Assembly: GCF_011008935.1 (NCBI RefSeq)
Contig: NZ_JAAIVJ010000002.1
Span: 124,001-188,000 of the forward strand
DNA length: 64,000 bases
Direction: 5' to 3'
Source of the DNA: Tabrizicola oligotrophica
GTDB taxonomy: Bacteria; Pseudomonadota; Alphaproteobacteria; Rhodobacterales; Rhodobacteraceae
Under the pieces are notes generated by a model. That model saw only the letters and a list, made by a program, of their open reading frames with translations. It was not told the origin of the DNA and ran no database searches. Of the stretch, positions 1-64,000 are shown piece by piece (position 1 is the first letter of the stretch; each line of letters starts with the position of its first letter). A program made the translations under genes and the position numbers.

Positions 1-1
1 C

Positions 2-16
2 CCCCCTTTTTGGGGG
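2..16. other. Short perfect hairpin at left edge
   Basis: Five C, five T, then five G form a perfect 5-bp stem with a T/A loop. It lies about 20 nt past the stop codon of the binding-protein gene on the minus strand. It could stabilise that transcript's 3' end or separate it from the next transporter gene, which is outside the window. There is no T-run after it, so it is not a classical terminator. Confidence 0.3.
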
Positions 17-35
17 AGGGATGGCGAGGGAGGCC

Positions 36-1196
36 TCAGCGGCCGCCGATCACGCCGATGTAGTCGGACACCCAGCGATAGTAGGGCACGCAGGCGCCTT
101 CGCCTTGGGCGCAATTGGCGACCGGCGTGGTCCAGAACCGGATCTTGTCGAAATCATCCAGCCCGTTGGCCGTGCAGCCTTCGGCGGTCTGCATGCCGCG
201 CCCGTCGGTGCAGGCAGCCAGAACCGCCGGGTTGGCGCCGAACCAGACCGAGAGGTCGGATTGCAGGTTCGAGGCCAGCGAATGCTCCATCCACTTGTAG
301 GCGCAGTTCGGATGCGCGGCGTCGACATGCATCATGGTGGTGTCGGCCCAGCCGGTGGCGCCTTCCTGCGGGATCACGCTGGCGATCGGCTGCTTTTCGG
401 ATTGCATCAGGCCGACCTGGAACGGCCAGGAGCCGGAAGCCACCACGCCTTCGTTCTTGAAGTCGTCCATCTGGATGAAGGCGTCGTGCCAGTAGCGGCC
501 CACAAGATCGCGCTGGACGCGCAAGAGGTCGAGCGCCGCCTTGTATTGCTCTTCGTTCAGCTCATAGGGCGAGGTGATCTTCAGTTCCGGCTTGTGGAAC
601 ATGAGGTACTGCGCGGCGTCGGCAATGTGGATCGGGCCGTCATAGGCCTGCACGCGGCCCTTGTTCGACTGGCCGTCGGGCAGGGTCATTTCCTCGAACA
701 CCACGTTCCACGAGGTCGGCGGGGCGTCCTTGAAGGCGTCGGTGTTGTACATCAGCACGTTCGGCCCCCACATGTAGGGTACGCCGTAATGCACGCCGTC
801 GACGGTGTGCCAAGGCGCGTCCTTCAGCCGGTCATCGACCGTGGCCCACGACGGGATGAGGTCGATGTTGACCGGCTGCACCCGGCCGCCGGCGATCAGC
901 CGGAGCGAGGCGTCGCCCGAAGCCGTGACCAGGTCGAACCCGCCTTCGTTCATCAGCGCCACCATCTCGTCCGAGGTGTTGGCGGTCTTGACCGAGACCT
1001 TGCAGCCGGTGTCGGCCTCGAACTTCGTCACCCAGTCGAATTCCTTCATGGTCTCGCCGCGCTCGATATAGCCGGCCCAGGCGACGATCGACACTTCGCC
1101 TTCGCCCTCGCCGATGGCGGTGACCTGCGCCACGGCCGGGGTGAGGCCGGTCAGGACGGCAAGCGCCGTGGTGCCCATCAGTCTAATGGTCTTCAT
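36..1196 (-). CDS. ABC transporter periplasmic binding protein, polyamine (PotD/PotF) type
   Basis: This 386-residue protein is likely the secreted ligand-binding subunit of an ABC importer. It begins MKTIRLMGTTALAVLTGLTPAVAQ, a Sec signal peptide with probable cleavage after the AVA just before Gln. The mature part reads WAGYIERG near the start, then GGFDLVTASGDASL and YGVPYMWGPNVLMYN, the pattern of the spermidine/putrescine-binding group of family 1 solute-binding proteins. The ATG at 1196 is chosen because GGGAG lies just upstream and the signal peptide starts there; an earlier in-frame start adds only non-signal sequence. Permease and ATPase genes are not in the window and would lie to the left. 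A LysR gene is immediately upstream. The exact ligand (polyamine or another small cation) is not decided by sequence. Confidence 0.88.
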   Translation of the reverse strand: MKTIRLMGTTALAVLTGLTPAVAQVTAIGEGEGEVSIVAWAGYIERGETMKEFDWVTKFEADTGCKVSVKTANTSDEMVALMNEGGFDLVTASGDASLRLIAGGRVQPVNIDLIPSWATVDDRLKDAPWHTVDGVHYGVPYMWGPNVLMYNTDAFKDAPPTSWNVVFEEMTLPDGQSNKGRVQAYDGPIHIADAAQYLMFHKPELKITSPYELNEEQYKAALDLLRVQRDLVGRYWHDAFIQMDDFKNEGVVASGSWPFQVGLMQSEKQPIASVIPQEGATGWADTTMMHVDAAHPNCAYKWMEHSLASNLQSDLSVWFGANPAVLAACTDGRGMQTAEGCTANGLDDFDKIRFWTTPVANCAQGEGACVPYYRWVSDYIGVIGGR

Positions 1197-1323
1197 CGCA
1201 AAAACTCCCTGAAGGTTGGCCGCCCGGTCGGGCGGGCATGGCAATCGCGCCGGATTCCCGGTCATGCCAGCAGCCTGCCGGGGGTGCCGGCTTTTCGCAA
1301 TATCAAAACGCAGAAAGGATCGT

Positions 1324-1336
1324 TCGGTTTTTCCGA
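1324..1336. promoter_or_regulatory. Candidate LysR box (T-N11-A dyad)
   Basis: TCGG-TTTTT-CCGA is an exact T-N11-A dyad, the core shape of LysR-type regulator sites. It sits in the 149-bp gap between the LysR stop codon and the start of the binding-protein gene, about 128 nt upstream of that start. This suggests, but does not prove, that the neighbouring LysR protein controls the transporter. Confidence 0.4.
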
Positions 1337-1345
1337 TGGATATGC

Positions 1346-2248
1346 CTAGCGGCTGGGCATCGCATCCTGCGCCGAGCGGATGAAATGATGCGCCGGGGTC
1401 GAGAGCGGCGCGCCGCGGCGCCAGGCGAGGCCGACCTGCACCGAGGGCAAGTCGCCCGAGATGTCGCGGATACCGATCCGGTCGCCTTCCAGTGACCAGG
1501 GCCGGTAGACGAGGCTCGGCAGGATCGCGAGACCGGCGCCGGTGGCGACAAGGCTGCGCACCGCCTCGACGCTGCGGGTGCGGAAGGCGATTTCCGGCTT
1601 CACCGCGAGCGCGCCCATCAGCTTGCGGGTGGATTCCTCGATCTCGTCCACCATCAGCTGGATCAGCGGCTGGCCCGCCAGGTCATCAAGTGCAATCGTC
1701 TCCTGATCCGAAAGGGGGTGCCCCAGCGGCAGCCAGAGCCGGTAGGGCGTGACCAGCAGGGTTTCGACGTTCAGCGCCATGCGGTCCTTGACCGAGGAGG
1801 TCAAGAGCACGGCCACGTCCAGCTCACCGCCGATAAGCAGGTGCTGAAGATAATCGCCATTGTCCTCGATCACGTTCAGCTCGACCTGCGGGAAGGCGCG
1901 GCGGTAGCGTTGCAGGATGTCCGACAGGACATAGCCGGCGACAAGGCTGGTGACACCCAGCGACAGGCGCCCGGTCAGCGGGCCGTCTTCCTTGGTAAAG
2001 GCGGTGCGGGCGGTGGCGACATCGGCGAGGATCTGCCGGGCATGGCGCAGGAAGGCGCTGCCCTTGTGGGTGATGAGAAGGCCGCGCGCCTGCCGGTCGA
2101 ACAGCTGGACGCCAAGATCGTCTTCCAGCGCGCGGATCGCCTCGGTGACTGAGGATTGCGAGATGGACAGCTCGCGCGCTGCGCCTGTCACCGACCCGGC
2201 CTGCGCGGCGGCGACGAAGAACTGGAGCTGGCGCAGGGTGAAGGCCAC
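1346..2248 (-). CDS. LysR family transcriptional regulator
   Basis: This 300-residue protein has an N-terminal winged helix-turn-helix at about residues 1-60 (FTLRQLQFFVAAAQAGSVTG, then SISQSSVTEAIRALEDDLG) and a periplasmic-binding-like effector domain from about residue 90. Length and layout are normal for LysR. The start is a GTG at 2248, preceded by AAGGAC that lies inside the end of the upstream GAF gene, which stops 3 nt earlier; the two are probably translated together. The effector could be the ligand imported by the downstream binding protein. A T-N11-A dyad follows its stop codon. Confidence 0.9.
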   Translation of the reverse strand: MAFTLRQLQFFVAAAQAGSVTGAARELSISQSSVTEAIRALEDDLGVQLFDRQARGLLITHKGSAFLRHARQILADVATARTAFTKEDGPLTGRLSLGVTSLVAGYVLSDILQRYRRAFPQVELNVIEDNGDYLQHLLIGGELDVAVLLTSSVKDRMALNVETLLVTPYRLWLPLGHPLSDQETIALDDLAGQPLIQLMVDEIEESTRKLMGALAVKPEIAFRTRSVEAVRSLVATGAGLAILPSLVYRPWSLEGDRIGIRDISGDLPSVQVGLAWRRGAPLSTPAHHFIRSAQDAMPSR

Positions 2249-2251
2249 GGC

Positions 2252-2683
2252 TCAGTCCTTGGCCATCTCGGCCACCAGCGCGGCGTGATGGGCGGCGGCG
2301 AGCGCCTGATAGGCGGCGAGCTTGTCCGGGGTGAAATGCTGTTCTTCGGCCAGAAGGTTCACGGTGCCCAGAACCCGGCCGCCGTCGACCACGGGAATGT
2401 TGATGCAGGAGCCGAGGCCGAGCGAGGTGATGAGGGCGTGGTCGAAGAAGTATCTGGCGAACTCGGGCGTGGTGTTGGCGACAAAGACCTGCTGGCCGGT
2501 GATGCAGTGGTCATACCAGCCGTCGCGGGTCAGCGGCTTGGTGCCGGATACCGGATATTCCACCGGGTGCGAGGTATAGGCGCGGCGGGCGAGGCCGGCG
2601 GCCTCGTCTTGCGTGGTGATGGTAAAGAGCCGCGTGCCAAGGGCAGCGCAGGCGGCGTGCAGGGTGTCATAGACGCTGGGCAT
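2252..2683 (-). CDS. GAF domain protein
   Basis: This 143-residue single-domain protein has no membrane segment or signal peptide. It reads SVYDTLHAACAALGTRLFTI, then NTTPEFARYFFDH and the core LGLGSCINIPVVDGGRVLGTVNLL, typical of a GAF small-molecule-binding fold. The ATG at 2683 has GGAG upstream and is preferred over a GTG-type start nine codons earlier. It lies 30 nt after the HPP/CBS gene and 3 nt before the LysR gene on the same strand. The family binds small ligands or oxidises methionine sulfoxide in some members; no catalytic assignment is made here. It may act as a ligand sensor or modifier for the LysR/transporter pair. Confidence 0.82.
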   Translation of the reverse strand: MPSVYDTLHAACAALGTRLFTITTQDEAAGLARRAYTSHPVEYPVSGTKPLTRDGWYDHCITGQQVFVANTTPEFARYFFDHALITSLGLGSCINIPVVDGGRVLGTVNLLAEEQHFTPDKLAAYQALAAAHHAALVAEMAKD

Positions 2684-2713
2684 CAGGGGTCTCCGGGGGG
2701 CGGGGCGCAAGGG

Positions 2714-3772
2714 TCAGGATGGCAGGCTGCGCGCCAGAAGCGCGATCAGGTCGGAGCGGGTGACAAGGCCGACAAGCTGTCCGGCCTCGACGATCGGCAC
2801 GGCCTGCTCCTGCCCGTCGGCCAGCCGCTGCACCAGATCGGCGGCCGGGGTTTCCGGCGCGGCGTCGGGGGCAGGGTGGGCCAGATCGGCGGCGGTCAGG
2901 GCGGGATCGGCAAGGCCGACCAGCGCTTCCTCGGCGACCAGTCCGCGATAGCGGCCAGCCTCGACCAGCGGCAGGGTCTTGAAATGGTGACGGTGAAACG
3001 CTGCCGCCAGATCGGGCAGCGGGGTGGCGGGCGCGACCGTGACCAGATCGCGCGACATCAGGTGCCGGGCGGTCAGGCCGGCGAGCGGGCGGGTTGCCGC
3101 CTCGGCCTCGGCGGCGGTGATGAGGCGGGTCAGGTCCTCGACCCCGATGTTGGCATCAAGCCGCAGCCGGGACAGGAGTTCGGCCAGCGCGCCGGGGGGC
3201 GGCAGGTGGCGGCGCTCGGGCACGGCATCGGCGGTGCCATGCGGCGAAGGTGGCGGCAGGCGGAACGGATAGGCCCGCCCCGTCGCGCGGTTCCACATCA
3301 GGCCGGCGGCGACCAGCGCCAGACTGCCGACCAGCACCGGCGCCAGGGCAAAGCCCCATCCGGCGGGCGCGGCAAGGGCGGCGAACAGCGCCACTGCCCC
3401 GCCCGGCGGATGCAGCGCCCGGGTGGCGCCCATGGCCAGCACGGCAAGCGTCACCGCCAGCGGCGCGGCGACCAGTGCCGGCAAACCCGCCTGCAGGACG
3501 GCAAGCGCCGAAAGCGCCGACAGGCTGTTGCCGACCACCACCGCCCAGGGCTGGGCCAGCGGGCTGTTCGGCACGGCGAAGATCAGGAAGGCGCTGGCCC
3601 CGAAGGGCGCAATCAGCAAGGGATGGGCCAGCAGGTCAGCGTCCGGTGGTGCAAGGACCCACAGGACGACCGCCGCCAGCGCAAGGCCCACCCCCGCGCC
3701 AAATCCCGCCCGCAGCGTCTCGCTGCCCTTGGGGCGCGGCACGGCGGGGCCAAGGGCACGCCACAGGCTCAT
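2714..3772 (-). CDS. HPP family membrane protein with two CBS domains
   Basis: This 352-residue protein has an N-terminal membrane half of four to five hydrophobic segments (about residues 20-170) carrying the family motif TRALHPPGGAVAL. A soluble C-terminal half holds two CBS repeats (ARHLMSRDLVTVAP and a second repeat ending QAVPIVEAGQLVGLVTRSDLIALL). HPP proteins are integral membrane proteins, some linked to nitrite transport; CBS pairs usually bind adenine nucleotides. The ATG at 3772 overlaps the stop of the upstream small gene as ATGA, which fixes the start. Substrate is unknown. Confidence 0.82.
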   Translation of the reverse strand: MSLWRALGPAVPRPKGSETLRAGFGAGVGLALAAVVLWVLAPPDADLLAHPLLIAPFGASAFLIFAVPNSPLAQPWAVVVGNSLSALSALAVLQAGLPALVAAPLAVTLAVLAMGATRALHPPGGAVALFAALAAPAGWGFALAPVLVGSLALVAAGLMWNRATGRAYPFRLPPPSPHGTADAVPERRHLPPPGALAELLSRLRLDANIGVEDLTRLITAAEAEAATRPLAGLTARHLMSRDLVTVAPATPLPDLAAAFHRHHFKTLPLVEAGRYRGLVAEEALVGLADPALTAADLAHPAPDAAPETPAADLVQRLADGQEQAVPIVEAGQLVGLVTRSDLIALLARSLPS

Positions 3773-4113
3773 GCTGCGGGGAACCGGGCTTCGGCAAGCA
3801 CCTGCCAGTCCTCGCCCGCCAGCAGCACCTCGGGGTTCGCTCCGGGTTGCCAGAGAAAGAGCAGCACCAGAACCGGATCTTTCGGGGCCTCGGTCTCGGC
3901 CAGAACCTGCCAGTGCAGGCCGAAGCCTTCGGCCAGCAGACCCTCGGCGTAGAACGCGATCTCCTCGCCGTCGATCATCTCCTCGGCCTCGTCCTGCGCC
4001 TGCCAGTCGCCGTCTTCCCACCAGATCGCCTGTCCTTCGATATCAGGATGACGCAGGGCAAGTTTCGCCAGCGGCGCAAGGAAACTCTGGTGCGGGGTCG
4101 GAGTGCGGGCCAT
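3769..4113 (-). CDS. Conserved small protein of unknown function
   Basis: This 114-residue soluble, acidic protein is rich in Trp and Glu (IWWEDGDWQAQDEAEEMIDG), with a hydrophobic beta-like stretch PVLVLLFLWQPGANPEVLL. I do not recognise a family. The ATG at 4113 is preceded by GGAACCCC. Its stop overlaps the start of the HPP/CBS gene by ATGA, so the two are probably translationally coupled and may act together. An upstream in-frame extension across the osmC-like gene is possible but lacks codon support. Confidence 0.62.
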   Translation of the reverse strand: MARTPTPHQSFLAPLAKLALRHPDIEGQAIWWEDGDWQAQDEAEEMIDGEEIAFYAEGLLAEGFGLHWQVLAETEAPKDPVLVLLFLWQPGANPEVLLAGEDWQVLAEARFPAA

Positions 4114-4179
4114 GATGGGGTTCCTTTCCGGCTCAGGCATGGCAGAGCCGGGCGGCGGGATCAAGCGTTGGGGGCGAGG

Positions 4180-4578
4180 ATGGACTATCGGGTGGTGGCG
4201 CATCGCGTGGACGCGCAGGGCAGCGTTGCGCGGGCGAAGGCGGCCGAACTGGTGCTGGGCACCGATCTGGCCGGGCGGCCTGACGCCTTCAACCCGGTGG
4301 AATTGCTGCTGGCGGCGCTGGCGGCCTGCATGATCAAGGGGGTGGAGCGGGTGGCCCCCATGCTGGGCTTTCAGTTCGACACGGTGGAAGTGCGGCTGCA
4401 GGCGCAGCGGCAGGACAGCCCGCCGAAGCTGGTGGGGATTTCCTACGAGATTGTCATGGGCAGTTCGGAAAGCGATGCACGGCTGGACCTGATGCACCGC
4501 AACATCCTGAAATATGGCACGATTTCAAATACGCTTGCAGCGGCGGTTCCCCTGCAAGGCACCCTTCGGCGGGCGTGA
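4180..4578 (+). CDS. OsmC family protein
   Basis: This 132-residue cytoplasmic protein matches the OsmC/Ohr fold: NPVELLLAALAACMIKGVERVA carries the conserved Cys of the second helix at about residue 50, and strand-rich segments flank it. OsmC proteins reduce organic hydroperoxides through a Cys pair. Here I see the ACM cysteine but no clear first peroxidatic Cys, so the activity may differ (the YhfA-like branch is an alternative). The ATG at 4180 follows GGCGAGG. It is divergent from the small unknown gene and convergent with holA. Confidence 0.78.
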   Translation: MDYRVVAHRVDAQGSVARAKAAELVLGTDLAGRPDAFNPVELLLAALAACMIKGVERVAPMLGFQFDTVEVRLQAQRQDSPPKLVGISYEIVMGSSESDARLDLMHRNILKYGTISNTLAAAVPLQGTLRRA

Positions 4579-4623
4579 AACGGGGGCTTCACGCCCCCGC
4601 GCGGAGTTTGTGCCAAACTCCGC
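4571..4623. terminator. Tandem hairpins between convergent genes
   Basis: Three perfect stems lie between the convergent osmC-like and holA genes. GGGCGTGAA (4571-4579) pairs with TTCACGCCC (4588-4596). CGGGGGC (4581-4587) pairs with GCCCCCG (4593-4599) and excludes the first. GCGGAGTTTG (4601-4610) pairs with CAAACTCCGC (4614-4623). No long T-run follows, so bidirectional termination or transcript protection is inferred. Confidence 0.45.
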
Positions 4624-4625
4624 TT

Positions 4626-4656
4626 CCCCCGTGGGATATTTGCGCCAATGTGAAGG
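4626..4656 (+). repeat. Dispersed intergenic motif, copy 1
   Basis: The pattern GGGATATTTG-n-GCCA-nnn-TGAAGG, preceded by CCCCCGT, recurs with few changes at 19682-19710. From general knowledge of Rhodobacterales genomes, similar GATATTTGGGCCA motifs are common between genes. Here it sits in the short gap before the end of holA. Confidence 0.5.
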
Positions 4657-4672
4657 GAAGCCGGGCTGAAAT

Positions 4673-5674
4673 TCAGCGTTTCATCATGGCGAGCCGGATC
4701 AGCGCGCGCTCCATCACGGCCATGGCGGGCGCCTTGGAAGCCGATCGCAGCGTCATGTCGGTCTCGACCAGAAGCGCCAGCGCCTGTTCCAGCGCACGCA
4801 GCCCCCATTGATTGGCCTGCCGCTGCACCGCGTCGCGCAGTTTGAAGATCACCCGCGCCTTGTTGATGCCGTTTGGATCGGCGGCGACCAGGTGCAGGGT
4901 GCGGAAATGGCGCAGCGCGGCGATGCAGATGGTGACGGGAGCGGTGCCTTGCCCTTCCAGACGGCGCAGCAGGGGGCCGATGGCGGGGGCGCGGCCTTCG
5001 GCGGTGGCGATGATGAGATCGTCGACCTCGGCCTCGATGGTGGCGGGGGCCATGGCGGCAACCTCGGCCGGGGTCAGGGGCGTCTCGTCGCGGTATTTGT
5101 AGAGCGCGATCTTCTCCAGCGTTTGCCGAAAATCGCCGGGGTCCAGCGCGCGGGCAAGGGCGGACAGATCGGCCATGGCGGCGGGTTCGATCCGGGTCAG
5201 GCCGGATTTCTTCAGCGCGTCCTCGATTTCCTCGCGCGAGGGCGGGTCGTCGTAAAGCCCGATCGACACCGCATTGAGGTGCTTTTCGAACAGCGTCTTG
5301 AGCGTGGATTTCGCGGTCAGTCCGCCGGCGGTAACCGTGATCTGGGCGTCCCCGAGCTGCCAGGATTTCAGCGCGGCGGCGATGGTGTCCAGCAGCCCGT
5401 CGGTGGCGTCCTCGACAAAGGCGACGCGCGGGCCGGGGAAGAAGCCGACGGATTTGATGGCGTCCTGCAAGAGGCTTGCGTCCTTGCGCAGATCGGAGGC
5501 GGCGATGCGGGTCAGCCGCATTTCGGCCTCGCCTTCAGGGCCGATGAGGGCGGCAATCGCCTCTTGCCGCTTCAAGGCGACGCGCATCGGGTCGGCCCCG
5601 AAAATCAGCAGCCCGGCATGGGCGGGGTTCGGCTTCTGGCAATAGCGGCTGGCCTCAAGCCCTTTCAGGATCAT
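4673..5674 (-). CDS. holA: DNA polymerase III delta subunit
   Basis: This 333-residue protein is the clamp-loader delta subunit that opens the beta clamp and links it to the gamma complex. It has the HolA order: N-terminal LLIFGADPMRVALKRQEAIA, central AQITVTAGGLTAKSTLKTLF, FEKHLNAVSIGLYDD and DFRQTLEKIALYK, then the helical end RHFRTLHLV and ANQWGLRALEQALALL. The start ATG at 5674 overlaps the lptE stop (ATGA). The order leuS-lptE-holA is conserved in many alphaproteobacteria, supporting the call. Confidence 0.9.
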   Translation of the reverse strand: MILKGLEASRYCQKPNPAHAGLLIFGADPMRVALKRQEAIAALIGPEGEAEMRLTRIAASDLRKDASLLQDAIKSVGFFPGPRVAFVEDATDGLLDTIAAALKSWQLGDAQITVTAGGLTAKSTLKTLFEKHLNAVSIGLYDDPPSREEIEDALKKSGLTRIEPAAMADLSALARALDPGDFRQTLEKIALYKYRDETPLTPAEVAAMAPATIEAEVDDLIIATAEGRAPAIGPLLRRLEGQGTAPVTICIAALRHFRTLHLVAADPNGINKARVIFKLRDAVQRQANQWGLRALEQALALLVETDMTLRSASKAPAMAVMERALIRLAMMKR

Positions 5675-6159
5675 GGGGCAAAGCGGGCGGAGGCGGCGAG
5701 GATCTGCAGGGCGATCTGGTCAGCGAGGATGACCATCAGCCGCTCGGCCGCGTCTTCCTCGGCCGAAAGCCCGGCGACGGTGGCGCTGGTGGCAGACCAG
5801 GACGTGAAGTTTTCCGCCGTCCCGCCGGCAACCCGCGCCTCGCTGGCAAGATCGGTCAGCGACCAGTCGATGCTGCCTTTCAGGTTGTAGCGGGTGATCG
5901 AAGTGTCGGTGGCATAGCCGACGCCGACGGCTTCCGTCGTGATCGTATAGGCCAGCGCATAGCGCGGGTCCTTGGTGCGGCCGAACCGGGCCTGAACGGC
6001 TGTCACGAAGTCGAAGCTGTTCTTGTCGGTCGGTCCGGCAAGGCGGATGTGGCCTTGCAGCCCCCCCGCCGGACCGTTCGGGCCATAAGCCGGGGTAAAG
6101 CCGCAGGCGGCGAGCGCCAGCGGCAGGGCAAGCAGGGTTCGGCGGTTACACGACGACAT
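5671..6159 (-). CDS. lptE: LPS-assembly lipoprotein LptE
   Basis: This 162-residue lipoprotein forms the plug of the outer-membrane LptD translocon and helps insert lipopolysaccharide. It starts [19 protein letters not shown] with lipobox LAAC and lipidated Cys19, then CGFTPAYG, a usual LptE beginning. The middle, [12 protein letters not shown] and [13 protein letters not shown], and the end [21 protein letters not shown] fit the family. It overlaps leuS by 14 nt and holA by 4 nt. Confidence 0.85.
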
Positions 6160-8701
6160 TGATGATGCGCCCCGGCACGACGATGATCTTCTTCACCGGC
6201 TGGCCGGCAAGGAACTTGATCACAGCTTCGTCTGCGAGGGCGATCTTTTCAACCTCGGAGGCGGGCATGATTTTCGGCACGCTGATTTCCGCCCGGCGCT
6301 TGCCGTTGATCTGGATCGGCAGCGTGACAGAATCGTCGACCAGAAGGGCAGGGTCGGCCTTGGGCCAGGGGGCGAGGGCGCACAGCCCGACGCCGCCCTG
6401 ATAGGCCCAGATCGATTCGGCGATATGCGGAGTCATCGGCGACATCAGTTTCGCCAGCGTGCGGATGGCCTCTTTCATCACCGGAGTCGAGGCGTTGGCC
6501 CGCGCGATGGTGTTGGTCAGGCCGTAGAGCGCGGCGATGGCCTTGTTGAAGGCGAAGCCTTCGATCGAGCGGGTCACCTCGTCGATGGCCCGCGCTACGG
6601 CGCGCGCCAAGTCGTCGTCGCCTTCGCCCTTGTGATCGCCGGGCATCTCGCCGATGCGCGAGCAGGTTGCCCAGACGCGGGAGAGGTGTTTGAAGGTGGC
6701 CTCGGCGCCCGAGGCCGTCCATTCCACGTCGCGCTCGGGCGGGCTGTCGGACATCACGAACCAGCGCGCGGTATCGGCGCCGAAGCTGGCGATGATGTTC
6801 ATCGGGTCGACGACGTTCTTTTTCGACTTCGACATCTTGGCCGACGGGATCACCTCAACCGCCGTGCCATCCTTCAGCGTCGCTCCAGCTTCCGAGCGGA
6901 GGATATCTTCCGGCAGGTGATAGACCGGGCGGCCGTTGGCATCGCGCGTCATGTAGATTTCATGCGTCACCATGCCCTGGGTGAAAAGCGCGTTGAACGG
7001 CTCGATGGCCTTGGCCGGCAGGTGGCCGGTCTTCTGCATCGCGCGGGCGAAGAAGCGGCTGTAGAGCAGGTGCAGAATGGCGTGCTCGATGCCGCCGATA
7101 TACTGGTCGACGTTCATCCAGTAATCGGCATCCTCGGCCACGGTGGGCGTCGTCGCGCGCGGGCTGGTGAAGCGGGCATAATACCAGCTTGAGTCCACGA
7201 AGGTGTCCATCGTGTCGGTCTCACGCCGGGCCTTGGCGCCGCAGGTCGGGCAGGTGCAATCGCGCCAGGTCGGATGACGGTCCAAGGGGTTGCCGGGAAT
7301 GTCGAAGGTCACATCGTCGGGCAATTGGACCGGCAGGTTTTCCTTCTTCTCGGCCACCACGCCGCAGGTGGCGCAATGGATCACCGGAATCGGGCAGCCC
7401 CAGTAGCGCTGCCGGGAAATCCCCCAGTCGCGCAGGCGGTATTTGGTGACGCCCTGGCCATAGCCGTTGGCCTCGGCGTGCGCGATGGCGGATGCCACGC
7501 CCTCATCGCCGGTCTGGGTTTCGGCCCCAGCAAAGCCGCGCACATAGCGGACCTTTTCCGACTTCATCGGGGTGAAGGCCTCGGCCAGAACGGTTTCTTC
7601 CGCGCCTTCCGCGACAAAGACCGACTTGATTGGCAGGCCGTATTTGGTGGCAAAGTCGAAATCGCGCTGGTCATGGCCGGGGCAGCCGAAAATCGCGCCG
7701 GTGCCGTAATCCATCAGGATGAAGTTGGCGATCCAGACCGGAAGCTCCCAATTGGGGTCCAGCGGGTGCTGCACGCGGATGCCGGTATCCATGCCGATTT
7801 TCTCGGCGGTTTCCAGCGCCTCGGCGGTGGTGCCGCCCAGACGGCACTGGGCGAGGAAGGCGGCGACCTTGGGGTCGGCTTCCAGCGATTTCGCCAGCGG
7901 GTGATCGGGCGAGATGGCGGCGAACGACGCGCCCATCAGCGTGTCGGGGCGGGTGGTGTAGACCTCCAGCGTGTCAAAGCCTGCGGGGGCGCCGACGGTC
8001 TCGAAGGCAAATTGCAACCCGCGCGACTGGCCGATCCAGTTGGCCTGCATCAGCCGCACCTTCTCGGGCCAGTCCTTCAGCCCGTCCAGCGCGGTCAGCA
8101 ACTCTTCGGAATAGTCCGAGATCTTGAAGAACCACTGGGTCAGCTCGCGCCGCTCCACCGCAGCACCCGAGCGCCAGCCCTTGCCGTCGATCACCTGCTC
8201 ATTGGCCAGCACCGTCATGTCGACCGGGTCCCAGTTCACCACGGCGGCCTTGCGATAGACCAGCCCGGCTTCCATCATGTCGATGAACATCGCCTGCTGC
8301 TGGCCGTAATATTCCGGGTCGCAGGTGGCGAACTCGCGGCTCCAGTCGATCGACAGGCCAAGGGGCTTCATCTGCGCCCGCATGTCGGCGATGTTGCCGT
8401 AGGTCCATTCCTTGGGATGGCCGCCGCGTTCCATCGCGGCGTTTTCGGCGGGCATGCCGAAGGCGTCCCAGCCCATCGGGTGCAGCACGCTGAAGCCTTG
8501 CGCCATCTTGTAGCGCGCCACCACGTCGCCCATGGTATAGTTGCGCACATGCCCCATGTGGATGCGCCCCGAGGGATAGGGGAACATCTCCAGCACATAA
8601 TACTTCGGTCTGGCCGGATCGCGCCGCGCGGTGAAGGCCCCGGCCTCATCCCAGGCGGCTTGCCATTTCTGTTCAATGGATGCGGGTTCGTAGCGCGACA
8701 T
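6146..8701 (-). CDS. leuS: Leucyl-tRNA synthetase
   Basis: This 851-residue class I synthetase charges tRNA-Leu. The HIGH-type motif is [11 protein letters not shown] at about residues 41-51, and KMSKS lies near residue 622 ([10 protein letters not shown]). The CP1 editing domain lies between them ([20 protein letters not shown]), with zinc-type cysteines CATCG and CPTCGAKA. The ATG at 8701 ([14 protein letters not shown]) is the family start; upstream in-frame codons fall in the gap that holds a hairpin repeat. It is followed by lptE and preceded by the DUF3576 gene. Confidence 0.97.
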
Positions 8702-8708
8702 GTCTGGC

Positions 8709-8796
8709 CTCAAAGCTTTGCCCGGCGGGATTACACCGCCGCGCGCTTGGGGTCCAGTAGGTCGGGCTGAGCCCGACCTGCGGCTCAAAGCTTGCC
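8709..8796. repeat. Possible small inserted repeat flanked by direct repeats
   Basis: CTCAAAGCTTTGCC (8709-8722) and CTCAAAGCTTGCC (8784-8796) are near-identical direct repeats. They enclose 61 nt holding two perfect stems: CGGCGG (8723-8728) with CCGCCG (8736-8741), and AGGTCGGGC (8759-8767) with GCCCGACCT (8771-8779). The second direct repeat overlaps the 3' end of the DUF3576 gene. A related GTCGGGCTGA-GCCCG stem occurs at 53302-53318. It resembles a small palindromic insertion with a target duplication, but no copy elsewhere proves it. Confidence 0.4.
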
Positions 8797-9297
8797 GTCT
8801 TGCACGCGCAGTTGCCGGGCGCGGGTCAGGATCGCGTCTTCCACCGCGCGCACCGTCGCCGGGTCGACCGCGCCGCCCTTGGATTGCAGCGACAGTTTCA
8901 GGCTGCGGGCATCCAGCGCCGGATCCTGCACCAGAACCGTGGCGCGATAGGCGCGGCCACCGCCGGGGGGCGTGCCGTAACCCGTGACGATCACGCCGGA
9001 AAACGGATCCACCGATTCGATGGGCAGAAAGTTCAGCACCTCAAGGCTTGCCGCCCAGATATAGCGGTTCACTTCCAGCGTGGTGTTGGCATTGGCGCCA
9101 CCGCCAAAAAGATCGCTCAACCGCGTGGGGTTGGTGCGCTTGAACCGGCGCTCTTCGCTGGAGAGGAACGCCTCTTCATTCTGGACGTTCGCCTTTCCAG
9201 CCCCGCGGAACAGGCCGCCACCAAAGCCGCCACAGGCCGAAAGGCTTGCCAAAGCAAGAACAAGAACAGCGTTGCGGGCAAGGCGTTGCACGGTCAT
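8785..9297 (-). CDS. DUF3576 domain lipoprotein
   Basis: This 170-residue protein begins [22 protein letters not shown], a lipoprotein signal with Cys22 after LSA. The body has [36 protein letters not shown] and [15 protein letters not shown], which I recognise as the DUF3576 family of alphaproteobacterial envelope lipoproteins, of unknown function. It lies 83 nt upstream of leuS on the same strand. The ATG at 9297 is the only start that gives the signal peptide. Confidence 0.83.
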
Positions 9298-9608
9298 TCG
9301 GGCCCCCGGGGACGATCTTGCCTTGTTGTCTAGCCGAGGGGGCGGGGTGGAACAAGGCTTTTCGCGGCGCCCCTGCGCCCCTTGCCGCGCCCCGCGATCC
9401 GCAGGCTGCGAGGCGGGGTTGTCGCCGCTGTTTGCACGCTGGAAAGGGCCCGTCAGGGTGACTGTGACATTGCTGCATCATGATTTCGCTTCTTCCCCGT
9501 GGCGGGTTCGTCCGCATTGCAATCGCAGGCTCGAGCGGCGAGATATGCTCCATACCCAATTCGGATTCCCCTGAGTTGGGCCGCACCTTTGACACAAGAG
9601 GGAAAACG
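9298..9608. other. 311-bp divergent gap upstream of the porin
   Basis: This gap separates the divergent DUF3576 and porin genes and holds both promoters. The part nearest DUF3576 is very GC-rich; the porin side from about 9460 is more AT-rich. I see a TTGCAA followed about 20 nt later by TATGCT near 9517-9547, a possible weak promoter. A hairpin (9555-9580) lies just before the porin ribosome-binding site. I find no gene in it. Confidence 0.5.
9555..9580 (+). promoter_or_regulatory. Hairpin in porin leader
   Basis: CCCAATTC (9555-9562) pairs with GAGTTGGG (9573-9580), eight pairs with one G-U, around a 10-nt loop, 28 nt before the porin ATG. It could stabilise the abundant porin mRNA or be a small-RNA target. 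No T-run follows, so it is not a terminator. Confidence 0.35.
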
Positions 9609-10502
9609 ATGAAAAAGGTTCTTCTCGCGACCACCGCCGTTGTTCTGTCGGCTGGCGTCGCTTCGGCTGAAGTTGCTCTGTCGGGCAACGCCCGCATGGG
9701 CCTGCAGTACGACAGCATCTCGGGCGACACCGTCCTCGAAAAGCGCATGACCGTGAACATCGACGCCACGACCGAATCGTCGTCGGGCATCACCTTCGGC
9801 GCTCGTCTGCGTCTGCGCTCGAACGAAGCCGGTGCTGGCACCGTCAACGGCGCCCGCGTTTACATGTCGACCAACGGCCTGGAAATCGCCGCCGGCAACA
9901 TCTACGGCGCTCTGGACTCGATGCCGGGCATGTATGACTCGGAAGTCGGTCTGACCGCTCTGAACGACGCTGGCGTTGTCACCAACACGGTCGCCAACCC
10001 GGCCACCGCCTGGGGCTTTGACGGCTACTCGTCGAGCGGCAACGGCGCGGAAGGCATCGAAGCCATCTACACCGCTGGCGGCTTCACCGGCCACCTGTCG
10101 TACTCGGAGCCGACCCTGTCGAGCGGTGCTTCGGCCCAGAAGCGTACCGCTGTTTACGGCGCCTACGTGTTCAACGACTGGACCGTCGCTCTCGGCCTCC
10201 AGGACTCGAGCGTTGCTGCTGAAGACAAGGTCGTCCTGACCGTCGGCGGCAAAATCGGCGACTTCGGTGTTGGCTTCGCTGCTGCCGACAACGACGGCGA
10301 ATCGAAAGTCGCTCTGAACGGCTCGGCCACCTTCGGCGCGACCACCGTCAACGGCTTCATCGCTGACGAAGAGTCGGGCGCTGAACTGGCCATCGGCCTG
10401 GGCGTGACCTACGACCTCGGCGGTGCTTCGGTCATGGCCGGCGTTGAGCGTGACGCTGTTGGCGACACCCGCGCTGACCTCGGCGTGTCGTTCTCGTTCT
10501 AA
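9609..10502 (+). CDS. Outer-membrane porin
   Basis: This 297-residue protein starts MKKVLLATTAVVLSAGVASA, a signal peptide, and then alternates short amphipathic beta strands (EVALSGNARMGLQYD, MTVNIDATTESSSGITFG) with acidic loops. It ends ADLGVSFSF, a typical C-terminal Phe signature for outer-membrane assembly. It matches the Rhodobacter-type trimeric general porin group. Codon use differs from neighbours: many GCT and TCG codons and few rare ones, consistent with very high expression. GAGGG precedes the ATG at 9609. A strong terminator follows. Confidence 0.9.
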   Translation: MKKVLLATTAVVLSAGVASAEVALSGNARMGLQYDSISGDTVLEKRMTVNIDATTESSSGITFGARLRLRSNEAGAGTVNGARVYMSTNGLEIAAGNIYGALDSMPGMYDSEVGLTALNDAGVVTNTVANPATAWGFDGYSSSGNGAEGIEAIYTAGGFTGHLSYSEPTLSSGASAQKRTAVYGAYVFNDWTVALGLQDSSVAAEDKVVLTVGGKIGDFGVGFAAADNDGESKVALNGSATFGATTVNGFIADEESGAELAIGLGVTYDLGGASVMAGVERDAVGDTRADLGVSFSF

Positions 10503-10523
10503 TCCGAACGAAACCACCTAAGG

Positions 10524-10555
10524 AAAAGGCGGCCTTCGGGCCGCCTTTTTCTTTT
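10524..10555 (+). terminator. Rho-independent terminator after porin
   Basis: AAAAGGCGGCC, loop TTCG, GGCCGCCTTTT gives an 11-bp perfect stem with a UUCG tetraloop, then a T-rich tail (TTTTTCTTTT). It lies 22 nt after the porin stop codon. Confidence 0.93.
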
Positions 10556-10613
10556 GCGCGCGGCTTTTCTTTCGGCCCGCGATATGGCCATCTGCCGCGC
10601 AGGAGGATTGCCC

Positions 10614-11267
10614 ATGTCGCTTGCCGAGATCACCCGCCGCATCCGCGAGGCCGAGGCCGCGCATGGTCGCGCGCCCGGGTCCGTCAACCTGATCGCTGTC
10701 TCCAAGGTGCAGCCGCTGGAGCGGGTGGTGGCGGTGCTGGCCGAGGGGCATCGGCTGTTCGGCGAGAATTATGTGCAGGAAACGCAGGCGAAATGGCCCG
10801 ATCTGCGGGCGCGGTTCTCTGGCGTCTCGGTGCATATGATCGGCCCGTTGCAGACCAACAAGGCCAAGCTGGCGGTCGAGTTGTTCGACGCCATCCACTC
10901 GGTTGACCGCCCGTCGCTGGCGGAAAAACTGGCCCGTCTGGCGCAGGACCGGGGCAGGTGCCCGGAGCTGTTCGTTCAGGTGAACACCGGGGAGGAACCG
11001 CAAAAGGCCGGGGTTCTGCCCGCCGATCTGGATGCTTTCCTGGCTGCGGCCCGTGCGATGGACCTGCCGGTGCGCGGCCTGATGTGCATTCCGCCCGAGG
11101 CCGAAGATGCCACCCCGCATTTCGCCGCTCTGGGTGCGATGGCCACCCGCAATGGCCTTGCGGGCCTGTCGATGGGCATGAGCAGCGATTTCGAGGCCGC
11201 CATCGCCCATGGTGCAACCCATGTGCGGGTGGGCTCCGCGATTTTCGGTGCGCGGAGCTACGCTTAG
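10614..11267 (+). CDS. yggS: YggS/PROSC family pyridoxal-phosphate homeostasis protein
   Basis: This 217-residue single-domain PLP protein has a TIM-barrel fold like alanine racemase. The PLP lysine is K31 in VNLIAVSKVQP, followed by FGENYVQE, VHMIGPLQTNK, VNTGEEPQKAG and GLSMGMSSDFEAAI, all diagnostic. It buffers PLP and affects amino-acid pools rather than catalysing a known reaction. AGGAGG at about 10601-10606 sets the ATG at 10614. The stop codon overlaps that of the convergent aldehyde dehydrogenase by 3 nt. Confidence 0.93.
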   Translation: MSLAEITRRIREAEAAHGRAPGSVNLIAVSKVQPLERVVAVLAEGHRLFGENYVQETQAKWPDLRARFSGVSVHMIGPLQTNKAKLAVELFDAIHSVDRPSLAEKLARLAQDRGRCPELFVQVNTGEEPQKAGVLPADLDAFLAAARAMDLPVRGLMCIPPEAEDATPHFAALGAMATRNGLAGLSMGMSSDFEAAIAHGATHVRVGSAIFGARSYA

Positions 11268-12727
11268 CGCATCACGAAGGGGTCGGGGATCGGATCATCC
11301 GAGGTGCGCAGCCAGACGGTTTTCACCGTGGTATAGTCCAGCGCCGCGGCCATGCCGCCCTCGCGCCCATGCCCCGACAGCCCATGCCCGCCGAAGGGCG
11401 CAATCGGCGAGACCGCGCGGTAGGTATTCACCCAGACGATCCCGGCGCGAATGCCCCGGATCATCCGGTGCGCCCGCGTCAGACTGCGGGTGAACACGCC
11501 CGAAGCCAGCCCATAAGCGGTGTCATTGGCCATTTCCAGCGCCTGTTCCTCGGTGTCAAAGGCCACAACCGACAAGACCGGTCCGAAGCATTCCTGCTGC
11601 ACCGCCGGTGCGTGGGGAGCATCGGTGCAATCGAGAATGGTCGGCGGATAGTAGAACCCCGGCCCTTCCGGCGTTTTGCCACCCGTCACCAGACGCGCCC
11701 CGGCGGCGATGGAGGCGTCAACCAGGGCCTGAATCCGGTCGCGTTGGCGCCGGGTGCAAAGCGGGCCAACCTCGGTGGTCATCTGGTCAGGCGCCCCGAT
11801 GGTCACCGCTTCGGCCTTGGCCTTCAGCCGCGCCAGCATGGCATCCTTGACTGTCCGCTGTACCAGATGGCGCGAACCGGCGACGCAGCTTTGCCCGGTG
11901 GCGGCGAAGATCCCCGCCACCTGCGCATTCGCCGCCGAGTCAAGATCGGCGTCGTCAAACACGATGAAGGGCGACTTGCCGCCAAGTTCCAGCGAGGTTT
12001 TCGACAGGTTCTCGGCTGAGGCGCGCACGATATGCCGCGCCGTCTCCGGCCCGCCGGTAAAGGCGATGTGGGCCACTTTCGGATGGGTGGTCAGCGCCTT
12101 GCCCGCCTCCGGCCCGCCGGTCAGCACATTGACGACGCCGGGGGGAAAGCCCGCCTCATGCACCAGCTTGGCAAATTCCAGAAGCGGTGCCGGGCCGTCT
12201 TCGCTGGCCTTCAGAACCACGGTGCAACCCGCCGCCAGCGCCGGGCCGACCTTCACCGCCGACAGGAAAAGCTGGCTGTTCCACGGCACGATCGCCGCCA
12301 CAACGCCCACCGGCTCGCGCCGCAGCCAGACTTCCATGTCCGGCTTGTCGATCGGCAAGTGCGCGCCTTCGATCTTGTCGGCAAGGCCGGCGTAATAGCG
12401 GTAATACTCGGCCACATAGGCAATCTGGGCCGAGGTTTCGCGGATGATCTTGCCGGTATCGCGGGTTTCCAGCGCGGCCAGCCGGGGGGCGGCGGCCTGC
12501 ACCAGATCGGCCAGCCGCATCAGCAGCTTGCCGCGCGCCGAGGCCGTGAGCCCCGACCACGCGCGGCCGAGAAAGGCGCGATGGGCCGCTTCCACGGCAC
12601 GGTTCACATCGGCGGCCGAGGCATCGGGCATTTCGGCCCAGGGCTGGCCCGTGGCCGGGTCAAGACTGGCGAAATGCGCCGAAGCGGTATGAAACTCGCC
12701 GTCGATGTAGTGCTGAAAGCGGTCCAT
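11264..12727 (-). CDS. NAD(P)-dependent aldehyde dehydrogenase
   Basis: This 487-residue enzyme oxidises an aldehyde to a carboxylate. Key residues are visible: Asn150 in VPWNSQ, Glu247 in LELGGKSP, and nucleophile Cys281 in GQSCVAGSR, with FTGGPETA in the Rossmann part. It is the last gene of the minus-strand flavin monooxygenase operon, 7 nt after the luciferase-like gene, so it probably removes an aldehyde made earlier in that pathway. The substrate is unknown. Its stop overlaps the yggS stop. Confidence 0.93.
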   Translation of the reverse strand: MDRFQHYIDGEFHTASAHFASLDPATGQPWAEMPDASAADVNRAVEAAHRAFLGRAWSGLTASARGKLLMRLADLVQAAAPRLAALETRDTGKIIRETSAQIAYVAEYYRYYAGLADKIEGAHLPIDKPDMEVWLRREPVGVVAAIVPWNSQLFLSAVKVGPALAAGCTVVLKASEDGPAPLLEFAKLVHEAGFPPGVVNVLTGGPEAGKALTTHPKVAHIAFTGGPETARHIVRASAENLSKTSLELGGKSPFIVFDDADLDSAANAQVAGIFAATGQSCVAGSRHLVQRTVKDAMLARLKAKAEAVTIGAPDQMTTEVGPLCTRRQRDRIQALVDASIAAGARLVTGGKTPEGPGFYYPPTILDCTDAPHAPAVQQECFGPVLSVVAFDTEEQALEMANDTAYGLASGVFTRSLTRAHRMIRGIRAGIVWVNTYRAVSPIAPFGGHGLSGHGREGGMAAALDYTTVKTVWLRTSDDPIPDPFVMR

Positions 12728-12734
12728 GTTGTCC

Positions 12735-13772
12735 TCAGGCGAAAGCGGGCATGACGTCTTCGATGAAGCGCTTCAGGCTGTCGCGCTTGCGCTCGAACGA
12801 CATGCCGGAATCGATCCAGAGCGAGAATTCGTCATAACCTAGATCCTCGATCTTCTTCAGCTTTTCGATGACCTCCGCCGCATCGCCGATCAGCAGGTTA
12901 TCCCGCATCACCTTGGGCGAATAGAACGGATGCGCCGCCATCTCCTCGGCCGTCAGGGGCTCGATCAGGCCCTGATTGATCGGCCGTTTGTTCAGGAACC
13001 ATGCTCCGAAATAGCAGTAGAAGGCGTTCAGCTCCTCCGCCGCCTTGTCGGCATCGGCGGCGTCCTTGGCAACATAGCCGTGCTGCAAGATCATGATCTT
13101 CGGCCGTTCCACCTCGGGGTGGGCGGCGCAGGCGGTGTTGAAGCGGTCCATCAGGCTGACCACTTCCTCATGCGGCTGGTGCAGCGGCGTCACCTGCACG
13201 TTGCAGCCCTGCGAGACGGCGAAATCATGGCTGTTGGGGTCACGCGCCGCAACCCAGATCGGCGGGAAGGGCTGCTGCAGGGGCTTCGGCGCCGAGGTGG
13301 TTTTCGGGAACTGCCAGTATTCGCCGTCATGGGTATAATCGCCGGCCCAAAGCCCCTTGATCGCCGGGATCAGCTCGCGCATCCGGCCACCGGCGCCCCA
13401 GGCGTCAAGGCCCGGAAGAACGCGCTCGTATTCAAAGGAATAGGCGCCGCGCGCGATGCCCAGATCCAGCCGGCCATCCATGATGATGTCGGCCATCGCT
13501 GCCTCGCCGGCCAGTTTGATCGGGTGCCAGAAGGGGGCAATCACCGTGCCGGTGCCAAGGCGCACGTTCTTTGTCCGCCGGGCCAGATCGACAAGGTTCA
13601 AAAGCGGGTTCGGCGCGATGGTAAAGCTCATGCCGTGATGTTCGCCGGTCCAGATGGCGCACATGCCGCCCTCGTCGGCCATCTGGCACAGATCGAGCAT
13701 TTCCTGATACAGCCGCGGCTCCTCGTCGGCCGCGTTCACCCGCTCCATGTGGATGAAAAGCGAGAATTTCAT
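12735..13772 (-). CDS. LLM-class (luciferase-like) flavin-dependent monooxygenase
   Basis: This 345-residue TIM-barrel protein uses reduced flavin and O2 to oxygenate a substrate. It shows LFIHMERVN at the start, AIWTGEHHGMSFTIAPNPL, VRLGTGTVIAPFWHP and GRLDLGIARGAYSFEYE, the bacterial luciferase family pattern. It overlaps the flavin reductase by 4 nt (ATGA), so reductase and oxygenase form a two-component system. RutA and pyridine-ring monooxygenases belong to the same superfamily. The actual substrate cannot be read from sequence. Confidence 0.9.
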   Translation of the reverse strand: MKFSLFIHMERVNAADEEPRLYQEMLDLCQMADEGGMCAIWTGEHHGMSFTIAPNPLLNLVDLARRTKNVRLGTGTVIAPFWHPIKLAGEAAMADIIMDGRLDLGIARGAYSFEYERVLPGLDAWGAGGRMRELIPAIKGLWAGDYTHDGEYWQFPKTTSAPKPLQQPFPPIWVAARDPNSHDFAVSQGCNVQVTPLHQPHEEVVSLMDRFNTACAAHPEVERPKIMILQHGYVAKDAADADKAAEELNAFYCYFGAWFLNKRPINQGLIEPLTAEEMAAHPFYSPKVMRDNLLIGDAAEVIEKLKKIEDLGYDEFSLWIDSGMSFERKRDSLKRFIEDVMPAFA

Positions 13773-14692
13773 GGGGTATCCCTTTCGTCGGTTCGGTGCA
13801 CGCGTCCCTGTTCGTGAGTGCCGAAGTAGATGCCAAAGCGCCCTGTCGGGGCCTCGTCCGCCAGCCGCTCCAGCATGATCCGCGCAGCGGGGTCGGAGAC
13901 ATCGGCCACGCCCTCGCGGCTGAGGTCCACGAGCGCGCCTTGCCGGGGTTTGCCGGGGCTGGTCGGGCAGAGGAACGCGATATGCTGCGCGCCCTGGCCT
14001 ACGTCGTCATATACGGAATAGACTGCGCCGGGCTGGGCCTGCAGCCCCGAGGCGGCGATCAGCCGGGCAAGTGCTGCCTGCACGCCATCGCGGCCCGCCT
14101 TGGCCATCGGCAGGGTGACCCCGCCGCGCCCGTCGTCGATCAGCAGCACCTTGCCCTCGGCTTCCAGAATGGCGGTGATGACCACATCCGGGCCGGCGGG
14201 CAGTTGCGCGGCGGTCTGTGCCGGGGTGACATAAGCGCCCCGGTAATAGCCCAGCCCCGCCACTGGCGTCGCCTCGAACCCGCCAATGCGGCCGATCAGG
14301 ATGGTATGGTCGCCCGCCAGCACCGTCTGTTCCAGCGTGCAATCGAACCAGGCCGAAACCCCGGCGATCACCGGATGCCCGACCGGGCCTTTCTTCCAGT
14401 AGACATTGGCGAAACGGTCCTCGGAGGGACGTGCAAAGGTGCCGGAGATGTCCTTTTGCCCTTCGGCAAGGATGTTCACTGCAAACCCTGCACCCTTGGC
14501 AAAGGTGTCGAGATTGCGCGAGGAATTGGCGAGGCTGACCAGCAAGAGCGGCGGGTCGAGCGAGACCGAGGAGAACGAATTGGCGGTAAAGCCCTGCGGC
14601 TTGCCGTCCCGGTCGAGGGTGGTCACCACAGTCACCCCGGTCATGAAGCAGCCAAAGGCGTCGCGCAGCGCGCGCGGGTCAACCTGGGTCAT
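13769..14692 (-). CDS. Flavin reductase fused to degenerate Nudix-like domain
   Basis: This 307-residue protein has two parts. Residues 1-165 are a flavin reductase-like FMN-binding split barrel (ALRDAFGCFMTGVTVVTT, FTANSFSSVSLDPPLLLVS, GAGFAVNILAEGQ). Residues about 175-307 look like a Nudix fold (VVITAILEAEGKVLLIDD, then VTLPMAKAGRDGVQAALARLI), but the REUXEE catalytic segment reads ARLIAASG, so hydrolase activity is unlikely. It supplies reduced flavin to the adjacent monooxygenase. Flavin reductases are usually about 160-190 residues, so the added domain is odd and may sense a nucleotide or hold the partner. It overlaps both neighbours by 4 nt. Confidence 0.85.
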   Translation of the reverse strand: MTQVDPRALRDAFGCFMTGVTVVTTLDRDGKPQGFTANSFSSVSLDPPLLLVSLANSSRNLDTFAKGAGFAVNILAEGQKDISGTFARPSEDRFANVYWKKGPVGHPVIAGVSAWFDCTLEQTVLAGDHTILIGRIGGFEATPVAGLGYYRGAYVTPAQTAAQLPAGPDVVITAILEAEGKVLLIDDGRGGVTLPMAKAGRDGVQAALARLIAASGLQAQPGAVYSVYDDVGQGAQHIAFLCPTSPGKPRQGALVDLSREGVADVSDPAARIMLERLADEAPTGRFGIYFGTHEQGRVHRTDERDTP

Positions 14693-15471
14693 CGCGTCAC
14701 CTCCTCTGCCAGCCAGTCGCGCAGCGCGGCCGATACCTCGCGCGGGGCGGTCAGGTTCACCATATGCCGGTGGCCCTCGATGACAACCGCCTGTCCGTGT
14801 TGCACCATGCCCGCCATGGCATAGGTCATGGCCGGTGTGGAATTGGCATCGCCGTCGGCAGTCAGCACCAGCGTCGGGCAGGCGATATCGCCAATACGGT
14901 CGGCGTAGACGGTGTCGCCTTCGGCAAAGGCGCGGTAAGCCATGGCATAGCCCTTCTGGCTGACCGCTTGCAGCCAGCCCGCGACCTGTGCGCGGGTCAC
15001 CGCCTCGGCCTCGGTGAACCAGCGGGCCAGCGGGGCCTCGATGTTGCCCCGACCCGAGGCGATTTCATCGGCACGTCCCAGCACGGCGGCACGGGCCTCT
15101 GGCGTGCGGCGATGAACGCCGTTCAGCAGCGCCACGCGTTTCACCAGATCGGGCCGTTCGATCGCCAGACCGCCGGCGATCAGCGACCCCATGGAGTGGC
15201 CGGCCACGTTCATCGGGCCTTGCCCCAGCGCCTCGATCACGCGGGCGGCCCAGGCCACATATTCGGGCAGGCGCGCGCCTTCGGGCAGCGGCTGGCTTTC
15301 ACCATGGCCAGGCATGTCGACGGCGAAGACATGCGCCTCAAGCCGCATCTGCGGCCCCCAGGCCTCGGCCCGCAGGCCGACGCCGTGGATCAGGAGGAGC
15401 GGCTCGCCCGCCCCCGCCTCCAGCACCCGAACGGTGCTGCCGTCAGACAGCCGCAGGGTTCTTGACGTCAT
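14689..15471 (-). CDS. Alpha/beta hydrolase
   Basis: This 260-residue hydrolase has LLLIHGVGLRAEAWGP for the oxyanion hole, nucleophile Ser93 in VAGHSMGS, Asp in VLTADGDANS and His in EGHRHMVNL: a complete triad. It overlaps the flavin reductase by 4 nt and the upstream PF06684 gene by 29 nt, so it is in the same operon. The ATG at 15471 is used; a TTG two codons earlier is possible. It may cleave an ester, lactone or carbamoyl-type product of the oxygenase, as RutD does in the Rut pathway; this is inference. Confidence 0.88.
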   Translation of the reverse strand: MTSRTLRLSDGSTVRVLEAGAGEPLLLIHGVGLRAEAWGPQMRLEAHVFAVDMPGHGESQPLPEGARLPEYVAWAARVIEALGQGPMNVAGHSMGSLIAGGLAIERPDLVKRVALLNGVHRRTPEARAAVLGRADEIASGRGNIEAPLARWFTEAEAVTRAQVAGWLQAVSQKGYAMAYRAFAEGDTVYADRIGDIACPTLVLTADGDANSTPAMTYAMAGMVQHGQAVVIEGHRHMVNLTAPREVSAALRDWLAEEVTR

Positions 15472-16045
15472 GGCCAAGGTCTTTCAGATCCTGATAGCGG
15501 TCGCCGATGCGGTGATGCGGCCGCCCGCCGATCGAGGCGCCCAAGGCCACCACAATCTCATCGGCGGCGGGGGCGTCGGGAATGGCGAACTGGATGGTCA
15601 GGTAATGGCTGCGACGACCCTCGTCGTTCTTGTCCATCAGCGGGATCATGATCGGGCAATTGGCCGGGCCGCGGGTGTTGGTGAAGGCCAGATAGGTCTT
15701 GGCACCAACTGCGGTGCGGTAGTGGTTGCCAAAGCGCAGGGTGTGGATCAGCGCGGAAGCATGTTCCACCTCGCCGTCCAGCCCCACGACGGCCGCCTTG
15801 CCATAGCCCTCCACCTTGTCGCCCCCGCCGGCGGCCTCGATGATCATGCCGGTCAGAAGCTCGCCCAGGATCGGAGCAACGGCGTGGATCTCGGGTTTCA
15901 GATCCTCGACAAATCCCATCCCTGCCCAGGGGTTCTTGATGACCGCCGCCGCCGTGATGAACTTCAGCGGGGTTGCCGCCGTGCGGCCGCCTTCGATCAA
16001 GGTGGTCTCGATGTTCAGAAGCGTCTTGCGAATCTGTGCGGGCAT
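15443..16045 (-). CDS. Amino_synth (PF06684) family protein
   Basis: This 200-residue protein reads QIRKTLLNIETTLIEGGR at the start, AAAVIKNPWAGMGFVEDLKP, VEGYGKAAVVGLDGEVEH and ALGASIGGRPHHRIGDRYQD, a pattern I recognise as the family named amino acid synthesis, whose biochemical role is unproven. It is the first gene of the minus-strand operon. GGAAC precedes the ATG at 16045. The promoter must lie in the 99-bp gap shared with the divergent GntR gene. As first gene it may act on the primary substrate or be an isomerase; not known. Confidence 0.8.
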   Translation of the reverse strand: MPAQIRKTLLNIETTLIEGGRTAATPLKFITAAAVIKNPWAGMGFVEDLKPEIHAVAPILGELLTGMIIEAAGGGDKVEGYGKAAVVGLDGEVEHASALIHTLRFGNHYRTAVGAKTYLAFTNTRGPANCPIMIPLMDKNDEGRRSHYLTIQFAIPDAPAADEIVVALGASIGGRPHHRIGDRYQDLKDLGHDVKNPAAV

Positions 16046-16076
16046 GTCGGGTTCCTTCGATGGCGTGTTCGTAATA

Positions 16077-16086
16077 TGGTATACCA
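16077..16086. promoter_or_regulatory. Candidate GntR operator palindrome
   Basis: TGGTATACCA is a perfect 10-bp palindrome in the divergent gap, 59 nt before the GntR start and 32 nt before the operon start. It fits the GT-N-AC type core used by the FadR/FCD branch of GntR regulators (here GTATAC). It probably controls both directions. Confidence 0.6.
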
Positions 16087-16144
16087 ACATACAGTCTGTC
16101 AATAACCTCTTGCGCGGCGGCCTGTCCCGGCCTAGATTTCGGGC

Positions 16145-16822
16145 ATGAACAACGCCACCGACGACCTTCGCATCCACGAAGCCCCCGCCACGCTGCGGGC
16201 GCTGGCGGTGGACCGGCTGCGCGGCGCGATCATCGCCGGGCGGTTTCAGGGCGGTGACCGGCTGGTTGAACGCACGCTGTGCGATCAGCTTGGCGTGTCG
16301 CGCTCGGTGGTGCGCGAGGTGATCCGCACGCTGGAGGCGGAAGGGTTGGTCGAGACGCAGGCGCGTTCTGGCCCGGTGGTGGCGCGGCTTGACTGGTCGC
16401 AGGCCCGGCAGATCTATGACATCCGCCGGCTTCTGGAGGCCGAGGCCGCTGCCGATTGCGCGTTTTTGGCCGATGCGGCGGTGAAGGCCCGCCTGCGCGC
16501 GGCGCTTGCCGCCCTGGACACAGCCTTCGCCGAGGCGACGCCACAGGCGCTTTATGCCGCCACGACCGGGTTTTACGAGGTGATCTTCACCGCCGCCGGG
16601 CATGATGTCGCCTGGGAGATCGTGCAGCGTTTGAATGGCCGGATCTCGCGGCTTCGCGCCATGACACTGGCCACGAAAGACCGGCGGACCTCTGGCCCCG
16701 CGCATATGGCGCGGATTGCCGAGGCGATTTGCGCCAATGATCCAGTGGCGGCGGCAAAAGCGGTGCGCGAACATCTGAAGGACGCTGCCGAGATTGCCCG
16801 CAAGCTGCTGGAAACCCCATGA
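16145..16822 (+). CDS. GntR family regulator, FCD (FadR-type) branch
   Basis: This 225-residue regulator has an N-terminal winged helix at about residues 18-80 (RLRGAIIAGRFQGGDRLVE, then CDQLGVSRSVVREVIRTLEA) and an all-helical FCD effector domain (YDIRRLLEAEAAADCAF). FCD domains bind organic acids, often with a metal held by His/Asp. It faces the flavin-monooxygenase operon across a 99-bp gap holding a perfect palindrome, so it is the likely pathway repressor. The DUF1330 gene overlaps its stop by 4 nt. Confidence 0.93.
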   Translation: MNNATDDLRIHEAPATLRALAVDRLRGAIIAGRFQGGDRLVERTLCDQLGVSRSVVREVIRTLEAEGLVETQARSGPVVARLDWSQARQIYDIRRLLEAEAAADCAFLADAAVKARLRAALAALDTAFAEATPQALYAATTGFYEVIFTAAGHDVAWEIVQRLNGRISRLRAMTLATKDRRTSGPAHMARIAEAICANDPVAAAKAVREHLKDAAEIARKLLETP

Positions 16823-17106
16823 AAGCCTATTGGATTGCCCATGTCACCGTGTCTGACCCCGAGGCTTATGCCGGCTATCAGGCCTTGGCGCCAGCGGCCT
16901 TTGCCGCCCATGGCGCGCGGTTTCTTGCGCGCGGCGGGGCGCATGAGGTGATGGAGGGTCCGGTTCTGGACCGCCATGTGGTGATCGAATTTCCAAGCCT
17001 TCAGGCGGCAAAGGCCTGCTACGCATCGCCGGAATATCAGGCCGCGCGCACCCGTCGAGACGGCGCGGCGACCGCCCATGTCGTGATTGTCGAAGGTCTG
17101 GCCTGA
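16819..17106 (+). CDS. DUF1330 domain protein
   Basis: This 95-residue protein is a single ferredoxin-like alpha/beta dimer fold (AYWIAHVTVSDPEAYAGYQ, FLARGGAHEVMEG, VVIEFPSLQAAKACYAS), the DUF1330 family, related to dimeric alpha/beta barrel monooxygenase-like proteins. It is translationally coupled to the GntR gene by ATGA and so belongs to the same regulon. It could bind or convert a small intermediate of the divergent pathway. Function unknown. Confidence 0.88.
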   Translation: MKAYWIAHVTVSDPEAYAGYQALAPAAFAAHGARFLARGGAHEVMEGPVLDRHVVIEFPSLQAAKACYASPEYQAARTRRDGAATAHVVIVEGLA

Positions 17107-17109
17107 CTG

Positions 17110-18102
17110 TCAGGCGTTGACGTCGATCACCGCGCGACCCTTTACCTTGCCGGCCAGAATATCGGCCCCAAGCTGCGGCAGGTCGGCAAGCCTCCAGACC
17201 GTCACCATGGCCTCCAGCTTGTCCTTCGGCATGTCGCGGGTGATCCGGGTCCAGGCGGTGACCCGGCGGGCATAGGGCTGCGGCACGGAATCGATGCCAA
17301 GGATGTTCACCCCGCGCAGCAGGAAGGGCACGACCGAGGCGGGCAGAGTTGTCCCGCCCGCAAGCCCGACCGAGGCGATGGAGCCGCCATACTTCAGCTG
17401 CCCCAGCACGCGCGCCATCATCGGCCCGCCCACCGCGTCGATGCAACCGGCCCAAGTTTCCGATTCCAGCGGGCGCTTGACGATTTCGTTGATCGCCTCG
17501 CGCGGGACGATCTGGCGCGCGCCGAGGTCGCGCAGATAGGCTTCGGTCTCGGGCCGCCCGGTGACGGCGGCAACCTCATACCCGGCCGCGGCCAGCAGGG
17601 CGACCGCGACCGAGCCGACGCCGCCGGCCGCCCCTGTCACCAGAACCGGGCCGTTGCCCGGTTTCAGCCCGTGATCTTCCAGCGCCAGAATGGCCAGCAT
17701 CGCGGTAAGTCCCGCAGTGCCCACCGCCATCGCCTGCTTCGTCGTCAATCCGGCGGGCAGCGGAACCAGCCAGTCGGCCTTGACCCGCGCCTTCTGAGCA
17801 TAGCCGCCCCAGTGGATCTCGCCCACCCGCCAGCCGGTCAGCACCACTTTGTCGCCGGGCTTGTAGCGCGGGTCATCGGATTTCTCGACGGTACCGGCAA
17901 AGTCGATTCCCGGCACATGCGGATAGCTGCGCACCAGCCCGCCGCCGCTGCCAAGGCACAAGCCGTCCTTGTAGTTCACCGTAGAATATTCGACAGCGAC
18001 CACGACATCGCCCGCAGGCAGATCGGCCAGGCTGATCTCCTGCACGCCGGCATGGGTTGCCCCGGCCTCATCCCGTGTCACCACCAATGCGCGGAAGGTC
18101 AT
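17110..18102 (-). CDS. acuI: YhdH/AcuI-type NADPH oxidoreductase (acryloyl-CoA reductase-like)
   Basis: This 330-residue medium-chain reductase of the zinc-free quinone-reductase group shows STVNYKDGLCLGSGG, PHVPGIDFAGTVEKS, GWRVGEIHWGGYAQ, VLVTGAAGGVGSVAVALLA and VTGRPETEAYLRDLGA. In Rhodobacter sphaeroides AcuI reduces acryloyl-CoA to propionyl-CoA with NADPH; the sequence pattern fits this group, but YhdH members vary in substrate. The ATG at 18102 has GGAG upstream; a longer reading is unsupported. It stops 4 nt after the convergent DUF1330 gene ends, so it has its own transcription unit. Confidence 0.85.
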   Translation of the reverse strand: MTFRALVVTRDEAGATHAGVQEISLADLPAGDVVVAVEYSTVNYKDGLCLGSGGGLVRSYPHVPGIDFAGTVEKSDDPRYKPGDKVVLTGWRVGEIHWGGYAQKARVKADWLVPLPAGLTTKQAMAVGTAGLTAMLAILALEDHGLKPGNGPVLVTGAAGGVGSVAVALLAAAGYEVAAVTGRPETEAYLRDLGARQIVPREAINEIVKRPLESETWAGCIDAVGGPMMARVLGQLKYGGSIASVGLAGGTTLPASVVPFLLRGVNILGIDSVPQPYARRVTAWTRITRDMPKDKLEAMVTVWRLADLPQLGADILAGKVKGRAVIDVNA

Positions 18103-18193
18103 CGCCGTCTCCTGTGTCCCTCCGCCGATGTTTGCCGGGGATCGAGGCAAGTGCAAGCGGTCCTTTCTTGACCGCGCGGCAGACATCGGGCCT

Positions 18194-18925
18194 ATGTGGC
18201 CCATGGCCGCGCGCAAGAAACCCCAACCTGTTCCAGAGCCGTTGCCGGAAAAACCGCGGCTGTTGCGGCGCCTGCGCACCTGGGCGGCGCGCGGGATCTT
18301 GGGGCTCGCCGCGTTTTATGCGGTGCTGATCCTGCTGTTCAGCTTTCTGCCGCCGCCGATCAATTTCTACCAGTTGCAGGAAAGCTGGCGGCTCGGCGGG
18401 ATTGAAAAGGACTGGGTTGGCTGGGACGACATCGCGCCGGTGATGGCGCGGTCGGTCGTGGCGGCAGAGGATGCGAATTTCTGCCTGCATTGGGGGTTCG
18501 ACATGGCGGCGATCCGCGATGCGATCGAGGACGGCGGCGCGCGCGGGGCCTCGACCCTGTCGCAGCAGGTGGTGAAGAACACCTTCCTCTGGCACGGCCG
18601 CAGCTATGCCCGAAAGGCGCTGGAGGCAGCGCTCACGCCGGCGATGGAGCTGTTCTGGTCCAAGCGCCGGATCCTGCATGTCTATCTCAACACGGCCGAA
18701 TTCGCCGAAGGCATCTTCGGCGTGCAGGCCGCCGCGCAGCATCATTTCGGCGTCGACGCGCACGATCTGTCGGCCCTGCAGGCCGCGCGGCTTGCCGCCG
18801 TCCTGCCCGACCCGCAGGGGCGTTCGGCCAGCGAGCCGTCGTCGTTTGTGCGCAAGCGGACACGCGCCATCATGGCCGGGGCCGAGACCATCGCCACGGA
18901 CGGGCGGGCGGGCTGTTTTGAATAG
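18194..18925 (+). CDS. mtgA: Monofunctional peptidoglycan glycosyltransferase
   Basis: This 243-residue membrane-anchored enzyme polymerises lipid II into glycan strands. One N-terminal membrane segment lies at about residues 33-53 (RGILGLAAFYAVLILLFSF), followed by a GT51 domain: catalytic Glu92 in VAAEDANFCLHWGFD, then RGASTLSQQVVKNTFLW and AMELFWSKRRILHVYLN. There is no transpeptidase domain, so it is MtgA rather than a PBP. The start at 18194 is chosen for family length; ATG 18203 is an alternative. Confidence 0.93.
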   Translation: MWPMAARKKPQPVPEPLPEKPRLLRRLRTWAARGILGLAAFYAVLILLFSFLPPPINFYQLQESWRLGGIEKDWVGWDDIAPVMARSVVAAEDANFCLHWGFDMAAIRDAIEDGGARGASTLSQQVVKNTFLWHGRSYARKALEAALTPAMELFWSKRRILHVYLNTAEFAEGIFGVQAAAQHHFGVDAHDLSALQAARLAAVLPDPQGRSASEPSSFVRKRTRAIMAGAETIATDGRAGCFE

Positions 18926-18926
18926 C

Positions 18927-18940
18927 GCGGTTGCAACCGC
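18927..18940. promoter_or_regulatory. Perfect 14-bp palindrome after mtgA
   Basis: GCGGTTGCAACCGC is a perfect palindrome immediately after the mtgA stop and 49 nt before the GST start. The position would suit an operator for the GST/queG pair. The protein that might bind is unknown. Confidence 0.3.
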
Positions 18941-18988
18941 CGCCAAGGGCGCTATTGAAGGTCAATCCTTGCTGCAGGCCCGCCCTCG

Positions 18989-19654
18989 ATGATCCGCCTC
19001 TACCACTTCCCCCTCTCGCCCTTCTGCCGCAAGGTCCGCCTGACGCTGGCCGAAAAGAAGCTTGAGGTCGAACTGATCGAAGAGCGCTACTGGGAGCCCT
19101 CGCCCGATTTCCTGCGCCGCAACCCGGCCGGCAAGGTGCCGGTGCTGCGGGTCGACCAGAAGGTGATGAGCGAAAGCCAGGCAATCTGCGAATATCTGGA
19201 AGAGGCGATCCCGACGCCCGCCCTGATGCCGCGCGACGTCGATGCCCGCTACGAGGTGCGCCGTCTTTGCGCCTGGTTTGACGACAAGTTTCATGACGAG
19301 GTGACGTCGAAGCTCTTGTACGAGCGGGTCAACAAGAAGGTCATGGGTCACGGTTATCCGGATTCGAAGAACGTGAAATTCGGAGCCGGGCGGATCAAGT
19401 ATCATCTTGATTACATGGCCTGGCTTCTGGACCAGCGCCGCTGGCTGGCGGGCAATGAAATGACCCTGGCCGATTTCACCGCGGCGGCGCATCTGTCCTG
19501 CCTTGACTACATCTCGGACGTGGACTGGAACCGCAACGCGACGGTGAAGGACTGGTACGCCAAGATCAAGTCGCGGCCGTCTTTCCGCACGCTGCTGGCC
19601 GATCAGATTCCGGGCTTCCCGCCGCCCGCGCATTATGCCGACCTCGATTTCTGA
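18989..19654 (+). CDS. Glutathione S-transferase family protein
   Basis: This 221-residue protein has an N-terminal thioredoxin-like GST domain ([42 protein letters not shown]) and a C-terminal helical domain ([20 protein letters not shown], the conserved N-capping motif). The Ser/Cys near residues 10-13 is the likely glutathione-activating site. Its 3' end overlaps the annotated queG start by 20 nt. Substrate is unknown. Confidence 0.88.
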
Positions 19655-20720
19655 TCCGACCCCCGGGGGCCAGCCCCCGGACCCCGGGGATATTTGGGCC
19701 ACATTGAAGGCACAGCTCTTAGGCCACGCCGAGGCCGAAGGCTTTTCCAAGCTGCGGATCTGCGCGCCCGAGGCGGTGCCCGAGGCGGCGGGGCGGCTGC
19801 GCGCGTTTTTGCTGGCGGGTCGGCAGGGCCAGATGGGCTGGATGGCCGAGCGCGAGGAGTGGCGCGGCAATCCGGCGGCGCTCTGGCCCGAGGCGCGGTC
19901 AGTCATCATGCTGGCTGAGGTCTACACCCCGGATGGCGACCCGATGGCGGGGTTGGCAGAACGGGATCGCGGTGTGGTTTCCTGCTATGCGCAGGGCAAG
20001 GATTACCATGACCTTGTGAAGCGGCGGCTGAAGCGGCTGGGGCGCTGGTTGCTGGATCAATCGGGCGGTGAGATCAAGGTTTTCGTCGACACCGCGCCGG
20101 TGATGGAAAAGCCGCTGGCGCAGGCGGCGGGTCTGGGCTGGCAGGGCAAGCATACCAATCTTCTGGCGCGCGATCTGGGAAACTGGTTCTTTCTGGGCGC
20201 GATCTTCACCACGCTGGACCTGCCGAAGGACGAAGCCGAGATCAGCCATTGTGGCAGCTGCACCGCCTGTCTCGACGCCTGCCCGACCGGGGCCTTCCCC
20301 GCGCCCTATCAGCTGGATGCCCGGCGCTGCATTTCCTATCTGACCATCGAACACAAAGGCCCGGTAGCCGAGGATCTGCGTGGCCTGATGGGCAACCGGA
20401 TCTATGGCTGCGATGACTGCCTGGCCGCCTGCCCCTGGAACAAGTTTGCCGCCGCCGCGCGGGATCTGGGCTATCAACCAAAGGTCGGTCTGCCCGAGCT
20501 GGTGGAGCTTGCCGCCTTGGATGACGCGGCATTTCGCGCGCGGTTTGCCGGCAGCCCGGTCAAGCGGATCGGGCGCGACAGGATGGTGCGCAACGTGCTT
20601 TATGCCATTGGAAATTCGGGGAATCCCGCGCTGATTTCGGCTGCGCTGCGCTTGGTGGCAGACCCCGATCCGGCGGTTTCCGACGCCGCGCGGTGGGCGG
20701 TTGACCGCCTGCGCCGCTAG
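19635..20720 (+). CDS. queG: Epoxyqueuosine reductase
   Basis: This iron-sulfur, cobalamin-dependent enzyme makes the last step of queuosine in tRNA. Two 4Fe-4S motifs are plain, [15 protein letters not shown] and [12 protein letters not shown], with [21 protein letters not shown] and [18 protein letters not shown] (HEAT-like tail). The full reading is 361 residues from ATG 19635. Its first 23 codons overlap the GST gene and a dispersed intergenic motif, and the family normally begins at about [14 protein letters not shown]. The true start may therefore be the TTG at 19704, giving 338 residues. Confidence 0.92.
19682..19710 (+). repeat. Dispersed intergenic motif, copy 2
   Basis: CCCCGGGGATATTTG-n-GCCA-nnn-TGAAGG repeats the motif at 4626-4656 with one gap and a few changes. 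It lies inside the 5' end of the longest queG reading, which argues that those codons may not be translated. Confidence 0.5.
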
Positions 20721-20814
20721 GCGTTTCGGCAGTCATTCGAAATGGGCGAAAACTTCATGTTGGGTTTGACTGATTCTGCCCTAGATTGCTGTCAGGCACT
20801 TGAGGGAGATCGCC

Positions 20815-21000
20815 ATGACCAAACATCTGGCCGACCATCGCACCGCGCCCACCGGGGGCCGGGTGAAGGCCTTTCTGACCATCGCGCGCGACCGCAGCGA
20901 AAGCGCCTGGCGCGGACTGTGGCAGCGGCGGTTTGACCGGGCCGAGGACAACCAGCGCCTTGTGCAATATGTCCGCATCGAAAAGGGCCGCGAGGCCTAG
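20815..21000 (+). CDS. Small basic protein, unknown
   Basis: This 61-residue soluble, positively charged protein begins MTKHLADHRTAP and ends with QYVRIEKGREA; the middle is one long amphipathic helix (AFLTIARDRSESAWRGLWQR). A clear GAGGGAGAT ribosome-binding site lies 4 nt before the ATG. It sits alone between queG and ilvE and points toward ilvE. I do not recognise a family. Good initiation signals and a non-random charge pattern support a real gene. Confidence 0.55.
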   Translation: MTKHLADHRTAPTGGRVKAFLTIARDRSESAWRGLWQRRFDRAEDNQRLVQYVRIEKGREA

Positions 21001-21039
21001 GGGCGCCCCGGACGCAAGGCCGGAGGCGCCGCAGGGCTG

Positions 21040-21906
21040 TCAGGCGCGCACCAGCTTTTCGTAATCGGCGGCGATGCGCTGGGTCAGATCGCCCACGACG
21101 AAGGTGTGCTCGCCGATCTGGCCCACGGGCGTCACTTCGGCGGCGGTGCCAGTCAGCCAGCATTGCTCGAAGCTGGCCAGTTCCTCGGGCAGGATGTGGC
21201 GCTCATGCACCGTCACGCCCATGCCTTTCAGCATGCCGACCACGGTCTGACGGGTGATGCCGTTCAGGATGCAGTCGGGCTTCGGCGTATGCACTTCGCC
21301 ATCTTTGACGAAGAAGATATTGGCGCCGGTCGCCTCGGCCACATAGCCGCGGAAGTCGAGCATCATGGCGTCCGAGCAGCCTTTGGCTTCCGCCGCGTGT
21401 TTCGACATGGTGCAGATCATGTAAAGCCCGGCCGCCTTGGCCGCATGCGGGATGGTGGCCGGATCGGGGCGGCGCCACTTGGCGATGTCGAGCTTCGCGC
21501 CCTTCATCTTGGCGTCGCCGTAGTAGTTCCCCCAGGACCAGCAGGCCACTGCCATGCGGATCGGGTTGCGCTTGGAGGCCACGCCCATGTCCTCGCCCGC
21601 GCCACGCCAGGCCAGAGCGCGGACATAGGCATCGGTCAGGCCATTGGCCTTCAACACGGCCTCTTTCGCGGCTTCGATTTCCTCCACCGAATAGGGCAGC
21701 GGCATGTCCAGAAGCTCGCCCGACTTGCGCAGGCGTTCCGAATGTTCGCGGCTTTTGAAGATCTTGCCATTGTAGCAGCGCTCGCCCTCGAACACCGACG
21801 AGGCGTAGTGCAGCGCATGGGTCAGGATATGCACCTGCGCCGAACGCCATTCCACCAGCTTGCCATCCATCCAGATGAACCCGTCGCGGTCGTCATATCC
21901 AGCCAT
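21040..21906 (-). CDS. ilvE: Branched-chain amino acid aminotransferase
   Basis: This 288-residue fold-type IV PLP enzyme interconverts Leu, Ile and Val with their keto acids. It shows DDRDGFIWMDGKLVEWR, ALHYASSVFEGERCYNG, VRALAWRGAGEDMG, GYVAEATGANIFFVKDG and LNGITRQTVVGMLKG, close to the IlvE order. It is divergent from petP; the 134-bp gap holds a perfect inverted repeat. D-amino acid aminotransferase is a less likely alternative. Confidence 0.93.
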   Translation of the reverse strand: MAGYDDRDGFIWMDGKLVEWRSAQVHILTHALHYASSVFEGERCYNGKIFKSREHSERLRKSGELLDMPLPYSVEEIEAAKEAVLKANGLTDAYVRALAWRGAGEDMGVASKRNPIRMAVACWSWGNYYGDAKMKGAKLDIAKWRRPDPATIPHAAKAAGLYMICTMSKHAAEAKGCSDAMMLDFRGYVAEATGANIFFVKDGEVHTPKPDCILNGITRQTVVGMLKGMGVTVHERHILPEELASFEQCWLTGTAAEVTPVGQIGEHTFVVGDLTQRIAADYEKLVRA

Positions 21907-21962
21907 GTTTGCCTCCGTTTGCGAATGTTGCGCAAGAATGGTCCGCTTCGGACATAATATTG

Positions 21963-21975
21963 CGCCAAATTGGCG
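21963..21975. promoter_or_regulatory. Inverted repeat, candidate MarR-type operator
   Basis: CGCCAA-A-TTGGCG is a perfect 6-bp dyad around one base in the AT-richer gap between ilvE and petP, 65 nt before the petP start. MarR proteins bind short dyads of this size, so autoregulation by PetP is plausible. Confidence 0.45.
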
Positions 21976-22040
21976 AATCGCTAGCGTTTGTGACTTGGAA
22001 TGTCAACAAGGCTGACGTAAAATCGGGCAAAGGGGGACCT

Positions 22041-22541
22041 ATGGCCGAACCGATTACCCAAAGCGAAAACCTGCTGTTCCTGACCGACGATCAGGTGCGC
22101 AAGGGCATCGAGGCGATGTTCTTTGCCTATCGCGGCTTTACCGCCGACCCGGACCGCATTCTGGAGACGATGGATTATGGCCGGGCCCATCACCGGGCGG
22201 TGCATTTCATCCATCGCAGCCCCGGCACGACCGTCGGCAATCTGCTGGCCATTCTGGGCGTCACCAAGCAATCGCTGAACCGCATCCTGCGCACCCTGTT
22301 CGAGGATGGTCTGGTCGAGGCGCGGGTGGGCAAGAAAGACAAGCGCGAGCGGCATCTCTATCTGACAGAAAAGGGCCGCGAGCTGGAGCGGGCCCTGTCT
22401 GACGCGCAGCGCGCGCGGATGCGGGCGGCCTATCGCGCGGCGGGGCCGCAGGCAGTGCAGGGCTTTCGCACCGTGCTGGAGGCGATGATGGACCCGGAGA
22501 TGCGCCGGCAGTATCTGGGCTTGAAGGAGGCCGGCGCATGA
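22041..22541 (+). CDS. petP: MarR family regulator, PetP-like
   Basis: This 166-residue protein has a winged helix core (GTTVGNLLAILGVTKQSLNRILRTL, wing EARVGKKDKRERHLYLT). Its gene is coupled by ATGA to an OmpR-type regulator. In Rhodobacter capsulatus the petP-petR pair has this make-up and is needed for cytochrome bc1 and c2 expression; size, order and the neighbouring response regulator fit, but petABC is not nearby here. AGGGGG precedes the ATG at 22041. A plain MarR regulator is the fallback call. Confidence 0.78.
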   Translation: MAEPITQSENLLFLTDDQVRKGIEAMFFAYRGFTADPDRILETMDYGRAHHRAVHFIHRSPGTTVGNLLAILGVTKQSLNRILRTLFEDGLVEARVGKKDKRERHLYLTEKGRELERALSDAQRARMRAAYRAAGPQAVQGFRTVLEAMMDPEMRRQYLGLKEAGA

Positions 22542-23239
22542 GTGATCCGCAGGCGCATCTTCTGGTCGTCGATGATGATGAGCGCATCCGGGGGCTTTTG
22601 CAGAAGTTCCTGATCCGCAACGGCTTTCTGGTGACGACTGCCCGCGATGCGGCGCAGGCGCGGCGGCTTCTGGCGGGTCTCGACTTTGACATGCTGGTGC
22701 TGGACGTGATGATGCCGGGCGAGGACGGCATCAGCCTGACGCGCGATCTGCGGGGCCAGATGGCGGTGCCGATTCTGCTGCTGACGGCCAAGGGAGAAAC
22801 CCAGAACCGGATCGAAGGGCTGGAGGCGGGGGCGGATGACTATCTGGTCAAGCCGTTCGAGCCGAAGGAACTGCTTTTGCGCATCAACGCGATCCTGCGG
22901 CGGATGCCGCAGGTCAAGGCGGCGGCGCAGGCGCCCAAGGTCTTGCAGATGGGGGCGGTGCGCTATGACATCGACCGGGGCGAACTGTGGCGCGGGGCCG
23001 ATCCGGTCAAGCTGACCGCGACCGAGGCCCAGTTGATGCGCGCCTTTGCCGCCCAGCCCGGGCGGCCGATCAGCCGGGACAGGCTGGCCGGCGACGCGCC
23101 GGCCGAGGACAGCGGCGGGCAGGAACGCGCGGTAGATGTGCAGATCACGCGCCTGCGCCGCAAGATCGAGGATGATCCCAAGATGCCGCGTTACCTGCAA
23201 ACCGTGCGGGGCGAGGGCTATATGTTGCAGCCAGACTGA
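22538..23239 (+). CDS. petR: OmpR-family response regulator, PetR-like
   Basis: This 233-residue protein has a receiver domain at residues 1-120 (LLVVDDDERIRGLL; phospho-acceptor Asp56 in LVLDVMMPGEDG; LLTAKGE; YLVKPFEPKELL) and a winged-helix DNA-binding domain (GRPISRDRL, RAVDVQITRLRRKIEDDP, LQTVRGEGYML). No sensor kinase gene is adjacent. The pairing with a MarR gene matches petPR of Rhodobacter capsulatus. Its stop and the next start overlap as TGATG. Confidence 0.88.
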   Translation: MSDPQAHLLVVDDDERIRGLLQKFLIRNGFLVTTARDAAQARRLLAGLDFDMLVLDVMMPGEDGISLTRDLRGQMAVPILLLTAKGETQNRIEGLEAGADDYLVKPFEPKELLLRINAILRRMPQVKAAAQAPKVLQMGAVRYDIDRGELWRGADPVKLTATEAQLMRAFAAQPGRPISRDRLAGDAPAEDSGGQERAVDVQITRLRRKIEDDPKMPRYLQTVRGEGYMLQPD

Positions 23240-24159
23240 TGGCGCTGGTGTTCTCCCATGCCGCTTTCGCGGGGCACGTCACGCCGCCGGGGCATCCGGA
23301 GCGGGTGGACCGACTGCGCGCCGTCGAGGCAGGCTTGGCCGGGCTGGAGGTGGACCGGCGCGAGGCCCCCCTTGCCGATCTTGATGCGGTGACGCGCTGC
23401 CATCCCCGCGCCTATGCCGACCGGGTCGCGGCGGCGGTTCCCAAGGCGGGCTGGGCGCAGCTGGACGGCGATACCTTCCTTTCGCCCGGCAGTCTTGAAG
23501 CCGCGCTGCGCGCCGTGGGCGGGACGGCTGCGGCAGTGGATGCGGTGCTGGGCGGCACGGCGGAGAAGGCCTTTGTCGCCTGCCGTCCACCGGGCCACCA
23601 TGCCGAAACCGCCAAAGCCATGGGGTTTTGCCTGTTCGGCACGGTTGCCATTGCCGCCAAACGGGCGCTTGACCATCACGGGCTGTCGCGTGTCGCCATC
23701 GTCGATTTCGACGTGCATCACGGCAATGGCACGCAAGATCTGCTCTGGGACGAGGGGCGCTGCCTCTTTGCCTCCAGCCATCAGATGCCGCTTTATCCCG
23801 GCACGGGTTCGGCCCGCGAACAGGGGGCGCATGGCCAGATCGTCAATGCGCCGTTGCCCGGCGGCTCGGGTGGGGCGGAGATGCGGCGGGTCTACGAGAC
23901 GGTGATCTTTCCGCGCCTGATGGACTGGCGCCCGGAGCTTGTCCTGATCTCGGCAGGCTTTGACGCCCATGCCGATGACCCATTGGCGGGGCTGGAATGG
24001 CAGGCCGAGGACTACGCTTGGCTCACCACCCGCATCTGCGAGATTGCCGCCGATTGCGCGGCCGGGCGGGTGGTATCCTGTCTGGAGGGCGGCTATGATC
24101 TTGCAGCGCTGCAGGCTTCGGTTGCTGCGCATGTGGGCGTTCTGGCAGGGCAGGGATGA
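23239..24159 (+). CDS. Histone deacetylase family (acetylpolyamine/acetoin-type) amidohydrolase
   Basis: This 306-residue zinc amidohydrolase has RPPGHHAETAKAMGFCLF for the catalytic His pair, VDFDVHHGNGTQDLLW for the Asp/His zinc ligands, and SAGFDAHADDPLAGL. Bacterial members deacetylate acetylpolyamines or other N-acetyl compounds rather than histones. It overlaps petR by 1 nt and xseB by 4 nt, so it is co-transcribed with them. The function in this operon is not known. Confidence 0.9.
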   Translation: MALVFSHAAFAGHVTPPGHPERVDRLRAVEAGLAGLEVDRREAPLADLDAVTRCHPRAYADRVAAAVPKAGWAQLDGDTFLSPGSLEAALRAVGGTAAAVDAVLGGTAEKAFVACRPPGHHAETAKAMGFCLFGTVAIAAKRALDHHGLSRVAIVDFDVHHGNGTQDLLWDEGRCLFASSHQMPLYPGTGSAREQGAHGQIVNAPLPGGSGGAEMRRVYETVIFPRLMDWRPELVLISAGFDAHADDPLAGLEWQAEDYAWLTTRICEIAADCAAGRVVSCLEGGYDLAALQASVAAHVGVLAGQG

Positions 24160-24398
24160 TGACCGACAAAGCCGTATCCGAAATGAGCTTCGAAGAGGCG
24201 ATGGCCGCACTTGAGCAGGTCGTGACCCAGTTGGAGCGCGGCGAGGTGGCGCTGGAGCAATCCATCGCGCTTTACGAAAAAGGCGCGGCGCTGAAGGCAC
24301 ATTGCGCGGCCAAGCTGAAGGCGGCGGAAGAAAAGGTCGAGCTTATCCGCGCCGCCGAGGGCCGCGCCGTCGGCACCACCCCGGTGGAAGGGTTGTGA
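24156..24398 (+). CDS. xseB: Exodeoxyribonuclease VII small subunit
   Basis: This 80-residue, mostly helical protein reads MSFEEAMAALEQVVTQLERGEVALEQSIALYEKG, then HCAAKLKAAEEKVELI, the XseB signature. It pairs with XseA, which is elsewhere, to degrade single-stranded DNA. The start is ATG 24156 or the next codon. It overlaps the upstream hydrolase and the downstream ispA by 4 nt each. Confidence 0.95.
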   Translation: MMTDKAVSEMSFEEAMAALEQVVTQLERGEVALEQSIALYEKGAALKAHCAAKLKAAEEKVELIRAAEGRAVGTTPVEGL

Positions 24399-25264
24399 GT
24401 TTTCCGCAGCAGCTGGCGGTCGATGCGGCAGCCATCCAAGCCCGTCTTGATGCGGCCATGGCGGGGCTGACAGACCAGCCGGTGATTCAGGCGATGCGCT
24501 ATGCCGCGCAGGGCGGCAAGCGGTTGCGCGGGTTTCTGGTGCTGGAGTCGGCGCGGATGTTGGGCGTGGCCGAGACCCGCGCCATCAGCGCCGCGGCGGC
24601 GGTCGAGGCGCTGCATGCCTATAGTCTCGTGCATGACGACATGCCCTGCATGGACGATGACGCACTGCGCCGGGGCCTGCCGACCGTGCATGTGAAATGG
24701 GATGAGGCGACGGCGGTTCTGGCCGGCGATGCCTTGCAGACGCTGGCCTTCGAGATGCTGACCGATCCGGCGCTGGGCGCGGGCGACACCCGTATTGCCC
24801 TTGTCGCGGGCCTGGCCAAGGCCAGCGGTGCCGAAGGCATGGTTCTGGGTCAGGCGCTGGACATCGCCGCCGAAACTGCAGCGCAGCCGCTGACGCTGGG
24901 GCAGATCACCGAGTTGCAGGCCGGCAAGACCGGCGCGCTGATCCGCTTTTCGGCCGAGGCAGGGGCGATTCTTGCGGGAGCCGACCGCGCCCCCTTGCGG
25001 GCCTACGCCACGGCACTGGGGCTGGCGTTCCAGATCTGGGACGATGTGCTGGACGTGACGGGCGATGCGGCCCTGACCGGCAAGGCCGTGGGCAAGGATG
25101 CCGCTGCTGGCAAGGCCACGTTCGTTTCGCTGCTTGGGCTGGATGAGGCCCGCGCCCGGGCCACAGACCTTGTAAGGCAGGCGGAAGCCGCGCTGTCCCC
25201 CTATGGGGCGGCGGCGCAAAACTTGATTGATTGCGCCCGTTTCGTTATTGCGCGCCAAAGCTGA
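24395..25264 (+). CDS. ispA: Farnesyl diphosphate synthase
   Basis: This 289-residue all-helical prenyltransferase adds isopentenyl diphosphate to make geranyl and farnesyl diphosphate. Both Asp-rich motifs are present: LVHDDMPCMDDDALRRGLP and FQIWDDVLDVTGD, with GGKRLRGFLVLESA before them. The start is GTG at 24395, overlapping the xseB stop (GTGA), which gives the family N-terminus. dxs follows after 12 nt, so precursor supply and chain building are in one operon, feeding quinones, carotenoids and undecaprenol. Confidence 0.95.
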   Translation: MSFPQQLAVDAAAIQARLDAAMAGLTDQPVIQAMRYAAQGGKRLRGFLVLESARMLGVAETRAISAAAAVEALHAYSLVHDDMPCMDDDALRRGLPTVHVKWDEATAVLAGDALQTLAFEMLTDPALGAGDTRIALVAGLAKASGAEGMVLGQALDIAAETAAQPLTLGQITELQAGKTGALIRFSAEAGAILAGADRAPLRAYATALGLAFQIWDDVLDVTGDAALTGKAVGKDAAAGKATFVSLLGLDEARARATDLVRQAEAALSPYGAAAQNLIDCARFVIARQS

Positions 25265-25276
25265 ACAGGAAACGCC

Positions 25277-27190
25277 ATGGCAGACCGTCCCCATACCCCT
25301 GTGCTTGACCGGGTGCATCTGCCAGCCGACCTGAAGGGCCTGACTGATCGTGAGTTGCGGCAGTTGGCGGATGAATTGCGGGCCGAGACGATTTCGGCGG
25401 TCTCGGTGACGGGCGGCCATCTTGGCGCTGGTCTTGGCGTGGTGGAACTGACCGTTGCGCTGCATGCCGTGTTCAATGCCCCGCGCGACAAGATCATCTG
25501 GGATGTCGGCCACCAGTGCTATCCGCACAAGATCCTGACCGGGCGGCGCGACCGCATCCGCACCCTGCGCACCGAGGGTGGGCTTTCCGGCTTTACCAAA
25601 CGCTCGGAAAGCCCCTACGACCCGTTCGGCGCGGCGCATTCCTCGACCTCGATCTCGGCGGCGCTGGGCTTTGCCATGGCGGCCGATCTGGGCGGCGATC
25701 CCGGCGATGCGGTGGCGGTGATCGGTGATGGGTCGATGTCGGCCGGCATGGCCTTTGAGGCGATGAACAACGCCGGCCATCTGAAAAAGCGGATGTTCGT
25801 CATCCTGAACGACAACGAGATGTCGATCGCGCCGCCGGTCGGGGCGCTGTCCAGCTACCTGTCGCGGCTTTACGCGGGCGAGCCCTATCAGGATCTGAAA
25901 TCGGCGGCGAAAAGCCTTGCCAGCCTCTTGCCCGAGCCCTTTGCCGAAGGCGCGCGCCGGGCCAAGGAGATGATCAAGGGAATGGCCGTGGGCGGCACCC
26001 TGTTCGAGGAACTGGGCTTTTCCTATGTCGGCCCGATCGACGGTCATGATCTGGAGCAGCTTCTGCCCGTGCTGCGCACCGCCCATGCCCGCGCCACCGG
26101 GCCGACGCTGATCCATGTGCTGACCCGCAAGGGCAAGGGTTATGCTCCCGCAGAAAATTCGCCGGATCGCGGCCATGCGCGGGCAAAATTCGACGTTTTG
26201 ACCGGCGAGCAGAAGAAAGCCCCGTCCAATGCGCCGTCCTATACCAAGGTCTTCGCCGAGGCCCTGATTGCCGAAGCCGAGGTGGACCCGAAGATCGTTG
26301 CCATCACGGCGGCGATGCCCGACGGCACCGGGCTGGACATCTTTGGCCATCGCTTCCCCAAGCGCACCTTTGACGTCGGCATCGCCGAGCAGCACGCCGT
26401 CACCTTTTCGGCCGGCCTTGCGGCGGGGGGGATGAAGCCATTCTGCGCGATCTATTCCACCTTCCTGCAGCGCGGCTATGATCAGGTGGTGCATGACGTG
26501 GCGATCCAGCGCCTGCCGGTGCGCTTTGCCATCGACCGCGCCGGGCTGGTCGGAGCCGATGGCGCGACCCATGCCGGATCGTTCGATGTGGCTTTCCTTG
26601 CCAATCTGCCCGGCATGGTGGTCATGGCCGCCGCCGATGAGGCCGAGCTGATGCACATGGTCGCCACCGCCGCCGCGCATGATGACGGCCCCATCGCCTT
26701 CCGCTATCCGCGGGGCGAGGGCATGGGGGTGGACCTGCCGCGCAAGGGGGTGCCGCTGGAAATCGGCAAGGGCCGGATGATCCGCGAGGGCGCGCGCGTG
26801 GCGCTCTTGTCTTTCGGCACCCGTCTGGCCGAAGTGCTGAAAGCCGCCGAAAGCCTCGCGGCAAAAGGGCTGTCACCCACCATCGCCGATGCCCGCTTTG
26901 CCAAGCCACTGGACCGCGAGTTGATCCTGCAGCTGGCGCGCGAGCATGAGGTTCTCATCACCATCGAAGAGGGGGCGGTGGGCGGCTTCGGCAGCCATGT
27001 AGCGCAGCTTCTGGCCGATGAGGGCGTTTTTGACCATGGGCTGAAATTCCGCTCCATGGTGCTGCCGGATACCTTCATTGATCAGGCCAGCCCCGAGGCG
27101 ATGTATCGCATCGCCGGCATGAACGCGCCCGAGATCGAGGCCAAGGTACTGGAGGTTCTGGGCGTGGCGACGGTGGGAAAGCGGGCCTGA
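25277..27190 (+). CDS. dxs: 1-deoxy-D-xylulose-5-phosphate synthase
   Basis: This 637-residue thiamine-diphosphate enzyme joins pyruvate and glyceraldehyde-3-phosphate, the first step of the MEP pathway. It has the Dxs order: [36 protein letters not shown], the ThDP site [31 protein letters not shown] and [18 protein letters not shown]. It is the last gene of the long plus-strand run that starts at petP. Confidence 0.97.
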
Positions 27191-27224
27191 ATCCTGCCTC
27201 GACAAGACCGCAAAGCCGGAACAG

Positions 27225-27692
27225 TCAGGCTGCGGCAAGCGCCCGGCGAAAGGTCAGCGTCGTGGGCCGGTCATAGCCGGGATGGGCGCTGCGGCCGGTT
27301 TCGGTAAAGCCAAGCGCGCGAAAGGTGGCGTGGTTGGTAGTCAACTCGATGCGGGTCTGCAGCTCTACCCCGGCCAGCCCCAAGGTGCGGGCGCGGCTCA
27401 ACGCCAGGTCGACCAGATCTCTGGCAAGACCTTTGCCGCGCTGGTCCGCCGCGACGGCCAGCTTGCCGAGGTAAAGCCAATCGCCCTTCACCGTCAGGAA
27501 CATGCAGGCCACGGCGGGCGTGCCGATGGCCCAGACCTCACCGTCTTCGGCCTGCCGGGCGATTTCGGCCTCAGTCAGGCGGTGCATGGAGGAGGGCGGG
27601 TCGATCATGCCGTCCATATAGGCGAATTCGGCCCGGATCAGCGCCAGCAGGCTGCCCCAGTCATAAGGCGGGGTCACGCGCGTCGGGGTCAT
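27225..27692 (-). CDS. GNAT family N-acetyltransferase
   Basis: This 155-residue protein has the acetyl-CoA site VAADQRGKGLARDLVDLAL (the Q/R-x-x-G-x-G/A type) after LYLGKLA, and the end FRALGFTETGRSAHPGYD. The acceptor substrate is unknown. It overlaps the GFA gene by 4 nt (ATGA) on the same strand, and faces dxs. Confidence 0.85.
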   Translation of the reverse strand: MTPTRVTPPYDWGSLLALIRAEFAYMDGMIDPPSSMHRLTEAEIARQAEDGEVWAIGTPAVACMFLTVKGDWLYLGKLAVAADQRGKGLARDLVDLALSRARTLGLAGVELQTRIELTTNHATFRALGFTETGRSAHPGYDRPTTLTFRRALAAA

Positions 27693-28075
27693 TCCCGCCT
27701 CAGCCCGTCCGAGAGGTGAACCCAGGGAAGTTGCTCATCGGTGTGGCAATGAGCGGTGGGAGTATAGCTTTCCGGCCTGTCGAGGGTGGCCGCGTAAAAG
27801 TGGATCTCTCCGGGAAACCGGGTAGAGCGGTAGGACATCTGCGCCCCGCAGCGTGGGCAGAAATCCCGCCAGACGCCGGCAGAGGAGGCGTAGGTGGCCG
27901 GGGGCTTGCCGGTCCAGGCCCAGAAGCCATCCTTGATTCCGAAGAAGGAGGCAAAGGCGGCGGAGGTCGCCCGGCGACAGCTTTCGCAGTGGCAGTGCGC
28001 CTGCCAGAGCGGTTGGGCGTCGGCCCGGTAGGTGACATCGCCGCAAAGGCAATGGCCGGTGATGGGAAGCTGCAT
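27689..28075 (-). CDS. GFA family zinc protein (glutathione-dependent formaldehyde-activating-like)
   Basis: This 128-residue protein binds zinc through CLCG near the start, HCHCESCRR and FCPRCGAQ, the GFA family pattern. The named member helps form S-hydroxymethylglutathione, but most members are uncharacterised. The ATG at 28075 is chosen because the CLCG motif then begins at residue 9; upstream codons are not family-like. It is coupled to the GNAT gene and divergent from smc. Confidence 0.87.
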   Translation of the reverse strand: MQLPITGHCLCGDVTYRADAQPLWQAHCHCESCRRATSAAFASFFGIKDGFWAWTGKPPATYASSAGVWRDFCPRCGAQMSYRSTRFPGEIHFYAATLDRPESYTPTAHCHTDEQLPWVHLSDGLRRE

Positions 28076-28191
28076 GGGGCACCTCTCTCTTGACAGGGTG
28101 CGTGGCCAAAGCCGCGCGGTCAAGCGTGGCAATCGTCAAGATGTTGGGGATAATCTGCCCGAAGTCGCCATATCCTGCGGGGTTTGATTGA

Positions 28192-28219
28192 CTCATGGTC
28201 TCTCCCGCCTGACCATGAG
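28192..28219. promoter_or_regulatory. Perfect 9-bp inverted repeat upstream of smc
   Basis: CTCATGGTC (28192-28200), ten bases, then GACCATGAG (28211-28219). It lies 28 nt before the smc GTG. It could be an operator between the divergent GFA and smc genes, or a hairpin in the smc leader. Confidence 0.45.
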
Positions 28220-28247
28220 ACGTTGAAGGAATCACAGGACAACCCGC

Positions 28248-31200
28248 GTGCGCTTTACCAAGCTTCGGCTCAACGGCTTCAAGAGCTTTGTGGACCCCAC
28301 CGATCTGGTGATCCACGACGGGCTGACCGGTGTTGTCGGCCCGAATGGCTGCGGCAAGTCGAACCTGCTGGAGGCCCTGCGCTGGGTGATGGGCGAAAAC
28401 CGCCCGACCGCGATGCGCGGCGGCGGGATGGAGGATGTGATCTTCAACGGCGCGGCCACCCGTGGCGCCCGGCATTTCGCCGAGGTGTCCTTGGTCATGG
28501 ACAACTCCGACCGGTTGGCGCCTTCGGGCTTCAACGACAGCGACCACATCGAGATTGTCCGCCGCATCACCCGTGATGCCGGCTCGGCCTACAAGCTGAA
28601 CACCAAGGATGTGCGTGCCCGCGACGTGCAGATGCTGTTTGCCGATGCTTCGACCGGGGCGCACAGCCCGGCCTTGGTGCGGCAGGGGCAGATTTCGGAA
28701 CTGATCAACGCCAAACCCAAGGCGCGGCGCCGGGTTCTGGAAGAGGCCGCCGGGATTTCCGGCCTTTATGCGCGGCGCCACGAGGCGGAGCTGAAACTCT
28801 CTGCCGCCGAGGCGAATTTGCTGCGCGTCGATGACGTGCTGGAGCAGCTTGCCCAACAGCTTTCCGCCCTGACGCGGCAGGCCAAGCAGGCCGCCCGCTA
28901 TCGCGAAATCGGTGAGGAATTGCGTCGGGCCGAAGGCCAGCTGCTGTTCCGGCGCTGGCGCGAGGCCGATCTGGCCCGGTCCGAGGCCGATGGCACGCTG
29001 CGCCAGCGGGTGATCGAGGCGGCGCAGGCCGAGGCGAACGCCCGAAATGCCGCCAAGCTGCGTGAGATTGCCGAAGATGCGCTGCCGCCGAAACGCGAGG
29101 AAGAGGCAATCGCGGCGGCGATTCTCCAGCGCCTGATGGTGCAACGCGACCAGCTGGGCGAGCAGGAAGCCCGCGCCCGCAGCCAGATCGAAACCCTGAA
29201 GGCGCGCATCCTGGAACTGGCCCGCGATGCCGAGCGGGAGGCAGGCCTGAACCGCGATGCGGGTGAGGTGATCGAGCGGCTGGACTGGGAGATCGAGCAA
29301 TTGCAGCGCGCCCATGACGGGCATGAGGACCGGCTGGCCGAAGCGGCAGAGGTGGCGCGCGAGGCCTCCTCGGTCCTGACCGGCCGCGAAGAAGTGCTGA
29401 CCGCGGCCACCGAAGATGCCGCGCGGCTGGCCGCCCGCCACCAGTCGGCGCAGCGCTTCCTTTTTGACAGCCGGACGGCTGTCGACAAGGCCGAGGCCGA
29501 AGCCACACGCGCCGCCGAGGCCGTTCTGGCCGCCGAGGAAACGCTGGTATCCGCGACCGAGACTATGGGGCATGCCGAAGAGGGCAAGGCCGAGGCCATG
29601 GCCTTGGCCGAAGCGGCCGATGAGGCTCTCGCCAGTGCCGAAGAGGCCCGCGCCGTGGTGCAGGACCGCGAATCCGAGGCCCGCGCCGCACGCTCTTCGG
29701 CCGAGGGCGAGGCGGCGGCCATTCGTGCCGAAGTGGCGGCGCTGGCCAAGCTCGTGCAGCGCGAGGCGACCGCGGGCAACCAGCTGCTTGATCGGTTGAC
29801 GGTGGAGCCGGGGCTGGAAAAGGCGCTTGGCGCGGCCTTGGCCGACGATCTTCGTGCGCCTGTGGTCAGCGACGACCGGCCCTCGGGTTGGGTTGGCCTG
29901 CCGGATTATGCCGACCCCCAGAGCCTGCCCCAGGGGGCGACCGCGCTTGCCGATTTTGTTGCGGGGCCTGCCGTACTGGCACGCCGTCTGGGCCAGATCG
30001 GCCTTGTCGACCGCGAAGCGGGCCCGCGCCTGCAGGCGCTCTTGCAGCCCGGCCAAAGGCTTGTCAGCCGCGAAGGCGATCTCTGGCGTTGGGACGGTTT
30101 CCGTGCCGGGGCCGAGGATGCGCCGTCCGCCGCCGCGCTTCGCCTGCAACAGCTGAACAAGCTGACCCGGTTGAAGCGCGATCTCGAAGAGGTCGCGGCC
30201 AAGGCGGAAGGCGCCGCGCAGGCCCATGCCGCGTTGCAGGCCCGGCTGGCCGAGCTTGCCCGTGCCGACCAGATGGCCCGCGAGGCCCGTCGCGCCGCCG
30301 ATGCCCGCGTGGCCGAAGCCAACCGGGCCGCCGCCCGCGCCGAGGCCGACCGCTCGGTGGCCGAAGGGCGTCTGGAAACTGCCCGCATCTCGGTTCGGCG
30401 CTATCAGGAAGACGCGGCCGAAGCGCGCGAGCGGCTGGAAGGGGCTCTGGCCTCGGTTGAGGAACTGGGCGATCTGGAGGCCGCGCGCGAAACCGTCGAG
30501 ACGGCAAAAGTTGCCGTGGAGGCCGCACGCATCACCATGATGTCGCGCCGGTCAACTCATGACGAGGTGCGGCGCGAGGGCGAGGCGCGGGTGCGCCGCC
30601 GTCAGGAAGCCACCAAGGAACTCTCGGGCTGGAAGCACCGGCTGGAAACCGCGTCGAAGCGGATTGCCGAACTGGATGCCCGCAAGGCCGAGACCGAAGA
30701 CGAACTGGCCGAAGCCAGCGCCGCGCCCGAGGAGATTGCCATCAAGCGCGAGGAGCTGGCCGAGGCGAGTGCCGAGGCCGAGGCCCGCCGCCAGACTGCC
30801 GCCGATGCCTTGGCCGAAGCCGAAGGTCGCCTGCGCGAAACCCGCGACATGGAGCGCGACGCCGAACGCCTGGCCTCGGATGCCCGCGAGATCCGCGCCC
30901 GCGCCGAGGCCCGCTCCGAGGCCGCGCGGGCCACGGTGCATCTGGCGACCGAACGGATTGCCGAGGAGGCGGGGGCCACCCCCGCGCAGCTTCTCGATAC
31001 GCTCAAGGTCGATCCCGATCGGATGGCGGATGCCGAGACGCTGGATACCGAGGTGCAGCGCCTGAAACGGCAGCGCGAGGCGCTTGGCGCGGTGAACCTG
31101 CGCGCCGAGGAAGATGCCAAGGCAGTGGACGACGAATATCAGGGGCTGGCGGCTGAAAAGATCGACCTTGAGGAAGCCATCAAGAAACTGCGCGCCGGAA

Positions 31201-31703
31201 TCGCCGGCCTGAACCGCGAGGGGCGCGAGCGGCTGCTGACCGCCTTTGAGCAGGTGAACACCAATTTCGGCCAGCTTTTCACCCATCTGTTCGGCGGCGG
31301 CGAGGCGCGGCTGGTCCTGGTGGAATCCGACGATCCGCTGGAGGCGGGGCTGGAGATCATGGCCCAGCCGCCCGGCAAGCGGCTGTCCACCCTGTCGCTG
31401 CTGTCAGGGGGCGAACAGACCCTGACTGCGCTGGCGCTGATCTTCGGCGTCTTCCTCGCCAACCCCGCACCGATCTGCGTGCTGGACGAGGTGGACGCGC
31501 CGCTGGACGATGCCAACGTCACCCGCTTTTGCGACATGATGGACGAAATGACCCGCCGCACCGAAACCCGGTTTCTGGTCATCACCCACCACGCCGTGAC
31601 CATGGCCCGCATGGACCGGCTGTTCGGGGTCACGATGCAGGAACAGGGCGTCAGCCAACTCGTCAGCGTCGATCTGAAGCGGGCCGAGGCGCTGGTGGCT
31701 TAA
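28248..31703 (+). CDS. smc: Chromosome segregation protein SMC
   Basis: This 1151-residue ATPase condenses and aligns chromosomes as a coiled-coil dimer. Walker A is GPNGCGKSN at residues 31-39. Two long coiled-coil arms (about 170-500 and 650-990) flank a globular hinge at about 510-640. The signature LLSGGEQTLTALAL lies near residue 1050 and Walker B CVLDEVDAPLDDANV near 1077-1090. It starts with GTG at 28248, following CACAGGAC. scpA and scpB are not adjacent. Full length for the family. Confidence 0.97.
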   Translation: MRFTKLRLNGFKSFVDPTDLVIHDGLTGVVGPNGCGKSNLLEALRWVMGENRPTAMRGGGMEDVIFNGAATRGARHFAEVSLVMDNSDRLAPSGFNDSDHIEIVRRITRDAGSAYKLNTKDVRARDVQMLFADASTGAHSPALVRQGQISELINAKPKARRRVLEEAAGISGLYARRHEAELKLSAAEANLLRVDDVLEQLAQQLSALTRQAKQAARYREIGEELRRAEGQLLFRRWREADLARSEADGTLRQRVIEAAQAEANARNAAKLREIAEDALPPKREEEAIAAAILQRLMVQRDQLGEQEARARSQIETLKARILELARDAEREAGLNRDAGEVIERLDWEIEQLQRAHDGHEDRLAEAAEVAREASSVLTGREEVLTAATEDAARLAARHQSAQRFLFDSRTAVDKAEAEATRAAEAVLAAEETLVSATETMGHAEEGKAEAMALAEAADEALASAEEARAVVQDRESEARAARSSAEGEAAAIRAEVAALAKLVQREATAGNQLLDRLTVEPGLEKALGAALADDLRAPVVSDDRPSGWVGLPDYADPQSLPQGATALADFVAGPAVLARRLGQIGLVDREAGPRLQALLQPGQRLVSREGDLWRWDGFRAGAEDAPSAAALRLQQLNKLTRLKRDLEEVAAKAEGAAQAHAALQARLAELARADQMAREARRAADARVAEANRAAARAEADRSVAEGRLETARISVRRYQEDAAEARERLEGALASVEELGDLEAARETVETAKVAVEAARITMMSRRSTHDEVRREGEARVRRRQEATKELSGWKHRLETASKRIAELDARKAETEDELAEASAAPEEIAIKREELAEASAEAEARRQTAADALAEAEGRLRETRDMERDAERLASDAREIRARAEARSEAARATVHLATERIAEEAGATPAQLLDTLKVDPDRMADAETLDTEVQRLKRQREALGAVNLRAEEDAKAVDDEYQGLAAEKIDLEEAIKKLRAGIAGLNREGRERLLTAFEQVNTNFGQLFTHLFGGGEARLVLVESDDPLEAGLEIMAQPPGKRLSTLSLLSGGEQTLTALALIFGVFLANPAPICVLDEVDAPLDDANVTRFCDMMDEMTRRTETRFLVITHHAVTMARMDRLFGVTMQEQGVSQLVSVDLKRAEALVA

Positions 31704-31764
31704 TCCCCGCTTAACCACGCCACCTTACACCTGTCCTCGCCGCAACCCTTTGCGGCGAAAGGGG

Positions 31765-31863
31765 GTGAGGAACCTGGATGAACATCACTACCGGAAGTGG
31801 ATGGTGATTATTGCTGTGGCGACGCTGGCGGTGGCCATCATCCGTCTTTGGATCGGGGGCTGA
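31765..31863 (+). CDS. Possible 32-residue membrane peptide
   Basis: A GTG-started frame encodes MRNLDEHHYRKW followed by MVIIAVATLAVAIIRLWIGG, a charged head and one strong membrane helix ending just before a perfect terminator. GAAAGGGG lies directly before the GTG, which is too close for a good ribosome-binding site; an in-frame TTG at 31750 is an alternative start. It may be a real small membrane protein at the end of the smc transcript, or chance. No family recognised. Confidence 0.38.
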   Translation: MRNLDEHHYRKWMVIIAVATLAVAIIRLWIGG

Positions 31864-31880
31864 CCCTGGGACAAAGAAAA

Positions 31881-31916
31881 CCCGGCGGAGCTAGCACTCC
31901 GCCGGGCTCCATTTTT
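31881..31916 (+). terminator. Rho-independent terminator downstream of smc
   Basis: CCCGGCGGAG (31881-31890), loop CTAGCA, CTCCGCCGGG (31897-31906) is a perfect 10-bp stem, followed by CTCCATTTTT. It ends the plus-strand smc message or the small frame before it. Confidence 0.85.
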
Positions 31917-32021
31917 CAGGTGAGGACCTGGAAAACACTTCTACCGTATGCCTAGCATGATGGGTATTTCTTGCCAAAAAGTAAAGCACCGCCCGAACTC
32001 TATCAGAGTTAACGCTGCGGA

Positions 32022-32933
32022 TCACGCCAGCACCGCCACAACCACCGCAAGCCCCAGCATGCCGCCCCAGGCCCGCCAGAGCGTTGTGATCGTGCGGTCG
32101 ATGTCCTTTGGCCGCAGGTCGCGCCGCCCTTCGGGGTAGACCCAGGGGTAGTCGGCCATCTGGCCGTGATAGCTGCGCGGGCCGGAGAGCGCGATGCCCT
32201 GCACGCAGGCCACCGCCGCCTCGGGCCAGCCGGCGTTCGGGCTGCGGTGCAGGGGGGCATCGCGCAGGATGGGCTTCGGGTCGGTCCAGCCATTGGTCAG
32301 GGCGATCAGCAGCGCGCTCAGCCGGGCCGGGATCAGGTTCAAAAGATCATCAAACCGCGCCGCCGCCCAGCCGAATTCGCGGTGGCGCGGGGTCATGTGG
32401 CCGATCATGCTGTCGGCGGTGTTGGTGATCTTGTAAAGCAGCAGCCCCGGCAGGCCGCCAACCAGAAACCAGAAGGCCGGCGCGATCACCCCGTCGGAGA
32501 GGTTTTCCGCCGCGCTTTCGATGGCCGAGCGCGACACGCCGGAGCGGTCCAGCACCGCGGTGTCGCGCCCGACAATCATCGCCACCGCGCGCTGCCCGTC
32601 CTTCAGCGACTGGCGCAGGCCGGCGGCCACTGCGCCGACGTGTTGAACCAGCGATTTCTGCGCCAGAAGGATCGCGGCGACCAGAACTTCGACAATCCCG
32701 AAATCCGGCAGGCAATGAATGAGCCAGCCAAGCACAACCGCCATCATTGCCAGCGCCGCCATGACTGCCACACCCTTCAACCGCAGAGTAGCGCCGTTGT
32801 TGAACCGACGGTCACACCAGCCCACCAGGCGGCCCATCAGGACGGCCGGGTGGGGATAGCGGTCCCAGATCAACTTGGGTTCGCCCAAGGCGGCATCAAG
32901 CAGCAGGGCCGGAATCAGCAAGGTTGCAGACAT
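32022..32933 (-). CDS. cobD: Adenosylcobinamide-phosphate synthase
   Basis: This 303-residue multi-pass membrane protein (CobD/CbiB) attaches aminopropanol to the cobyric acid side chain in cobalamin synthesis. It shows LIPALLLDAALGEPKLIWDRYPHPAVLMGRL at the start, IVGRDTAVLDRSGVSRSAIESAAENLSDGVIAPAFWF and YKITNTADSMIGH. GGAAC precedes the ATG at 32933. No other cob genes are adjacent. Confidence 0.94.
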   Translation of the reverse strand: MSATLLIPALLLDAALGEPKLIWDRYPHPAVLMGRLVGWCDRRFNNGATLRLKGVAVMAALAMMAVVLGWLIHCLPDFGIVEVLVAAILLAQKSLVQHVGAVAAGLRQSLKDGQRAVAMIVGRDTAVLDRSGVSRSAIESAAENLSDGVIAPAFWFLVGGLPGLLLYKITNTADSMIGHMTPRHREFGWAAARFDDLLNLIPARLSALLIALTNGWTDPKPILRDAPLHRSPNAGWPEAAVACVQGIALSGPRSYHGQMADYPWVYPEGRRDLRPKDIDRTITTLWRAWGGMLGLAVVVAVLA

Positions 32934-32979
32934 CGGGGTTCCTTTCCTTGGGGCCTTCAATAACCGAAGGCGGACAGAT

Positions 32980-33075
32980 GACAATGGGGCCGTGCGTGGC
33001 CATATTTGCGACAATTTCGCCACTGCAGTCTGGGAAATCGGCAACATTCCGCCAATTGTCATATTGTAAAGACAA
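32980..33075. promoter_or_regulatory. Cluster of GACAAT half-sites between cobD and divergent gene
   Basis: GACAAT occurs at 32980-32985, GACAATT at 33010-33016, its inverse AATTGTC at 33054-33060, and GACAA at 33071-33075. The third and fourth form TTGTC-N10-GACAA. This spaced set lies in the divergent gap upstream of cobD and the 116-residue gene, and may be a regulator array. The regulator is unknown. Confidence 0.3.
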
Positions 33076-33111
33076 ACCCGGCAAATACTGTCTCCAACGA
33101 GGGAGGCGAAG

Positions 33112-33462
33112 ATGCTGGAATTCCTGCCGAAAGACATAGCCGAGGGGCTGGCCGCAGCCCAAAACCGCGAGGCCGCCCGCAAGTCGCGTCTGCGGGTGCA
33201 GGTCGGGGAGGCGGTGTTTCCGGTGTTGCGTTTCTGGCACGATGGTTTTGCACTTGATGCGGCGCTGACGCCCAAGCTGCGCGGTCTGGTCGATGTCTAC
33301 GACGGCTCGCGTCATATCTTCCAATGCCTGATCGTCGCCTCTTCGGAGGAACATGGGCAACTGATCTGCGAGTTCAAGCGCAACACCGCCGTGCGCGACA
33401 GCGCGCCGCTGGACTACTGGCGCGACGAAAACGCCCCGATCGGCTATCTGCCCCGCAACTAG
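33112..33462 (+). CDS. Conserved hypothetical protein
   Basis: This 116-residue soluble protein begins MLEFLPKDIAEGLAAAQ, has a basic helix KSRLRVQVGEAVFPVLRFW, then beta-rich DGSRHIFQCLIVASSEEHGQLICEFKR, and ends IGYLPRN. I do not recognise a family. GAGGGAGGCG precedes the ATG, an excellent ribosome-binding site. It is divergent from cobD and overlaps the convergent L,D-transpeptidase gene by 4 nt. Confidence 0.75.
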   Translation: MLEFLPKDIAEGLAAAQNREAARKSRLRVQVGEAVFPVLRFWHDGFALDAALTPKLRGLVDVYDGSRHIFQCLIVASSEEHGQLICEFKRNTAVRDSAPLDYWRDENAPIGYLPRN

Positions 33463-33989
33463 GGCCGCACCTCCACTGGCGTGCCGATCCGCGTCACCGC
33501 CCAGATTTCCTCGATCTGGGCATTGGTCAGCGCAATGCAGCCCGCCGTCCAGTCCCCCTTGGCCCGCATGCCTGCCGGCATGGCATTCGGCTGGCCATGC
33601 AGCATGATGTCTCCGCCTGGATCATAGCCGGCCTTGCGGGCGCGGACGCGGTCCTCGGGTTGCGGATAGTCCAGCCCCAGCGACAGGTGAAAGCGCGAGC
33701 GGTCGTTGCGCCGGTCAATGCGGAACACCCCTTCCGGCGTACGGCCATCGCCTTGCTGCAGCTTGTCGCCCACCGGTGCAAACCCCAGCGCCACCGGATA
33801 GCTGCGTACCGCCCGCCCGTCCTGCCAGAGAGTCAGCCGACGTGCGGCCTTTTCGACGACGATCCGGTCGACCATGCCGCTCAAAGGCGGCAAGGGCGGA
33901 ACCGGCGGGGCTGACACAGGGCGCAGCCAGACCGTCGCCGCGAGGGCCAGCAGTGCCAGAACCAGAACCAGCCGGGCGAGCCGTTTCAT
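33459..33989 (-). CDS. L,D-transpeptidase (YkuD) family protein
   Basis: This 176-residue protein has an N-terminal signal or anchor (RLARLVLVLALLALAATVWL) and a YkuD domain: DRIVVEKAARRLTLWQDG, VALGFAPVGDKLQQGDGRTPEGVF, HGQPNAMPAG and the Cys motif DWTAGCIALTN. The catalytic Cys is present; the usual HGC is replaced by AGC, so activity should be confirmed. It may crosslink peptidoglycan or anchor lipoproteins. It overlaps the PatB-like gene by 4 nt. Confidence 0.87.
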   Translation of the reverse strand: MKRLARLVLVLALLALAATVWLRPVSAPPVPPLPPLSGMVDRIVVEKAARRLTLWQDGRAVRSYPVALGFAPVGDKLQQGDGRTPEGVFRIDRRNDRSRFHLSLGLDYPQPEDRVRARKAGYDPGGDIMLHGQPNAMPAGMRAKGDWTAGCIALTNAQIEEIWAVTRIGTPVEVRP

Positions 33990-35161
33990 TGCAGGTCGGC
34001 AAAGGCCTTTTGCAGCCGCGCCACCGCCTCGGCCACCACCGCGCGCGGCGTGGCAAGATTGAAGCGCAGGAAGCTGTCGCCGCCCAAACCAAAGCTGTCG
34101 CCATGGTTGGCCGCAATCCGCGCGCCCTGCTCAACCCGGCTGGTGAATTCGGTCGCGGTCATGCCGGTGCCGGCGAAATCGACCCAAGCCAGATAGGTCG
34201 CCTCCAACGGCATCGACCGCACGCCCGGAATGGCATTCACCCCGGCGTCGAACAGCTTGCGGTTGCCGTCGAGATAGGCCGTCAACTCATCGACCCAGGC
34301 TGCTCCCTCGGGCGAATAGGCCGCGGTCGCCATGAACATTCCGAAGGAATTCGGCGAAATGCCCATCGCCATCATCCGGTCGGCAAAGCGCTGCCGCAGC
34401 GCCGGGTCCGCGATGATGACATTGCCGGTGTGGGCGCCGGCGATGTTGAAGGTCTTTGTGGTGGCGGTCATCATCACCAGCCGGTCGGCGATCTCGGGTG
34501 CGGCCTTGGCCATCACCGTATGCTTCTGCCCCGGCATCATCAGATCGCTGTGAATCTCGTCCGACAACAGGATGAGGTTGTGGCGCCTGGCAAACTCCGC
34601 CACGCCACGCAGTTCCTCGACCGTCCAGACCCGCCCGCCCGGATTGTGCGGCGAACACAGGATCATCATCGTCTCCCGCCCGGTCATCCGGGCATCCCAG
34701 GCGGCGAAATCCATCTCGTAGCGGCCGTTCACCAGCGCCAGCGGGCATTCCGTCACTCCGCGCCCGGCAGCTTTGATGACCCGCGCGAAGGCGTGATAGA
34801 CCGGGGTCGTCAGCACCACCTGATCGCCCGGCTTGCTGAAGGCGTCGATGCACATCGAGGTGCCGTTCACCAACCCATGCGTGGTGAAGATGTGGTTGCG
34901 CTCCACCTCCCAGCCATGCCGGGTCTTCATCCACCAGCGGATCGCATCCAGATAGGCCAGATCATCGCCATAATAGCCATAAACCCCATGCGCCAGAACG
35001 CCTTCCAGCGCCTTTTGCACGCAGGCCGGCGGGCGGAAATCCATATCGGCAACCCACATTGCGATGCCGTCGCTGGCCGGCACGCCAAAGGCGCTTTCCA
35101 TCGAGTCCCACTTGACGGAATGGGTGCCGAAACGGTTGATCGGGGTATCAAAGTCGGTCAT
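33986..35161 (-). CDS. PatB/MalY-type PLP aminotransferase, probable cystathionine beta-lyase
   Basis: This 391-residue fold-type I PLP enzyme begins FDTPINRFGTHSVKWDSM, then MWVADMDFRPP, VYHAFARVIKAAGR, CSPHNPGGRVWT, LLSDEIHSDL and the PLP-lysine region TATTKTFNIAGAHTGN. The order is that of the MalY/PatB group, which splits cystathionine to homocysteine, pyruvate and ammonia. It overlaps the L,D-transpeptidase gene by 4 nt (ATGA) and is divergent from def. Confidence 0.9.
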   Translation of the reverse strand: MTDFDTPINRFGTHSVKWDSMESAFGVPASDGIAMWVADMDFRPPACVQKALEGVLAHGVYGYYGDDLAYLDAIRWWMKTRHGWEVERNHIFTTHGLVNGTSMCIDAFSKPGDQVVLTTPVYHAFARVIKAAGRGVTECPLALVNGRYEMDFAAWDARMTGRETMMILCSPHNPGGRVWTVEELRGVAEFARRHNLILLSDEIHSDLMMPGQKHTVMAKAAPEIADRLVMMTATTKTFNIAGAHTGNVIIADPALRQRFADRMMAMGISPNSFGMFMATAAYSPEGAAWVDELTAYLDGNRKLFDAGVNAIPGVRSMPLEATYLAWVDFAGTGMTATEFTSRVEQGARIAANHGDSFGLGGDSFLRFNLATPRAVVAEAVARLQKAFADLQ

Positions 35162-35227
35162 GACGTGCCTATCGAAAATTGCTCACCCTACTTGCACCAA
35201 TCGGCCCTGCGCCGTAAATCCGAAAAC

Positions 35228-35743
35228 ATGATCCGCCCCATCCTGATCCATCCCGACCCGCGTCTGAAAAAGCCCTGTGAGGGTGTTGCCGAAGTCACAC
35301 CCGACCTTCGGACCTTGGCGCTGGACATGCTGGAAACCATGTATGACGCGCCCGGCGTCGGCCTTGCGGCGCCACAGGTCGGCGTGTTGAGCCGGGTGAT
35401 CGTGATGGATTGCATCAAGGACGGCCCGCCGGAACCGCTGGTGCTTTTGAACCCGCGGGTGATCTGGTCCTCCGAGGATGTGAATGTCTATGAGGAAGGC
35501 TGCCTGTCAATCCCTGACCAATATGCCGAGGTGAAGCGCCCGGCCTCGGTGACGGTGGAATGGATGGATCTTGACGGCGCGCGGCAGGAACGCACCTTCA
35601 CCGGGCTTTGGGCGACCTGTGTGCAGCACGAGATCGACCATCTCGATGGCAAGCTGTTCATCGACTATCTCGGCCCGCTGAAGCGCCAGATGATCACCCG
35701 CAAGATGGAAAAGCTGAAGCGTGAACGCGCGCGGATGGCGTGA
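35228..35743 (+). CDS. def: Peptide deformylase
   Basis: This 171-residue metalloenzyme removes the formyl group from new proteins. All three motifs are intact: GVGLAAPQVG (44-53), EGCLSIP with metal ligand Cys92, and QHEIDHLDG with His134, catalytic Glu135 and His138. It precedes a paralogue and fmt, the usual def-fmt order. Longer upstream in-frame sequence is antisense to patB and not coding. Confidence 0.96.
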   Translation: MIRPILIHPDPRLKKPCEGVAEVTPDLRTLALDMLETMYDAPGVGLAAPQVGVLSRVIVMDCIKDGPPEPLVLLNPRVIWSSEDVNVYEEGCLSIPDQYAEVKRPASVTVEWMDLDGARQERTFTGLWATCVQHEIDHLDGKLFIDYLGPLKRQMITRKMEKLKRERARMA

Positions 35744-36246
35744 TGGCCGTCCGCCGCTGCCTGTCCTGGCCGAACGCCTGTTTGAAAACACCCGCTGCCG
35801 AGGTGGCTGCGATCACCGACAAGGTGCGGGCGATCTGGGCCGACATGGTGGACACCATGGACGCGATGCCGGGCTATGGCCTTGCGGCCGTGCAGATCGG
35901 CATTCCGCTGCGGCTTGCGGTGGTCGATTGCTCCGAGACGCGGGGGCAGGCGATCCTGATGGCAAATCCCGAGGTCTTGCACGCCTCGATCCAGCCGCGT
36001 GAGCATGAAGAAGCCAGCCCCAACCTGCCCGGAGTTTCGGCCGTCATTTCGCGCCCGCGGGCGGTGACGGTGCGGTTCCTGAATGCGGCGGGTGAGGTGG
36101 AGGAGCGGGATTTCGTCAATCTCTGGGCGACTTCGGTGCAGCACCAGATCGACCATCTGGCCGGCAAGATGTATTTTGATCACCTCTCGCCCTTGAAGCG
36201 GAAGATGCTGTTGGTCAAGGCTGAAAAGCTGAGGAAGCGGGCATGA
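35743..36246 (+). CDS. Degenerate peptide deformylase paralogue
   Basis: This 167-residue protein aligns with the neighbouring Def without gaps through the three motifs. Motif 1 is kept ([10 protein letters not shown]). Motif 2 reads EEASPNLPG, so ligand Cys92 is Ser92. Motif 3 reads QHQIDHLAG, so catalytic Glu135 is Gln135, with both His kept. Classical deformylase activity is therefore unlikely. It starts at ATG 35743, overlapping the def stop by 1 nt (TGATG; GTG 35740 is an alternative), and overlaps fmt by 4 nt. It may be a regulator or ribosome-binding decoy, or have another activity. Confidence 0.85.
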
Positions 36247-37145
36247 AGATCGTCTTCATGGGCACGCCAGAGTTCTCGGTTCCGGTCTTGGAGGCGTTGC
36301 ACCAAGCCCATGAAATCGTTGCGGTATACTGCCAGCCGCCCCGCCCGGCCGGACGCGGCAAGGCCGACCGTCCCACCCCCGTTCACGCCCGCGCGCTGGA
36401 GCTTGGTTTGCCCGTCCGCCATCCGGTTTCGCTGCGCAGTGAAGCCGAGGTGAAAGACTTTGCCGATCTGGGCGCCGATGTCGCCGTGGTCGTCGCCTAT
36501 GGCCTCATCCTGCCGCAAGCCATTCTGGATGCGCCGCGCCTTGGCTGCCTGAACATCCACGCCTCGCTCTTGCCGCGCTGGCGCGGCGCGGCGCCCATCC
36601 ATCGTGCAATTCTGTCAGGCGATGCCGAAACCGGCATCTGCATCATGCAGATGGAGGCCGGGCTGGATACCGGCCCCGTTCTGATCTGCGAAGCCACTCC
36701 GATCGGGCGAGAAGAAACCACCGCCGAGTTGCATGACCGGCTGGCGCAGATGGGTTCCAGAATGATCGTTCAGGCATTGCAGATGCTGCCGCTCGCCGCC
36801 GTGCGGCAGGCGACCGAAGGCGTCAGCTATGCTGCCAAGATCGACAAGTCGGAGGCCCGGATCGACTGGTCCCGCCCGGCAATCGAGGTCGATCGGCAGA
36901 TCCGCGGGCTTTCGCCCTTTCCCGGTGCCTGGTGCGAGGTGGCCGGAGAGCGCGTGAAGATGCTGCGCTCCCGGCTGGCGCCGGGCGCGGGGCAAACCGG
37001 AGAGGTCTTGCACGGCATGACCATCGCCTGTGGCGACGGCGCAGTCGAAATCACGCTGGCGCAACGCGAAGGCAAAAAGCCGATGACGGCGGAAGAGTTC
37101 CTGCGGGGGTTCGTCTTGCCGGCAAAACTTGCTCAAGCTCTTTAA
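36243..37145 (+). CDS. fmt: Methionyl-tRNA formyltransferase
   Basis: This 300-residue enzyme formylates initiator Met-tRNA. It shows [19 protein letters not shown], the catalytic [34 protein letters not shown] and the C-terminal domain with [14 protein letters not shown]. The start overlaps the deformylase paralogue as ATGA. Together with def it forms a formylation cycle operon. Confidence 0.97.
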
Positions 37146-37192
37146 CAACACCGCGTTCATCGCCATATTGGCTGCAAAGCTGGGAGGTGGTC

Positions 37193-37426
37193 ATGGGCAT
37201 CGTGTTGCTCGTCATCGTCGGCATTGCGGCAGGATTTCTGGCGACCCGCCTCATGGGTCTTGACACGGATGTGCCGACAACCATCGCGATCGGGGTTGCA
37301 GGGGCGCTTGTGGGCGGGTTCGTCTTGCGGGGGCTGTTGGTCGTGTCAGGCGGGATGGCCGGGTTCGTTGGCGCCGTCCTTGGTGCCATCCTGTTGATCT
37401 GGCTATGGAAAACCTATGGCCGTTAA
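37193..37426 (+). CDS. GlsB/YeaQ-type small membrane protein
   Basis: This 77-residue protein has three membrane helices (GIVLLVIVGIAAGFLATRLM; TTIAIGVAGALVGGFVLRGLL; AGFVGAVLGAILLIWLW) with glycine-rich packing, matching the transglycosylase-associated/GlsB family linked to stress. GGGAGGTGG precedes the ATG at 37193. It follows fmt by 47 nt and its stop overlaps that of the convergent TetR-like gene by 3 nt. Confidence 0.85.
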   Translation: MGIVLLVIVGIAAGFLATRLMGLDTDVPTTIAIGVAGALVGGFVLRGLLVVSGGMAGFVGAVLGAILLIWLWKTYGR

Positions 37427-37929
37427 GGCAGCGCCTTGAGCATGTCTGCCAGCCGGAAGCTTTTCCCGCCAGCCGCCTGCCAAAGCTGCCGCCCTTGCCA
37501 GGTGGCAAATATCAGCGCCGCAGCCTCGCGTCCCTTCGATCCGCCGCCACGCCGGGCGCTGATCGCGGCCTCGACCGCGATGCGCCAGCTTTCCGCCGCC
37601 TGACGAAGCGCCTCGTCCCGCAAGGACAGCGCAACCAGGGCGGGCGCGGGCGTAGGGAGCTGTTTGAGAAGCGCCTGGGCGCCCTTGGCTGAAACCAGCG
37701 CTTCCGCCTCGATTGTTGTCACGGCCTCGGTCAGCCCGGCCCACTCTGCCAGAGCGGCCGCCCGCACCATGCCCTCGACCGACCCATAGCGCTGCGCCAG
37801 GGTGGCCGGGGCCAGTCCGGTCAACTGCCCAATTACCCCGAACGTCAGGGATTTTTCGCCCTGCGCCTGCAGAACGGCAAGAAGTTGCCTGAAGATCGCG
37901 GCGTCGGATTGGGTTCTCGGGCGTGCCAT
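37423..37929 (-). CDS. TetR-like transcriptional regulator
   Basis: This 168-residue protein has an N-terminal helix-turn-helix (AIFRQLLAVLQAQG, then IGQLTGLAPATLAQRYGSVEGMV) and a helical C-terminal ligand domain. It is short for TetR (usual about 190-220). The target is unknown; the closest divergent gene is the glycosyltransferase cluster start 41 nt away on the same strand, so autoregulation is most likely. Confidence 0.72.
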   Translation of the reverse strand: MARPRTQSDAAIFRQLLAVLQAQGEKSLTFGVIGQLTGLAPATLAQRYGSVEGMVRAAALAEWAGLTEAVTTIEAEALVSAKGAQALLKQLPTPAPALVALSLRDEALRQAAESWRIAVEAAISARRGGGSKGREAAALIFATWQGRQLWQAAGGKSFRLADMLKALP

Positions 37930-37969
37930 GGATGAATCATGAACGGTTATTCCTGAAATTCAAGAACAT

Positions 37970-38866
37970 TCATCCGTTATCTTCCGCGTCAGCGCCCTGC
38001 CGGGAGATCTGGTCGATCCGCCGCACGCCGGCCTGCTGCTCCAGCATCCGCTTTCCCTGCCTGGCAAGACCGACTTCCTTCAGGATTTCCCATTTCCGAT
38101 AATGCACCGTGAAGATTTCGCGCCCTTCTGGCAGGGGCTCGCCGCGCAGGCTCCCGCCAAGGATGAAATGCTGCTCCTCTGGAAGGATGTTCCATTTCAG
38201 CCCGGCCTTCTGGATAGCCAAGGGCAGGCTGATCTGGTCAAGATAGGGGCGACGACCCGGTATTTCTTCATTTTTGTCAATTGTTTGCGCAAGGTCCATC
38301 CAGACTTGCGGAAAGCTTTGACCCTCCGCGTTGCGGTGTTTCTCCGGAAAGCTGAACAGGCCGGAGGAGAAATAGGGCAGCCGCTGGCGCGCGCCTTTCT
38401 GGCGCATCAGTTTGACCCGTTCTTCGGGCAGGGCCATGCCACAGGTTTCGTAAATCCGGTGCCAGGTCTGACCGGTGCCCCAGACCATTGAGGCGGCGGG
38501 CGTCAGGGAAACATGGCCATCCTTCACGATACTTTCGACCTTGTTCGGGCGAAGGCACAGCACATCACTATCAAAGAAGGCCGAGAATTCGGTCTCCCGC
38601 GGCTCCAGCGTCGCCAGAATCTTGTTGCCGTGGGGATAGTCCGGGCTGAACCGTCCCTCGACCCTGAAGGGGCGTACCTCGCAGCCCAGCTTGGCGAGAA
38701 CGGCGATCACATCCTTGGAAACCGTGTCAATCTTGGTATCCGGACAGTAGCCGACAAGCGCAACAGTCTGCCCGAACTGCTGGCGAAGGGAGCCGGCCAG
38801 ATAACAGGCCATCTGCTCATAGCGCGGCGGTTCAACGATGAAATAGACGGTCAGGCGCGGCGACAT
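37970..38866 (-). CDS. Glycosyltransferase-like protein
   Basis: This 298-residue protein begins SPRLTVYFIVEPPRYEQMACYL and has a sugar-nucleotide DxD motif in FSAFFDSDVLCLRPNK, then PYFSSGLFSFPEKHR and ILPEEQHFILGG. The pattern is that of a GT-A fold nucleotide-sugar transferase; no exact family is recognised. The ATG at 38866 is preferred to a GTG 23 codons earlier. It opens divergently from the GT2 gene, so both may share the 191-bp control region. Confidence 0.72.
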   Translation of the reverse strand: MSPRLTVYFIVEPPRYEQMACYLAGSLRQQFGQTVALVGYCPDTKIDTVSKDVIAVLAKLGCEVRPFRVEGRFSPDYPHGNKILATLEPRETEFSAFFDSDVLCLRPNKVESIVKDGHVSLTPAASMVWGTGQTWHRIYETCGMALPEERVKLMRQKGARQRLPYFSSGLFSFPEKHRNAEGQSFPQVWMDLAQTIDKNEEIPGRRPYLDQISLPLAIQKAGLKWNILPEEQHFILGGSLRGEPLPEGREIFTVHYRKWEILKEVGLARQGKRMLEQQAGVRRIDQISRQGADAEDNG

Positions 38867-38963
38867 CACGGACTTCTTTTGCAGGGCCAGAACCGGCCCG
38901 AGGGCAACTATGCCGGAGCGCCCGCTATCTGTCACCCCGTGGAAATCGCGGACTTTTCAAAAT

Positions 38964-38982
38964 TGTTGCCAAAATCGCAACA
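38964..38982. promoter_or_regulatory. Inverted repeat in glycan cluster control region
   Basis: TGTTGC-caaaatc-GCAACA is a perfect 6-bp dyad with 7-nt spacing in the AT-richest part of the gap between the two divergent glycosyltransferase genes. It could bind a regulator of both. Confidence 0.35.
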
Positions 38983-39057
38983 GATCTTGCGTCGTGATTG
39001 GCCGCCCGCCAGAGACATCCGCGCCCGATATCTTGCCCGGCGGCGAGAATTTCGCCT

Positions 39058-41007
39058 ATGCTGCATGCAGAACAAGAGGCCAAATCAATTGGCCTGCCAG
39101 ATGAGGCAACGGTGGCAAACGCAAGGAAGGCCAAGGCGCCGGTTGACGCCAGCGATCGCCCGCGCGGCGCGGCTGCGCTTTGGGGTACGGTTCCCTTTGG
39201 CTTGAAACGGCACGTCAGCCCGCACGGTCAGGTGACGGCGGTTTCAATGATGAAGGACGAAGGACCATTCGTCATCGAATGGGTGGCCCATCATCTTGCT
39301 GTCGGCTTTACCGATCTGGTTGTTTATACGAATGATTGTTCGGATGGCACCGGCGACATGCTGATACGGCTTGAGGAGTTTGGCCTCTGCCACCACCGCC
39401 GGAATGTCATTCCAGAGGGCATTCGCCCACAACCCTCGGCGCTGAACCACGCGCAGGACGAACCCGTGGTCGGGCAATCCGATTGGGTGATGGTGTTTGA
39501 TGCGGACGAGTTCCTGTCGATCAGATATGGCAACGGGACGCTGGATGACCTGATCGGCGCGGCGAAAGCGCAGCAGGCAAATGGCATCGTGGTCACCTGG
39601 CGGATTTTCGGCTCGGGCGGCGTGGTGGACTGGAGCCGCGCGCCGGTCAGCGAACAGTACCTGCTGGCCGCACCGCAAAGCTGGAACAAGGGCTGGGGCG
39701 TAAAGACGCTGTTCACCTTCGATCCGGATTACTGGAAGCTCGGTATTCACCGACCCAAGATGAAGACCCGCCACATCAAGACCGAGTTTCCCGATCAGGT
39801 AAAATGGCTGAACGGCTCGGGCCGCGAGATGGAGGACTATTTCAAGTTCCGCGGCTGGCGGTCGATCACCCGCACGGTGGGCTATGACTGGGTGCAGTTG
39901 AACCACTATGCAGTGAAGTCGGTCGACAGCTACGCAATTCGCAAGATGCGCGGCAATGTCAACAACAAGGCTGACAAATATAACAGCGATTACTGGAGCT
40001 TGCAGGACAGGAACGAGGTTCGGGACGACACGATGCTGCGCTATTCCGAGGCGCGGAACCGCATCATCGGGCAGCTTCTGGCGGATCCGGAGCTGAACCG
40101 GCTGCATCAGGCGGCCGTGGCCCGGGCCGAAGCGCGGCTGGCGGACCTGAAGCAGACCGAGGCCTATCACCAGTTGGTGGCGGATCTGGCGACGGCCTCT
40201 GCGGTGCCGATTTCGCAGATCGTCGCCAAGCCACCGCAGGCACGGGACAAGGAAAAGATCGCCGCGCTGATGTCGGACGTGGAAAAGCAGCGCGGGGCCA
40301 AGGCGAAGGCGGACCGCAAGCTTGGCCCAAGGGAGCCGCCGGTCGAAGCCGTGCCGATGGGGGCCTACAATCCCGGCCCGATTGACCTGTCGGGCGATCT
40401 TTCAGTTGAGATCTTCGCCAATCACAGCATGAAGCTGCCGCTGGATCACCGGGTCTTTGCCGCGCATGTCTTGCCGCTGATCCAGAGTGGAAAATTCGAG
40501 CGGGGATTGGCCCGCAAGATGCCTTTGGTGCTGCCAAAGCAGGCGCGGGCGCTGGAAATCGGGTCTGCGGTCGGCTTTCTGGCGGGGCATTGCGCCAATA
40601 TTCGAACGGATATTCACTTTACCCTGCATGAGGACGATCCGGGCCTGCGGGAGATGCTGCAAATCGTCTGTCAGCTGTCCAACAGGTCCTTCAATGACAG
40701 GTTCGTGCTGTCGGACAGGCCGCTCGTTGACCTTGTGGCTGACACGCAGCGTCTGATTTCCGAGACCGGCCCCACCAGCCTTTTGCTTGCCGACGCGCGG
40801 CTTTCGCCCGAGATCCTGACAAAAGTCCTGTCGACGATGCCTGGCTCCGCGCCCGTGCAAGTCTTCCTTTACGGCAGGTGGCTGGAGATCTGGCACGACC
40901 GGATCGGCGAGGTTTCGAACCCGCTGCAATCGCTGGGGTACCGCCCGACCGACAGCTTTGACCCCAATATTTGCCGGGGTTTCAGCATGGGCGGCTTGCC
41001 CGGATGA
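39058..41007 (+). CDS. GT2-type glycosyltransferase with C-terminal methyltransferase-like domain
   Basis: This 649-residue protein has two domains. The first (about 75-340) is a GT2/PF13704-type transferase: VSMMKDEGPFVIEWVAHHL, YTNDCSDGTGDML, the DxD in VFDADEFLSI, and QLNHYAVKSVDSY. A helical linker rich in Lys/Ala follows. The C-terminal part (about 475-640) starts ALEIGSAVGFLAGHCA, a Rossmann SAM-type motif I, then DIHFTLHEDDPGL, resembling a degenerate FkbM-like domain. The joint suggests sugar transfer plus a second, possibly structural, function. Confidence 0.77.
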   Translation: MLHAEQEAKSIGLPDEATVANARKAKAPVDASDRPRGAAALWGTVPFGLKRHVSPHGQVTAVSMMKDEGPFVIEWVAHHLAVGFTDLVVYTNDCSDGTGDMLIRLEEFGLCHHRRNVIPEGIRPQPSALNHAQDEPVVGQSDWVMVFDADEFLSIRYGNGTLDDLIGAAKAQQANGIVVTWRIFGSGGVVDWSRAPVSEQYLLAAPQSWNKGWGVKTLFTFDPDYWKLGIHRPKMKTRHIKTEFPDQVKWLNGSGREMEDYFKFRGWRSITRTVGYDWVQLNHYAVKSVDSYAIRKMRGNVNNKADKYNSDYWSLQDRNEVRDDTMLRYSEARNRIIGQLLADPELNRLHQAAVARAEARLADLKQTEAYHQLVADLATASAVPISQIVAKPPQARDKEKIAALMSDVEKQRGAKAKADRKLGPREPPVEAVPMGAYNPGPIDLSGDLSVEIFANHSMKLPLDHRVFAAHVLPLIQSGKFERGLARKMPLVLPKQARALEIGSAVGFLAGHCANIRTDIHFTLHEDDPGLREMLQIVCQLSNRSFNDRFVLSDRPLVDLVADTQRLISETGPTSLLLADARLSPEILTKVLSTMPGSAPVQVFLYGRWLEIWHDRIGEVSNPLQSLGYRPTDSFDPNICRGFSMGGLPG

Positions 41008-41074
41008 CAAACTGGACTTGCCGCCATCGCTGCGGCAGTGTTGCGAAAACAGAAACAAATGAGGCCCGAGTATC

Positions 41075-41890
41075 ATGTCGACCCCTGTCCGCCGCCCTGT
41101 TGCCTCGCTCTGGATCGGGGAAAGGCTGCATTACCTGAACCAGCTTTGCTTGCTCAGCCATGTCCGGCAAGGACACCCGACGACGCTTTACTGCACTGAC
41201 AAGGTATCGAACGTGCCCGAGGGGGTGATCGTCAAACCGGCGACGGAGATCATGTCGGTCGACATGGACATCGTGCGGCAGACCTCGGAATCCTTCCTGT
41301 CCAACGTCTTTCGTTACAAGATGATTCAAAAGACCGATGCGGTGTGGATCGACTGCGACGCCTATTGCCACAGGCCCTTCCCCGACGAGATGACCCATAT
41401 CTTTGCGGGGCACGGCTTTCGTGGGGCGCTGAATTGCGGGGTGGTCTACATTCCGCAGAAGGGCGCGCTGATGGATCAGCTTCTGGACTATTACGACAAC
41501 CTGCCCGAGGCGCCCGCCTGGTTCAACAAGCAGCAGCGCAAGAAGATCGACAAGCAGGACCGGTCCCTGCCGCAGGCCGTGCGGATCTACAACGCCGAAC
41601 GCACCGCCTTTGGCCCGCAGGCCTTCACCTACTTCGCGCAGCAGACCGGCGATTATGAACGGGCGCTCACTCATGATGTGCTTTACCCGGTGCCGTTCCA
41701 GTTGAATGATGTGTTCTACGACCCGCATTGCAACGTCGAGGGGCATTTTACTGACGCCACGCTGTCGGTGCATCTCTACACCAACGGCACCCGCCCCTGG
41801 TGGCGCAAGAATCCGCCGCTGCCCGGTTCCTATGCCGACCGGATGTGCAAGGTCGAAGGCGTCGATCCGGCCGGGGCGCTCGAGGAATGA
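41075..41890 (+). CDS. Glycosyltransferase with DxD motif, Gb3/capsular type
   Basis: This 271-residue protein reads SLWIGERLHYLNQLCLLSH, then FRYKMIQKTDAVWIDCDAYCHRPF with a clear DxD, GALNCGVVYIPQKG, and HLYTNGTRPWWRKNPPLPG. The order resembles the GT32/alpha-1,4-glycosyltransferase group. It lies 67 nt after the bifunctional GT2 gene and overlaps the FkbM methyltransferase by 4 nt, so the three likely build or modify one surface glycan. Confidence 0.75.
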   Translation: MSTPVRRPVASLWIGERLHYLNQLCLLSHVRQGHPTTLYCTDKVSNVPEGVIVKPATEIMSVDMDIVRQTSESFLSNVFRYKMIQKTDAVWIDCDAYCHRPFPDEMTHIFAGHGFRGALNCGVVYIPQKGALMDQLLDYYDNLPEAPAWFNKQQRKKIDKQDRSLPQAVRIYNAERTAFGPQAFTYFAQQTGDYERALTHDVLYPVPFQLNDVFYDPHCNVEGHFTDATLSVHLYTNGTRPWWRKNPPLPGSYADRMCKVEGVDPAGALEE

Positions 41891-42627
41891 GCGACAAGGA
41901 CGAGGATCTGCCGGAGGAAGCCACTGGCAGGCGTAGCAGGAAAGGTAATAAACCCAGAGTATTGCCTTCAACCCCTGAGGAAGTTGACGCCCTGGTCCGG
42001 CGGCAGAAGCGCAACCTGCGCAAGGCCTGGGCCGAGGGCTATCTGACGGCGGTCACAGCAATGTTGCGGCCCGGCGATCTGGCGGTCGATTGCGGTGCGA
42101 ACATGGGAGTGGTGACGGAGCGGTTGGCCGCGACAGGCGCGGATGTCATCGCCTTTGAACCGGACCCCTTTGCTTTCAAGACGCTTGAACAAAAGTTTGG
42201 AAACCTGCCGAACGTTACGCTCGTCAACGCGGCGGTCGGGGTGGGGACGGGCACGGTTCGGCTGATGCGGGCCGACAATTTCGGGGACAATCCGGAAGGG
42301 GCCTCGGTCAAGTCGACCATTCTCGACGGCGGCCGCCGGATTGATGCGGAAAACTCGGTTGAGGTGCCGCTGATCGACTTCCCGTCCTGGGTTCAGCAGC
42401 AGATCAAGGCGCGCGGCGAGGTGGCTTTCGTCAAGATGGACATCGAGGGGGCGGAACTCGACATCCTTGAGAAGATGCATGCCGAACAAGGCTTCGTTAA
42501 CCTGCGCTGCCTGGTGGCCGAGACCCATGAACGCAAGTTCAAAGACCTGCGTGACCGATACAAGGCGCTGCGTGAGGCGGTTGCAGAGGGCTATGCGCCG
42601 GGCAAGGTGAACCTCGACTGGATCTGA
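41887..42627 (+). CDS. FkbM family methyltransferase
   Basis: This 246-residue SAM-dependent O-methyltransferase has motif I VDCGANMGVVTERLA, EPDPFAFKTLEQKF and the FkbM hallmark FVKMDIEGAELDILEKM. It has a charged N-terminal tail. It is coupled by ATGA to the glycosyltransferase upstream and ends exactly where the convergent alpha-glucosidase ends. It probably methylates a sugar of the same glycan. Confidence 0.88.
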   Translation: MSDKDEDLPEEATGRRSRKGNKPRVLPSTPEEVDALVRRQKRNLRKAWAEGYLTAVTAMLRPGDLAVDCGANMGVVTERLAATGADVIAFEPDPFAFKTLEQKFGNLPNVTLVNAAVGVGTGTVRLMRADNFGDNPEGASVKSTILDGGRRIDAENSVEVPLIDFPSWVQQQIKARGEVAFVKMDIEGAELDILEKMHAEQGFVNLRCLVAETHERKFKDLRDRYKALREAVAEGYAPGKVNLDWI

Positions 42628-44223
42628 TCAGGTTTTGGCCCTGAAGAAACCAAATCCGTTCGGGCCGAGACACAGCACTTCGCCTTGCAAGGCGCAGGTC
42701 TGCAAGGGGCCGCACTGATCCCCGAGGCCCGGCACGTCGACAGCCACAGGTTGCGCTGAAAGGTTGAAGACGCAGGTCAGTGCATCGGCGCCTGTGCCGC
42801 GACGGAAGGCGAGGACCGGGTCCGCTGTTTCAAGAAACTGGCATCCACCCAGGCGCAGCGCCGCGTTGGCCTTGCGGAAGGCGATCATGGCGCGGTAGCG
42901 CTCCAGAACCGAGTCCGGCCTGCCAATCTGCCCTGCGACATGCCGCGCGGCTTGCGGTGCCTTGACGGGCAGCCAAGGTGTGCCCGCGGTAAACCCGCCA
43001 TGCGCCGCGCCATCCCAGACCATTGGCGTGCGGGTGTTGTCGCGGCCGACCGGGGCAGGCCAGAAGGCGATGCCCTGCGGGTCGGTCAGCTCATCGAATG
43101 ACAGTTCGGTATCGGTCTGGCCCAGTTCCTCACCCTGCCAGAGACAGATCGAGCCGGGGAAAGACAGCAGCAGCGCCGCGGTCTGGTTGGCCAGCGCGGC
43201 AGGGCTGGCGCCATAGTCCGCCCAGCGGGTCAGGTGCCGCCGCACGTCATGGTTGGAAAACGCCCACATCGGCCAGCCCTTCGGGGCGCCGGTGAAGAAC
43301 TCTTCGATCTTGCCGCGGAAGAAGGCGGGGGAATAGTCATCCCCGAACATCTCGAAGCTGTAGCATTGGTGCAGGCGGCCCGGCGCGGTGTAATCGCCCA
43401 TCATGGCGATGGCGTGATGCGTCTCGCCCACCTCGCCGACCGAAGTGCGGTCGGGGTAGGTGTCCAGCACCCGGCGGATCCGCTCCAGCCAGCCGAGGTT
43501 CTCGGGCTGGTTTTTGGAAAACAGGTGGTATTGCATGTTGTAGGGGTTCGCCTCGGGCTCGGGCTTCACCCGGTAGTCGGCGGCATCGTCGCGCAGCAGG
43601 CGGTCGTGGTAGAAATAGTTCACGGTGTCGAACCGGAAGCCATCCAGCCCGCGGTCCAGCCAGAAGCGCAGGGTTTCTTCGTGCCAGGCCACGACGTTGG
43701 GGTTGTGAAAGTTGAAATCGGGCTGGCTCGCCAGGAAATTGTGGAAGTAATACTGCCGGCGCCGCGCGTCCCAGGTCCAGGCGGGGCCGCCGAATACCGA
43801 AAGCCAGTTGTTCGGGGGGCTGCCATCGGGGCGCGGATCGGCCCAGACATACCAGTCGGCCTTGGGGTTGTCGCAGCTCTGGCGGCTTTCCTGAAAGGCC
43901 GGATGCTGGTCTGACGAATGCGACATCACCTGATCGACGATCACCTTCAGCCCAAGGTCATGGGCGCGCGCGATCAGGGCATCGAAATCGGCCAGCGTGC
44001 CAAACACCGGGTCAATGTCGCGGTAATCCGAGACGTCATAGCCCATGTCGGCCATGGGCGAGGCGAAAACCGGCGACAGCCAGACTACATCGACGCCCAG
44101 ATCGGCAAGATAGGGCAGGCGACGGGTGATGCCGCGCAGGTCGCCCACCCCATCGCCAGAGTCATCCTGAAACGACCGCGGGTAGACCTGATAGGTTACC
44201 GCGCCACGCCACCATTCGCTCAT
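42628..44223 (-). CDS. GH13 alpha-glucosidase
   Basis: This 531-residue enzyme hydrolyses alpha-linked glucosides such as maltose or sucrose-type substrates. GH13 regions are clear: DVVWLSPVFASPMADMGYDV, the nucleophile Asp in DGFRFDTVNYF, the acid Glu in TSVGEVGE, and the third acidic residue in AFSNHDVRRHL. There is no signal peptide, so it is cytoplasmic. GAGGTGGG precedes the ATG at 44223. It stands alone; the nearest transporter genes are MFS, not the usual sugar ABC operon. Confidence 0.92.
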   Translation of the reverse strand: MSEWWRGAVTYQVYPRSFQDDSGDGVGDLRGITRRLPYLADLGVDVVWLSPVFASPMADMGYDVSDYRDIDPVFGTLADFDALIARAHDLGLKVIVDQVMSHSSDQHPAFQESRQSCDNPKADWYVWADPRPDGSPPNNWLSVFGGPAWTWDARRRQYYFHNFLASQPDFNFHNPNVVAWHEETLRFWLDRGLDGFRFDTVNYFYHDRLLRDDAADYRVKPEPEANPYNMQYHLFSKNQPENLGWLERIRRVLDTYPDRTSVGEVGETHHAIAMMGDYTAPGRLHQCYSFEMFGDDYSPAFFRGKIEEFFTGAPKGWPMWAFSNHDVRRHLTRWADYGASPAALANQTAALLLSFPGSICLWQGEELGQTDTELSFDELTDPQGIAFWPAPVGRDNTRTPMVWDGAAHGGFTAGTPWLPVKAPQAARHVAGQIGRPDSVLERYRAMIAFRKANAALRLGGCQFLETADPVLAFRRGTGADALTCVFNLSAQPVAVDVPGLGDQCGPLQTCALQGEVLCLGPNGFGFFRAKT

Positions 44224-44376
44224 TTTCCCACCTCGCCCTGCACGTCGACACCCTGCCCTGCCAGGAGAAGGGGGGCAAGGCCCCGCCCGTAGCCCTGCAT
44301 GCCGCGCGGGCCTTTCCCGGCCGGCCCTCTCCGGGGCGGGATCGAACGGGCGGTTGTAGCCCGCACAATATTCCGT

Positions 44377-44387
44377 TTGACCCTGCC
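44377..44387 (+). promoter_or_regulatory. Shared 11-mer upstream of first MFS gene
   Basis: TTGACCCTGCC lies 56 nt before the MFS start at 44433. The identical 11-mer lies 53 nt before the second MFS start. TTGACC could be a -35 element; no clear -10 follows. Confidence 0.4.
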
Positions 44388-44432
44388 GTCCTGCCGTCGC
44401 AGGTTGCCCGGCACACCCGGAGATCAGAGACC

Positions 44433-45680
44433 ATGACCAGCACCGCCGCAAAATCGCAGCTGATAACACCGGTGCTTCTGGCTGGCAGCATCATCCTGAT
44501 GCTGACCTTCGCCGTCCGGGCCAGCTTCGGGGTGTTCCAGATCCCGATCGCGACCGAGTTCGGTTGGCCGCGGGCCGAGTTCTCGCTGGCCATCGCCATC
44601 CAGAACCTGGCGTGGGGCATCGGCCAGCCGATGTTCGGCGCGATCGCCGAGCGCTTCGGCGACCGCAAGGCGATCATTTCGGGCGCGGTGCTGTATGCAG
44701 TCGGTCTGGTCCTTTCGGCCTATGCCACCGGGCCGGGGCAGCACCAGCTTCTGAACATCCTGATCGGTTTTGGCATTGCGGGTACCGGTTTCGGCGTAGT
44801 GCTGGCGGTGGTGGGGCGCGCGACCAGCGCCGAGAACCGCTCGATGGCCTTGGGCATTGCGACCGCTGCCGGGTCGGCGGGGCAGGTGTTCGGCGCGCCG
44901 GTGGCAGAGATCTTGCTGCAAAGCTATCCATGGCAGACGGTTTTCGTGATCTTCGCCGTAATCGTCCTGTGCACGCTGGCCGCGCTGCCGTTCCTGTCCA
45001 CCGGAAAGGCCGCCACAAGGGCCGAACTGGAGGAAAGCCTTGGCACGGTGCTGAAGCGCGCCTTCAAGGACCCAACCTATACGCTGATCTTCCTTGGCTT
45101 TTTCTCCTGCGGTTATCAGCTTGCCTTCATCACCGCGCATTTCCCGGCCTTCATCACCGATTTCTGTGGCGCCATTGATGGCACCGGCATGCTGGCGGCG
45201 CTGGGGATCAAGACCACCTCGGCGCTTGGCGCGGTGTCGATCTCGGTCATCGGGCTGTTCAACATCGTCGGCACGCTGACGGCGGGCTGGCTGGGCAAGC
45301 GGTACACCAAGAAATACCTCTTGGCCGGGGTCTACACCGGGCGCACCATCGCCGCCGCAGTGTTCATCCTGCTGCCGATCACGCCCGCCTCGGTCCTGAT
45401 CTTCTCGGCGGTCATGGGCGCGCTGTGGCTGGCGACAGTGCCGCTGACCTCGGGTCTTGTCGCCCATATCTACGGCATCCGCTATATGGGCACACTTTAC
45501 GGCTTCATCTTCCTTTCGCACCAGATCGGCGGGTTCCTCGGGGTCTGGCTGGGTGGCAAGATGTTCGACATCACTGGCAATTACACGCTGGTCTGGTGGA
45601 TTGGCGTTGGCGTCGGGGCGTTTTCGGCCATTGTCCACCTGCCGGTGCGCGAGCGGCCCTTGCAGGCTGCCGCTGCCTGA
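44433..45680 (+). CDS. MFS transporter
   Basis: This 415-residue protein has about 12 membrane helices. Features include LTFAVRASFGVFQIPIA in helix 1, the loop 2-3 motif GAIAERFGDRKAI, the central cytoplasmic loop with KRAFKDPTY, and IYGIRYMGTLYGFIFLSHQIGGFLGVW near the end. The pattern resembles monocarboxylate or oxalate/formate-type carriers; the substrate is not decided. It is divergent from the glucosidase. Confidence 0.88.
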   Translation: MTSTAAKSQLITPVLLAGSIILMLTFAVRASFGVFQIPIATEFGWPRAEFSLAIAIQNLAWGIGQPMFGAIAERFGDRKAIISGAVLYAVGLVLSAYATGPGQHQLLNILIGFGIAGTGFGVVLAVVGRATSAENRSMALGIATAAGSAGQVFGAPVAEILLQSYPWQTVFVIFAVIVLCTLAALPFLSTGKAATRAELEESLGTVLKRAFKDPTYTLIFLGFFSCGYQLAFITAHFPAFITDFCGAIDGTGMLAALGIKTTSALGAVSISVIGLFNIVGTLTAGWLGKRYTKKYLLAGVYTGRTIAAAVFILLPITPASVLIFSAVMGALWLATVPLTSGLVAHIYGIRYMGTLYGFIFLSHQIGGFLGVWLGGKMFDITGNYTLVWWIGVGVGAFSAIVHLPVRERPLQAAAA

Positions 45681-45764
45681 TTGGCGGTCATTGCCTGCAC
45701 CAGCAGGATTGCCAGATCGCGATCCTGGCATCTGGTCGCAGGTCAGAGCGCGGGGGGCGCGGCA

Positions 45765-45775
45765 TTGACCCTGCC
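45765..45775 (+). promoter_or_regulatory. Shared 11-mer upstream of second MFS gene
   Basis: TTGACCCTGCC, the same 11-mer as at 44377, lies 53 nt before the second MFS start. Both are followed by GTCC and another CTGCC or TGCC, suggesting a shared promoter type. Confidence 0.4.
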
Positions 45776-45817
45776 AGTCCCCCCTGCCAAGGTCGCCGCA
45801 ACCGCGACGGAGACGCC

Positions 45818-47008
45818 ATGCGCATCGGAATTGCCGCCCTGATCCTCGCCTATGTGCTGAGCCAGTTCTACCGCGCCTTTCTGGCGGTGCTGGCGCCAAT
45901 TCTGGCGGCCGACCTGAACGCCAATGCCGAGGAACTGGCGCAGGCTTCGGGCTGGTGGTTCCTGACCTTCGCCCTGATGCAGGTGCCGGTCGGCTGGGCG
46001 CTTGACCATATCGGGCCGCGCCGCACCACGGCGCTGCTTCTGGCCATCGGGGCCGCGGGCGCGGCGGTCTTTGCCAGCGCCACTGCACCGCTGCACATCA
46101 CGCTTGCCATGGTGCTGATCGGGGTCGGCTGTTCCTCGGTGCTAATGGCAAGCTATTTCATCTTCGCCCGCACCTATTCCCCGGCGGTTTTCGGCACTTT
46201 GGCCGGCATGGTGGTGGGCATCGGCAGTCTGGGCAACATCGGCGCGTCGCTGCCCTTGAGCTGGGCGGTCGAGGTCTGGGGCTGGCGCGGCACGGTCTGG
46301 GGGCTGGCGGCAATCACCCTTGCGGCCGCCCTGGTGATTTTCGCACTGGTGCGCGACCCCGCCAAGGTTGCGGGTGGCGTCAAAGGCTCGCTTCTTGATC
46401 TGCTGAGAATGCCCGCCCTTTGGCCGATCCTGCTGATGATGGCCGCCTGCTATGCACCTCCCGCGGGCATTCGGGGTCTTTGGGCCGGGCCGTGGTACGC
46501 CGATGTATTCGGCGCCGATGCCGCGCGGATCGGGCGGGTGACGCTGGTGATGGGGCTGGCGATGGTGGCCGGCAACTTCGCCTATGGTCCGCTGGATCGT
46601 ATCCTCGGCAGTCGCAAATGGCTGGTCTTTGGAGGCAACGCGCTGATGCTCGTCTGCCTTGTCGGGCTTTATGCCCGGGTCGACAGTGACCAGTGGACCA
46701 CGGTTGCGCTTCTGGCGGGCGTGGGCTTTTTCGGTGCGTCCTTTCCGATGGTCATGGCGCATGGCCGCGCCTTCCTGCCGCCGCATCTGACCGGGCGCGG
46801 GGTTTCGCTGATCAACCTGTTCGGCATCGGTGGCGCAGGGCTGATGCAGATCGTCACCGGGCGCATCCATAGCGCACTGACGCCGCCCGGCACCGTGGCA
46901 AATTCGGTTCCGCCCTCGGTGCCCTATGCGGCGCTGTTCCTGTTCTACGCTGCGCTGACGGTGGCGGGGCTGGCCATCTACCTTTTGTCGCGCGACCGGC
47001 GGGACTGA
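45818..47008 (+). CDS. MFS transporter
   Basis: This 396-residue protein has 12 predicted membrane helices (AALILAYVLSQFYRAFLAVL; WWFLTFALMQVPVGWALDHIG with loop motif GPRRTTALL; AMVLIGVGCSSVLM). It contains PPAGIRGLWAGPWYADVFG, a motif common in nitrate/cyanate-like and unknown MFS carriers. Its 3' end overlaps the convergent capsule-type gene by 31 nt. The substrate is unknown. It is not closely similar to the preceding MFS protein. Confidence 0.86.
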   Translation: MRIGIAALILAYVLSQFYRAFLAVLAPILAADLNANAEELAQASGWWFLTFALMQVPVGWALDHIGPRRTTALLLAIGAAGAAVFASATAPLHITLAMVLIGVGCSSVLMASYFIFARTYSPAVFGTLAGMVVGIGSLGNIGASLPLSWAVEVWGWRGTVWGLAAITLAAALVIFALVRDPAKVAGGVKGSLLDLLRMPALWPILLMMAACYAPPAGIRGLWAGPWYADVFGADAARIGRVTLVMGLAMVAGNFAYGPLDRILGSRKWLVFGGNALMLVCLVGLYARVDSDQWTTVALLAGVGFFGASFPMVMAHGRAFLPPHLTGRGVSLINLFGIGGAGLMQIVTGRIHSALTPPGTVANSVPPSVPYAALFLFYAALTVAGLAIYLLSRDRRD

Positions 47009-48078
47009 TCGCACTTGGCAGCAAAGGCCGCGCGGTCAAAGCCGGTCTCGGAGAAGCGCGGGTAATACTGCGCCTCCAGCCAGGACATGAAGCCCTCGCG
47101 CAGACCCGCGTCAAAGGACTGCGGCGCGGCGAAAGCGGCGTTGACCTTGGCCTGAGAAGAGCAGGGTGTCACAAGACCCGGCAACGCAAAGAAGGCGCGG
47201 CCAAGGGTGATGACAGGCTTGTCGTGAAAGAAGGCCTGCAGGCCCATCGACGAATTCAACGTCACCACCCCTTGCGAGGCAGCCAGTTGCGCAAAGCTGT
47301 CGGTGGCATTGTCCAGAACCGCCCGCCCGGAGGCCAACAGGGGGGCAAGCAACGGGCGAAGGCTTTGCTTCGCGCTCGGATGCTCCTTCAGCCGAAGATG
47401 CCAGCCGGGGGGCAAGTGGGGCACGGCTGCTGTCAGGGCCCTGATGAACCCCGGATAATCCGCACTCCATCCGGCGAACAGCCGGACCTGACTGTCGTCG
47501 GGCACTTGCAGCGGGCAGAACAGAAATGGGGTGTCGGGCAAAGCTCCGCCGGTTTGTTGCACGTCGGTCCGGCGTGACGCCCGCGCGGCAAGGGACACCC
47601 CCATCGCCCGCCAGTCGGTGAGGGGTTGGGTGCGGAAAAAGTCCGGATCGCGGGGCACGCTGCCTTCGGCATTCACGCCCGCAGGGTCAAGCGTGATGCG
47701 GCCCGGCAGGGGGGCAAGCTCGGCATGCAGCACCGGCGCACCGGCATCGCGGGCGGCGTCAAGAAACACCTTGCGCCCACCTGTCAGCCCGTTCCACGCC
47801 ACGGCCAGATGCTCGGGGTGGCGCGCGAAATAGCGCCGCGCCCAGTTGTATTGTCCCGTCAGCAGGGCGCGCTTCGCCCAACGCGCCAGCACGGTCCGCC
47901 CGGGTTTCTTCGCGCGTGCAAGCGCCGCGTCCACCCGCAGGCGCGTTTCAGGCCAGCCAAAGGGCGACAGGGGCACGACCCACAGCCGCCGCGCCCCGCC
48001 CTCCACCTCGGCCAGCGCGCGAAAGACAGCGGCCTTCTTGGCGTTGAACTCTTCAGGGTAAACGATCATTCTGGGCAT
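46978..48078 (-). CDS. Capsule polysaccharide synthesis/export family protein (KpsS/LipB-like)
   Basis: This 366-residue cytoplasmic protein ends with the hallmark of the family: WHLRLKEHPSAKQSL, LLASGRAVLDNATDSFAQLAASQGVVTLNSSMGLQAFFHDKPVITLGRAFF in outline (NSSxGLQA, then KPVITLG), placing it near the KpsC/KpsS Kdo-transferase group. Its N-terminal half is divergent. No other kps genes are near, so it may make a short linker or a different surface glycan. It starts at ATG 48078 (48069 possible). Confidence 0.78.
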   Translation of the reverse strand: MPRMIVYPEEFNAKKAAVFRALAEVEGGARRLWVVPLSPFGWPETRLRVDAALARAKKPGRTVLARWAKRALLTGQYNWARRYFARHPEHLAVAWNGLTGGRKVFLDAARDAGAPVLHAELAPLPGRITLDPAGVNAEGSVPRDPDFFRTQPLTDWRAMGVSLAARASRRTDVQQTGGALPDTPFLFCPLQVPDDSQVRLFAGWSADYPGFIRALTAAVPHLPPGWHLRLKEHPSAKQSLRPLLAPLLASGRAVLDNATDSFAQLAASQGVVTLNSSMGLQAFFHDKPVITLGRAFFALPGLVTPCSSQAKVNAAFAAPQSFDAGLREGFMSWLEAQYYPRFSETGFDRAAFAAKCDQSRRSRDKR

Positions 48079-48141
48079 CCCGTGGGGCTTGTCCCCTACC
48101 TAACCCGACAAACCCGCCCGCGAAAGCCGTTTGGACCGCCG

Positions 48142-49044
48142 ATGATCCCTTCGTTCTTCCTGCGCCCGATCACGCGCTTTGCGATTGCCCCGCCGCCGGC
48201 CTCCGCGACGCGCGCCGGCGTTGCCATCGTGCTGATCGTGCGAAACGAGGCCCGCCACATCGCCGAATGGGCCAGATTTCACCAGATGGCGGGGGTGATG
48301 CAGTTCTTCGTCTATGACAACGGCTCGACGGACGGCACGATCGAGGCGCTCCGCGCCGCCCTGCCAGAGACGGCCCTTACAGTCATCCCCTGGGCGCAGC
48401 GGCGGTTCCGCACCACGCTCGGGCGCGAGATTCACAATCAGGTGCTGGCCTATGCCCATGCGCTGATGAACTTCGGCCCGGCCTGTCGCTGGATGGCCTT
48501 CATCGACGTCGACGAGTTTCTGGTGCCGGTCTCTGCCCGTTCGATCCCCGAGGCCATGCAGGGATTGGAGGGGACCGCGCATGTCTCCCTGCCGTGGCAG
48601 ATGTTTGGCCGCGGCGGCCATGCCGGCCCGCCCGAGGGCGGCGTCGTGGCCAGTTATACCGCCCGCGCCCGCGATTCCTTTGAGTTGTCCCATGGCCTGA
48701 ACTTCAAATGTCTGGTCGATCCGTCGCGCGTGACCGAGGTCGGCGTGCATGGATTTGCCATCGACGGGCGCGAAGAGGGCGTCAATGACGCCGGCCAGGT
48801 GGCCGCGCACAAGGACCGCGTGAAGCCGGGTTTTGCCAGCAGGGAACGGCTGCAACTGAACCACTACTACACCCGGTCGGACGCCGAATTGCAGGCCAAG
48901 ATCGGGCGCGGATCGAACAAGGACGTGCAGGCCGACAAGCACATCCGCCGGGTGATGCGGATCGTTCAGGCGATCGAGGCCGATACCGTCGAAGACCGCA
49001 CGGCCATCGATTTCGTGGCCCGGCTGCACAGCCCGCAACCCTGA
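48142..49044 (+). CDS. GT2/PF13704-type glycosyltransferase
   Basis: This 300-residue single-domain protein has VAIVLIVRNEARHIAEWARFH, FVYDNGSTDGTIEALRA, the DxD in AFIDVDEFLVPVS, GRGGHAGPPEGGVVASYT and LNHYYTRSDAEL. It shares this motif series with the N-terminal half of the 649-residue protein at 39058, so the two are probably paralogues. It is divergent from the capsule-type gene, which hints at joint function. Confidence 0.83.
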   Translation: MIPSFFLRPITRFAIAPPPASATRAGVAIVLIVRNEARHIAEWARFHQMAGVMQFFVYDNGSTDGTIEALRAALPETALTVIPWAQRRFRTTLGREIHNQVLAYAHALMNFGPACRWMAFIDVDEFLVPVSARSIPEAMQGLEGTAHVSLPWQMFGRGGHAGPPEGGVVASYTARARDSFELSHGLNFKCLVDPSRVTEVGVHGFAIDGREEGVNDAGQVAAHKDRVKPGFASRERLQLNHYYTRSDAELQAKIGRGSNKDVQADKHIRRVMRIVQAIEADTVEDRTAIDFVARLHSPQP

Positions 49045-49141
49045 CGTCGCAGCGCGGCATTTCCCGCTTCCCCCCAAGCGATTCCTGCGCTAACAGGCCC
49101 CGTCCTTGAACGGTCTTGGACAGATATTGGAGATACCCAAG

Positions 49142-50164
49142 ATGGGCTATAAAGTCGTCGTCGCGGGTGCCACGGGTAACGTGGGCCGCGAAATGCTGAA
49201 CATCCTCGCCGAGCGCGAGTTCCCGGTTGACGAGATTGCCGCGCTGGCGTCGCGCAAATCTCTCGGCACTGAAGTCAGCTTTGGCGACAAGACTATCAAG
49301 ACCAAGGATCTCGACACTTTCGATTTCACCGGCTGGGACATCGCGCTGTTTGCCGTGGGCTCCGAGGCGACCAAGGTTTATGCCCCCAAGGCCGCTGCGG
49401 CCGGTTGCGTGGTGATCGACAACTCCTCGCTCTACCGCTACGACCCGCAGATCCCGCTGGTCGTGCCGGAAGTGAACGCGGCCGCCGTCGACAATTACAA
49501 GAACAAGATGATCATCGCCAACCCCAACTGCTCGACCGCGCAGATGGTGGTGGCGCTGAAGCCGCTGCACGATCGCGCCAGGATCAAGCGGGTTATCGTG
49601 TCGACCTATCAGTCGGTCTCGGGCGCCGGCAAAGAGGGGATGGACGAGCTTTGGAACCAGACCAAGGCTGTCTACAACCCGGTTGACGACGTGCCGCCGA
49701 AGAAGTTCTCCAAGCAGATCGCCTTCAACGTCATTCCGCATATCGACGTCTTCCTTGACGATGGCTCGACCAAGGAAGAATGGAAGATGGTCGCCGAGAC
49801 CAAGAAGATCCTTGATCCGGCGATCAAGGTGACGGCGACCTGCGTGCGCGTGCCGGTGTTTGTCGGCCATTCCGAGGCGATCAACATCGAATTTGAAGAA
49901 CCGCTGGACTGGCAAGAGGCGCAGGACATCCTGCGCGAGGCGCCCGGCGTGATGCTGGTCGACAAGCGCGAGGCCGGCGGCTACGTCACCCCGATCGAAT
50001 GCGTTGGCGAATATGCGACCTACATCAGCCGCGTGCGGCAGGATTCGACCATCGAGAACGGCCTGAACCTGTGGTGCGTGTCGGACAATCTGCGCAAGGG
50101 CGCAGCGCTGAACGCAGTGCAGATTGCCGAAGTTCTGGGTCAACGCTGCCTGAAGAAGGGCTGA
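49142..50164 (+). CDS. asd: Aspartate-semialdehyde dehydrogenase
   Basis: This 340-residue enzyme makes aspartate semialdehyde for Lys, Thr, Met and diaminopimelate. It shows VVAGATGNVGREMLNIL (NADP site), SRKSLG, catalytic Cys130 in IANPNCSTAQMVV, and the end NGLNLWCVSDNLRKGAALNAVQIAE. The ATG at 49142 gives the family start. A perfect terminator follows. Confidence 0.97.
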   Translation: MGYKVVVAGATGNVGREMLNILAEREFPVDEIAALASRKSLGTEVSFGDKTIKTKDLDTFDFTGWDIALFAVGSEATKVYAPKAAAAGCVVIDNSSLYRYDPQIPLVVPEVNAAAVDNYKNKMIIANPNCSTAQMVVALKPLHDRARIKRVIVSTYQSVSGAGKEGMDELWNQTKAVYNPVDDVPPKKFSKQIAFNVIPHIDVFLDDGSTKEEWKMVAETKKILDPAIKVTATCVRVPVFVGHSEAINIEFEEPLDWQEAQDILREAPGVMLVDKREAGGYVTPIECVGEYATYISRVRQDSTIENGLNLWCVSDNLRKGAALNAVQIAEVLGQRCLKKG

Positions 50165-50182
50165 GGACCTGCGACAATCCGG

Positions 50183-50210
50183 AAAGGCCCCGCTTCGGCG
50201 GGGCTTTTTC
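50183..50210 (+). terminator. Rho-independent terminator after asd
   Basis: GCCCCGC, loop TTCG, GCGGGGC (50187-50204), then TTTTT, preceded by AAAG. The stem is perfect with a UUCG loop. Confidence 0.92.
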
Positions 50211-50249
50211 ATTTGCGATTCGTTAATCTTGTCCTGGCAGGCTTCGGTC

Positions 50250-50714
50250 ATGACACATCTTGCCCCCTTCCCGTGCGATCCTTTGCTGTGGCAGCGCTTC
50301 CTGTCCGCCTGTGACAGCCGCGACGAAACCCCCGGCGCCGTGTTGCGCGATCTGGTGCGGCTGGAGGTGCAGCGGATCGAGCGCCGCACCGCGAGGAGTG
50401 ACGACGTCATCGACGAGCAGCTCCTCGGGCGCCTTCGGCTTCTCGTCGCAGAGGCGCTCTTTGCTTCGGGAAATTGGGGCCAGATGCAGGCCGCCTTGCG
50501 CGCCCGCGGGCTGCAATATGTCGCGGCGGGCGGTGGGCTGAACCTGATCGACCCGGAAACCGGCGAGGTCTTGTGCAAAGGATCACAGGTTGGCCCCGGC
50601 TATCAGGATCTCGTCCGCCGCTTTGGCGCGGGCTTTCCCGGCCATCCAAGACCGGGCCTTGCGGCTCTGGCCATGGCCAGCGTTCAGCCCAGACCCTCGG
50701 CGCGCAGCACCTGA
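50250..50714 (+). CDS. Conserved hypothetical protein
   Basis: This 154-residue soluble protein begins THLAPFPCDPLLWQRFLSAC, then a helical stretch (GAVLRDLVRLEVQRIERR; QLLGRLRLLVAEALFASGNW), and a beta-like end GLQYVAAGGGLNLIDPETGEVLCKG. It has no clear catalytic motif. The helix pattern resembles proteins with relaxase-like or ribbon-helix-helix neighbours in alphaproteobacteria, but I do not assign a function. Its 3' end overlaps the convergent aminotransferase by 31 nt. Confidence 0.68.
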   Translation: MTHLAPFPCDPLLWQRFLSACDSRDETPGAVLRDLVRLEVQRIERRTARSDDVIDEQLLGRLRLLVAEALFASGNWGQMQAALRARGLQYVAAGGGLNLIDPETGEVLCKGSQVGPGYQDLVRRFGAGFPGHPRPGLAALAMASVQPRPSARST

Positions 50715-52027
50715 CGCACCGACTGCCCAGTCTTGTCGACGATCTCGGTCAACTCGTCATCCGTGCAATTGTAGGGCGGGGCCAGAATCACGATGTCGCC
50801 ACTGACCCCGTCAACGTTGCCGCCAACCGGATAGCAGATCAGCCCGTTCTCCATCGCCTGCGCGCGGATCTTCATGAACAGCTTGCGGTCCTTGTTGAAC
50901 GGCTGTTTGGAAACCCGATCCGCCACCAGCTCCAGCGCGATGAAATGGCCGCGGCCGCGAATGTCGCCAATGGCCTCGACCCCGGCGAAAGCTTCGGCAA
51001 GCCAACTCTTCAGCCGCGGGCCGTTGGCGGCGACCTTTTCCACCAGCCCCTCGCGGGCGACGATCTTCTGCACTGCCACCCCGGCGGCACAGGCGGCAGT
51101 ATGACCGGTGAAAGTATGGCCAGTGCCAAAGGCTCCATCGGCGACGCGGATTGCCTGCCAGACACCAGTGGTGCAGATCGCCGCGCCCAAGGGTTGATAG
51201 CCGGCGGCCAGCCCCTTGGCCACCGACATGATGTCCGGTTCCACCCCGTCATGCGCCAAGGCCCGCCAAGTGCCACAGCGCCCGGCGCCGGACATCACCT
51301 CGTCGGAAATCATCAGGACGCCGTAGCGGCTGCAAATCTCGCGCACTGCCTTGGCATAGCCTTCCGGCGCCGGCACGCATCCCCCCGCCGCCCCGACCAC
51401 GGGCTCAAAGACAAAGCCCGCCACGGTTTCCGGCCCTTCGCGCAGGATCGCCGCCTCAAGCTCCGCCGCGCAGGCGGCCCCGACGGTGTCCGCCGTGGCC
51501 CCGGCAATCGGACGGTAGGCATTGGCCGGCGAGATCTTCACCGAAGGGATGAAAGCGCCCTCATAGGCCGCCGTCCGCTCGGCAAAGCCGGAAAGCCCCA
51601 GCGCGCCAAGGGTGTTGCCGTGCCACGACCGCTGCCGCGAGATGAACTTGCGGCGCGACTTCTGGCCGATGGCGGTCTGGTATTGCAGCGCGATCTTCAG
51701 GCAACTCTCCACCGCTTCCGAGCCGCCGGTGACAAAGACCATCTCGCGCAGCGTGCCACCGCAGCGGGCGCGGATGATCTCGGTCAGTTCCTCGAGCGCA
51801 TCGGTGCTGAAATTGTAGCGGTAGCCATGGGCGATCTGCGCAAGCTGGTCGCAGATGGCGCGGTTCACCTCGGCATTGGCATGGCCGAGGCAGTAAACCG
51901 CCGGACCGCCGGAGCCGTCGATATATTGTTTGCCGGCCGCATCCCACAGATAGCTGCCCCGCGCGCGCACCACCTTGGGCAAGGCATTGGTGTCTTTCAG
52001 GGACGTGGCTTCGAGTTGGGACGACAT
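50684..52027 (-). CDS. Class III PLP aminotransferase
   Basis: This 447-residue omega-aminotransferase has GSYLWDAAGKQYIDGSGGPA, CLGHANAEV, FVTGGSEAVESCLKIA, RSWHGNTLGALGLSG, MISDEVMSGAGRCG and the PLP-lysine region IMSVAKGLAAGYQPLGA. Amino donors and acceptors are not determined; members act on beta-alanine, polyamines or taurine-type amines. It is divergent from lrgA. Confidence 0.92.
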   Translation of the reverse strand: MSSQLEATSLKDTNALPKVVRARGSYLWDAAGKQYIDGSGGPAVYCLGHANAEVNRAICDQLAQIAHGYRYNFSTDALEELTEIIRARCGGTLREMVFVTGGSEAVESCLKIALQYQTAIGQKSRRKFISRQRSWHGNTLGALGLSGFAERTAAYEGAFIPSVKISPANAYRPIAGATADTVGAACAAELEAAILREGPETVAGFVFEPVVGAAGGCVPAPEGYAKAVREICSRYGVLMISDEVMSGAGRCGTWRALAHDGVEPDIMSVAKGLAAGYQPLGAAICTTGVWQAIRVADGAFGTGHTFTGHTAACAAGVAVQKIVAREGLVEKVAANGPRLKSWLAEAFAGVEAIGDIRGRGHFIALELVADRVSKQPFNKDRKLFMKIRAQAMENGLICYPVGGNVDGVSGDIVILAPPYNCTDDELTEIVDKTGQSVRQVLRAEGLG

Positions 52028-52219
52028 CGGCGGCTCCTTGACTATCCGGTCAGATTGTCAGGGAGCGGTGGCGGCTTCAAGGGCTGCGGCGGGGGAAAGT
52101 CTTCAGCCGACTCATGCGGGTGTTGCGAAAAGACCTTCTTGCGGTCCACAACCTGCGCGGCCTTCCCTTTTGCGCCGCGGTGGGCGTAGGCTTGCGGCAC
52201 CAGCAAAAGGTTGCTTGCC

Positions 52220-52585
52220 ATGATCTATGCTCTCCTGATCCTCCTGGCCTGCCAGCTTGCCGGCGAGGCGGCGGCGCGCGGGCTGAACCTGCCGTTTCCC
52301 GGCCCGGTTCTGGGCATGGTGTTGCTGGTCGCGGCCCTGACGGCGCTGCCGAAGCTGGCCGATCTCTTGCGCCCGGTAACGTCCGGCATTCTTGGCCACA
52401 TGTCGCTCCTGTTCGTGCCGGCTGGGGTGGGTGTGGTTGGCCATTTCGCGGCTTTGGGCGGGCAGGGGCTTGGGCTGATGCTGGCGCTGGTCCTGTCCAC
52501 GGTTGCGGCGATTTCGGTGGGGGCGCTGACCTTTGTCACGGTGGCGCGGCTCACCGGGGCGGCGGAAGGGGCGCAGGATGACTGA
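52220..52585 (+). CDS. CidA/LrgA family membrane protein
   Basis: This 121-residue protein has four hydrophobic segments (YALLILLACQLAGEAAARGL; FPGPVLGMVLLVAAL; LLFVPAGVGVVGHF; LALVLSTVAAISVGALTFV) with the family PGPVLGM and VPAGVGV motifs. CidA/LrgA proteins are holin-like and, with LrgB, are tied to pyruvate uptake and cell lysis control. The ATG at 52220 follows AAAAGG. It overlaps lrgB by 8 nt. Confidence 0.9.
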   Translation: MIYALLILLACQLAGEAAARGLNLPFPGPVLGMVLLVAALTALPKLADLLRPVTSGILGHMSLLFVPAGVGVVGHFAALGGQGLGLMLALVLSTVAAISVGALTFVTVARLTGAAEGAQDD

Positions 52586-53294
52586 CTTCGCCGAAATCTG
52601 GAGCTATCTGTCGCGCGGGCCGCTCTTGTGGCTGACGGCGACGCTTGCGGCCTATGCGCTGGGCGATGCCTGCTTTCGGGCCGCCAATCGGGCTCCGATC
52701 GTCAATCCGGTGCTGATCGCCGTTGCCTGTCTTGCCGCGCTTCTGCACCTGACCGCGACGCCCTATGCCACCTATTTCGAAGGCGCGCAGTTCGTACATT
52801 TCCTGCTTGGGCCGGCCACCATTTCGCTGGCCCTGCCGCTGTGGGAAAACCTGCACCGCGTGCGGCGCGCGGCCTTGCCGCTGGGGGCGGCCCTGCTCGC
52901 CGGGTCGTTTACCGCGGTGGTCTCGGCACTGGCGGTCGCGCGAGCGATGGGGGTTGACAGAGCGGTGCTTGCCTCTCTTGCGCCGAAATCGGCCACCGCC
53001 CCGGTTGCCATCGGTATTTCGCAAAGCCTTGGCGGCTCGCCCACGCTGACGGCGGTTCTGGTGATCCTGACCGGGATCATCGGGGCGGTTGTCGCCACGC
53101 CCTTGCTGAACCTGTTGGGCCTGAAGGACTGGCGGGCGCGGGGCTTTGCGGTCGGGGTGGCGGCGCATGGCATCGGCACGGCGCGGGCTTTTCAGGTCAA
53201 CCCAACGGCCGGGGCTTTTGCCGGACTGGGCATGGGGCTGAATGCGATCCTGACCGCCGTTCTGGCCCCGATTGTTCTGGCGTGGTTCTTGTAA
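52578..53294 (+). CDS. LrgB family membrane protein
   Basis: This 238-residue protein has about seven membrane helices. It has NPVLIAVACLAALLHL, FLLGPATISLALPLWENLHR, LAPKSATAPVAIGISQSLGGSPTLTAVLVI and AHGIGTARAFQ, all typical of LrgB/CidB. It forms a two-gene operon with the LrgA gene. Confidence 0.93.
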   Translation: MTDFAEIWSYLSRGPLLWLTATLAAYALGDACFRAANRAPIVNPVLIAVACLAALLHLTATPYATYFEGAQFVHFLLGPATISLALPLWENLHRVRRAALPLGAALLAGSFTAVVSALAVARAMGVDRAVLASLAPKSATAPVAIGISQSLGGSPTLTAVLVILTGIIGAVVATPLLNLLGLKDWRARGFAVGVAAHGIGTARAFQVNPTAGAFAGLGMGLNAILTAVLAPIVLAWFL

Positions 53295-53323
53295 GGGGAG
53301 AGTCGGGCTGAAGCCCGGCCCTT
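53293..53323. terminator. Bidirectional hairpin between lrgB and rppH
   Basis: CGGGC (53304-53308), TGAA loop, GCCCG (53313-53317), with outer AAGGG (53293-53297) and CCCTT (53319-53323). It lies between convergent genes. Its core resembles the palindrome at 8759-8779. Confidence 0.5.
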
Positions 53324-53801
53324 ACGCCAGATAGGCCCGGAAACTACGCACCACTTCCTCGTAGACTGCGCGTTTGAAGGGCACGATGGCTTCGATCATC
53401 TCATCGGCCCCGATCCAGCGCCACTTGCTGAATTCGGGGTGGTCGGTGTCAATCTTCACCTGATCGTCGCGGCCAAGATAGCGGTACAGGAACCATTTCT
53501 GCTTTTGCCCGCGATATTTTCCGCCCCAGACCTGGCCCAGCAGGTCGGGCGGCAGGTCATAGGTCACCCAGCCATGGGTCTTGCCGATGAACTCCACCAG
53601 ATCGGCAGTGACGCCGGTCTCCTCCCGCAGTTCGCGCAGCGCCGCGGCGCGCGGCTTTTCGCCCTCGTCAATGCCGCCCTGCGGCATCTGCCAGGCGGGA
53701 ACCGGATTATCCAGCCGCTGGCCGCCAAAGATCAGCCCATCGGCGTTGATGAGCATGACACCCACGCAGGGGCGATAGGGCAGGGTTTCGGGGTCGATCA
53801 T
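53322..53801 (-). CDS. rppH: RNA 5'-pyrophosphohydrolase
   Basis: This 159-residue Nudix enzyme removes pyrophosphate from mRNA 5' ends or acts on dinucleoside polyphosphates. The Nudix box is intact: [20 protein letters not shown] then TGV, with all Glu in place, after WQMPQGG. The [33 protein letters not shown] region fits RppH/InvA. The ATG at 53801 is used. It lies 43 nt downstream of ctpA on the same strand. Confidence 0.93.
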
Positions 53802-53844
53802 GTCGGATCGGGCCGCCCGCCAACCGGGGCGGCCCCCTTTCACA

Positions 53845-55197
53845 TCAGGGTTTCGGAGCCACAGCCGCGAGGCCGCGCAGGATGTCCACCGCATAGGCCA
53901 GCTGGTAATCCTCATCGCGCAGCTTTGCGGCCTCTTCGGTGCGGGCGCGCTCTTCCTCCAGTTGCTTGCGTTCGTCCTCGGTCATCGAATCATTGCTGAT
54001 CGCGCCGCGCAGATCGGCTTCGGACCGCTCGTTGCGGGCCTCTTCCTCTTCGCGGGCCTTCTTTTCTTCCTCGGTCTCCAGCTCCACAAGCGGTTGGTTC
54101 ACCACGATGTCGGGCATCACGCCCAACGCCTGGATCGAGCGGCCCGACGGCGTGTAATAGCGCGCCGTGGTCAGGCGCATCGCCCCGTCGCCCTTCAGCG
54201 GGATCAGCGTCTGGACCGAGCCTTTGCCAAAGCTCTTGGTGCCGACAACGATGGCGCGGCGGTGGTCCTGCAAGGCACCCGTCACGATTTCCGAAGCCGA
54301 TGCGGACCCGCCGTTGATCAGCACGACAATCGGCTTGCCCTGCGCCAGATCGCCGGCTTCGGCGTTGAAGCGCTCACCCTCTTCGGGGTTGCGGCCGCGG
54401 GTCGAGACGATCTCGCCTTTTTCCAGGAAGGCATCCGACACCAGGATCGCCTGGTTCAAGAGCCCGCCGGGGTTGTTGCGCAGGTCGATGACGAAGCCGC
54501 TGACATTGTCCATGCCGCCGGCCTCGTCGACCATCTTCTTGATGCCGTCCTCGACGCCGGGATAGGTCTGGTCGTTGAAGGTGGAGATCCGCAGCACCAC
54601 CGTATTGCCCACCAGCCGCGGCTTCACGGCCACCATCTTGATGGTGTCACGGATGATCGAAACATCGAACGGCTCGTCCGTTCCTTCGCGCACCACCGTA
54701 ATGATGATTTCCGACCCGACCGGGCCGCGCATCTTGTCCACCGCCTCGTCCAGCGTCAGGCCCAGCACCGACTCGGCGTTGACATGGGTGATGAAGTCGC
54801 CGGCCTTGATGCCTGCCAGATCCGCAGGGGTGCCGTCCATCGGCGCCACGACCTTGACGAAGCCGTCTTCCTGCGTGACCTCGATGCCCAGCCCGCCGAA
54901 CTCGCCGCGGGTCTGTTCCTGCATGTCGTCGAAATCCTTCGCCGACAGATAGCTGGAATGCGGGTCAAGCGAGGTCAGCATGCCGTTGATCGCCGCTTCG
55001 ATCAGCTTTTCCGTGTCCACTTCCTCGACATATTGCGCGCGGATGCGTTCGAAGATGTCGCCGAAGAGATCGAGTTGTTCATAAACCGAGGTGGTCTTTT
55101 CCGCCTCTTGGGCGAGCAGCGGGCCAGCCACCTGTGTGGTCAGAATCACTCCCGCCAGCGCGCCGCCAAGGGCCGCCAATGCGAATTTCTTCTTCAA
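53845..55197 (-). CDS. ctpA: C-terminal processing protease, S41 family
   Basis: This 450-residue exported protease trims protein C-termini. It starts with TTG at 55197 ([19 protein letters not shown] signal), preceded by GGGGATTGAG; no closer ATG fits. A PDZ domain follows ([26 protein letters not shown]), and the Ser/Lys dyad lies in [16 protein letters not shown] and [12 protein letters not shown]. The end is a charged Glu/Arg-rich region. It lies 4 nt after envC, in a peptidoglycan operon. Confidence 0.93.
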
Positions 55198-55201
55198 CGT
55201 C

Positions 55202-56323
55202 TCAATCCCCTGCTTTGGCCAGACCGGCGAACCATTCCATCGGGTCCACCGCATCGGCACCTTGCCTCAATTCCAAGTAAAGCGTTTCCGTGCCCGATAC
55301 GCCACTGCCATCTGTTGCAGGCACCAGAAACTCGTCGCCCGCCGCTTTTGTCCCGCCCATCAAGCCCAGAGCTGCCCCGCGGGCAACCACTTCGCCAACC
55401 GAGCCATACACCTGATCAAGCCCCGCGAGTACAAGAAGATAGCCGCCTCCGGGCTCGAGGATCATCACGTTTCCGTAGTCCAGCAACGGGCCGGCGTAGC
55501 GGATCGTCGCCGGCCATGGGCTGATGACCAGGGCACCGGGCCGCGTGGCCAGCGTCAGGCCGGGCCGGGTGACGCCGCGGGCGTCGGTCTCGTTGGGGGC
55601 AAGCAGGACGGTGCCAAGCACGGGAAGCGCAAGCTTGCCCTTCGCCTCGGCAAAACTGGTTGCGCCGGTATCGTCCAGCGCAAGGCCGGCGGCAAAGGCC
55701 TCCAGCGTGTCGGCGCTTTCCAGCAAGCCCTTCAGCACCTCGGGATCTTCGGTGAAGCGGCGCGGCAGGTCGGTGCGATCGGACATCGCCTGCGACAGCG
55801 CCGAACGCGCCTCTTGCGCGGTGGTGAGGCCCCTGGTCAGCGTCTCGCCCGCCGCCAGCTGCAAGGCGCGCAGGTCGCGCAGTTCCGTCAGATCCGCGCG
55901 CAGGGTTTCTGCCTCGGCCTGCAGAGCCGGCGTGACGTCGGCCAGCATCATGCCCGAGCGCACCGTGCCAAGCGGGCCAGTCGGGTGCATGAGCAGAAGC
56001 GGGCCGGGCTCGGCCTCGATGGTGGACAGAACGCCCAGAAGCTGCGCGATGCGGTCGCGTTTGGTCTGGAATTGCAGGGCCAGCGCCTCTTGGCGCAGTT
56101 CGGCTTGCCGCAAGGCCTCGCGCAGCGCACCCAGCCCTTCCTCATAGGCGCGAATGGTGCTGGTCAGCGCGGCGACCCGGTCCTTGGCTCCCTGTGCCTC
56201 GTCCAGCGCCTGCACCGAGGCTTGCAGGGCGGCGCTGGCGCTGGCCGCATCCTCGGCCACGCCGGCGCTGGCCGCTTCGGCGGTCAGGGCAAGGCACAGG
56301 CCAAGGGCGGCGGCGCGGATCAT
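55202..56323 (-). CDS. EnvC-like murein hydrolase activator
   Basis: This 373-residue protein has a signal peptide (RAAALGLCLALTAEAASAG), a long coiled coil (about residues 25-200) and a C-terminal LytM/M23-like domain with DYGNVMILEPGGGYLLVLAGLDQVYG and TLYLELRQGADAVDPMEWF. The usual metal His residues are absent in what I read, as in EnvC, which activates amidases rather than cutting. It overlaps gpmI by 4 nt and precedes ctpA. Confidence 0.88.
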   Translation of the reverse strand: MIRAAALGLCLALTAEAASAGVAEDAASASAALQASVQALDEAQGAKDRVAALTSTIRAYEEGLGALREALRQAELRQEALALQFQTKRDRIAQLLGVLSTIEAEPGPLLLMHPTGPLGTVRSGMMLADVTPALQAEAETLRADLTELRDLRALQLAAGETLTRGLTTAQEARSALSQAMSDRTDLPRRFTEDPEVLKGLLESADTLEAFAAGLALDDTGATSFAEAKGKLALPVLGTVLLAPNETDARGVTRPGLTLATRPGALVISPWPATIRYAGPLLDYGNVMILEPGGGYLLVLAGLDQVYGSVGEVVARGAALGLMGGTKAAGDEFLVPATDGSGVSGTETLYLELRQGADAVDPMEWFAGLAKAGD

Positions 56324-57843
56324 GCGATCAGGCTTTCCCCTGTCATTTCCGGTGGTTGGGGCAGGCCCATCAGCTGCAGGACCGTCGGTGCAAGGTCGGC
56401 CAGCCGCCCCCCCTCGCGCAGTCGCGCACCGGGCGGGCCGCCGACAAGGATCACCGGAACCGGGTTCACCGTATGTGCGGTGTGCGGACCGCCGGTCACC
56501 GGATCAACCATCATCTCGCAATTGCCGTGGTCTGCGGTGACGATCATCGCCCCGCCCTTGGCCTCAAGCGCCTTGAGCGCCCGGCCAAGGCCCTGATCCA
56601 CCGCCTCGCAGGCCTTGATGGCGGCGGGCAGGCTGCCGGTGTGGCCCACCATGTCGGGGTTGGCAAAGTTGACCACGATCAGGTCAAAGCCGCGCTGGAT
56701 GGCGCTGACGAGATGGTCGGCCACTTCGCCCGCGCTCATTTCGGGTTGCAGGTCATAGGTGGCGACTTTGGGCGAGGCTGGCATGGCACGTTCTTCGCCG
56801 TCAAAAGGCACTTCGCGCCCACCGTTCAGGAAGAAGGTGACATGCGGGTATTTCTCGGTCTCGGCCAGCCGGAACTGGGTCAGTCCCTGCTTGGCCACCC
56901 ATTCGCCAAGGCAATTCACGATCACCCGCTTGGGAAAGGCGGTGGCCATATAGGCATTGTGGCCGGTGGAATATTCCACCATGCCGAGCATCGCCGACCA
57001 TGCCGGGCGCTTGCCGGTGGCGAACCCGCCAAACTCCGGCTGACCCAGCGCCGCCAGAATTTCCCGCGCCCGGTCGGCGCGGAAGTTCAGGCAGAACACC
57101 CCGTCGCCATCCTTGGCCCCGGCATAGCCGCCGATCACGGTCGGGGCGAGGAATTCATCGGTTTCCTCCTTGGCATAGGACAGCTTTACAGCTTCCGACG
57201 CCGTCGCGGCATGGGTTTCCGAACGGGCATTCACCATCGCCTCATAGGCGCGCGAAACCCGCTCCCAGCGGTTGTCGCGATCCATCGCCCAATAGCGGCC
57301 GATCACGGTCGCCACCCGCGCTCCGGCGGGCAGAGCGGCCTCCAGATCGGCGACATGGGTGACGGCCGAGGATGGCGCCACGTCGCGCCCGTCGGTAATG
57401 GCGTGCAACGCCACCGGCAGGCCAAGCGCGGTCAAGGCACGGCAGGCGGCGATGACATGGCTGATATGGCCATGCACCCCGCCATCGGACACCACGCCCA
57501 TCAGATGCGCCGTTCCGCCCGCCGCCTTGACCTTTGCGGCAAAGGCCAGCAGCGCCTCGTTCCGGGCGAAAGAGCCGTCCTCGACCGCCAGATCAATCGC
57601 GCCAAGGTCCATCGCCACCACCCGACCCGCACCGATGTTGGTATGGCCAACCTCGGAATTGCCCATCTGCCCGGTGGGCAGGCCGACATCGGGGCCGAAG
57701 GTGGTCAGCGTGGCATGCGGGCAGGTTGCCCAGAGCCGGTTGAAGTTCGGCACCTTCGCCTGCGCGGGGGCCGATGTCGCCGGATCGGGGCCAATGCCCC
57801 AGCCGTCGAGAATGCACAGAACAACCGGGTTACGCGCGATCAT
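56320..57843 (-). CDS. gpmI: Cofactor-independent phosphoglycerate mutase
   Basis: This 507-residue enzyme interconverts 2- and 3-phosphoglycerate in glycolysis. It has metal ligand Asp13 in VLCILDGWGIG, Ser63 in MGNSEVGHTNIGAG, FRADRAREILAAL, NFANPDMVGHTG, and the C-terminal TADHGNCEMMVDP. Its stop overlaps the envC start (ATGA). The gpmI-envC-ctpA order is conserved in alphaproteobacteria. Confidence 0.97.
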   Translation of the reverse strand: MIARNPVVLCILDGWGIGPDPATSAPAQAKVPNFNRLWATCPHATLTTFGPDVGLPTGQMGNSEVGHTNIGAGRVVAMDLGAIDLAVEDGSFARNEALLAFAAKVKAAGGTAHLMGVVSDGGVHGHISHVIAACRALTALGLPVALHAITDGRDVAPSSAVTHVADLEAALPAGARVATVIGRYWAMDRDNRWERVSRAYEAMVNARSETHAATASEAVKLSYAKEETDEFLAPTVIGGYAGAKDGDGVFCLNFRADRAREILAALGQPEFGGFATGKRPAWSAMLGMVEYSTGHNAYMATAFPKRVIVNCLGEWVAKQGLTQFRLAETEKYPHVTFFLNGGREVPFDGEERAMPASPKVATYDLQPEMSAGEVADHLVSAIQRGFDLIVVNFANPDMVGHTGSLPAAIKACEAVDQGLGRALKALEAKGGAMIVTADHGNCEMMVDPVTGGPHTAHTVNPVPVILVGGPPGARLREGGRLADLAPTVLQLMGLPQPPEMTGESLIA

Positions 57844-57901
57844 CTGCCGGACCTTTCCTTGCTTGCCCCGCTTCTAGCGCTCCACGGGCCAAGGGGCAAT
57901 G

Positions 57902-58732
57902 TCAGCCGCGTGCAAGCACCCAGTCCAGCGCCCGTGTGGGCAGCAAGCGGCGCGCCAGGCCGGCGATATGGGTGGGGACCGTGACGTAATAGCGCGCGCG
58001 CGGGCGGCGGGTTTCAAGCGCATGGATCAGCTTCCGCGTCACCGCCGCGGGCGGCAGCTCAAAGCTGTCGGGCTTGGTCTTCACGCCGTAAAGCCGTCCT
58101 CGCAACGAACTGTATTCCTCGCGCCGGGCCGAGTTTTCCCAGTCGACCCACTTTTCGAAATGCGGAATTGCCTTGGCGCGGATCTCGGTGCCGATCGGGC
58201 CGGGTTCGATCAGGATCACCTCGATGCCGGTGCCGGCCATCTCGAAGCGCAGGACATCGGTCAGGCCCTCCATCGCGAATTTGGTCGCAACATAGGCGCC
58301 GCGCCATTTTGCGCCGACAAGGCCCAGCACCGAGGAGCAGTTGACGATGCGGCCATGGCCCTGCGCCCGCATGGCAGGGATCAGACGGCGCGTCAGGTCG
58401 TGATAGCCGAAAAGGTTGGTCTCGAAGATCTCGCGCAGCGCACCGCGCGGCAGGTCTTCCACAGCGCCGGGACAAGCGAAGGCGCCGTTGTTGTAAAGCG
58501 CGTCCAGAGTGCCGCCAGTGCGCGCCAGGGTTTCGGCGACGGCGGTCGTGATGCTGGCCTCATCGGCATAATCCAGCACGAAGCTTTCCAGCCCCTCGCC
58601 CCGCAGCCGGGCGCAATCGCCCTCCTGGCGGCAGGTGGCAAAGACCCGCCAGCCGCGCTTGTGCAGCGCATGGGCGGCGTCATAGCCGATGCCAGACGAA
58701 CAGCCGGTGATCAGAATGGAACGCTGCATCAT
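57902..58732 (-). CDS. Short-chain dehydrogenase/reductase
   Basis: This 276-residue NAD(P)-dependent oxidoreductase has the cofactor motif ITGCSSGIGYDAAHAL, then LYNNGAF, NCSSVLG with catalytic Ser, and YVATKFAMEG with the Tyr-x-x-x-Lys pair. The C-terminus is longer than minimal SDRs and has a basic region (VTRKLIHALETRRPRARYYV). The substrate is unknown. It lies 58 nt upstream of gpmI on the same strand. Confidence 0.9.
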   Translation of the reverse strand: MMQRSILITGCSSGIGYDAAHALHKRGWRVFATCRQEGDCARLRGEGLESFVLDYADEASITTAVAETLARTGGTLDALYNNGAFACPGAVEDLPRGALREIFETNLFGYHDLTRRLIPAMRAQGHGRIVNCSSVLGLVGAKWRGAYVATKFAMEGLTDVLRFEMAGTGIEVILIEPGPIGTEIRAKAIPHFEKWVDWENSARREEYSSLRGRLYGVKTKPDSFELPPAAVTRKLIHALETRRPRARYYVTVPTHIAGLARRLLPTRALDWVLARG

Positions 58733-58813
58733 GCCTCCGTGACTACGGGGCAGGGTCTAGGCGCTAACGGTGCCGGTGGGAAGGCGCGGAATGCAAAGGA
58801 CATGTATGGTGGG

Positions 58814-59278
58814 TTACTCGGTCAACAGGCGCGCAGCGACATAGCCTTGCAGCCCGTCGCCTTCGATGCGGATCAGCGACCAGCCATCCGGGCTGTCGGC
58901 GGGAACCAGCACCAGAACCGCTTCGCCGCGGGGCAGGCGGTCAATCACGGCGTGATCCTTGCCCGGACCTTCGCGGACATTCACGCTGGCGGCGTTGACA
59001 TAGAAGATCTGGCCCTCCGGCGGGGTTTGCGGGGCACTTTCGGGGGTTGCCGGAAGGGCCGCTGCAGGACCGGACATCAGCGGTTTTTCAGGGGCAAAGG
59101 AGGTTTCCCTGACCTGCGGTTCAGCGGCTTGACTCGGGGCCGCCGTGATGGCCGCTTCTGCGGCAAGGCGTTCGGTGCTGGCCTGCATCAGGCCAAAGCG
59201 CAGCTGCCCGCGATCCTGACCGCCGATCAAGAAGGCTGCGTAAATCGCTGCGCAAAGCAATGCGGTCAACCGAAACAT
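58814..59278 (-). CDS. Secreted or membrane-anchored SH3 domain protein
   Basis: This 154-residue protein has an N-terminal signal or anchor ([19 protein letters not shown]), a low-complexity Ala/Pro/Glu linker, and a C-terminal bacterial SH3 domain: [32 protein letters not shown], then [20 protein letters not shown] in outline. SH3b domains often bind cell-wall peptides. It is divergent from parC. Confidence 0.82.
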
Positions 59279-59417
59279 ATCCGCCCCATTCACTCTAATA
59301 CCCAAGAATCTATCACGATTCGTCCCGGCCTTGAGTGGAAAGAATCCGCAATCTTCCCCCTTCGCAGCGACCCGACTTTTTTTCCGACTGGACCGCCGCG
59401 CTGGTCTTGCATACACA

Positions 59418-59427
59418 ACATGCATGT
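59418..59427. other. 10-bp palindrome overlapping parC start
   Basis: ACATGCATGT is a perfect palindrome that includes the first codon of parC. No ribosome-binding site is visible before the ATG at 59424, so the start may be leaderless, or the palindrome may block initiation when bound or folded. Confidence 0.3.
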
Positions 59428-61727
59428 CCACGCCTGATGATGACGACAATATCCAGCCGATGACGGTGTCGGAGCCGCTCAGCCGCGCCATTGGCGAGCG
59501 GTATCTGACCTATGCGCTGTCGACCATCATGCACCGCGCCTTGCCGGACGCCCGCGACGGGCTGAAACCGGTGCATCGCCGCATCCTTTATGCCATGCGC
59601 GAACTGCGGCTGACCGCCACCTCGGCCTTCCGCAAATCGGCCAAGATTTCGGGCGATGTGATGGGCAACTATCACCCCCACGGCGATGCCGCGATCTATG
59701 ATGCGATGGCGCGTCTGGCGCAGGATTTCAACGTGCGCTACCCGCTGGTCGACGGGCAGGGCAACTTCGGCAACATCGACGGCGACAATCCGGCGGCCTC
59801 GCGCTATACCGAGGCCCGCCTGACTGCGATTGCCGAAACGCTGATGGAAGGTCTGGCAGAAAACGCCGTCGACTTCCGCCCGAATTACGATGGCACGCTG
59901 GAAGAGCCGGTGGTGATGCCGGCGGCCTTCCCGAACCTTCTGGCCAATGGATCAAGCGGCATTGCGGTCGGCATGGCGACGAACATCCCGCCGCATAATC
60001 TTGATGAGCTGATCCAGGGCTGCCATGCGCTGCTGAAAGACCCCGAAACCAGCGACGAGGCGCTTGTAGGCCTGATTCCGGGGCCGGATTTCCCGACCGG
60101 CGGCGTCATCATCGAAAGCCGCGAGGCCATTCTGGACGCCTACCGCAGCGGACGCGGGTCGTTCCGCACCCGGGCGAAATGGCAGGTGGAGGATCTGGGC
60201 CGCGGAACCTGGCAGATCATTGTCACCGAGATTCCCTATCAGGTGCAGAAGTCGAAGCTGATCGAGAAGCTGGCCGAACTGGTGAACCTGAAAAAGGTGC
60301 CGCTTCTGGCCGACGTGCGCGATGAATCCGCCGACGACATTCGCATCGTGCTGGAGCCGCGTTCGCGCACCGTCGATCCCGAAGTGCTGATGGCGGCGTT
60401 GTTCCGTACGTCCGATCTGGAAAGCCGGTTCAGCCTGAACATGAACGTGCTGATCGACGGCAAGGTGCCGAAGGTCTGCTCGCTCAAGGAAGTCTTGCGG
60501 GCCTTCCTTGACCACCGGCGCGAGGTGCTGCGCCGCCGGTCGGAACACCGGGTCGAGAAGATCGACGCGCGGCTGGAGGTGCTGGAAGGCTTCATCATCA
60601 CCTTCCTGAACCTTGACCGGGTGATCGACATCATCCGCTATGACGCCGATCCCAAGCGCGCCCTGATGGCCGAAGACTGGGGCAAGACCCATGCTCGCGC
60701 CAGTTCGGAAAAGGACTATGTCTCGCCCAAGCCGGGCGAGGGCGAACTTTCCGAAGTGCAGGCCGAGGCCATTCTCAACATGCGCCTGCGCAGCTTGCGC
60801 CGGCTTGAGGAGATGGAGCTGATCGCCGAGCGTGACGCCTTGATGAAGGAACGCGCCGATCTGGCCGACCTTCTGGAAAGCGACCGGCGGCAGTGGAAGC
60901 AGATCGGGGTGGAGCTGGAAGCCATCCGCAAGCAGTTCGGCAAGGACACCGTTCTGGGTGCCCGCCGCACCAGCTTTGCCGATGCCGGCGAGGTCGAGGA
61001 AGTCAGCTACGAGGCAATGATCGAGCGCGAGCCGATCACCGTGATCTGTTCGCAGATGGGCTGGATCCGCGCCATGAAGGGCCATGTCGATCTGGCCGCC
61101 GAGCAGAAGTTCAAGGACGGTGACGGGCCGCGCTTTGCCTTCCATGCCGAGACGACCGACAAGATCATCCTCATCGCCGCCAATGGCCGGTTCTTCACGC
61201 TTCTCGGCGCCAACCTGCCCGGCGGGCGCGGCATGGGCGAGCCGGTGCGGCTGATGGTCGATCTGGCCAACGATACCGAGATCGTCGATCTGGTGATCCA
61301 CCGGGCCGGAGAGAAATGGCTGATCGCCTCCAGCGCCGGCGACGGGTTCATCCTGCCGTCCGACGAGGTGGTGGCGCAGACCAAAGCCGGCAAGCAGGTG
61401 CAGACGCTGGGGGCCGGCGTCAAGACCGTGCTTTGCCGCCGCGCCGCAGGCGATGCCGTAGCAGTGGTCGGCGACAACCGCAAGATGCTGGTCTTCCCGC
61501 TGGCCGACTTGCCGGAAATGGCCAAGGGCAAGGGCGTGCGGCTGCAGAAATACAAGGATGGCGGGCTGAGCGATGCCACCACCTTCACGCTGGCTTCCGG
61601 CCTGTCGTGGAAGGACCCGGCGGGCCGCACCCGGACAGAAACCGACTTGTCGGAATGGCAAGCGGCGCGGGCCACCGCCGGCCGCATGGCGCCTCGCGGC
61701 TTCCCGCGCGACAACCGGTTCACCTGA
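59424..61727 (+). CDS. parC: DNA topoisomerase IV subunit A
   Basis: This 767-residue type IIA subunit cuts and passes DNA with ParE to unlink daughter chromosomes. The catalytic Tyr128 is in [45 protein letters not shown] and [12 protein letters not shown] are conserved. The C-terminal beta-pinwheel is short ([16 protein letters not shown]), as in ParC rather than GyrA. The ATG at 59424 gives the family N-terminus. Confidence 0.95.
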
Positions 61728-61790
61728 GACGCTCGTCGTCGGCCTGCGGCTGCTCTTCGCGGGAGCGGGCCGTCTTCCCACCTCTCCCGT

Positions 61791-62915
61791 TCAGGCCAGT
61801 CGCACCCCGCCCCGCCATGTGGCGGCCAGAGTCAGATCGTCGGTCAGATGCACCAGATCGGCGGGCGCTCCGGGGCGCAAGGTGCCAAGATCGCGGCACC
61901 CGATCACCCGTGCGGGAATCGTGCTGGCCATGGCAAGCGCCCGCTGCACCGGAATCCCGACGCGGTGAACCATGACCTGCACCGCCTGCGCCATGGTGAG
62001 ATCGGCCCCGGCGAGCGTGCCATCCTCCAGCGTCAGCCGCCCGTCCCGGCGCAGGATGCGCCGCCCGCCCAGCGTGAATTCGGTCAGATCGGTTCCGGCG
62101 ACGGCCATGCAGTCGGAAACCAGATAAAGCCCCTCGGGCCGCGCGGCGCAGGCGATCTTCAGGCTCTCGACTGCCACATGATGCCCGTCGGCGATCAGGC
62201 CGGCGGAAAGGTCCGAGGACAGAACCGCCCCGACGAGGCCCGGCTCGCGGCCGGTCAGCTGGCTCATGGCGTTGAACAGATGCGTGGCGCAACGCGCGCC
62301 GGCTGCGATCAGGGCCTGCGCTTCGGCGCAGCTGGCTTCGGCATGGCCAAGGCTGACGATCACCCCCGCGGCTGCCAAGGCGGCAACCTGTGCCGGCGTA
62401 ACCGAAGCCGGCGCCAGCGTCAGCAGCAACGCGGGCAAGTCGCGTGCCGCTTGCAGGTAAAGCGACAGATCGGCCTCGGTCATCGGGCGGATCAGGGCGG
62501 CGTCATGCGCGCCCTTGCGGCCTGGGTCGAGGTGCGGGCCTTCAAGGTGCAGGCCCAGAAACCCGGGCGTTCCCACAGCGGCAATTCCCGCCCGCAGGAC
62601 GCGGGCGGTCACCTCGGGCGTGTCGGTGATCAGCGTCGGCAGAATGCCCGTCGCCCCAAGCCGACCCTGCACCGCGCAAATCCGGGCCAATGCGGCGGCG
62701 TCGGTCGCCCCGCCGATCATCTCGCCGCCTCCGCCATTTACCTGAAGGTCAAGAAACCCGGGCGCGAGCACCCCGCCCGGCAGGCGCGTCACAGCGGCGT
62801 TCTCCGGCACTTCGGACGCCAGCGCCGCGATCCTGCCGCCTTCGACCACCAGCGTCTTGCCGTGATGCAGGGTGGCGCCGTCAAAGACCTTTGCGCCGGT
62901 GAATGCGCGCATCAT
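61791..62915 (-). CDS. nagA: N-acetylglucosamine-6-phosphate deacetylase
   Basis: This 374-residue amidohydrolase removes acetate from GlcNAc-6-P in amino-sugar and cell-wall recycling. Metal-site motifs are visible: GFLDLQVNGGGGEM, LHLEGPHLDPGRKGAHD, VSLGHAEASCAEA and CATHLFNAMSQLTGREPG. It overlaps the upstream kinase gene by 4 nt, so GlcNAc is first phosphorylated, then deacetylated. Confidence 0.95.
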   Translation of the reverse strand: MMRAFTGAKVFDGATLHHGKTLVVEGGRIAALASEVPENAAVTRLPGGVLAPGFLDLQVNGGGGEMIGGATDAAALARICAVQGRLGATGILPTLITDTPEVTARVLRAGIAAVGTPGFLGLHLEGPHLDPGRKGAHDAALIRPMTEADLSLYLQAARDLPALLLTLAPASVTPAQVAALAAAGVIVSLGHAEASCAEAQALIAAGARCATHLFNAMSQLTGREPGLVGAVLSSDLSAGLIADGHHVAVESLKIACAARPEGLYLVSDCMAVAGTDLTEFTLGGRRILRRDGRLTLEDGTLAGADLTMAQAVQVMVHRVGIPVQRALAMASTIPARVIGCRDLGTLRPGAPADLVHLTDDLTLAATWRGGVRLA

Positions 62916-63739
62916 GCCGCCTCCATCGCCAGCAGCAGGGCACCATCCAGCGCCGTGCCAAGCGCGACGCGCTGCGGCCAGTCGGTGATCCGTGCTGCAT
63001 AGGCCGGTCCCAGCCCGCCGATGAAGGTCACGGGCAGGGGGGACTCGCCCTGCAAGGCGGCAATCGAGGCCCGCACCTCGGCCACCGCCTGATCCATCAG
63101 CGCCATGGCCGCGGGGTCGGGAGAGCCGATCAGCCGCGGCGCAAAGCGCGCGTAATCCCCGCCCCTAGCGGTCAGGGAAAAGCCGACCACCGCCTCGGGT
63201 GTGCCGAATTCATCGAGAATTCCACGCAGGAGCGGCGTCATCTCTGCGGCCCCATCCAGCGCCCGCAGCGCGCGCGCCAAGAGGGCGCGGCCCAGCACCG
63301 CGCCGGACCCTTCGTCGCCCAAAGCCAATCCCCAGCCACCGATCTGCCGAAACACCCCCGCGCGTTGCTCGGCGAAAACCGATCCGGTCCCCATCGCCGC
63401 CACGATCCCGTCGTGATGCCGCAAAGCGCCTTTCGCGGTGGTCACCGCATCGGTCACGATGCGCGCGGCAAAGGGCAGCTGTGCGCCGAGCCAGTCGGCG
63501 GCCCCGGCGGCATTGGCCCCGGCAAGACCGAGGCCGGCATGGCATTGATCTTCGGTCGCGCCGACCTGATCCAGAACCTGCCGCGCGGCACCCAGGATAT
63601 TGTGAAGGGCGCCGGTGGGGTCTGACGAAATATTGGCCGGCCCGCCTTCGGCCCGCGCCAGAACCCGACCGGTGGCATCCGCCAAGGCCACCCGACAGCC
63701 CGTGCCGCCGCCATCCACTGCAAGAAAGAACCTGTCCAT
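62912..63739 (-). CDS. nagK: BadF/BcrA-type N-acetylglucosamine kinase
   Basis: This 275-residue ASKHA-fold kinase has the phosphate-1 motif AVDGGGTGCRVALAD, then GPANISSDPTGALHNIL and ALGDEGSGAVLGRAL. It likely phosphorylates GlcNAc or a related amino sugar from peptidoglycan turnover. Coupling to nagA supports this. Glucosamine or N-acetylmuramate kinase are alternatives. Confidence 0.87.
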   Translation of the reverse strand: MDRFFLAVDGGGTGCRVALADATGRVLARAEGGPANISSDPTGALHNILGAARQVLDQVGATEDQCHAGLGLAGANAAGAADWLGAQLPFAARIVTDAVTTAKGALRHHDGIVAAMGTGSVFAEQRAGVFRQIGGWGLALGDEGSGAVLGRALLARALRALDGAAEMTPLLRGILDEFGTPEAVVGFSLTARGGDYARFAPRLIGSPDPAAMALMDQAVAEVRASIAALQGESPLPVTFIGGLGPAYAARITDWPQRVALGTALDGALLLAMEAA

Positions 63740-63802
63740 CCCCCTTCAATGCCGTGTCGCGGGGGGCTTTGCAAATCCTTGTGGCTCTGAGATTGTCGCC
63801 GC

Positions 63803-64000
63803 ATGATCCTTGACGCGATTTCCACCGAAAACCCCTTTGCCGATCCGCATCTCAGCTGGTGCGAGGCGGGCTTTGTCGTGGCCGATGTGCAGCGGCTGGT
63901 GCAGGACGGGCCGCTTGGGCCGGTGACGGTGGACCTGCCCGAAGACCTGCGCAGCGCGGTGCCGAAGCGACGCAGCGAATTTCTTGCCGGGCGGGCCTGT
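63803..64000 (+). CDS. 4'-phosphopantetheinyl transferase, 5' part
   Basis: The first 66 codons run to the window edge. The end PKRRSEFLAGRAC is the conserved opening of EntD/Sfp-type phosphopantetheinyl transferases, which attach the phosphopantetheine arm to carrier proteins; the start MILDAISTENPFADPHLSW fits the EntD group. The catalytic metal motif lies outside the window. It is divergent from nagK with a 63-bp gap. Confidence 0.8.
   Translation, partial: MILDAISTENPFADPHLSWCEAGFVVADVQRLVQDGPLGPVTVDLPEDLRSAVPKRRSEFLAGRAC

Follow-up and report, generated by a model that had tools for sequence, protein, structure and literature searches.

A fixed, apparently inactive peptide deformylase homologue encoded next to fmt in Rhodobacteraceae

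Background

Why would a peptide deformylase (PDF) gene whose product has lost residues of the active site be kept between a canonical def and fmt? The question is raised by a locus of Tabrizicola oligotrophica within the 64,000-nucleotide stretch analysed here, hereafter the window (NCBI RefSeq assembly GCF_011008935.1, contig NZ_JAAIVJ010000002.1, positions 124,001 to 188,000 of the forward strand). The canonical def is designated copy A, the fmt-proximal gene is designated copy C, and a third gene that accompanies them in some relatives is designated copy B. Residues are given in Escherichia coli numbering unless stated otherwise.

Deformylation is essential and is an antibiotic target. In PDF chemistry, the backbone NH of Leu91 stabilises the formyl oxygen and Glu133 is the catalytic acid/base. 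The metal is bound by one Cys and two His (PMC5591237, in the part available). According to the available passages of Lamberioux et al. 2025 (PMC12690207), duplicated PDFs are common and largely unexplained, inactive accessory PDFs are already known, clustered PDFs occur in 98.1% of Rhodobacterales reference species with a run of three in 62.5% of those genomes, and the rationale of these clusters is called elusive. The clusters described there are the same as those treated here; in those passages the copies are not split, and a fixed fmt-proximal Ser/Pro/Gln is not reported. No report that separates the cluster into three types, or that describes a fixed fmt-proximal Ser-Pro-Asn/Ser/Gln signature, was found in the open-licence literature, nor were data on copy C that concern activity, metal, ribosome or phenotype. 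The word 'deformylase' is absent from the main text of a Rhodobacter sphaeroides Tn-seq study (PMC5513736), and the available part of PMC3024229 concerns the deformylases of Bacillus subtilis only.

Methods

Residues of copy C were read in 113 loci from 113 genomes of the family, which are a subset of the C-bearing genomes detected. Thirty of these loci came from an evenly drawn search, 23 were the best-scoring loci of a second search, and 60 were picked by hand, many of them more distant. Two loci that represent the window genome again (L001 and L002) were excluded before counting. Two of the 113 stretches (L016 and L039) contained no Def, and in L020 it was cut by a contig end. Where a locus contained two PDFs, they were assigned by position as A and then C, and the motifs agree with this assignment. 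A set of 80 named loci, which are the best 80 of at least 582 relatives and include many metagenome bins, was also used; it includes Tabrizicola, Pseudorhodobacter, Gemmobacter, Cereibacter, and Roseovarius, and it overlaps in part with the 113 genomes.

Residues of the C-terminal tail were counted on full open frames, without gaps. Rates of substitution were calculated by the method of Nei and Gojobori, and pairs outside 0.1<dS<1.5 were removed, which left 378 of 406 pairs for copy A, 88 of 136 for copy B, 366 of 435 for copy C, and 326 of 406 for fmt. Locus L187 was excluded as a copy of L182.

Results and discussion

The def-fmt locus of the window

The features of the locus are listed in Table 1. 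A profile search of the 3.85-Mb window genome gave exactly two matches to PF01327, which adjoin each other. The first is def, whose motifs (GVGLAAPQ, EGCLS, and QHEIDH) are all intact, and the second is copy C; copy B is absent from this genome.

Table 1. Coordinates of features of the def-fmt locus, in positions of the window.
Feature	Position	Strand	Basis or remark
def (copy A), canonical peptide deformylase, 171 aa	35228..35743	+	PF01327 E 2.2e-49
TGATG, def stop / copy C start, 1-nt overlap	35741..35745	+	sequence; def stop 35741-35743 and copy C ATG 35743-35745 share a base
copy C, putative pseudo-deformylase, intact ORF of 167 aa	35743..36246	+	PF01327 E 2e-36
motif I GYGLAAVQ, retained in copy C	35872..35895	+	Gln51 = E. 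coli Gln50
motif II rebuilt, EASPNLP vs EGCLSIP (Cys90Ser, Leu91Pro, Ser92Asn)	36010..36030	+	sequence
motif III rebuilt, SVQHQIDH vs CVQHEIDH (Cys129Ser, Glu133Gln)	36133..36156	+	both His retained
basic C-terminal helix of copy C, residues 150-166	36190..36240	+	helix in predicted model
ATGA, fmt start / copy C stop, 4-nt overlap	36243..36246	+	sequence; copy C stop 36244-36246 overlaps fmt ATG at 36243
fmt, methionyl-tRNA formyltransferase, 300 aa	36243..37145	+	TIGR00460 E 1.3e-83, 280.8 bits (cut-off 201.5)

A preliminary description of this DNA stated that the second deformylase has lost the Cys and Glu of the active site and is coupled to both neighbours, and both statements were borne out. 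In the numbering of the protein itself, Ser92 occupies the Cys position and Gln135 that of the catalytic Glu, His134 and His138 are present, and the gene overlaps def at TGATG and fmt at ATGA. The substitutions named there were correct for Ser and Gln, but Leu91Pro, Ser92Asn, and Cys129Ser had been missed; relative to Def, copy C carries Gly89Ala, Cys90Ser, Leu91Pro, Ser92Asn, Cys129Ser, and Glu133Gln. When compared with the motifs of a competent PDF, copy C has motif I (hydrophobic-G-hydrophobic-A-A-X-Q), EASPN in place of EGCLS in motif II, and HQIDH in place of HExxH in motif III. Since the Cys ligand, Leu91, and Glu133 are replaced, three parts of the known PDF mechanism are gone, and we infer from these residues that copy C is a fixed, apparently inactive pseudoenzyme of the PDF family. 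Departures from the PDF motifs are no proof of inactivity, as active type 3 PDFs of Trypanosoma brucei illustrate (PMC12690207, available passages).

Copy C nevertheless scores as a PDF. Its Pfam Pep_deformylase (PF01327) score is 125.4 bits against a cut-off of 22.8, and it passes the cut-off of the NCBI equivalog TIGR00079 'peptide deformylase' (117.1 against 103.95 bits), so that tallies of active PDFs may include copies of this kind. The AlphaFold model of copy C (pLDDT 96.6) ends in a helix formed by residues 150-166 and aligns with the E. coli iron-PDF 1xen over 165 residues (Z 27.1, rmsd 1.5, 36% identity). Copy C thus shares with type 1B PDFs (E. coli Def and Vibrio cholerae Def1) the full-length fold, both His, Gln50, and, in the predicted model, a basic C-terminal helix, whereas Cys90, Leu91, Ser92, Cys129, and Glu133 of these enzymes are all replaced. 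Substitutions in the catalytic motifs, as in copy C, are also found in type 3 or inactive accessory PDFs of Staphylococcus aureus, Streptococcus pneumoniae, trypanosomes, and archaea; these proteins are described in the available parts of the sources as weakly active or inactive, with some of those of T. brucei active (PMC12690207, PMC5591237). Unlike type 3 PDFs, with which it was compared only by their description in these parts, copy C has motif I essentially kept with motifs II and III changed, a type 1B-like helix, one fixed signature characteristic of a bacterial family, and a position in a def-fmt operon.

Conservation of the substitutions and of gene order

The preliminary description proposed an alignment of relatives, in which Ser and Gln would be fixed unless the orthologues keep Cys and Glu and the window shows local decay. 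Ser90, Pro91, Gln133, His132, His136, and Gln50 were each found in 113 of 113 copy C sequences, as were Ser129 and Trp31 in the alignment; Met41 was found in 112 and Asn92 in 105. Fixation of Ser and Gln was thereby confirmed, and retention of Cys and Glu by orthologues is excluded for the genomes examined. In the 80 named loci, copy C has Ser90, Pro91, Ser129, and Gln133 in 80/80, of which only Ser90 and Pro91 are unbiased because this set was chosen in part by a motif containing Ser129 and Gln133. Def of the same loci is canonical in both sets: Cys, Leu, Ser, Glu, and both His are present in 111/111 and copy A is canonical in 77/77 of the named loci. Presence of Ser and Gln in all 113 relatives means that copy C is not a product of local decay; a decaying gene or pseudogene is ruled out by this fixation together with the low dN/dS reported below.

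These counts also bear on the idea that copy C acts as a weak or conditional deformylase, as type 3 PDFs may under oxidative or metal stress, which is very improbable. The acid/base Glu is lost, a change hard to reconcile with deformylase activity, and 111 of the 113 stretches also encode a canonical Def. On the other side, two pocket Cys have become Ser, which could lower sensitivity to oxidation, and a conditional role has been proposed generally for motif-deviant PDFs (PMC12690207, available passages).

The fullest locus has the order A (def), B, C, fmt. Ordering by the start of the open frames gave ABC-fmt in 44/80 and AC-fmt in 30/80 of the named loci, and copy B is present in 59 of the 113 loci; the earlier statement that the gene is locked between def and fmt therefore holds in the window but not in those 59, where copy B lies between def and C. 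In 108 of the 113 loci, fmt lies downstream of copy C in the same orientation, at a distance of 150 nt or less in 100; in the remaining five it was not found in the fetched stretch. Stop and start of C and fmt overlap in 43 of the 108 loci measured, with fmt starts picked by script, and the gap exceeds 150 nt in 8 of the 108.

Putative ribosome-docking helix

Helix 150-166 of copy C is the counterpart of the helix with which E. coli PDF docks on the ribosome. The E. coli helix binds uL22 through L149, K150, R153, and K157 and 23S rRNA through K160 and R163 (PMC12690207), and PDF and methionine aminopeptidase (MAP) compete at that site (PMC8712518), as stated in the available parts of these papers. 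Lys or Arg is present at positions 150, 157, and 160 in 113/113 copy C and 111/111 copy A sequences, and in only 2, 2, and 4, respectively, of the 59 copy B sequences. Position 153 is Arg in 4/113 copy C and 0/111 copy A sequences; it is Met in 102/113 of the former and Met or Leu in nearly all of the latter. Position 163 is basic in 36/113 copy C sequences against 111/111 for copy A. The median net charge of the tail after HxxxH is +7 in C and A and -2 in B, and it is positive in 113/113 copy C, 111/111 Def, and 1/59 copy B sequences. The helix columns of copy C are not more conserved than the rest of the protein (1.19 against 1.12 bits of entropy; 0.67 against 1.02 bits in copy A). From these residues and charges, docking of copy C on the ribosome is plausible, perhaps more weakly than that of Def.

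Copy B (for example, L006:1019-1474) is intact in its motifs (Cys in 58/59 and Glu in 58/59), and 59/59 sequences carry Arg44 and Trp64. Its tail is acidic and without the basic contacts, its dN is about twice that of A or C, and it is often missing.

Distribution and loss of copy C

In one evenly drawn search, a relative of copy C was found in 102 of 120 family genomes, and in a second search in 146 of 149 (absent in G092, G172, and G214); these counts were made by score (a best match of E 3.8e-41 or better), not by reading of motifs, and the best match of the single-PDF genomes was E 1.8e-38 or worse. Of the 18 genomes without copy C in the first search, 17 have one PDF and in one none was found. 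When these 17 and two genomes from the second search were searched again, each of the 19 yielded one PDF gene, canonical in motifs II and III, and fmt was present in 18 of the 19 fetched stretches. Copy C was thus apparently lost several times and is dispensable in some lineages.

Outside the family, no dead PDF resembling copy C was found. The pattern QHQxDH lay in copy C in 6/6 family genomes among 387 genomes of the class, and it occurred in 36/36 family genomes among 397 of the phylum; 24 of the 33 outside-family matches in the class were opened and none was in a PDF gene, and neither of the matches in 2 of the 361 other genomes of the phylum was in a PDF, although these pattern searches are blind to dead PDFs with other substitutions. 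In a protein search of 241 genomes of the class (237 outside the family), outside matches had at most 45% identity among the matches listed, and the 26 best-scoring outside-family loci all contained a canonical def.

Gene order and distribution are the evidence by which copy C may be judged as a non-catalytic partner of Def or Fmt, that is, as the subunit of a mixed dimer or an allosteric subunit, kept at a fixed ratio by translational coupling and acting off the ribosome. That fmt follows C in most loci, that the two genes often overlap and that both junctions overlap in the window agree with such a partnership, as does the slightly greater divergence of Def in C-less genomes than Fmt predicts (one-sided p 0.026, kinship ignored). 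It is nonetheless unlikely: 19 related genomes manage with a canonical def and without C, nearly all of them with fmt in the same stretch, def-fmt loci without C occur outside the family too, and the most conserved part of copy C is the presumed pocket and not an outer face (see below).

The divergence of Def was examined as a signal of C loss in its own right and rejected as weak. Divergence beyond the Fmt prediction in 16 C-less against 102 C-bearing genomes gave the above p value by a Mann-Whitney test, uncorrected, with positive residuals in 10 of the 16, and Fmt of C-less genomes is more diverged as well. Def is more variable at positions 126 and 128 where C is missing, but these positions were also set aside as a signal, as they vary in some C-bearing Defs and in outgroups (126 mostly Leu, 128 mostly Thr). 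Four Defs from single-PDF loci (L275, L270, L281, and L284) have long branches of 0.61 to 0.98, and the Fmt proteins of these genomes are diverged too. The sole deformylase of the C-less genome G043 (L267) is of the A type, but its GFAAVC ahead of motif III is among some residues that resemble those of B, and its motif I reads GSGLAATQ; it may be close to the ancestor of A and B or may be a recombinant.

Phylogeny and selection

A tree of 132 PDFs groups the copy C sequences in one clade (100/100; stem of 0.87 changes per column) and those of copy B in another (100/100; stem of 0.51). Copy C attaches to the outgroup by a long branch, 56 of 129 inner branches are open, and the bootstrap had not converged; as the positions of both copies with respect to Def and the outgroups are weak, no claim is made as to which Def gave rise to C. 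On this weakly supported gene tree, the label 'A only' requires 13 changes, at least eight of which are forced by supported branches, and the scatter of single-PDF genomes points to several losses. In our preferred reading, copy C has a single origin, which predates the radiation of Rhodobacteraceae or falls in its early part.

Tests of selection, which had been suggested at the outset, indicated strong purifying selection on copy C. For 30 near loci, the median dN/dS rose from 0.136 for C through 0.170 for A and 0.186 for fmt to 0.298 for B, and many of the dS values were close to saturation; on 326 shared pairs, the median dN was 0.136 for C and 0.138 for A. Conservation was highest in the presumed shell of the former active site: its entropy in copy C was 0.34 against 1.12 bits elsewhere, and 0 of 5000 shuffles were as extreme. 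Conservation also peaks in the shell in A (0.12 against 1.02 bits), where it is higher than in C, and in B (0.83 against 1.63 bits). At nine sites, A and C are each at least 90% fixed but for different residues, and five of these sites belong to the presumed shell. Selection keeps the rebuilt pocket of copy C and not a scaffold alone, since conservation of the protein is highest there; because the same holds for A and B, the test shows that the pocket is kept, not for what purpose.

Two further explanations are touched by these values. It is scarcely credible that copy C is a relic kept only because its removal would disturb the coupling of def and fmt, to which the overlaps at both of its ends in the window would correspond: its dN/dS is as low as that of def, its rebuilt pocket is conserved, def-fmt loci without C exist, and in a minority of loci the distance from C to fmt is above 150 nt. 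A gain of function would fit the invariant rebuilt centre and the conserved pocket as well as a loss does, and copy C could then be an enzyme of new chemistry that uses Ser90 with the two His, Pro91, and Gln133, with a different metal geometry or no metal, on formylated or otherwise N-blocked substrates. With three elements of the known mechanism gone at once, this is distinctly unlikely.

Proposed role of copy C

A copy that is apparently dead throughout the family, as constrained as the active enzyme and with its centre rebuilt, points to a non-enzymatic role in the processing of nascent chains. The regulatory or ribosome-associated role suggested in the preliminary description is partly supported, namely by the fixation of Ser and Gln, by strong purifying selection and by the basic residues kept in the helix. 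Our tentative preference is that copy C is a dead, ribosome-docking pseudo-deformylase that occupies the tunnel exit or formylated nascent chains. It would share with Def the uL22/uL32 docking site close to the tunnel exit; N-formylated nascent chains may still enter its pocket, and the formyl group would be left in place. In that case it would work as a naturally occurring substrate trap, or as a competitor, and the moment at which particular chains become accessible to Def and methionine aminopeptidase would depend on it. The most economical function for copy C is such a role as trap or competitor, docked at the tunnel exit and not deformylating; we infer loss of activity, docking, chain binding, and the regulatory effect alike.

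A bolder version, in which copy C is specialised in reading the formyl group, as a naturally trapped deformylase docked on the ribosome that retains formyl-Met nascent chains at the tunnel exit and decides which chains are deformylated, with B as a ribosome-free deformylase, is unlikely. If it were true, catalysis and docking would be divided between two duplicates, B and C, and a layer of control would act on N-terminal methionine excision. To our knowledge, such a layer is known from no other bacteria.

Neighbouring genes in the window

An ORF at 33986-35161 on the reverse strand, divergent from def, presumably encodes a PLP-dependent aminotransferase of the MalY/PatB type, and the reading frame of def is open far into the antisense of this ORF. 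Downstream, a run of ORFs at 38998-42627 on the forward strand is taken by us to encode glycosyltransferases and an FkbM-type methyltransferase.
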